From Deltaproteobacteria bacterium (lineage in GTDB: Bacteria > UBA10199 > 2-02-FULL-44-16), in assembly GCA_016202335.1 (NCBI GenBank), contig JACQOX010000184.1, forward strand, positions 1-32,639: 32,639 nucleotides of DNA, in the 5' to 3' direction. How positions within the stretch are numbered: the stretch's first letter is position 1; each line of letters opens with the position of its first letter. Shown one piece after another: positions 1 to 32,639 of the stretch. Both the position numbers and the translations under genes were made by a program. The notes under the pieces are model-generated. The model did no database searches. It worked only from the letters and a program-made list of their open reading frames with translations, and was not told the origin of the DNA.

Positions 1-56
1 ATGAATCCGGTCAGGATGATAACGATGATCAAATAAAGGATAGGACGTTTGTTCAT
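1..56 (-). CDS. 5' end of the next gene of the Gld-type operon (partial; starts MNKRPILYLIIVIILTGFI; DUF4340-type auxiliary protein likely by context)
   Basis: ATG at 56-54 (minus) overlaps the GldG-like stop as ATGA; hydrophobic N-terminus runs off the window. Confidence 0.5.
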   Translation of the reverse strand, partial: MNKRPILYLIIVIILTGF

Positions 57-1630
57 AACACAGAGGGGGTGTAGAGCATTTTCAATCGCTTCCACTTTCG
101 CTTTCGCACAACAAACACCACGCCGCCCAAGAATAATACCAGAAGTGGTGCGAGCAGGACATTGCCGAACCACACCATGACTTTGAGGCCATCCGAAAGG
201 AGGGCCAAGGGACGATCCACGCTCTCCCGCGAACGGATGCCGATCAACGCTTCGCCCCATGACATCGAATCCAAAGCATTTTCCACGAGCAGTCGGTTCT
301 GCGGAAACATCTGCAAAAATTGATTTTGAACGAGGCGGCTAGTTCCAGCGACGATCAGCTGGGAGCCTTCACGGCTTTCCATTTTTGGCGTCGTGCCCTT
401 AGGAGGTTGCTTTCCGCCCGGCCCAAAAGCCGACGTCATTTTTCCCGAAACCATGGCCAGCACGTCGCGCTTGCCGCGGCTCCCTTCGCGCAAGAGCTGC
501 GTGGCCTGTTCAGGACCAAGGTTTGGATTTTCATCGGCGTTCACGATGCCAAAAGGCGTCGTGGTCGCGAGCGCCGTCACCGTTTTTTCTGGGGTTGAGG
601 CTGCCAGCGTCAAGGAATTTGCCCATGGCAATACTAATGATTCAAGTTCAGCCACCATGGGAACGGCATCGGCAAAACCTTCGGGCCGAATCTGCACCCA
701 GTAGGGATACGGCAGGTGATAAGTAACCGCGCCACCAGAAAAAGCGGCCGTGGCATTCGATCGATCCAACACCAATCCTTTGTCCACTGTCACTCCATAG
801 TGCATCACGAGGTCGGCAAGGCCCGAAGTCACCGGTGACGCCATGAGGCCTTGGCCGATTTTCCAGGTGTCGACAAAGGCCATCACTTTTCCACCAGCCA
901 TCAAAAATTGATCGATGGCGTAGAGCTGATCATCGCTCAGGTTTTCTTCGGCCAAAAACAGCGTCGAAAATTTAGCGACATCCAATGCAGGTTTTTCAGC
1001 ATCGATATCAATCAGTTGATAGCGTTCCGCCAGCAGATCATGAACGGCTTTATATCCATCCGCTTCTTCGGTGAGCGGCGCCCAAAACCCGATCGTGGGA
1101 AGCTCTTTTGTCGAAACTTTGAGGATGGACTGCGTCAGTTCGTATTCCAATCCTGACGCGCGTTGCACCACCGGAATCACTTCTTGTTTATCGCCGTGGA
1201 GAATCGCCATGCCCAGATAGGCTTTCGCCACTTCCTGACGGTCGCTGCCCATGACGTTGAGTTGCACCGGCGGGATGCCCATCATAGCCAGCTTCTGTTC
1301 TTCCATCGGATCGCTCTGCGGATCGCGATACTCGATGGTCAGTTTGGATCCGCCAGCGCGACGAAATTCGGCGAGCAGATCATCGACCGCGCGCCGCAGC
1401 GGCAAAAGCGGTGGCGGCAGCTCATTCGTAAAGTAAACCCGGATCGTCACAATATCGTTTAAACCGCGGAGAACATTTTTAGTGGATGGCGACAGCGTGT
1501 ATTCTTTTTTTTCCGTGAGATCGAGCCGCAGCGAATGGCGGCTTGCCAAGAGGTTGACGGCAAAGAGTCCCACCAGTGCTGTCAGAAGGAGGATCGTATT
1601 ATTGAGGGATCTTTTTTTTCTGAGTTTCAT
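53..1630 (-). CDS. GldG-family ABC transporter auxiliary (substrate-binding-like) protein
   Basis: Protein from MKLRKKRSLNNTILLLTALVGLF: N-terminal TM, LDLTEKKEYTLSPSTKNVLRGL, C-terminal TM; directly follows ABC permease. Annotated start 1768 overlaps the permease, so the ATG at 1630 is preferred. Confidence 0.85.
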   Translation of the reverse strand: MKLRKKRSLNNTILLLTALVGLFAVNLLASRHSLRLDLTEKKEYTLSPSTKNVLRGLNDIVTIRVYFTNELPPPLLPLRRAVDDLLAEFRRAGGSKLTIEYRDPQSDPMEEQKLAMMGIPPVQLNVMGSDRQEVAKAYLGMAILHGDKQEVIPVVQRASGLEYELTQSILKVSTKELPTIGFWAPLTEEADGYKAVHDLLAERYQLIDIDAEKPALDVAKFSTLFLAEENLSDDQLYAIDQFLMAGGKVMAFVDTWKIGQGLMASPVTSGLADLVMHYGVTVDKGLVLDRSNATAAFSGGAVTYHLPYPYWVQIRPEGFADAVPMVAELESLVLPWANSLTLAASTPEKTVTALATTTPFGIVNADENPNLGPEQATQLLREGSRGKRDVLAMVSGKMTSAFGPGGKQPPKGTTPKMESREGSQLIVAGTSRLVQNQFLQMFPQNRLLVENALDSMSWGEALIGIRSRESVDRPLALLSDGLKVMVWFGNVLLAPLLVLFLGGVVFVVRKRKWKRLKMLYTPSVL

Positions 1631-1631
1631 T

Positions 1632-2345
1632 TTACTTCCTTGCCCACGACTCGAGCACTTTGACATTTGCAAACAATGCCAGCCCGATGACTGATAAATA
1701 ATAAAAGATATCCCGCGTATCGAGCACGCCGCGTTCAATCGATTCAAAATGCGTGGCGAGGCTGGCATACTGCATGGCCTGGGCGATCAGGCCCGAACCC
1801 CAGGAAAAAAGCGGCGATCCTAAAAAGTAGAGGACAAAGCAGGCGAGCACCCCGCCGATGAACGCGATGATCTGATTCTCGGTGAGGCTCGAGATGGCAA
1901 GGCCAATGGCCAAAAACGCGCCACCCAAAAAAGTGAGGCCAACGTAGCCGCCGATAACCGGGCCCCAATCGAGATTGCCGAGGAGTTCGGCCGTGAGCGC
2001 GATCGGCAGCGTGAACAAAAGCGCGGCGACGATGAGCCCCAGGCTCCCAAAAAATTTTCCGAAGATAAGATCGCGGTCGCGGATGGGCAGGGTAAACAGC
2101 AGCTCCAGCGTCCCCTGTTTGCGCTCTTCAGCCCATTTGCCCATGGCGACCGCTGGGACAAAAAACAAAAAGATCCACGGCGTAATCGCAAAGAAACTGC
2201 GCAGATCAGCCTGGCCCATGAGAAAAAATCCGCGGAAGAAAAGCCAGTTGATGAGCGCTAAAAACGTCACGAGATAGACGTAAGCAATCGGCGTCGTGAA
2301 GTACGCGGTGAATTCGCGTTTGCTAATAGTGATTATGGTATTCAT
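1632..2345 (-). CDS. ABC transporter permease, GldF/ABC-2 type
   Basis: MNTIITISKREFTAYFTTPIAYVYLVTFLAL..., multiple TM segments, between GldG-like and ATPase genes; start trimmed from 2417. Confidence 0.85.
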   Translation of the reverse strand: MNTIITISKREFTAYFTTPIAYVYLVTFLALINWLFFRGFFLMGQADLRSFFAITPWIFLFFVPAVAMGKWAEERKQGTLELLFTLPIRDRDLIFGKFFGSLGLIVAALLFTLPIALTAELLGNLDWGPVIGGYVGLTFLGGAFLAIGLAISSLTENQIIAFIGGVLACFVLYFLGSPLFSWGSGLIAQAMQYASLATHFESIERGVLDTRDIFYYLSVIGLALFANVKVLESWARK

Positions 2346-2419
2346 TTTGCTTGCGCGGCAGCGAGAAGTTTTCTGCGCGCGGACTCGTGCTCGAAAACCA
2401 CTCGCTGCCGCTCCCATGC

Positions 2420-3349
2420 CTATTGCGTTAACTCCCGAAACACTTCTTCCAACGACTGCTTTTCACGGCGGAGTTCCGTCAGCGGAAAGCCGCTCTGCAC
2501 CGCCATCTGAAAGAGGTCTTCGCCGCGGTCGTGGCCGTTGCCGCCCGTCAGCATCACCCGTTGTTCCACTTCGCCTTCCGCAGAAAGCCATTCGCCGATG
2601 GTCACACCGGAAAGTTTTTGCAGCGCTTCGGCGAAAACGGCGCGCCGCACCTTGGCTGAAACGATGTAACTCGTCTTGCCACGCCCCTGGTGCATGAGTT
2701 CATTGAGCGTGCCCTGGCCCACCAATTCACCCTTATTAATGATGAGCGCACGGCTGCATGTGGCTTCGACTTCCTGCATGATGTGCGTCGAAAGAATGAC
2801 CGTCCGCTCGCGACCGATGTTGCGAATAATTTGGCGGATGTCCGTGATCTGATTGGGATCGAGCCCTGACGTCGGTTCGTCGAGAATGAGCACCTGCGGG
2901 TCGTGGATGAGCGCCTGAGCAAGTCCCACGCGCTGGCGAAAGCCCTTGGAGAGCTGACCGATCGGACGGCCGACGACATCGCCGAGCTCAAAGAGTTCGA
3001 TCACATTCCGGATACGTTTGGAGATTTGGTTCTTTTCGACCCCGCGGAGGGCCGCAATGTACTGCAAATACGTCGTGACTTCCAGGTCCAGATACAATGG
3101 TGCATTTTCGGGCAAGTACCCAATGCATTTGCGCGCTTCGAGAGGCTTCTCTTGAACGGAAAAGCCAGCCACTTCGACCACACCGTGATCCGGCGTCAAA
3201 AAACCGGTGAGGAGCCGCATGGTTGTCGTCTTGCCCGCACCATTTGGCCCCAACAGGCCAACGACTTCGCCCTTGGCGACATCGAACGAGATGTTCGAAA
3301 CCGCGCGAACGTTTCCGAAATTTTTTTGAAGCTCTGCAATGTGGATCAT
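2420..3349 (-). CDS. ABC transporter ATP-binding protein (GldA-like)
   Basis: Walker A GPNGAGKTT, signature LSKGFRQRVGLAQAL, Walker B VLILDEPTSGLDP. Confidence 0.93.
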   Translation of the reverse strand: MIHIAELQKNFGNVRAVSNISFDVAKGEVVGLLGPNGAGKTTTMRLLTGFLTPDHGVVEVAGFSVQEKPLEARKCIGYLPENAPLYLDLEVTTYLQYIAALRGVEKNQISKRIRNVIELFELGDVVGRPIGQLSKGFRQRVGLAQALIHDPQVLILDEPTSGLDPNQITDIRQIIRNIGRERTVILSTHIMQEVEATCSRALIINKGELVGQGTLNELMHQGRGKTSYIVSAKVRRAVFAEALQKLSGVTIGEWLSAEGEVEQRVMLTGGNGHDRGEDLFQMAVQSGFPLTELRREKQSLEEVFRELTQ

Positions 3350-3453
3350 AATTTTTAAAAAAATTTTTCGTATTTTAAGTATCGAACGCCCGCTGTCAAG
3401 GACATGATATAAATAGTTGCAGCTCCATGTCGTCTTTGTTAGGGAGCCGCGCT

Positions 3454-4458
3454 ATGCTCATTGGACTCACAGGAAAAAACGGCGCGGGAAAAGGGGAAGT
3501 GGCGCACTTTCTCACGGAAAGCGGATTTCAATCGCACTCGCTCTCCGACATCCTCCGCGAAGAGATCATGTCCCGAAAGTTGCCGGTGACGCGCGATCAT
3601 CTCATCGTCGTCGGCAACGAGATGCGAGTGAAGCACGGCGCCGGCATCTTGGCTGAGCGCACGCTCGTTAAAATCCCGGAACACACCAATGCCGTCATCG
3701 ATTCCATCCGCAATCCCTTTGAAGTTGAAGCCCTCCGACGCCGCAAGGATTTCTTCCTCATCGGGGTCACGTCAGATCCCAAAATACGTTTTGAGCGCAT
3801 CAAGGTCCGCAATCGCGAAAACGATCCGCAGACCTATGAATCCTTTTTGCAATACGAAGCCCGCGAAGCCCAGTCCAACGACATCACCACGCAGCAGCTC
3901 AATCGCACCGAGGCCATGGCCGATGCGGTCATCACCAACGATACCTCGATCGCAGAATTGCACGATCAGGTCCGCCAGGTCATTCAAGGGCTGGCGGCGA
4001 GCGAAGGCCGTCCAGACTGGGATGAATACTTCATGAACATCGCCCGTCAGGTGGCAGCCCGCAGCAATTGCATCAAACGCAAAGTCGCTGCAGTCATCGT
4101 CAAAGATCAGCGCATTATTTCAACCGGCTATAACGGCACGCCGCGCGGAGTGCGCAACTGCAACGAAGGCGGTTGCCCGCGTTGCAACCATTTTGGCGCG
4201 TCGGGCGCCAAGCTCGACGAATGCCTGTGCTCGCATGCCGAAGAAAATGCCATCGTCCAGGCTGCCTATCACGGCGTTTCGCTCAAGGGCGCTACGCTCT
4301 ACACCGTGCTATCACCGTGTCTGCTGTGCACCAAGATGATCATCAACAGCGGCATCGTCGAAGTGGTGTACAACGCAACGTATGCCATCAGCGAAGTTCC
4401 CCTGAAACTTTTGCAGGAAGCAAAAATCGCGGTGCGGTCGATGGGAGAAAAGAAATAA
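3454..4458 (+). CDS. dCMP deaminase fused to an N-terminal P-loop nucleotide-kinase-like domain
   Basis: N-terminal [14 protein letters not shown]-loop; C-terminal HAEENA and SPCLLCTKM zinc motifs typical of deoxycytidylate deaminase; SD AGGGAG before ATG 3454. Confidence 0.85.
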
Positions 4459-4814
4459 TGTCGACTCAACCTTCAAAAACCCTCGAAACTTTTCCCAATC
4501 CCAACCCCGAGCGGGATTATGTGATTGAATGCGTTTGCCCGGAGTTCACCTGCCTGTGCCCGCGCACGGGGCAACCGGATTTTGCAACGATCACGATCCA
4601 CTACATCGCCGACAAAACGTGTTTCGAACTGAAAAGTTTTAAGCTGTATCTGTGGAGCTTTCGCAATGAAGGGGCCTTCCACGAAGCCGTCACCAATCAG
4701 ATCTTGAATAACCTGGTGGCCGCCACCAAACCGCGCTGGATGGAAGTCAAAGCTGCGTTTGCCGTCCGCGGCGGTATCACGACCACAATTACCGCAACGC
4801 ACGGCAAAACATAA
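4458..4814 (+). CDS. queF: NADPH-dependent 7-cyano-7-deazaguanine reductase (QueF type I)
   Basis: [60 protein letters not shown] overlaps previous stop (TAATG). Confidence 0.93.
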
Positions 4815-5879
4815 TTAATGCTGTTTTTTTCTTAAATTTGCCACTCCAGAACGGAGCTCAGTTCTGCTTTCGGTTAGTTTTGGAAAAGCCGGACACCCCG
4901 CATACGATATAAGTCCACTGGCGCATTTCTCATACGTCGCACTTTCCGCCGATTTCGAGCCCGCTTTCGCTGCATATTCCATAATCGATCGACGATCCAG
5001 CACACGCAGGTACTGCATCAGCATCGCATTTCGACGCTGAACGCGAAATGGCACTTCGTCAGACTCACCATTTTTTGTCAGCACCCACCCATTGCCTAAT
5101 TCCACAAAAGCGTGCCGTGGAGATAGCGTTTCCTTTCCATCTCTTATTACCCCCATGGAAATGAAGCTCATGGTTCCAGGCTTTATTTCTGCTGCAGGCT
5201 GGAAGAACTGACGAACGTCGTCTAAAAAATTTTCATTGGTAACATACCCCAAGGCCACCGCGGCTCCCACGGCGTAAAGCGCATAGGCATAACAACCGTT
5301 TACCCCAGGAGCGTTTATCAGATCCAATGATTCGCGGCGGAGAGGAAGATTGGGGATGATATCGATCTCATAGTAAAAAAGCACCTTCCCTTGCGTTGAT
5401 TCGGGGCGATTGGCATCGTCCACCTGATGACCCGGAAGCTGTTCACGAAACGCTGTACTCTCCCGTGGCATCCCTTCAAAACGCTCCACGTTTCTAGCTG
5501 AGACCTTTGTAATCTTGGCGCGGGGCATATTGGCTTTGACATAAGCCTCGGCCTCTTCGCGATGAGCGAAATAAGCATAGACGTGCGGTTCTCCTCTCAC
5601 CTTGCGCACTTGGACATAGGAAAAATCCTTGGAGGTATCCGGTTTTTGGCATTTGTACCCCGGATAAACGTTCCAGATGAGGCCATGCGGAAGAAACGCC
5701 GCCTGCCAGCGTAAAAACTGGCGATCGGACAGATGGTATTCGCACTTCAAATAACCGTCGGCATCCGCCACTTCGCTGGGCTCGAGGAAGCCATCGCGAT
5801 TGGCGTCGGCGTAGAGGCGAAATTCGTCGCGCAGACTGTCGTCAGGGGTGATGCTGGTGATGGAAACCTTTGTTGTCAT
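4815..5879 (-). CDS. hypothetical protein with an N-terminal EF-hand-like loop and a possible cysteine-hydrolase-like C-terminal region
   Basis: DANRDGFLEPSE fits DxDxDG EF-hand; later GCYAYALYA and SPRHAFVELGNGWVLTKNGES suggest a Cys/His pair; start at MTTKV with AAGGA SD. Confidence 0.6.
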   Translation of the reverse strand: MTTKVSITSITPDDSLRDEFRLYADANRDGFLEPSEVADADGYLKCEYHLSDRQFLRWQAAFLPHGLIWNVYPGYKCQKPDTSKDFSYVQVRKVRGEPHVYAYFAHREEAEAYVKANMPRAKITKVSARNVERFEGMPRESTAFREQLPGHQVDDANRPESTQGKVLFYYEIDIIPNLPLRRESLDLINAPGVNGCYAYALYAVGAAVALGYVTNENFLDDVRQFFQPAAEIKPGTMSFISMGVIRDGKETLSPRHAFVELGNGWVLTKNGESDEVPFRVQRRNAMLMQYLRVLDRRSIMEYAAKAGSKSAESATYEKCASGLISYAGCPAFPKLTESRTELRSGVANLRKKQH

Positions 5880-5899
5880 AATGTCTTCCTTTGACCTTA

Positions 5900-5926
5900 A
5901 TATCGGCAAAACGTCACAAAAGTTGC
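5900..5926 (-). promoter_or_regulatory. putative FliA/sigma28-like promoter: GCAACTTT-N11-GCCGATAT
   Basis: Minus-strand GCAACTTT (5926-5919), 11 nt, GCCGATAT (5907-5900), 21 nt upstream of ATG 5879; same spacing as copies at 29829 and 31427. Confidence 0.5.
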
Positions 5927-5957
5927 GTCTTTTTTTTAAAGCCCTCGATTTTCCCTT

Positions 5958-5979
5958 GCCCTCTGCGGAGGGCCTTTTT
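5958..5979 (+). terminator. rho-independent terminator-like hairpin 12 nt before the 5991 ORF
   Basis: GCCCTC-TGCG-GAGGGC followed by CTTTTT on plus strand. Confidence 0.55.
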
Positions 5980-5990
5980 ATAGGCTTAGC

Positions 5991-6713
5991 ATGTCGATGT
6001 TGCGCATTATTTCCCGCTTATTTCAAGCCCCGGTCGAAAAGCCAGGGGCGCTCTGCAACACGCCTTTCGAGGAGGAAGTCACCGATCGCATCCGGCTGAA
6101 CGACCTCACGCCCACATCCCCTGCTCCCACGGCATCCTGGGTCCCCAATATTCAGCGTCGGTTTCGGCCATCCGAATATATGAAGGTGCCGGTTCCCGCA
6201 TCACCTTCGCCAAAAACCTTTGCCGCCATTGCTCAGAAAATTCGACGCGGCGATGCCAAAGCAACGATCGATGGCATTGAATTCATCCAACATCTTCCTT
6301 ATGGGGATCACAGCGCTCTTCGACAAGACGTGGTCGCCATGAGCGACAAAGCCCCGCGCGAAGCAAGGCTCTTGCTCCGTGAACTTTTCCTGCGCTCGAC
6401 GCCGGTGGCACGCGCCACCGTCGTGCGCGCCATGATCGAAGTACCGGCGCTTGGTAACCGACGTTCCCTGGAAGACGCCTTTACCATGCTCATGTCCAGT
6501 TCGACCCCAGAGGAACGCCGCAGAAATATTTATCCCGCACTCCTCAGTATCATCGAAGCACCGCCGCTCCCCAATCAAGAAGCACGCTTCATGCAAGGTT
6601 GGCTCACCACCATCATGAAAGGGTGGATGAGCGAAGCCCCTGAAGTCCGCGAAAGTCCAAGGCTCGCCGAACGCACAGAGAAGATTTTTCCAGGCTCACT
6701 GCGAAAAACTTAA
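5991..6713 (+). CDS. hypothetical protein
   Basis: 240-aa ORF between annotated neighbours; no family recognised. Confidence 0.6.
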   Translation: MSMLRIISRLFQAPVEKPGALCNTPFEEEVTDRIRLNDLTPTSPAPTASWVPNIQRRFRPSEYMKVPVPASPSPKTFAAIAQKIRRGDAKATIDGIEFIQHLPYGDHSALRQDVVAMSDKAPREARLLLRELFLRSTPVARATVVRAMIEVPALGNRRSLEDAFTMLMSSSTPEERRRNIYPALLSIIEAPPLPNQEARFMQGWLTTIMKGWMSEAPEVRESPRLAERTEKIFPGSLRKT

Positions 6714-6718
6714 AGACT

Positions 6719-6806
6719 GTCGTTGCGAGCCCGAAGGGCGTGGCAATCCAGTCTTGTCATCATGCCTGGATTGCTTCGTCGGACCTACGGTCCTCCTCGC
6801 AATGAC
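6719..6806. repeat. intergenic inverted repeat element (GTCGTTGCGAG...GGCAATCCAG / CTGGATTGC...CTCGCAATGAC)
   Basis: Terminal arms GTCGTTGCGAG and CTCGCAATGAC are inverted copies, and GGCAATCCAG pairs with CTGGATTGC; related half-copy at 27085. Confidence 0.75.
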
Positions 6807-6807
6807 G

Positions 6808-7194
6808 TCAAATTACCACAATCGCTTCAATCTCAACCAACGCATCTTTGGGAAGTCGTGCGACTTCCACCGTCGCCCGTGCGGGCTTGTGGCTGGTGAA
6901 AAAACTGCCGTAGACTTCGTTCACCGCGGCAAAATCATTCATATTTTTGAGAAAAATGGTCGTTTTGGCCACCTGGGCGAGCGTTGCATTCTGCGACGCC
7001 AGCAAGGCTTTGATATTATTGAGGACCTGTCGCGCCTGCTCCGCGGCATTGCCGTCAAAGAGCTTCAGCTCATTGGTCACGGGATCGATCGGGAGCATTC
7101 CTGAGACGAACATGAGATTTCCGGCGCGCACGGCCTGAGAATACGGGCCGATGGCTTTGGGGGCTTTATCGGTAGTAATGGATTGGAGTGTCAT
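6808..7194 (-). CDS. ridA: RidA family reactive enamine/imine deaminase
   Basis: KAPKAIGPYSQAVRAGNLMFVSGMLPIDP...ARATVEVARLPKDALVEIEAI; ATG overlaps upstream stop (ATGA). Confidence 0.93.
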   Translation of the reverse strand: MTLQSITTDKAPKAIGPYSQAVRAGNLMFVSGMLPIDPVTNELKLFDGNAAEQARQVLNNIKALLASQNATLAQVAKTTIFLKNMNDFAAVNEVYGSFFTSHKPARATVEVARLPKDALVEIEAIVVI

Positions 7195-8213
7195 AAACAA
7201 AACTTTCCTTTCTCCATGATGACGCACCCATCGATTTCAATCGTCGTCTTGCACAGCACGCCATCGCAGTGGGCGTCGCTCGACCAGTCCGCTCCTGTCT
7301 GGAGTGGATACGGATTTCCCACCGCCATGTGAATACCCGGAAATTTTTCGTCCTGCAGCATATTGCCGATGAGCTTGGTGAGACCGATATTGGTGCCGAT
7401 GGCAAATTCGCCGATGCGCGAAGCATTCTCATCTGTGTCCAAATAACTTCGGAATTCCTGTTCGAGTTCTTTCAGTTCACAGCGAAGGCTGTCTTTGACG
7501 ACCCAACCGTTTTTCAACTCAAAGGAAATAGGATTTTTTTCGAGCGAACCATATTTTTCGGAGAAGAAATCGCCGAGCACACCATCCACCACCACATACC
7601 CATCGACCGAACGCGGACAGGTAAAGGTTTCTCCGTCGGGTAAATTGGTCCATTTCTGCGACGTAACCTCACCGGTACAGGGCACCCATTTCAACTTCGG
7701 ATCAAAGGTAGCCACGAGATTCGAACCGGCCGGGGTGGTCACGCGGATTTCTTTGGCAGACTTTGCAATGTCATACACCGCATGCGTCACTTTTTTGATT
7801 TCCACGTAATCCGCGGCCATACCCTGGTTCATCATCTCTTCAGTCACGCCGACCATGTGGGCATGACGAAGTTTGGCCGCTTTCACCGCCTCAAGCATGG
7901 GATGGCGAAAGGCCTTAAGCTCGCCCTTCTTTCCCGATGCCGCATAGAAACTCACGGTTGCCCAGGAGGCATAGATGTCGCGGAGGGCATCGGGAAACGC
8001 CAAAGGCGTTGATCCATCGGAAGGACGAGGCCCAAAATCTTCCATCGTAAAAAATTTGAGGTGATCGGTGATGCGGGAGGCCGCGACTTTAAGGGCCACA
8101 CCGATATTTTTGGATTGCTGATCGGTGATGATAACAACGCGATCGTCGGCCGTCACCTTCACACAATTTTCAACGGCTTGCTTGGCGCCAAAGGCGAGCG
8201 AATCATTCTGCAT
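7191..8213 (-). CDS. M29-family (leucyl) aminopeptidase
   Basis: Overall M29-like sequence with EFAIGTNIGLTKLIGNMLQDEKFPGIHMAVGNPYP and DGVLGDFF. Confidence 0.75.
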   Translation of the reverse strand: MQNDSLAFGAKQAVENCVKVTADDRVVIITDQQSKNIGVALKVAASRITDHLKFFTMEDFGPRPSDGSTPLAFPDALRDIYASWATVSFYAASGKKGELKAFRHPMLEAVKAAKLRHAHMVGVTEEMMNQGMAADYVEIKKVTHAVYDIAKSAKEIRVTTPAGSNLVATFDPKLKWVPCTGEVTSQKWTNLPDGETFTCPRSVDGYVVVDGVLGDFFSEKYGSLEKNPISFELKNGWVVKDSLRCELKELEQEFRSYLDTDENASRIGEFAIGTNIGLTKLIGNMLQDEKFPGIHMAVGNPYPLQTGADWSSDAHCDGVLCKTTIEIDGCVIMEKGKFCL

Positions 8214-8283
8214 TTTTTTCGGCTAGGGGTTTGACGGAGGTTTGTCAAGCAGGCATAAGGCAAAAAACCTTGAGGAGAAAAAT

Positions 8284-8709
8284 ATGAAAAAGTTCATCGC
8301 GATAATCGCCATCGGCATTTTTTTCCCCCTTCTTTCCTATGGAGCCACGAAAATGATCACGAATCCCAGCGGTCTCAAATACCTCGATGCAAAAGTCGGC
8401 ACTGGCGCTGAAGCGAAAAAAGGCGCGCTCGTCACAGTGGATTACACCGGCTGGCTGAACGCCAAAGGCGAAAAAGGTTCGAAGTTCGACAGCTCGATCG
8501 ACCGCAACGAACCCTTTCAATTTCTGCTCGGTGCCCATCAGGTGATCCAAGGCTGGGACGAAGGCGTTGCCGGCATGAAAATCGGTGGCAAGCGCACCCT
8601 CTACATTCCCGCCAAACTCGCGTATGGCGCACGCGGCGCGGGCGGCGTCATTCCCCCGAATGCTGAACTCATCTTCGACGTTGAACTTCTGGATGTGAAA
8701 GCTCGGTGA
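8284..8709 (+). CDS. FKBP-type peptidyl-prolyl cis-trans isomerase with signal peptide
   Basis: VTVDYTGWL, FQFLLGAHQVIQGWDEGVAGMKIGGKRTLYIPAKLAYGARGAGGVIPPNAELIFDVELL. Confidence 0.95.
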   Translation: MKKFIAIIAIGIFFPLLSYGATKMITNPSGLKYLDAKVGTGAEAKKGALVTVDYTGWLNAKGEKGSKFDSSIDRNEPFQFLLGAHQVIQGWDEGVAGMKIGGKRTLYIPAKLAYGARGAGGVIPPNAELIFDVELLDVKAR

Positions 8710-9833
8710 AACTCGGCATCGACAGACTGCTTGACGAAGAACGGCGCCTACTCGAAGGTAAGCGTTTGGGGCTCCTGGCCCACAAGGCAAGTGTGAACGC
8801 CGAAGGCCTCCACACCGTGCGTCGTTTGTTAAGCGATCGCGCCTTTCAGGTCACCGCGCTCTTTGGTCCGGAACACGGCCTCGCCACGTATACCCAGGAC
8901 ATGGAAGCCGTGGCGACCGTCAATGATCCCACCTCAGGATTACCAGTCTACAGCCTCTACGGCGATTCGATCGCGTCGCTTTCCCCCACGCCGGAAATGC
9001 TGGATAAGATTGATATGCTTATCGTCGATCTCCAGGATATCGGCAGTCGCTACTACACGTACATCTGGACCACCGTTCTCGCCATGAAGGCCTGTGCTCA
9101 GGCCAAAAAAACCATGGTGATCTGCGATCGCCCCAATCCCATCAACGGTGTCACCGTGGAAGGGCCAGGCATTGCGCGTGGCTTCGAATCTTTTGTCGGC
9201 CTGCATTCGCTGCCAATCCGCCATGCCATGACCATCGGCGAAATCGCCCAGTACTTCAATAAACACGAAAAAATCGGCTGCAAACTCGAAGTCATGCACA
9301 TGGAAGGCTGGAAGCGCGAGAAGCACTGGCCGGATTTGAATCTTCCGTGGATCAATCCTTCGCCCAACATGCGATCACATCATGCCGCACTCCTCTATCC
9401 CGGCATGTGCCTGCTCGAGGGCACCAATGTCTCCGAAGGCCGTGGCACGGAAGCACCCTTTGACCTCATCGGGGCGCCGTTCATCCGAAGTGGAGAACTG
9501 CTTGATTATTTCTCGGCCTTGAGCCTGCCCGGTCTCACCGCCAGCGCCATCACCTTCACCCCCACCATGCAAAAGTGGGCCAACGAGCCCTGCCAGGGCC
9601 TGCAATGGCAGATTACCGATAAAACAGCCTTTAAATCCTATTTGACCGGCCTTGGGCTCATCTGGACGCTATATCATTTATATAGCAAGCGCGGTTTTGC
9701 CTGGCGCACCGAGCCCTATGAATTCGTCCGCGGCATTCCGGCCATCGATCTCTTGACCGGCAGTGACGTGTTTCGAAAACGCATCGACACGCGGGACTTT
9801 GAGGAAATAAAGGCACTTGCCACGAACTCATGA
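8706..9833 (+). CDS. DUF1343 / NamZ-like exo-beta-N-acetylmuramidase
   Basis: LFGPEHGL, DMLIVDLQDIGSRYYTYIWT, CDRPNPINGVTVEGP, LEGTNVSEGRGTEAPFDLIGAPF; GTG start overlapping FKBP stop. Confidence 0.9.
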   Translation: MKLGIDRLLDEERRLLEGKRLGLLAHKASVNAEGLHTVRRLLSDRAFQVTALFGPEHGLATYTQDMEAVATVNDPTSGLPVYSLYGDSIASLSPTPEMLDKIDMLIVDLQDIGSRYYTYIWTTVLAMKACAQAKKTMVICDRPNPINGVTVEGPGIARGFESFVGLHSLPIRHAMTIGEIAQYFNKHEKIGCKLEVMHMEGWKREKHWPDLNLPWINPSPNMRSHHAALLYPGMCLLEGTNVSEGRGTEAPFDLIGAPFIRSGELLDYFSALSLPGLTASAITFTPTMQKWANEPCQGLQWQITDKTAFKSYLTGLGLIWTLYHLYSKRGFAWRTEPYEFVRGIPAIDLLTGSDVFRKRIDTRDFEEIKALATNS

Positions 9834-9897
9834 CTTTCTGCTTGTTCACGCTTGGGGACCATGATAGGGCGACGCCTCTTTCACACAGGAGGATAGC

Positions 9898-10500
9898 ATG
9901 ATTGCTGGTGGCGACAAAGTCTCGGGGGGCCTTTCTTTAAGTCAACAACTTCCAAAACAATTTTCAGCTTCACTCAGCACATTTAACCTCGAAAAGAAGC
10001 CTCAGGCCAAAAATGATCATCATGAAGCGGGGTTTGGAGGTATCTGCAACTCTACGGATTCATTAACTTCATTCGCCCCCTGGTGGAATGATGTCACCAC
10101 CTTCACCGGCAGACAAACAAATGAAGGCTATCGCCTCATCGTTTCCTTCAACAGCGAAGTCATCAATCCTCTCCTTCGTCGCGGCCAAGTTATTTTTGAT
10201 TATGACAAGACAACGGAAACGTGGAAAACACCGCAACCACAAGCCTACAGCGAGCCTGACTATAAGTTTTGCTCACCAGAAGGTGCGAAAGCGGTTATAG
10301 ATTTAGTTGTTGGTGGACTTCAATGTCTAGCCGCGGGAAACGTCGATAACGAAACAAGAGATGCGGCCGAAATCATTGCCCATCAACTTTATCACGTTGA
10401 TCTTTCGCAGGTCGCAACCTATTCAGCCAAAGATTGCCAGCCAAAAACACCTCTAAAAGCTGAGCTTCCAGCTTCATTTATTCCAGGCGATCATCAGTAA
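9898..10500 (+). CDS. hypothetical protein
   Basis: 200-aa ORF with AGGAGGA SD upstream of ATG; no recognised family. Confidence 0.65.
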   Translation: MIAGGDKVSGGLSLSQQLPKQFSASLSTFNLEKKPQAKNDHHEAGFGGICNSTDSLTSFAPWWNDVTTFTGRQTNEGYRLIVSFNSEVINPLLRRGQVIFDYDKTTETWKTPQPQAYSEPDYKFCSPEGAKAVIDLVVGGLQCLAAGNVDNETRDAAEIIAHQLYHVDLSQVATYSAKDCQPKTPLKAELPASFIPGDHQ

Positions 10501-10509
10501 TCTGATACA

Positions 10510-10887
10510 TTATTCAAAGAGATAAGCGTCCGGCATGAGCTCCGCGAGCTGAGATCGTTTGGTCTTGCCTTCCAGGTTCGCCATGATCACTTCCAGCTCG
10601 GGCGCAAACTCAAGCAGTGTTTGGCGACAAAAGCCGCACGGCGGGATGGGATGTTTTCGCTCAGCCACCGTTACAATGCGCTTAAACAAGCGCTCACCTT
10701 GGGAAAGCGCTGAAAAGAGCGCAACACGCTCTGCACACAAGCAGCTGATGGCAGACGGACTTTCCACATTGGCTCCCGTGTAAACCTTGCCCTTCGCGGT
10801 TTCCAAAGCCGCGCCAACTTTATAGCCCGTCACATGGGCACAGGCGTGTTCGCGTGCTACCTTGGCCGCTTGAATGAGTTTTTTCAT
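10510..10887 (-). CDS. cdd: cytidine deaminase
   Basis: VGAALETAKGKVYTGANVESPSAISCLCAERVA and PPCGFCRQTLLEF zinc motifs. Confidence 0.93.
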   Translation of the reverse strand: MKKLIQAAKVAREHACAHVTGYKVGAALETAKGKVYTGANVESPSAISCLCAERVALFSALSQGERLFKRIVTVAERKHPIPPCGFCRQTLLEFAPELEVIMANLEGKTKRSQLAELMPDAYLFE

Positions 10888-13403
10888 TTTCGTCTCTTAC
10901 CTTTTTGCCGCGGCGGTTTCGGTGGTTCGGGTTGCGGCGGTCGGTCGTGATAGATGTCATGCTGCGGCATGGACTCCGTACCGCCTTGCTCGGCCAGGAG
11001 ATCAGAAATCTCGGCAAGGCGATGTTGGGCCAGGCCGTGCACGGTACCAGCAAGATACTTTCCGCGTTTATTCATGACACCCGCTTTTTTGCCCGTTAAA
11101 ATTTCAATCCCTTCATCAATTGATTTGACCGCATAGATATGAAACTTCCCTTTGCGTACGGCTTCCACCACATCGCTGCGCAGCATCAGATGACGCTCGT
11201 TTTGATGTGGAATGAGCACGCCCTGCTTGCCGGTCAATCCTTGGGCCTTGCAGACATCGAAGTAACCTTCGATTTTTTCGTTCACACCACCGATCGGCTG
11301 GATGTCGCCGTGCTGATTAACGGAACCCGTGACCGCCAGACCTTGATCGATGGGGAGTCCTGAAAGACTCGAAAGCAACGCATAAATTTCAGTCGATGAC
11401 GCGCTGTCGCCATCAACGCCGCCATACGACTGCTCAAAGGCGATCGATGCCGACAGCGTGAGTGGCGCGCGTTGCGCATATTTTTGACGGAGATAACCGG
11501 AGAGAATCAGTACCCCTTTATCGTGCGTCGGTCCCGAAAGCCCGCATTCGCGTTCGATGTTGACGATCCCGGCCTTGCCCACTGCCGTCACTGCGGTGAT
11601 GCGCGTCGGTTTGCCGAAACTCGTGTAGCCCATGGAATACACGGCCAAGCCATTGACCTGTCCCACGCGCTTGCCGCGGGTTTCGATCATCAAGACACCT
11701 TCTTCGATCATCCGCTGAATGCGCGACTCAGTCCGACCATGGCGTTCGCGTTTGGCTTGAATGGCGTCCTCGACGTGACGACGGGTGATGCGATCGTCGC
11801 CGTGTTCCGTCGCCATATGATGCGCTTCGCGTAAACAATCGCTCACGTTCGTAAAGCGCGTGGTGAGGCGATCGCGTTGCCCGGAAAGTTCGACGCCGTA
11901 TTCGATCAGCGCCGACAGACCATCTGCCGACAGCAATTTCAATTTGCCGCGGTCGCAAACTGATTTCAGCACGGCCGCAAATTCCTTGGCTGCTTTGGGC
12001 GTGAGCTTCATCGACGAATCAAAATCAGAGAGAATTTTGAACGTCTTGGAGAATTCCTCTTCGTATTCCCACAGCAGGTGATACAGCCAATCCGGTCCGA
12101 TCATGATGACCTTGACCGTCAGCTCAATCGGTTCTGGTTTGATGGCCAGCGGCGCCAACTGGACGTAGCTTTCCGGCTGTTGAATGACGAGCTTGCCCGT
12201 CTTGAGCACGCGCTTCAGATGATCCCAGACAAACGGCCGCTTAAAAACGTCGAGGGCATTGACGATCAGATATCCACCATCGGCCTTGAGCAAGCTACCC
12301 GCTCGGATGTGGCGGAAATCCGTGGTCCACATGCCGCCGGGGGCAATGTTGTATTCGAGCACGCCAAATAAATTCGTGTACGTGGGATTATCTTCTTCAA
12401 TAATGGGACAGATCGCATTTTGTTTTCGTCCGTCAGTGAGGAGATTGACTTCATAAAACCAAAAGGGATCTTCAGGGCGCATGGGTCCAGCCATCATAAA
12501 CATGGCCTTGTCGCTGTCGCGATCCGATTTGCCGATGATGGCGTCGACATTACCGAGGACGTGTTCGCGCACGCGCTTTAAATAATCACGAATTTTGGGA
12601 TCAGCATAGCGCGTCTCAAGCTCGTCCATGACACTGTCCAAAATCAGGGAACACCAGCGCGCCTGCAGTTTTTCCAATTCAACGTGCATCGCTTTCGCAA
12701 GCACGCGCGCTTCGCCGAGCACGCGTTTGAGATCAGTATTGAGTTCGCTGTGGCGGCCAAGTTTCACGCGGCGTTCCGACTCACTAAGTTTGCCTTCTTT
12801 GACGAGCGTCGCCAGGTAATCGATGGACACGGCCTCTTCGCCGACGATGGGAAACACCGTCGGCGCGATCAGTCCACCTTCCTGCACCTGGATGAGCGCA
12901 AAGCCTTCAGCCTTGAGTTTCGCGGCAAAGGCTTCGAAGAGTTTCTTTTCATCGCGCTGAAAACGGTCGATAATTTTTTCGCGTTCGCGGGAAACCTGCG
13001 TGGATTCAAGCGCTTTGGGCAGATCCGCGCGAAGCACGCGCACGAGGCCCTTCATGTCGTCGCGAAACTGCTTTCCTTGCCCGGGCGCAAACGTCAGCAA
13101 CACCGGCTGCAGATGGTCGGCAAAATTGTAGACGTAGGCGCGATCCGGCACAGGAATACAGGCTGGCTCCAGTTCTTCGAGCGTGCGACGGATCGTGGTC
13201 ATGCGCCCGGTGCCGGCCATGCCGGAGACGTAAATATTATATCCGCGCGGCGCGAGCTTGATGCCGGTTTCGAGTGCGGTGATCGCGCGCTCTTGACCGA
13301 CCACGCCTTTGGCGCCGGAAAAAGTTTCAGGATTTTTATAAAAAGAAAGAAAGGCTTTTGTGGTGCGGAAACGGAGCGCTTCGGGTTTCAATTTTTTGAT
13401 CAT
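10884..13403 (-). CDS. Lon-related ATP-dependent protease (AAA_32/LonB-like)
   Basis: P-loop-like GMAGTGRMTT, catalytic GDSASSTE, PIDQGLAVTGSVNQHGDIQPIGGVNEKIEG. Confidence 0.92.
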   Translation of the reverse strand: MIKKLKPEALRFRTTKAFLSFYKNPETFSGAKGVVGQERAITALETGIKLAPRGYNIYVSGMAGTGRMTTIRRTLEELEPACIPVPDRAYVYNFADHLQPVLLTFAPGQGKQFRDDMKGLVRVLRADLPKALESTQVSREREKIIDRFQRDEKKLFEAFAAKLKAEGFALIQVQEGGLIAPTVFPIVGEEAVSIDYLATLVKEGKLSESERRVKLGRHSELNTDLKRVLGEARVLAKAMHVELEKLQARWCSLILDSVMDELETRYADPKIRDYLKRVREHVLGNVDAIIGKSDRDSDKAMFMMAGPMRPEDPFWFYEVNLLTDGRKQNAICPIIEEDNPTYTNLFGVLEYNIAPGGMWTTDFRHIRAGSLLKADGGYLIVNALDVFKRPFVWDHLKRVLKTGKLVIQQPESYVQLAPLAIKPEPIELTVKVIMIGPDWLYHLLWEYEEEFSKTFKILSDFDSSMKLTPKAAKEFAAVLKSVCDRGKLKLLSADGLSALIEYGVELSGQRDRLTTRFTNVSDCLREAHHMATEHGDDRITRRHVEDAIQAKRERHGRTESRIQRMIEEGVLMIETRGKRVGQVNGLAVYSMGYTSFGKPTRITAVTAVGKAGIVNIERECGLSGPTHDKGVLILSGYLRQKYAQRAPLTLSASIAFEQSYGGVDGDSASSTEIYALLSSLSGLPIDQGLAVTGSVNQHGDIQPIGGVNEKIEGYFDVCKAQGLTGKQGVLIPHQNERHLMLRSDVVEAVRKGKFHIYAVKSIDEGIEILTGKKAGVMNKRGKYLAGTVHGLAQHRLAEISDLLAEQGGTESMPQHDIYHDRPPQPEPPKPPRQKGKRRK

Positions 13404-13488
13404 GCGACTCTTTCTATGTCAGGAATTTTCTCCGCTTGCGCTTCCCTCTCAAAAAAGTCAACGTGATGCTGTCTCAGAGGGAAGAGTT

Positions 13489-13782
13489 ATGACCAAAGAA
13501 TCTGACATTGAAACCTTTCTCAAGAATGTCGTCGACCGCGTCGGCGACGTCGACGAAGGCACGCACCGCATGTTTCGCATGTTGGTGGAAATCACGCTCA
13601 CGTATCGCGACGAACTTCATCAAAGCAATCAAGAGAAACTCACCGTAAGCGAAACGCAAGAAGCACTCGATGGTTTCATGGACGTCATGAAAACTCACGA
13701 AATCCCCGCGAAACTCACACCCCACGCCCATCGCCTGATCGTCCTATGGCTCGAAGAAATTAAAAAATCCGTGCATCATTGA
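13489..13782 (+). CDS. small hypothetical protein
   Basis: MTKESDIETFLKNVVDRVGDVDEGTHRMF...; SD GAGGGAAG upstream; start trimmed from 13360. Confidence 0.65.
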   Translation: MTKESDIETFLKNVVDRVGDVDEGTHRMFRMLVEITLTYRDELHQSNQEKLTVSETQEALDGFMDVMKTHEIPAKLTPHAHRLIVLWLEEIKKSVHH

Positions 13783-13795
13783 CGAGCACGTCGCA

Positions 13796-14968
13796 TCAAT
13801 CCTTGTCTTGAAATGTAATAATATGATCAAACCCCTCGGTCACGATGTCGCCTCGCTTAACGCCGTGGAAGGGAAGTTGTTTGGTATCGCGGTTTTTATC
13901 GAATTCCGTCATGCGTTTGAGCTCACCCTGATCGCCGCATAAAAGGATTTCCGTCTTTCCTTTGGTGCCCATCGGCGAAGAGACGATGCGGTAAAGACGT
14001 TGCTCGGCCTTTACCAGAAGAGGCGCCGCTGCCGCGCCGGATTGCAGAATATAATACGCCATCTTCAAATAATCGTGCCGATTGCCGATCTCGCGATCGA
14101 TGTCACGGATGACTTTCGGGCATTCCCACTCCAGATAAAAATGACACCAGTCGCGCTTATTGGCCGCACGCATGGGACAAGTTTGCTGATGCAAACAGGG
14201 AGCGATGACCTGCGCGTCGCGACGCTCCAGCAGGAGATCACGGACTTCCATGAGATTGCGCGTCGTGCGTTGCAGGGCAGGATCGATGATGATCAGAGAA
14301 CCGTGCAATGGTGCAATGGTACAATGGTGCAATAGTTCTTTACAAAGAGCATATTGGTCTTCGGCGGATCTGAGCTCATTCAGCACATTTGCGGCAAAGA
14401 TGAGATCGAATTTTTTATCTCGAAGAACTTTCGCCGCACTCCGCGCTGTCAGGTGTCCCTCGATGGTCGTGAGTCGGTGCTTGTCGGTGGAGAGTTTTGA
14501 AAAGAGATTTTTGGCATCGGTAAGCGCTTCCCGATTTTGTTCCACCGCATGAATGGTCAGTTTGGTGCTCGGATGGTGCTCGGCAAAATACTGCGCACAG
14601 GCGATGGCCACGGTTCCCTGACCGGCACCCACATCAAGGATGCCCACGTCATCGGCCGTGGGTAATTGACCCAGCTGATCGAGTTCGGCCAAGCAGTGCC
14701 AAACCTTGGCGACATTCGTCAGGAAAAAATAGAGCAGATAGGCTGAGCGGTACTCTTTGCGGCTGAAGTAATTTTTGGAGAGATCGGCTCGCTCAGAAGT
14801 AAACGACTCCGAAAGCTCGACCACGCCGGAGAGAAAAAATCGCACGTCCTGAGACGTAAAATCAGGCGTTCGGGCGCGGGAGCGAAATCGCTCGGGCAGG
14901 TACGTCGCTTTCACGTAGCGGGTGATAATTTTTTCAAGCGATGTGAGGTTCACATTTTTCGTCATCAT
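13796..14968 (-). CDS. Rsm22-family small ribosomal subunit methyltransferase-like protein
   Basis: SAM-binding [40 protein letters not shown] cysteine cluster. Confidence 0.8.
14304..14335. repeat. four tandem octamers (TGCAATGG TGCAATGG TACAATGG TGCAATAG) inside the Rsm22-like CDS
   Basis: Read directly from sequence. Confidence 0.85.
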
Positions 14969-14970
14969 GG

Positions 14971-15008
14971 GAAAAATAAAGGGGACGTTTCTGAGAAACG
15001 TCCCCTTT
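14971..15008 (-). terminator. rho-independent terminator downstream of tRNA-Leu / secG operon
   Basis: Minus strand AAAGGGGACGTTTC-TCA-GAAACGTCCCCTTT followed by ATTTTT. Confidence 0.85.
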
Positions 15009-15012
15009 CCTG

Positions 15013-15095
<83 letters not shown>

Positions 15096-15097
15096 GG

Positions 15098-15221
15098 CAT
15101 TTCTTTGGAAACTGGCGATCTCCTTCGTTAGTCCTCGTTCGCGATCCTCACGTACTTTCGTGTACGCTCCGGTCGCTCACTTCGGACTTGCCTCGGATCT
15201 CATCCAGTTTTCAAAGAAATG
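15098..15221. repeat. about 124-bp imperfect palindrome between secG and tRNA-Leu
   Basis: CATTTCTTTGGAAACTGG (15098-15115) vs inverted CCAGTTTTCAAAGAAATG (15204-15221), 17/18 match; central CGTAC..GTACG hairpin. Confidence 0.8.
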
Positions 15222-15236
15222 AAGCATGTCAAAAAA

Positions 15237-15575
15237 CTATTTCTTTTCTTCAACCGGTGCAGTTGGTGCCGCTTCTGGTGTCGGCGCCTGAACCGGTTCC
15301 GTCGTTTCGGGAACCTGGACGGAATCGAGCACTGAGCTTGGCATGGAGCGTTGCTTGGACATCTCTGCCAACCAAATGGACGTCACGAGAAAGAAAATAG
15401 CAACGCCCGTGGTGATTTTGGTCAAAAACGTCGCGGGCCCGCGGCTACCAAAAAGCGTTTGCGAGGCGCCGCCGAAGGCTGCCCCCATCTCCGCCCCTTT
15501 TCCGGCCTGCAAGAGAATGACGCCCACCAAAAACAGACAAAGCAACACGTGAATGACTAAAATAATAGTTTCCAT
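15237..15575 (-). CDS. secG: preprotein translocase subunit SecG
   Basis: [46 protein letters not shown]. Confidence 0.95.
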   Translation of the reverse strand: METIILVIHVLLCLFLVGVILLQAGKGAEMGAAFGGASQTLFGSRGPATFLTKITTGVAIFFLVTSIWLAEMSKQRSMPSSVLDSVQVPETTEPVQAPTPEAAPTAPVEEKK

Positions 15576-16336
15576 CAGGGTACGCTCCGAATGATCTCTG
15601 TAAATTTTCTGGCGTCCAGCGACGCCCCGCCCACCAAGGCTCCGTCAATATGCGGCTGTCGAAGCAGTTCACGGCTGTTTCCAGGCGTAACGCTTCCTCC
15701 GTAGAGAAGTCGCGTGATGTCTGCGACTTCTCCGCCATGGACACTCGCTATCCATTGATGGATGAGGCCGTGCATGTCTTTGGCCTCAGCCGGCGTGGCG
15801 TTCTTTCCTGTTCCGATTGCCCAAACGGGTTCGTAAGCCACCACAAAACCTTTGAGCTTTGCAAGCGGAATTTCGCGTAAGGCACCGCGAAGTTGGTTCT
15901 CCACCGTATCCCAGGCCTTCCCGGCTTCCCGTTCCGGGAGCGTTTCTCCCACGCACAGGATCGGGGTGAGATGATGGCGGATCGAGGCTTCAATCTTTTT
16001 CCCGATCATGGCATCGGTTTCGCCGAAAATCTTACGGCGTTCTGAGTGGCCGATGATGACGTAGCGGCAACCCACTTCCGCCAAAAAAGCGCCAGAAATT
16101 TCGCCGGTAAAGGCACCACTGTCTTCCCAGCAAAGATTTTGACCAGCCAGTTGAAACTCACTGTTATTTTCTGACAGGGCGATGCCGAGCGATGACAACG
16201 CTGTAAACGGAGGGGCAAGAACGACATCGGTATTGCCCACGGCCTTGGCTTCATGAAGAAGAACCGTCAGATAGGCAATCGTCTCACCGATGGTGTGGTT
16301 CATCTTCCAGTTGGCCACAAACAGGGGTCTTTTCAT
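15575..16336 (-). CDS. tpiA: triosephosphate isomerase
   Basis: [47 protein letters not shown]. Confidence 0.97.
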
Positions 16337-17514
16337 TGGTGGAGCACCTTGATGCCAGGGAGTTCTTTGCCTTCGACGAATTCCAAACTCGCGCCGCCGC
16401 CGGTCGAAAGATGGCTGATTTTGTCGGCCACGCCGGACTTGACGATGGCCGCAATGGAATCGCCACCGCCAACAACGGTGGTGGCATCTATTTCAGCAAT
16501 CACCTTGGCCAATTCCATGGTCCCATGGGCCAAGGACGGAATTTCAAAGACTCCCATGGGGCCATTCCAAAAGATGGTCTTTGCGCCCTGAAGCGCACGG
16601 CGAAAGACTTCGAAGGTTTTTGGGCCGATATCGAGTCCCATCATGCCTGGCGGAATTTCCTCGCTCCCTGTCGCCATCACCACCGCGTCTTCGGTGGGAG
16701 CCTTGGCAATCATGTGATCGACCGGCAATAGAATCGTAATGCCGCGCGCCTCGGCGCGTTCCAAAATACGCTTCGCCGCAAATAGTTTGGTTTCATCCAC
16801 GAGCGACGTACCGACCCCGAATCCTTTGGCCTTGAGGAAGGTATAGGCCATTCCGCCGCCGATCAAAATTTTATCGGCTTTGCCGATGAGGTTTTCGATG
16901 AGACCGAGTTTGTCGGCCACTTTGGCGCCACCCAAGATCGTGACAAAGGGTTTTTCTGGCTGAGCGACAATCCGCGAGAGGAATTCGATTTCCTGCCGCA
17001 TCAGAAAGCCGGCCGCCTTTTCAGGAACAAACTTGGCCATTCCCTCCGTCGAGGCATGGGCGCGGTGGGCCGTACCAAAGGCATCATTAATATAGACGTC
17101 GATCTGCTGCGCGAGCTGTTGTGCAAAGGCAGGATCATTGGCTTCTTCGCCCGGATGGAAGCGAAGATTTTCGAGGAGCATGAGCTGGCCAGGTTCCAGG
17201 TCAGTGATCAGTTTTTTCACCGCATCGCCAACACAGGTTTCTGGCATGATAATCGGCGCATTGTCTAAGAGACGCGACAGATGAAGCCCCACGGCTTTAA
17301 GCGAATATTTCGGATCAGCCTTTCCTTTGGGGCGACCGCGATGGGATGCCAGAATAATTCGGGCGTTTTGCGCCAGCGCGTGACGAATTGTCGGGAGCGC
17401 TGCACGGATGCGGGTGTCGTCGGTAACGGTTTCACCGGAAACCGGAACGTTAAAATCAACGCGAATAAAAACGCGTTTTTCTGCAAGGTCCAACTGGTCG
17501 ATGTAGGTAATCAC
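16333..17514 (-). CDS. pgk: phosphoglycerate kinase
   Basis: [50 protein letters not shown]. Confidence 0.98.
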
Positions 17515-18512
17515 AGCGATCTTCCCATGTGCTCAGCGAGATCCAGCATGCGGCAGCTAAAGCCCATTTCATTGTCGTACCAGGCGAGCACCTTGACCAT
17601 ATTGTCGATGACGCGCGTTGAAGGCGCATCCACGAGCGACGAATGGGTGTTGCCCATGAAATCCACGGACACGCATTCATCTTCCACAAAGGCGAGAATG
17701 CCCTTGAGCGGTCCCTGGGCTGCAGCCTTTAGCTTGGCGTTGATGTCTTCGGCCGTGGCCGGATTTTTCAGTGTCGCCACGAGATCCACACATGACACGT
17801 TGATGGTCGGCACACGGATGGCCATGCCGTCCAATTTCCCTTTGAGCGCTGGGAGCACCAAGCCCACGGCCTTGGCCGCACCGGTGGTCGTCGGAATCTG
17901 CGATGCTGCCGCCGCGCGGGCACGGCGCAGGTCCTTGTGCGGTGCGTCCACGACGTTTTGATCATTGGTATACGAATGGATCGTGGTCATAAAACCGCGT
18001 TCAATGCCAAACGATTCATGCAACACTTTGACGACCGGCGCCAGGCAGTTCGTGGTACAGCTGGCATTGGAGACCACGTGATGTTCTTTGGTGTGATAAT
18101 CCTGATGATTCACGCCCATCACAAACGTCGGCACATCACCTTTGGCCGGCGCGGAAATAATGACCTTCTTGGCACCCGCTTCGAGGTGTTTCTGTGCCGT
18201 CTCCAGTTGAGTGAAAATGCCGGTGCATTCAAACACCACGTCCACACCGTGTTTTTTCCAAGGGATCAGGGTGGGATCTTTTTCGCTGCTGATGGCGATA
18301 GCACGACCGTTGACCGTCAGTGCCGTTTCCGAGGCGCTCACTTCCCCCTGAAAACGACCGTGCGCAGAATCATATTTCAGAAGATGCGCAAGGGTTGAGC
18401 TGGGGACTAAATAATTGATGGCCACGCACTCGATATTTTTACGTTGAATCATCGCCCGCAAAGCCAAGCGTCCAATGCGTCCAAACCCGTTGATACCGAT
18501 GCGAAGTGTCAT
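17511..18512 (-). CDS. gapA: glyceraldehyde-3-phosphate dehydrogenase, type I
   Basis: [49 protein letters not shown]. Confidence 0.98.
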
Positions 18513-18544
18513 AAAAGTTCTCCTTTATTGAAAACGGGGCGGAA

Positions 18545-18576
18545 TATATATTTTTGCAGTAGAGGGTCAAGAGAAG
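18545..18576 (-). promoter_or_regulatory. putative sigma70-type promoter for gapA operon
   Basis: Minus strand TTGACC-N16-TATATT about 35 nt upstream of gapA ATG. Confidence 0.45.
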
Positions 18577-18647
18577 ATCAGCATGATCCGGCGCAGGTGC
18601 ATTTGCCGTTGCAAGCTCGTTCGAAAATCATTAGCGGAGCAACTCAC

Positions 18648-20003
18648 ATGATTTCCAATGTCGACACCATCTGCGCGATCGCCACGCCGCCGGGACACGG
18701 AGGCCTTGGTGTTGTGCGCATCAGCGGTCCGCAGGCCAGAGGGGTGTTGGCCAGCATCTGGAGTGGAAAAACGCCGACTTCAGCTTTCGAACCACGACGA
18801 CTGTATTTGGGAACCATGGTCGATGCTCGGGGAATCCCCATTGATCATGCTCTAGCGGTTCACATGCCCGCTCCTCAGACGTATACCGGCGATGAGGTCA
18901 TCGAGATCTCTTGTCATGGAAGTCCCGTGGTGCTCGCTGCCATCGTTGACGCCTGTATCAGCGCAGGTTCACGCCTGGCCGAACCAGGGGAATTTACGCG
19001 GCGTGCTTTTTTGAATGGCAAAATCGATCTCGCGCAGGCCGAAGCTGTGGTGGATCTTATTTCCGCGACGAGCGATACGGCTGCGCGCCAGGCCCGCGAC
19101 CAGCTGGAAGGCCGGTTGTCCGTCGAAGTGAAAATGCTTCATGATGCATTGACCAACCTGCGCGCTTTTGTCGAAGCAACCATCGATTTTCCCGAAGAAG
19201 ACATCGACATGATCGATCGTCACGGCGTGGTGCAAAAATTAACCCCTATCGAAGCGCGCATCGCGCAGTTGCTTGATACCTATACACAAGGTCGTTTGAT
19301 TCGCGACGGCGTGAAGGTGGCGATCGTCGGGCGTCCGAACGCCGGGAAATCCAGCCTGCTCAATTGTTTGGCCGGCATGGAACGCGCCATCGTCCACGCC
19401 AGCCCGGGTACCACGCGAGATGTGATCGAAGTTTCGGTGTCGCTGGGCGGCATTGTTTTTCATTTGAGCGACACTGCGGGAATTCGTGAAGCGCCAGGAG
19501 ATGTTGAGAAGATCGGCATCGAACGGAGTTATGCCGCTATGGCGTCGGCAGACGTTGTTTTGCACGTCATCGACGGCACGCTTCCGATCCACGAAGACGA
19601 TCGGAAATTGTTTTCTCACCTTTCCCCATCGCGTTACCTCGTGTGCGTGAATAAGGCTGATTTGCCGCTCCAAGTGACAGAAGGTTCTATAAAAGCCAAT
19701 TTTATTTCAGCTCACACCGGAGCTGGCCTGGAGGCGCTCACCCAGGAACTTACGGCGTTTGCCGCCACCAAATCATCCGAAGGAGCTACGGCTACGGTCA
19801 CCAACCTTCGCCATAAGGAGGCGCTGGTGGAAGCTCAGCACCAGCTTCAACACGCCAAGAAAGCCATTTTAAACCATGATTCCGCGGAATTCATCGCCCA
19901 CCACCTGCGACTTGCCCAAGAGGCCTTGGGCCGTATCATCGGTCTGGATGTCACCGAAGCCATGCTCGACCGCATCTTTTCCTTGTTCTGCATCGGCAAG
20001 TAG
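18648..20003 (+). CDS. mnmE: tRNA modification GTPase MnmE
   Basis: [42 protein letters not shown]-terminal FCIGK. Confidence 0.98.
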
Positions 20004-20053
20004 TCACAACTCCCCTTGACAGAGACGCCCCTCTTCATCTTTATCGCTCTCTT

Positions 20054-21853
20054 ATGAAATTTGACGTCATTATCATCGGCGCCGGCCACGCCGGATGTGA
20101 AGCTGCTTTGGCAGCAGCACGGATGGGCGCGACAACGGCCGTCATTACGGGAACGTTAAGCACCATTGCCAAAATGAGTTGCAATCCCGCCATCGGCGGC
20201 CTCGCCAAAGGCCACCTGGTGCGCGAAATTGATGCCCTCGGCGGTGAGATGGGAAAGATCGCCGACGCCACGGGCATTCAATACCGCCGCCTCAACATGA
20301 GCCGTGGACCAGCTGTCCGCGGCACCCGCTGCCAATCCGATTCCGCCAAATATGCCATTGCCATGCGCTTGGTTGTAGAGCGTCAAGAAAATCTCATACT
20401 GATCGAAGGCATGGCCGAAGCACTATTATTGCACGGCAATCTCGTTGCCGGCGTTCGTCTGGCTGATGGTCGCGAGCTCTCAGCTCGGTCCGTGGTGATG
20501 ACGACCGGCACCTTCCTCAATGGCGAAATGCACTTTGGCCAAAAACGGGTGGCTGGAGGGCGGGTCCAGGATTTTGCCGCCATTGGCCTTTCTACTTCTC
20601 TGGCGCAGCTTGGATTTCGCATGGGCCGCATGAAAACCGGGACCTGCCCGCGTTTGGATGTAGCCACCATCGACTTTTCCCAGCTGGAACGGCAACCCGG
20701 AGAAACACCGCGACCGCGTTTTTCTTTTGAGGAAGTGGAAAATCACCTCCCTCAGCTCGATTGCCATCTCACCTATACTAATGATGCAACCCACCGCATC
20801 ATTCAGGACAATCTCCACCTCTCGCCCATGTATTCGGGGCAGATTAAGGGGGTAGGGCCCCGCTATTGTCCGTCGATCGAAGACAAAGTGGTTCGCTTTG
20901 CGGACAAAGACCGCCATCAGTTGTTTCTGGAACCCGAGGGTCTGGAGACCAATCGCATTTATATCAATGGGTTGTCGACGTCGCTTCCGGTCGAGGTTCA
21001 AGCTCAAATCCTGAAAACCATTCCTGGGCTAGAGCGTGCGACGATCCTGCAACCGGGCTATGCCGTAGAATACGATATGGTGGATCCCACCGAACTTTTT
21101 GCTTCGCTCGAAACAAAACGACTGCCCGGCCTCTTTTTAGCCGGCCAGATCAACGGTACATCGGGCTACGAAGAAGCTGCAGCACAGGGACTTATGGCAG
21201 GGATCAACGCCGTGCACCGCATTCGCGGGGAAGCGGCCCTCGTGCTCGGACGACATGAGGCCTACATCGGTGTGCTTATCGACGACCTCGTCACCAAAGG
21301 CACTTCTGAACCCTATCGCATGTTTACCTCGCGCGCGGAGTATCGACTGCTGCTGCGCGAAGACAATGCTGATTTGCGCCTGACGCCGACCGGTCGCAAC
21401 CTTAGACTTATCAACGACACCCGTTGGGAGAGGTTTATCGACAAGCGGGAACAGATCGCATCCCAAATGAAGGTGCTCAAAAATACGCATGTAAAGGGCG
21501 GTGGCACGCTGGCCGATCTTCTCCGCCGACCGGAAGTTGGGCTTGCCGCATTGGCATTGCACTATCCAGAGCTGAAGTTTTCCCATCTGCCTGCTGACAT
21601 CCAAGAGCAGCTTGAAATCCAACTCAAGTACGAAGGTTATTTGGCATCACAGGAAAATCATGCCCAACGCTTTCGCGAACTGGAAGGCATCCGCATTCCG
21701 ACGCCATTTTGCTATCACGGCATCCCCGGGCTTTCGACAGAAGTCGTCGAAAAGCTTTCATCCTTGTGCCCGAGCACTCTCGGTCAGGCCATGCGCATCT
21801 CAGGCATTACGCCCGCAGCCATTGCTATTTTGATGGTCACTCTAAAAAAATAA
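20054..21853 (+). CDS. mnmG: tRNA uridine-5-carboxymethylaminomethyl(34) synthesis enzyme MnmG
   Basis: [67 protein letters not shown]. Confidence 0.98.
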
Positions 21854-21859
21854 TATAAT
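21830..21859 (+). promoter_or_regulatory. putative sigma70-type promoter overlapping the mnmG 3' end
   Basis: TTGATG-N18-TATAAT; perfect -10 hexamer just after the mnmG stop. Confidence 0.55.
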
Positions 21860-21910
21860 CTCTATTTTCTTATTGCTAAGTTTTCTCTGATGTGATGAGA
21901 GAATACCTTC

Positions 21911-21988
21911 ATGGACATGGAAGATAAGACAAGTTACAGAAAACGCACATGGAACTGGTGGTCGCGCCGCCAGCAAACAACAGGATGA
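21911..21988 (+). CDS. putative Trp-rich leader peptide MDMEDKTSYRKRTWNWWSRRQQTTG
   Basis: 25-codon ORF with TGG AAC TGG TGG (21950-21961), directly followed by terminator hairpin. Confidence 0.6.
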   Translation: MDMEDKTSYRKRTWNWWSRRQQTTG

Positions 21989-21995
21989 AATCATT

Positions 21996-22038
21996 CACCG
22001 GGGAGGCCCAGGAACAACTGGCCTCCCCGGTGTCTTTT
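21996..22038 (+). terminator. rho-independent terminator / putative attenuator
   Basis: CACCGGGGAGGCC (21996-22008) and GGCCTCCCCGGTG (22020-22032), perfect 13-bp stem, followed by TCTTTTT. Confidence 0.88.
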
Positions 22039-22041
22039 TAA

Positions 22042-22059
22042 GCCTGCCTACCGGCAGGC
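22042..22059. repeat. short palindrome GCCTGCC-TACC-GGCAGGC just before the SD of the 22072 gene
   Basis: Perfect 7-bp inverted repeat; GGGAGG SD lies immediately 3'. Confidence 0.75.
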
Positions 22060-22071
22060 AGGGAGGTTTTA

Positions 22072-22425
22072 ATGGCAGAAACAAACAAAATAGCGGTAAC
22101 GCACCACGTTCGTATCGACTGTTGGACCATGGGACGCGACCCAATGGTCGCTAAAATCTTGGAAAGAACGATTACTGTTGAGCTTCCAGTGATCCCAGAA
22201 AACCCCGAAGAACTGAGAAGCGTCATTGAGGCTTCAGCAAAAAGTCGGCTGGATTCGTTGGTCGCAGGTGACACTTGTTGGAGACCAAGACTTTCCAAGG
22301 TAACGCTTCTGCCAGAAGAAGAAGCTCGCGCCGAGGCATTACAGAAAGCGAAAACAACACCCTCTGCATACCAAGTATGGTTGCAGAAGTACGCACCCCA
22401 AGGATTGGCGCGCGATCGCAGGTAA
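22072..22425 (+). CDS. hypothetical small protein, tandem paralog 1 of 3
   Basis: GGGAGG SD; shared core PENPEELRsvIeAsAksrLdsLvaG...VtLLpEEEArAeaL. Confidence 0.8.
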   Translation: MAETNKIAVTHHVRIDCWTMGRDPMVAKILERTITVELPVIPENPEELRSVIEASAKSRLDSLVAGDTCWRPRLSKVTLLPEEEARAEALQKAKTTPSAYQVWLQKYAPQGLARDRR

Positions 22426-22452
22426 AAACGATTTCTCACTCAAGGAGGTTTT

Positions 22453-22821
22453 ATGTCAGACGATTCAAAAGCAGGTTTAACAGCAATTACCCGTACGGCT
22501 GTGTATGAATGCACCACACTCGGGGGTCGTGAGAAGGTAAATTACCCTGTCCCTCAACCCGTAACAGTCTATGTCAAGGCAAAACCGGAAAATCCGGAGG
22601 AATTACGAGCCCTGCTTTGGGCCGAAGCGGAAAAATTAAAACGTACTATCGGTGGGTGCTATAATTCCCGCGTAGACCAAATTCAGTTGAATTCCGAAGA
22701 AGAAGCTCTGGCAGCTACGCTTCGACCGGTCAAAAAACCGAGTAGCGGTGGTGGGGTCGCGAATGTGTTGGAAATAATTCATAAAGCCGTTCAAGACTTC
22801 CAAAAAGACAAAAAACAATAA
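22453..22821 (+). CDS. hypothetical small protein, tandem paralog 2 of 3
   Basis: AAGGAGG SD; PENPEELRALLWAEAEKLKRTIGG...IQLNSEEEALAATL. Confidence 0.8.
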   Translation: MSDDSKAGLTAITRTAVYECTTLGGREKVNYPVPQPVTVYVKAKPENPEELRALLWAEAEKLKRTIGGCYNSRVDQIQLNSEEEALAATLRPVKKPSSGGGVANVLEIIHKAVQDFQKDKKQ

Positions 22822-22847
22822 GTGACGTCCGTCATATAGGAGACACC

Positions 22848-23210
22848 ATGGGGGAGCCCGGAGAACCTGGTGCTGTAAGAACGGTGCGAAAGGTTATTTT
22901 TGAATGTCCTCCAGGGGCTGGTGCCCCTGGGGGGTTAAAAGGTCCCTTTGATGTTATTGTCAATGACACTTCAAAAACCTCGGTTGAAGTGCGTGAAGGC
23001 AAGCTACTCCTTGGCCTGCCCCGCATTCCAGAAAATACCATTGAATTTCGAGAGGTTATAAGAAACCATGCCGCGCGACTGGGGCAGCTCCTTTCCGGCT
23101 GCCCACGGCCTCCGGCGGTGAAGGAAGTTATTCTCCTGGCCGCTGAAGAAGCTCGCGCCAAAACTGTCAGTCGTTGGGTTGCCGAAGTCAAACTGACTTT
23201 TCAGAAATAG
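22848..23210 (+). CDS. hypothetical small protein, tandem paralog 3 of 3
   Basis: AGGAG SD; PENTIEFREVIRNHAARLGQLLSG...VILLAAEEARAKTV. Confidence 0.8.
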   Translation: MGEPGEPGAVRTVRKVIFECPPGAGAPGGLKGPFDVIVNDTSKTSVEVREGKLLLGLPRIPENTIEFREVIRNHAARLGQLLSGCPRPPAVKEVILLAAEEARAKTVSRWVAEVKLTFQK

Positions 23211-23374
23211 CTTCCCCCTTTTTCCCTTCAAAAGATTATGATTGCCTGCAAACCTGCTTTTAAGCTAGGGATCCTGCATCTCGCGTTCGAGAACAACTTT
23301 CTGCACAAGCCGATGACTGAAGATGAGCGCTCGAAGCTCGGAATGAAATTTTTCAGGAAAAATGAAAAACGCGT

Positions 23375-25972
23375 ATGGGACGTCCAGTACAAATCCGAAG
23401 CGATCCACCACTTCCCTTAGAAGTGCGTGATGCTTTGGAATTACTCATCATGACCGGAAATTTTCCGCCGCTTCTTCAATCTGGTTCCAGTACATTATCC
23501 AAATCGATTTCACCCGCTGAAGTCACCGTCGAGTTCGGCGAGTTTGATCACTTTGTTTTCAATGACCCAAAATGGCCATCGGAAACTTTTCGCCAAGCCC
23601 GCAAGGTGGCAAAACGACTACATCCCATCGACATATATTTACCACCCGAGATCACCGAACGCATCAAAGCGATCAAAAGCCAGCTTGAACGGCAGAAACT
23701 AACGAAGACAGGAACATGCGAGCGCTTCTATGAGCTGGGAATAAAACCCTATACTGACGGTGGGCTCGGTTTTTTTGATCGCTTTAGTCGACTTTTAGAT
23801 GATCGAGATGCCGTCCTCACATCCTCAGAATCCAAACGCAAGAGCATGGAGCTTACTGCAGCGGACGCCTTTGCTGGAGTCCTTGATTCCAGCAATGCTT
23901 TCGGAGGCACAAGTGAAACCGCCTATAAAATTCTTACTGCCTATCGAGCGCTTCAGGCTCCATGCGAATTAAAAATCATTCAGACACACAATCACGTTTT
24001 TGTGGAACACCAAGGGCGTGCCTTGGATCCAACCGGCATTGGTGAACTTGGATGGCGCCGTGAAATCACTCCCGCGCAACTGGCCGCCCTCTATTACGAA
24101 CGCTCTTCTGCTGCGACTCCTGACCCTGAAGTCATGGTTGAAGCTCAGTCCATTGCGTCGCACATCGATCCCAATCGCATGGGTACGGGTACTTTTATGG
24201 CCTATGCCAATTGGGTCGGTGGTCACTATGATGTTGCGGTCAGTAACACCACAAGGGCGATTCAACTTCATCCTGACAACATTGAACCAGCGCTTTTTCT
24301 TTTTCACCTCGCACGATCTTCCCCATCGCCGGAGCGACAAAGAACAGTCGCTCACAATTTCATGTCCATGCTGCCGGATCACATTGCTTCCACTGTGGTC
24401 TTGTCTGGGCTTTGCTTTGACAATGGGACCTGTGAAGAGGAGGTCGCTTGGTTGAAAAAAACTTTCCCCGATATGGGCCTTTCAGAAATGCTCAAAGCAC
24501 AAATGGCCTTTAAAGACCAATCACTGGATAGTGCTGAAATGTGGCTCGGCCTTGCGAAAACAAAGTTTCCGGCAGTAGCCATCCAGGAAATGAAAGGTAC
24601 CAATCATCCCCTTTCCATGGTCTTACAGCTAGGCGCAAAAATTTCGCTTGCGAAACAAACTTCATTTGCTCCCGCGGTAGCGGAACAAGACATCACATGG
24701 TCATTGAATATTGCTCCCTTGTTACCGGGAAGCCACGCCACCCTCGCAGAAATATATCGTCGTCAGGGCCGTTATGACTTGGCTTATCAAGAGATGAAGC
24801 GAGAGTTTGTGATTTCGACGCGTTTGGAAAATCTTTTTGCGGCCACCGGTGAATGCGCGTTACAGGCCGGCGACGTAAAATCGGCTCTTGATTTTGCCCG
24901 TCAGCACGTTGTGGAAGTTCCGGAAGAAAGTAGAGGCTACGCCCTTTTGGCAAAAATAGCCCTGACCGGCCACACCTCTGCTGCCATCGAACTAGCTCAT
25001 CAACACGCCAAGCGTGCGGTGGAACTTGCGATGAAAGAACCCTCTCCACTCCAAGCCCTTCGACTCGTTGAACTAAGCCGCATTGCCCTTCTGCTGAATA
25101 ACGGCCTCGTTCTGGCACGTGGCTACGCTGAACAGGCGCTCACAGCTGATCCTAATTCTTTTGCCGCCAAACAAAATCTCATCGAAGTTCTTTTGGCCAC
25201 GGGAACGGTCGAGGCACGCAAAGAAGCTTTGGCCAGAGCCCGCGACATGACAACGGTTTCAGAAGAACCCCAGGTGTGGTCTTTTGCAGCCACAGTCCTG
25301 GCCAGGTTGGGGTACCTGGACGATGCAGAGGCCTACTTCCGCCGAGCATTAACAACAGGATTTGTTCAACCTGAAACCTACGCAGGGCTTTTCGAAGTTC
25401 TTTTATCAAAAGATCCTGCCACCGCGCGCCAATTTTCCGAGGAAATGCGACGCCGGCACGAAAACACCCCTTGGTTCCTCGGGGTGGATGCCTATGTGGC
25501 CATGCTTCAGGGCGAGCAGGGTCGTGCTCTTGATCAGGCGGCAAAGGCGCTCAAATATAATCCTAATGACTATCATGCCCTTATCGCTTCTGGACTGGTG
25601 TACGTGCAACGAAAGACCCCCCGAGAGAGAAAAAAATCTCTTCAAGAGGCAAATAGGATTTCGGAGCATCTGAAAAAAATGTATCCCTTTGCTCCCATAA
25701 CCCATGTGCTGGAAGCTCGGGTAAACATGCGTTACGCTGCTTGGAGCGCAGCTCAACGCGCAGCCGAAGAAGCGGAACGGCTATCGCCCAACGACGACGG
25801 CAGCATCACATCCCTCAGCGTGCTTGAAACCTTGGTCGCTGTTTTAGAGGAAAGAAAGAATTTTTCTCGAATGCGTGACGTACAAACACGCATCGCCGGC
25901 AATCGCAGACGCCGCTCAGGAAATGTCCCCGGAAAACAGCACGCTGACTTTATTTCATCACCGCGCTATTGA
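23375..25972 (+). CDS. TPR-repeat protein with possible transglutaminase-like N-terminal region
   Basis: Repeated TPR-like helices (e.g. YDLAYQEMKREF, YLDDAEAYFRRAL, GRALDQAAKALKYNPND); NHVFVEHQGRALDPTG resembles a transglutaminase-like His/Asp segment. Confidence 0.75.
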   Translation: MGRPVQIRSDPPLPLEVRDALELLIMTGNFPPLLQSGSSTLSKSISPAEVTVEFGEFDHFVFNDPKWPSETFRQARKVAKRLHPIDIYLPPEITERIKAIKSQLERQKLTKTGTCERFYELGIKPYTDGGLGFFDRFSRLLDDRDAVLTSSESKRKSMELTAADAFAGVLDSSNAFGGTSETAYKILTAYRALQAPCELKIIQTHNHVFVEHQGRALDPTGIGELGWRREITPAQLAALYYERSSAATPDPEVMVEAQSIASHIDPNRMGTGTFMAYANWVGGHYDVAVSNTTRAIQLHPDNIEPALFLFHLARSSPSPERQRTVAHNFMSMLPDHIASTVVLSGLCFDNGTCEEEVAWLKKTFPDMGLSEMLKAQMAFKDQSLDSAEMWLGLAKTKFPAVAIQEMKGTNHPLSMVLQLGAKISLAKQTSFAPAVAEQDITWSLNIAPLLPGSHATLAEIYRRQGRYDLAYQEMKREFVISTRLENLFAATGECALQAGDVKSALDFARQHVVEVPEESRGYALLAKIALTGHTSAAIELAHQHAKRAVELAMKEPSPLQALRLVELSRIALLLNNGLVLARGYAEQALTADPNSFAAKQNLIEVLLATGTVEARKEALARARDMTTVSEEPQVWSFAATVLARLGYLDDAEAYFRRALTTGFVQPETYAGLFEVLLSKDPATARQFSEEMRRRHENTPWFLGVDAYVAMLQGEQGRALDQAAKALKYNPNDYHALIASGLVYVQRKTPRERKKSLQEANRISEHLKKMYPFAPITHVLEARVNMRYAAWSAAQRAAEEAERLSPNDDGSITSLSVLETLVAVLEERKNFSRMRDVQTRIAGNRRRRSGNVPGKQHADFISSPRY

Positions 25973-27079
25973 AAGGTTCTTGAGGTAAGGCGTATCCCAT
26001 TCCAATGTGAGGGCTGGACGGTTCTTCGAGGCCTGTTTCTGCATCATCGACCCGACAATGAGGGGTAATGAAACCGAAGGCTCCACAAAGGCCATGGAGT
26101 GCGTGGCTTTTTTGCTGACCTTGCCCCAACTGGTGGCTTCGTCGAGCGTTGAACCGGAAAGGCCGCCCCAGTGAGGAGCGTCGGTCGTGAGCTGAAGCGC
26201 ATAGCGATGACCACCCGTGTCGAGTCCGAAAATGTACGACATGACCACGGAATCGTTGATGAAGTTTTTGGGAACGCCGCCGGCAATGTAAACCGCTGCG
26301 GTACATTTTGATTTCACGACGATTTGGGTGAGTTCGTAATTATCGCGAATGGAATCGATCGTCATGCCCGGCCGCTTTTCCTTGAGGCAGCGGTGATAAT
26401 GGTCGGTGATGCCGATGCCGATCGAGGAATCGTTGAGCGCCGGTGAAAAGATGGGGACACCTTTGCGCGCAGCCGTGGCCAGAATAGAATTTTTATCGTC
26501 CACGCTCTTGCCCAACTCGTACAGAAACTGCCGGCTGGAATAATTTCCCGGCGGAAGTTTGTCCGCAAAAGCACCGACCGAGCAGTCGAGCCGCCAGAAA
26601 CGGTCTTCGTCGACGTACGTGTCATAAATACGATCGATGTAGAGATCGCGCAGTTTCTTGTCGTCGGCTTCGGGACTTCCCACGGCGTGCTTGAAGCCCA
26701 TGGCCTGATAGAGATCTTGGTAAAGAATCGCGCCCGTTGAAACCACGGCATCGACCATGCCAAATTCAATCATATCGCGGATGACCTTGCGAAGGCCCGC
26801 AGCAATCAGCGGACCGGCGATTCCCAACAAAATCGTCGGACGCTCAGCATCGGTCAACATCTGCTCATAGACGTCAGCGCACTTGCCGATGTTTCGAGCC
26901 TGAATCGAGGCCTTGCCATAGGCCGCGACCAGATCTTCGATGGTCGCAATCTTTTCCAGGTCGATCATTTCCACCGGCTGGCCAAGGAGTTCCCGTTTTT
27001 CGGCTTTTTGCGTTTCCGTCAGCGTGGGGAATACGATTTTTGAGGGGTTTTCGAGTACAGAAAATTTCTTGTCAGTCAT
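25958..27079 (-). CDS. deoxyhypusine synthase family protein
   Basis: DAVVSTGAILYQDLYQAMG, DSSIGIGITDHYH, GGLSGSTLDEATSWGKVSKKA containing the DHS-type active-site Lys context. Confidence 0.88.
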   Translation of the reverse strand: MTDKKFSVLENPSKIVFPTLTETQKAEKRELLGQPVEMIDLEKIATIEDLVAAYGKASIQARNIGKCADVYEQMLTDAERPTILLGIAGPLIAAGLRKVIRDMIEFGMVDAVVSTGAILYQDLYQAMGFKHAVGSPEADDKKLRDLYIDRIYDTYVDEDRFWRLDCSVGAFADKLPPGNYSSRQFLYELGKSVDDKNSILATAARKGVPIFSPALNDSSIGIGITDHYHRCLKEKRPGMTIDSIRDNYELTQIVVKSKCTAAVYIAGGVPKNFINDSVVMSYIFGLDTGGHRYALQLTTDAPHWGGLSGSTLDEATSWGKVSKKATHSMAFVEPSVSLPLIVGSMMQKQASKNRPALTLEWDTPYLKNLSIAR

Positions 27080-27084
27080 TTGTT

Positions 27085-27119
27085 GTCATCGCGAGCCCCG
27101 CAGGGGCGTGGCGATCTCC
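27085..27119. repeat. half-copy of the 6719-6806 intergenic repeat family
   Basis: GTCATCGCGAGCCCCGCAGGGGCGTGGCGATCTCC vs GTCGTTGCGAGCCCGAAGGGCGTGGCAATCCAG. Confidence 0.65.
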
Positions 27120-27340
27120 TGGTGTTCGATTTCATTCAACTCTTGTAATATCCAATCGTAAATCTTTGCTTCCACCGAAATGGGGGATCGCCCCTGCTTA
27201 TAACGATTCCGAATCAGCTCCACCACGCGACCAAAATCACCGGCAGTCGTCTCGAGCTCGGTTTCAGAAAGCTCATTCCAGCGGCTCAAAATTTTTGGTT
27301 TGATGGCGGGCCAGTTGGCTTGTAATCGATTCGGCATCAT
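27086..27340 (-). CDS. CsbD-like small protein
   Basis: W..IKPKILSRWNELSETELETTAGDFGRVVELIRNRY matches CsbD-like pattern; C-terminal QEIATPLRGSR is repeat-encoded. Confidence 0.7.
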   Translation of the reverse strand: MMPNRLQANWPAIKPKILSRWNELSETELETTAGDFGRVVELIRNRYKQGRSPISVEAKIYDWILQELNEIEHQEIATPLRGSR

Positions 27341-27401
27341 AAGCGCGGATTTCTGTAACGGCGAGCTTGCGGGTTGTCAATGAGGAAGCTAAAGAGAATC
27401 T

Positions 27402-27824
27402 ATGAAAATTCTTCTTCTTTTTGTGCTCACGCTTTTTTCCTGCACCGATGAACCCGCCCGCCGCATCACTGGCGACGCGCTCCGCGATGAACTTTTGAAT
27501 GTCCGGGAAATCAAGATCGTGAATTTCAGCATCTCCGGGCAGGCCGCATGCGAACGATGTCTGCGCGAAAACATCCCGATCACCGGCCTGCAGATTGAAG
27601 TCTATGCTTCAAACGACCCCATGACCACCTTGGCCAGCGGCATCTTCAATGGCTTGGGCCCGTTTTCCATCTCCAACATGAAGGCTGCCAAGGATGCGGA
27701 GTTGGAAATCAACGCCATGCTCTATCGCGGGTCGATCGATGCCTCTTCGGCGTGGCTGGCCAGTGCCAAGATCAAAGTTCCGGAAGATGATGGGGAGGTG
27801 GTGACGGTAGTTTTGAATTTTTAG
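27402..27824 (+). CDS. putative lipoprotein
   Basis: MKILLLFVLTLFSC lipobox-like signal peptide. Confidence 0.7.
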   Translation: MKILLLFVLTLFSCTDEPARRITGDALRDELLNVREIKIVNFSISGQAACERCLRENIPITGLQIEVYASNDPMTTLASGIFNGLGPFSISNMKAAKDAELEINAMLYRGSIDASSAWLASAKIKVPEDDGEVVTVVLNF

Positions 27825-29205
27825 TGGACGCCTTCGCCGCAGCCATTGCCAAATCTTTCCCCACACTCCAGGCTGCGCCGGGAAAGCGATGACAGGCGGT
27901 CATCACCTGTTCAAATGCGGAGAGAAATCGGTCGGCGTGACTAGCATTAATAATTAACGGCGGCAGCAGTTTGACGATATCCACGTGATGGCCGGCCACT
28001 TGCGTTAAGATGCGGTGATCGCGCATGAGCGGCACCACCACCATTTGGCCGAACAGCCCATGGTTCACCGCATGAATCAGCTTCCAACCGGCCTTGAGCG
28101 AAATGGATTTCGGCTCGCCAAATTCAATGGCGATCATGAGGCCAAGCCCCCTCGCCTCGCGGAGCATTTCAAACCGCGGCTTCATGGCGTTCACGCCATC
28201 GACAATCTTCTTCCCCATAACGGCCGCATTCTCGATGAGCCCCTCGTCTTCGATCACTTTCAGCGACGCCAACCCCGCCACCATGGCCAAGGCATTGCGA
28301 CCAAAGGTATTGGAGTGAACCACGCATTCTTCCATGCTGCGGAAGACTTTAGAGTAGATGTCCTTCGTATAACAAATCGCGCCCACCGGGATAAAACCAC
28401 CTGACAAGGCCTTTGCCACGGTCACGATATCGGGCGTGATTCCAAAATGCTGATGTGCGAACCACTTTCCCGTGCGGCCCATGCCCGACTGGACTTCATC
28501 CACGATGAGCAGTGTTCCCGCGTTGCGACACAGCGCTTCTGCTTCTTTATAATAAGCAGCGTCCGCGATGTAGACGCCCTTGCCCTGCACCGGTTCGAGG
28601 ATCAGCGCGGCGACGTCATTTTTGGCGAGTTCCTTCCGGAGCGTATCCAAACATCCCATCGGAATCGACATGCAGCCGGGCAGCAGGTCGCCAAAGTCTT
28701 TGCGAAATTCAGTGTTCCCGTTCACCGCCAGCGAGCCGGTGGAGAGGCCGTGGAACGCGTGATCGAAAAACAAAATACGCGGACGACCCGTGGCCTTGCG
28801 CGCGAACTTGAGCGCGCCTTCATTCGCCTCTGTTCCAGAATTCGTAAAGAAAACAGTGTTGACGCGGCCGCCAACTTTCGCCAGAAGCTCCTTCGCGAGA
28901 ATGCCTGCCAGCAAAGGGGCATCCATCTGGATCATGTTGGGGAGTTCGGCGTCGATGGCGGATTTAAGGGCACTGCGGATCTTCGGATGGTTGCGCCCCA
29001 TATTGAACACACCATAGCCCGAAAGAAAATCCAGGTAATCGAGCCCGGCCTGATCGTACAGGAACGGGCCTTCGGCGCGGACGTACGTTTTGTCGTAGCC
29101 GATGGTCCGCAGGACTTTGACGAGCTGGGGATTGACGTATTCGGCAAAGAGATCGTGTTGAATGGGCCGGTATTCGGCGAGCAGGGCTTCAAGGTTGAGT
29201 GGCAT
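27772..29205 (-). CDS. class III (PLP-dependent) aminotransferase
   Basis: FFTNSGTEANEGALKFARKATGR, LIVDEVQSGMGRTGKWFAHQHFGITPDIVTVAKALSGGFIPVGA. Confidence 0.93.
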   Translation of the reverse strand: MPLNLEALLAEYRPIQHDLFAEYVNPQLVKVLRTIGYDKTYVRAEGPFLYDQAGLDYLDFLSGYGVFNMGRNHPKIRSALKSAIDAELPNMIQMDAPLLAGILAKELLAKVGGRVNTVFFTNSGTEANEGALKFARKATGRPRILFFDHAFHGLSTGSLAVNGNTEFRKDFGDLLPGCMSIPMGCLDTLRKELAKNDVAALILEPVQGKGVYIADAAYYKEAEALCRNAGTLLIVDEVQSGMGRTGKWFAHQHFGITPDIVTVAKALSGGFIPVGAICYTKDIYSKVFRSMEECVVHSNTFGRNALAMVAGLASLKVIEDEGLIENAAVMGKKIVDGVNAMKPRFEMLREARGLGLMIAIEFGEPKSISLKAGWKLIHAVNHGLFGQMVVVPLMRDHRILTQVAGHHVDIVKLLPPLIINASHADRFLSAFEQVMTACHRFPGAAWSVGKDLAMAAAKASTKNSKLPSPPPHHLPEL

Positions 29206-29284
29206 AGGAGCGAATCGCTAGCATGGAGTGCTTAGGGCGACAACTTTTTTCATTTTACCGCTCATCCTGAGTTTTCGACGATCC

Positions 29285-29313
29285 GCTCATCCTGAGCCCG
29301 TCGAAGGATGAGC
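29285..29313. repeat. left quasi-palindrome GCTCATCCTGAGCCCGTCGAAGGATGAGC
   Basis: Near-identical inverted copy of the right element. Confidence 0.88.
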
Positions 29314-29320
29314 GAAAACT

Positions 29321-29626
29321 ATGGCTTTCTGGGTATACATTCTAAAGTGCAATGACGATTCCTACTATACCGGCCATACTGATGATCTTGAAAAAAGAAT
29401 GTTTGAACATCATTCAGGAGCCATTGAAGGTTATACAAAAAATCGTCGCCCATTAAGGTTGATTTTTTGTGAGCAATTCTCTTCTCGAGAAGATGCGTTT
29501 CAACGAGAACGACAAATCAAAGGATGGAGCAGACTAAAAAAAGAAGCGTTAATAAAAGAAGATTGGGAATTGCTGTCTTTTTTGTCCCGAAAGAAATCGG
29601 CTCATCCTTCGACGAGCTCAGGATGA
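29321..29626 (+). CDS. GIY-YIG nuclease family protein
   Basis: WVYILKCNDDSYYTGHTDDLEKRMFEHHSGAIEGYTKNRRPLRLIFCEQFSSREDAFQRERQIKGWSRLKKEALI. Confidence 0.93.
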   Translation: MAFWVYILKCNDDSYYTGHTDDLEKRMFEHHSGAIEGYTKNRRPLRLIFCEQFSSREDAFQRERQIKGWSRLKKEALIKEDWELLSFLSRKKSAHPSTSSG

Positions 29627-29628
29627 GC
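29600..29628. repeat. right quasi-palindrome GCTCATCCTTCGACGAGCTCAGGATGAGC; degenerate halves follow at 29641-29655 and 29669-29682
   Basis: Read directly; encodes the HPSTSSG-stop end of the GIY-YIG ORF. Confidence 0.88.
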
Positions 29629-29828
29629 GGATGTCACGGGGTTCAGGATGAGCGGTTTGTTTGATAGATTCAGGATGAGTGGAACTATTGAAGAAAGGGA
29701 AGAATTTTTTAGGCCTTTTGAAAAATCGATGGTTATTTTTCCATCGTCAAAATCTTTATCAAAATCAGGTGGTTGGCGCTTTTTCGATTTCATAGGAAAG
29801 ACCATAGTCAAAAAAGAGAAAAATACAC

Positions 29829-29855
29829 GCAACTTTTTTGGAATGCGGTCGAAGA
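29829..29855 (+). promoter_or_regulatory. putative FliA/sigma28-like promoter: GCAACTTT-N11-GTCGAAGA
   Basis: Shares ACACGCAACTTTTTTG and GTCGAAGATA with 31423-31455 at identical spacing. Confidence 0.5.
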
Positions 29856-29899
29856 TAGAGATAGAGGCATACGTGAATTTATCACCATTATCATTTCGC

Positions 29900-31414
29900 A
29901 TGGGACCCATAGGGACAAACGCTCCTGTGCAAACCACTGTTCTCGCTTCGGTTGCCGGCATTCCCGGCGATGCCTTTGCGATCGCGCCCCACCGCGCTTT
30001 TCCTGGGATGACGGGGCTTCATCACCATCTGTTTGCCCACAGTGGGCCGACAGGAGGCGCTACGCCACCTGCGAGTCCGTTGCTAGCCGGTGCTCTAGAA
30101 AAGAAACATGGCTTTAGCACAATCCTCGAAGACCCACGTTATGGTGTCATTTCCACTGATGCCCATGGATTGTATGGCCCGTCCTACAGCTTTACCCATC
30201 CTGGCGGAAAGAGTAATGGCGTAAATGAGGATACGGTGGTTCAAGGAGAGCACGGTGCCGCTGTGCTCGACGGCGTCAGCACCGCAGCTGGAGCTATTGC
30301 CAGCGAAATTGCCGCAGAACACATATTTGACGATTTGATGAATTCAAATCCTGATCTCAACGCAGCTTTTCTCAAAGCCCATGCCGAAATAAATGCGAGG
30401 GCACCGGGATCATCGACCGTAGCGGTTGCTTATACCATTGTCGGAGACACAGACGGCAAAGAACATGTCCATGTTTTTCATGCGGGCGATGCGTTTGCGG
30501 TGCTCTTCGATAAAGAAGGAAATAAAAAACAGAGAACGGAGTATCACAACCTAGCTGCTGCACAGGCAGCTATGGCGGGCCTTCAGCTAAGCACGCAACA
30601 GCTAGCAGCAGCGCCTGGCGCAAATGTGGTGCTCTCGACTTTAGGAGGAGCATATGATCCAGAAATTACAGAAGATATTTGGGTCATTGAAGAAGGCGAT
30701 CGTTTGCTCCTCTCGTCCGACGGTCTGGAAAAGTTTCATTCAGAGTATGAAGCAGATAATATCAACATTAGCTTGGGAGAAATCCTCGCGCAGGCCGATA
30801 CTCCGGAAGCGGCTGTTGGGTATCTTGCCGACGAAGCCATGAAACGCATTAACGATGGAACGGGCAAGCCAGACAATTTAGGCTTTCATGTCTATTTTCA
30901 TAAACGCCCAGCGCTGGCTGCCATAGAGGAAGTTCGTGCTGCACTTGAACGTGAATTGAGCGGCATCAGAGCCGAAGCAAAAACAAAATACCCTCCATCT
31001 CGGCTGAGCAGGCTTGCAGAATGGGTCGACTCGACCCAACTCCTCCGGCGCAAGGCTGTGTGGGCAGCGGCAGCTGCTGTTGGAGGGGCTTCGTTTGCGT
31101 TGAGTGCTTCTCTCGCTCAGCAAGGGATCTGGGTTGATGATGATCTCTTTTTGCCGCTCAACCCCTTTGTCGTCATTGCTCCTTCATTTGGATTCACTGC
31201 TTCTGCGGCAATTTCCGCGGCGCTTTACCTGATTGGCAGAAGGCAGGCGAATAAACGTGGCAAGAAAGAGACTGCGTTCTTCCAACGCAGAGACGTCGGA
31301 CCTCTGAAGAGCGCATTGGTTGAAATCTCGCTTATGCCCTCATCCTTTATTGAGGGTCAAATCTCGGCAGATGAGGTGAAGCAGAAGTTGGCAGAGTACG
31401 AAAAGCTTATTTAG
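29900..31414 (+). CDS. PP2C-like serine/threonine phosphatase domain protein with C-terminal TM segments
   Basis: SNGVNEDTVV, AAVLDGVSTAAG, GSSTVAVAYT, LLLSSDGLEKF, KPDNLGFHVYF; hydrophobic segments near C-terminus. Start uncertain (GTG 29873 with AGAGG is an alternative); ORF start 29648 lies in repeat DNA. Confidence 0.75.
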   Translation: MGPIGTNAPVQTTVLASVAGIPGDAFAIAPHRAFPGMTGLHHHLFAHSGPTGGATPPASPLLAGALEKKHGFSTILEDPRYGVISTDAHGLYGPSYSFTHPGGKSNGVNEDTVVQGEHGAAVLDGVSTAAGAIASEIAAEHIFDDLMNSNPDLNAAFLKAHAEINARAPGSSTVAVAYTIVGDTDGKEHVHVFHAGDAFAVLFDKEGNKKQRTEYHNLAAAQAAMAGLQLSTQQLAAAPGANVVLSTLGGAYDPEITEDIWVIEEGDRLLLSSDGLEKFHSEYEADNINISLGEILAQADTPEAAVGYLADEAMKRINDGTGKPDNLGFHVYFHKRPALAAIEEVRAALERELSGIRAEAKTKYPPSRLSRLAEWVDSTQLLRRKAVWAAAAAVGGASFALSASLAQQGIWVDDDLFLPLNPFVVIAPSFGFTASAAISAALYLIGRRQANKRGKKETAFFQRRDVGPLKSALVEISLMPSSFIEGQISADEVKQKLAEYEKLI

Positions 31415-31426
31415 ACAGAATAACAC

Positions 31427-31453
31427 GCAACTTTTTTGAGCGGCAGTCGAAGA
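31427..31453 (+). promoter_or_regulatory. putative FliA/sigma28-like promoter: GCAACTTT-N11-GTCGAAGA
   Basis: Same motif and spacing as the 29829 copy; 39 nt upstream of ATG 31493. Confidence 0.5.
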
Positions 31454-31492
31454 TATAAACAGAGGAAGCATCATTTTCAATGGAGTTCACTT

Positions 31493-32599
31493 ATGAGCAA
31501 CTGCAAAGTCACTTCTCACAGTGCGTGTATCCAGGGTTCTGTAACAGAAGCTTTTTTTAAAGCGGTCATGGATATTTGGGATGGTGGCAGCTGGAAGACT
31601 CGAGAGTTTACAGTAACGAAGAGAAACCCTGAATATGGCCCCTGGTCTGGGATCTTTGGTCGATCCCCTGTAATCGATGAATCACGTCTTGACAACTATA
31701 GCTACGACCCTCCGCAAAATTATGAAGAGATTTGCGTGGAAGAGTTTGTTTGCCCGCAATTTAGCACTCCCTTAATATTAACAAATAATTCTGCCAGGGC
31801 AGCGCTTGCCGCCTCCCAGAACGCAGTTGTAGAGACTTTTAATAATGCGCATGTTGAAAACTGGGATCCAGAAGTTCGCAACCTCTTTGGGGCCATCTCT
31901 GAGTTTTCGTCCATTGAATTCATTCGCGCTGCTCCACTTGCATCCACAAATTTTCTTCTGAATGGGGTTCGGGGGAGCGTTGAGCATTATTTCGAAGCGG
32001 TAAGTAAATATTTTACAGCTCGATACGCGCAGCCTCTGTGCGAACGAGATTCAATGGACACGCTCCTCAGAGGGTTGGCCCCAGATGACGTGGTGCTGGG
32101 AGACCATTATGGAACAGATAGGAAGAAGTACAACGATGCAATGGCGCGGTCAGAAATAGATGAGCATGCACTTATAGAAGCTACCACGTATTTTGCCACG
32201 CGCGACCAAAATTTAGCACACGCCCTCATGGCGGCTTGGTACTTCCGCGGCGGCAATATAACTGCGGCGAAGGCGGAAACCGATCAGATTTGCTTTCCCA
32301 AAACGGATCTTTCTACCAGCCGTGACCGTATCATTGCCAAGGTGCTTTCGGATGTGAATCGCGCTGCTGCAGCTCCCACAGGCGAAGAAGACAAAGCCCC
32401 AACCGGCGCTACCGAAACACCCCCGACCAGAAAGCCTTCTAAGAAAACGAGACCTGCTGAGCCTGCAGACGACTCTGCTAAAAGGGCTCGTGAGGCCGAA
32501 AAACGCCGCAAAGCCGAAGAAGCGGATAAAAAGCGCCGCGAGGCAGAAGACGCTGCTAAACCGGGTAAACGAGGACGGCCAAGAGACGAAGGATTTTAA
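31493..32599 (+). CDS. hypothetical protein with charged K/R/E-rich C-terminal tail ending in an AT-hook-like KRGRPR
   Basis: ATG 31493 with GGAG SD; tail KRAREAEKRRKAEEADKKRREAEDAAKPGKRGRPRDEGF. Confidence 0.7.
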   Translation: MSNCKVTSHSACIQGSVTEAFFKAVMDIWDGGSWKTREFTVTKRNPEYGPWSGIFGRSPVIDESRLDNYSYDPPQNYEEICVEEFVCPQFSTPLILTNNSARAALAASQNAVVETFNNAHVENWDPEVRNLFGAISEFSSIEFIRAAPLASTNFLLNGVRGSVEHYFEAVSKYFTARYAQPLCERDSMDTLLRGLAPDDVVLGDHYGTDRKKYNDAMARSEIDEHALIEATTYFATRDQNLAHALMAAWYFRGGNITAAKAETDQICFPKTDLSTSRDRIIAKVLSDVNRAAAAPTGEEDKAPTGATETPPTRKPSKKTRPAEPADDSAKRAREAEKRRKAEEADKKRREAEDAAKPGKRGRPRDEGF

Positions 32600-32639
32600 A
32601 ATACCGAAATAATTGGCTTCAGAGCAACTTTTTCTGAAG

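Follow-up and report, generated by a model that had tools for sequence, protein, structure and literature searches.

The locus examined here raises the question of whether a small GIY-YIG nuclease could be the only enzyme of a REP-like mobile system. In the window, i.e. the whole stretch of 32,639 nucleotides that was analysed, a GIY-YIG gene is enclosed by two inverted palindromes, and our analysis suggests that this arrangement is one copy of a small unit of such a system, a reading that we consider probable. The genome comparisons reveal the pairing of gene and palindrome, their fixed orientation and ends, the dispersal of the palindrome, inversion of the unit in place, its presence or absence in relatives and a dependence of the repeat on the nuclease subfamily.

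The candidate for a mobile unit, in which the GIY-YIG gene is preceded by one palindrome and followed by its inverted copy, covers positions 29281-29632 of the plus strand, 352 bp in total. The original prediction had placed the palindromes at 29285-29313 and 29600-29628; these coordinates were borne out, and the window repeat analysis extends the arms to 33 nt each (29281-29313 and 29600-29632) with 97% complementarity. It had overlooked that the repeat includes an asymmetric foot on its outer side, which reads GARCGG, or CCGYTC on the opposite strand. With this foot, the left palindrome runs over 29283-29313 on the minus strand (foot CCGCTC, core TTCGACGGGCTCA on that strand) and the right one over 29600-29630 on the plus strand (foot GAGCGG); the latter does encode, as had been claimed, the HPSTSSG tail and the TGA stop of the nuclease. 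The half copies reported outside both palindromes are also real. They are direct repeats at 29258-29271 (minus strand, foot plus one stem arm), 29643-29655 and 29670-29682 (both plus strand, the last with one mismatch). The pattern GCTCATCCT-N11-AGGATGAGC has two matches in the window with 0 mismatches, while two matches were found in 0 of 100 shuffles and 0.04 are expected. We also observed that the start codon listed for a 588-aa PP2C-like ORF (window 29648) falls within a half copy, and that the second half copy reads RMSG in frame with this ORF, whose real start may lie further downstream.

The ORF at 29321-29626 (plus strand, 101 aa) is a GIY-YIG gene as predicted, based on Pfam, alignment and AlphaFold2. 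Its product scores 65.6 bits against the GIY-YIG domain PF01541 (cut-off 22.6) and has the catalytic Tyr, Arg and Glu of the superfamily: Y6, Y16 and E63 are invariant in an alignment of 44 sequences, and R26 and H30 are conserved in over 90% of them. The AlphaFold2 model (pLDDT 87) is a GIY-YIG fold apart from the tail, residues 93-101, which is predicted to be disordered. The nearest solved fold and sequence are those of the UPF0213 protein BH0048 (1zg2) and the YazA-type small GIY-YIG proteins, and the next nearest fold is that of the structure-specific Slx1. No dedicated NCBIfam model exists for this protein, which we refer to as the S1 type. A role as a defence system was rejected, as there is no PADLOC match, and so was spread by plasmids or phages: only six plasmid records match, at less than 60% identity, and the phage matches are distant.

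The association of gene and palindrome above chance, on which the original prediction had staked itself, is found across bacteria. We searched with an alignment of four members covering residues 1-92 of the window protein, leaving out the repeat-encoded tail, and collected the 80 loci best by similarity, picked by protein alone. They span Pseudomonadota, Chloroflexota, Thermodesulfobacteriota, Binatota, Campylobacterota, Cloacimonadota, Ignavibacteriota, Myxococcota and Babeliales, with Sphingomonadales over-represented, and their tree is poorly resolved. Of the 80 loci, 66 have the palindrome core, allowing at most 2 substitutions, no further than 300 bp from the gene, and there are 150 core matches in 47.1 kb near the gene versus 35 in 634.7 kb of far flank, a 58-fold enrichment. 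When flanking inverted repeats were sought without any preset sequence, 62 of the 75 loci with enough flank for bracket tests had one, versus 1.7% of 1281 control windows. In 40 of these 75 loci the gene has a correctly oriented copy no more than 150 bp away on each side, versus 4 of 12,642 random placements. The nearest left copy is on the minus strand in 45 of 55 cases and the nearest right copy on the plus strand in 55 of 60, and the left copy keeps a fixed position ~40 bp upstream of the gene. Chance bracketing is rejected by the far windows, the shuffles and the random placements.

An association with small GIY-YIG genes in general was rejected: the other small GIY-YIG subfamilies in relatives lack palindrome pairs, unlike the window type. 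In two relatives of other families, G004 and G010, palindromes again bracket the S1 gene, here accompanied by arrays of half copies. Next to the GIY-YIG gene in two relatives (L068:1181-1478 and 1795-1940; L047:1275-1379), parts of the palindrome are repeated in tandem (83 bp x 3.6, 21 bp x 7 and 30 bp x 3.5).

The palindrome is a dispersed repeat with defined ends. The consensus of the 150 near-gene copies is 5'-R-SSS-TTCGACARGCTCA-SSS-Y-GARCGG-3', in which TTCGACARGCTCA is an invariant core; conservation stops sharply at either edge, and the far copies have the same appearance. When each locus contributes a single copy, Watson-Crick pairing is found at stem pairs 1, 2 and 3 in 100, 95 and 97% of the copies, versus shuffled means of 88, 50 and 34%. 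The stem thus covaries, its sequence changing while the pairing is kept. In copies of the usual orientation the foot faces outward from the unit. No clear strand difference emerged from nearest-neighbour folding when a strand preference through the tandem G.A mismatches was looked for.

The window's own genome, which is incomplete, contains 8 exact copies of the core CCTTCGACNNGCTCAGG (0 for the reversed control); the core is present in 21 of 41 genomes, i.e. this one and those of same-phylum relatives, with up to 54 copies. In 24 of 26 gene-carrying genomes, the sequence CTTCGACNNGCTCAG is repeated about 9-149 times, compared with 0-1 for the control. Rhizorhabdus histidinilytica and Legionella maioricensis have no dispersed copies and none at the gene either. 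With a 27-nt unit, the repeat is a REP in the wide sense, i.e. a dispersed imperfect palindrome of 20-40 nt with an asymmetric unpaired tag and many copies. At four loci (flanks of L100, L114, L124 and L138) a core copy lies inside the loop of a second, outer one (TCCTTCGA-...-CTCAGGACGAACG), and these nested palindromes look as if one had inserted into another. A different hairpin repeat (TGTCATTCTGAGGAGC...CTCAGGATGACA) was seen in an intergenic region of a Chloroflexota locus (L116:2630-2800) with no GIY-YIG gene.

The unit behaves as a discrete mobile element in the Erythrobacter/Qipengyuania group. Among loci with unrelated flanks, DNA homology extends between about -55 and about +65 relative to the gene and ends at the outer palindrome ends. 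About 60 genomes of the group have the sequences that flank the Qipengyuania qiaonensis unit, only that of Q. qiaonensis has the unit there, and about a dozen of 61 genomes have the ~396-bp unit elsewhere. We examined 14 unit copies; 12 have the exact core at both ends in inverted orientation and two at one end. Five units are present in uncultured Erythrobacter sp. 998 (G047). At two sites (L149/L126 and L117/L134) the unit is inverted between collinear flanks of related species, and near aroQ the unit is found in G047, a solo palindrome in G121 and neither in eight other species. The polymorphism of presence and absence named beforehand as a refutation test has thus been seen for both unit and palindromes. 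We rejected the L116/L118 pair as a further inversion, as it represents a different position within one neighbourhood. No target duplication was seen at the insertion junctions, which are too diverged for an exact footprint; an exact excision footprint was sought at the L246 site and the L116/L118 pair, where too much divergence or the arrival of other repeats obscures it. Eight relatives of the window have aminotransferase orthologues without an adjoining unit, but the neighbour gene is not conserved, so this locus yields no readable empty site.

An alternative hypothesis could be that the nuclease is a host-beneficial cutter of hairpins or cruciforms serving genome maintenance, with the palindromes as its substrates rather than as transposition ends. 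The fold, nearest to UPF0213 proteins and then to Slx1, is consistent with this, as is one lineage of 15 loci in which the gene is kept vertically between nrdR and trmJ and the palindromes are partly lost. However, strict vertical inheritance, which this explanation expects, is not seen: the S1 gene is patchily distributed (4 of 47 genomes of the window's phylum at high score) and occupies many sites, with several copies per genome and palindrome-defined ends. We therefore regard such a host function as quite improbable for the type as a whole, and the nrdR-trmJ lineage is probably a settled copy of the mobile unit. In S. parapaucimobilis the gene between nrdR and trmJ overlaps trmJ. In many Sphingomonadales (L351:1501-1821 and the 15 trmJ-group loci) it adjoins trmJ with the palindromes partly lost, possibly as a domesticated copy. 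In Sphingomonas paeninsulae, a GIY-YIG copy that may have decayed lies between rnc and era (L352:1501-1776).

Short inverted pairs of the palindrome look like deletion derivatives of the unit and a counterpart of REPINs. We compared 400 kb each of G047 and G117, which are 93% identical across 362 kb aligned. In G047 the palindrome forms six inverted pairs of 92-93 bp whose feet point outward, and 0 of the 6 are at the orthologous place in G117. The inner ends of these pairs resemble those of full units of the L126/L137 type, and it is this likeness that suggests an origin by deletion. Like REPINs, they are inverted pairs at a fixed short distance that appear to be mobile as one, the mobility being read from the polymorphism. 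At the orthologous place of one G047 pair, G117 holds a unit of a second GIY-YIG subfamily, GVT, and it has CGTC-type palindromes at the place of another pair and at one further single-copy site.

The same data bear on the idea that the palindromes are transcriptional or RNA elements of the nuclease gene (terminators, attenuators or operators) and that the dispersed copies are ordinary intergenic hairpins. The fixed spot of the left copy upstream of the gene would suit such a role, hairpins adjacent to genes are commonly terminators, and I-TevI binds its own operator. But this idea leaves unaccounted for the tens of identical repeats that lie at unrelated genes, the stop of homology at the foot, the inversion of whole units and the 93-bp pairs missing from close relatives. 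The data on presence, absence and inversion speak against a regulatory reading as the whole explanation, and we consider it very improbable.

The GVT subfamily provides a second pairing of a GIY-YIG gene with a repeat. It has the signature LYTGVTN...GFT.RY...NP.W.DLY and was first found in relatives with inverted GTCATTGCGAG repeats, in 6 of 6 cases. Among 120 evenly drawn Pseudomonadota genomes, 23 carry it, with 41 genes in total. Inverted repeats with a score of at least 12 bracket 31 of these 41 genes, versus 1.5% of 884 control windows; they vary by clade, most with an outer CGTCAT foot. The S1 core is found at 65 of 80 S1 loci and 0 of 41 GVT loci, and CGTC-type repeats at 3 of 80 S1 loci (background 49 of 1476 far windows) and 33 of 41 GVT loci. 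Judged from these sequences, the repeat type depends on the nuclease subfamily and the specificity is nearly complete.

CGTC-tagged REPs were not associated with any transposase in the 2013 survey by Di Nocera and colleagues (PMC3733652). The dRS3, RPE-4/-6 and CGTC-4 repeats of Neisseria, Rickettsia and Wolbachia carry the CGTC tag. CGTC-tagged REPs are an alike kind of repeat, and their tag flanks GVT, the sister of the window subfamily, in the 33 loci counted above, so that the GVT repeats fall in the CGTC superfamily while the window palindrome has a different tag and does not. The window has a CGTC/TGTC-tagged palindrome, TGTCATCGCGAGCCCCGCAGGGGCGTGGCGATCTCC, at 27084-27119 in the interval that separates the deoxyhypusine synthase gene from the next ORF, and a possible further CGTC-type repeat arm, CTCGCAATGAC, at 6796. 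No GVT-type gene was found in the window's own incomplete genome.

It could also be that the palindromes are spread by other machinery, e.g. a RAYT or an IS transposase, and that the GIY-YIG gene, enclosed among them by chance, travels along as a settled or selfish passenger. RAYT/REP units look very similar, and palindromes persist in some genomes without the S1 subfamily (17 of 37 such genomes in the window's phylum carry them). However, no Y1_Tnp was found in 13 of 22 palindrome-bearing genomes, and nine of these 13 (G047, G050, G051, G053, G057, G060, G062, G063 and G064) hold 39-96 copies. The 30 Y1_Tnp loci (92 kb) are without the window-type palindrome, so a RAYT as the hidden mover was rejected; nor is there among them a REPtron, i.e. 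a Y1 HUH transposase gene flanked by this repeat. The ~396-bp unit has room for no gene other than the GIY-YIG ORF, hence for none of the known transposase types that mark an insertion sequence, and two GIY-YIG subfamilies each have their own repeat. A passenger role appears unlikely to us.

The parallel with REP/RAYT systems (REPtrons and REPINs with RAYT, or TnpA-REP) drawn by the original prediction holds as an analogy. In both, the repeat is a short, dispersed hairpin that carries an unpaired tag on one side, the enzyme gene lies between inverted copies, solo copies occur as well as fixed-length inverted pairs, enzyme genes are few and repeats many, and the repeat type follows the enzyme clade. 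They differ in the tag, which is GTAG in REP/RAYT and GARCGG/CCGYTC here, and in the enzyme, an HUH Y1 transposase there and here a GIY-YIG nuclease, of which strand rejoining is not expected. Free-standing GIY-YIG homing endonucleases share the nuclease domain family, and spread by break repair is conceivable for both, but our unit has palindromic ends and dispersed non-coding derivatives, and the genes at the loci examined are intergenic, with no intron, intein or phage context seen. MITEs are likewise short non-autonomous derivatives with the ends of a coding unit, but the parent here encodes a GIY-YIG nuclease and no target duplication was found.

We infer that the S1 nuclease itself cuts or mobilises the palindrome. 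Most likely it would recognise the hairpin with its foot, extruded or single-stranded, and cut beside the foot. Slx1 is a cutter of branched DNA, and the relation of the window protein to it would agree with a hairpin or cruciform extruded from the DNA as the substrate. DNA hydrolysis is the activity of GIY-YIG enzymes, which are not known to rejoin strands; a host partner, by ligation or break repair, would therefore be required, and the route must differ from strand transfer of the RAYT/IS200 type. The segment so released or broken may afterwards be copied or moved by host repair and ligation, as a solo palindrome, an inverted pair of ~93 bp or a unit of ~350-400 bp.

We lean towards the view that GIY-YIG nucleases are dedicated mobilisers of two large palindrome groups, the CGTC REPs and the CCGYTC/GARCGG repeats, forming minimal hydrolytic-nuclease systems parallel to REP/RAYT. 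The open-access literature that we searched, with subscription papers and preprints outside its scope, has no report of the window palindrome or of GIY-YIG genes joined to REPs, and an earlier report of the link elsewhere is possible. Described here are the CCGYTC/GARCGG-tagged repeat group with a GIY-YIG partner and a candidate enzyme for the CGTC REPs, for which none had been named. Both kinds of palindrome are widespread in bacterial genomes, beside or within genes, and the GIY-YIG gene makes the open question of how the CGTC REPs spread a testable one. If a nuclease of ~90 residues is the engine, this transposon-like system would have among the smallest possible coding parts, and it would be powered by an enzyme class not previously known to drive bacterial transposition.
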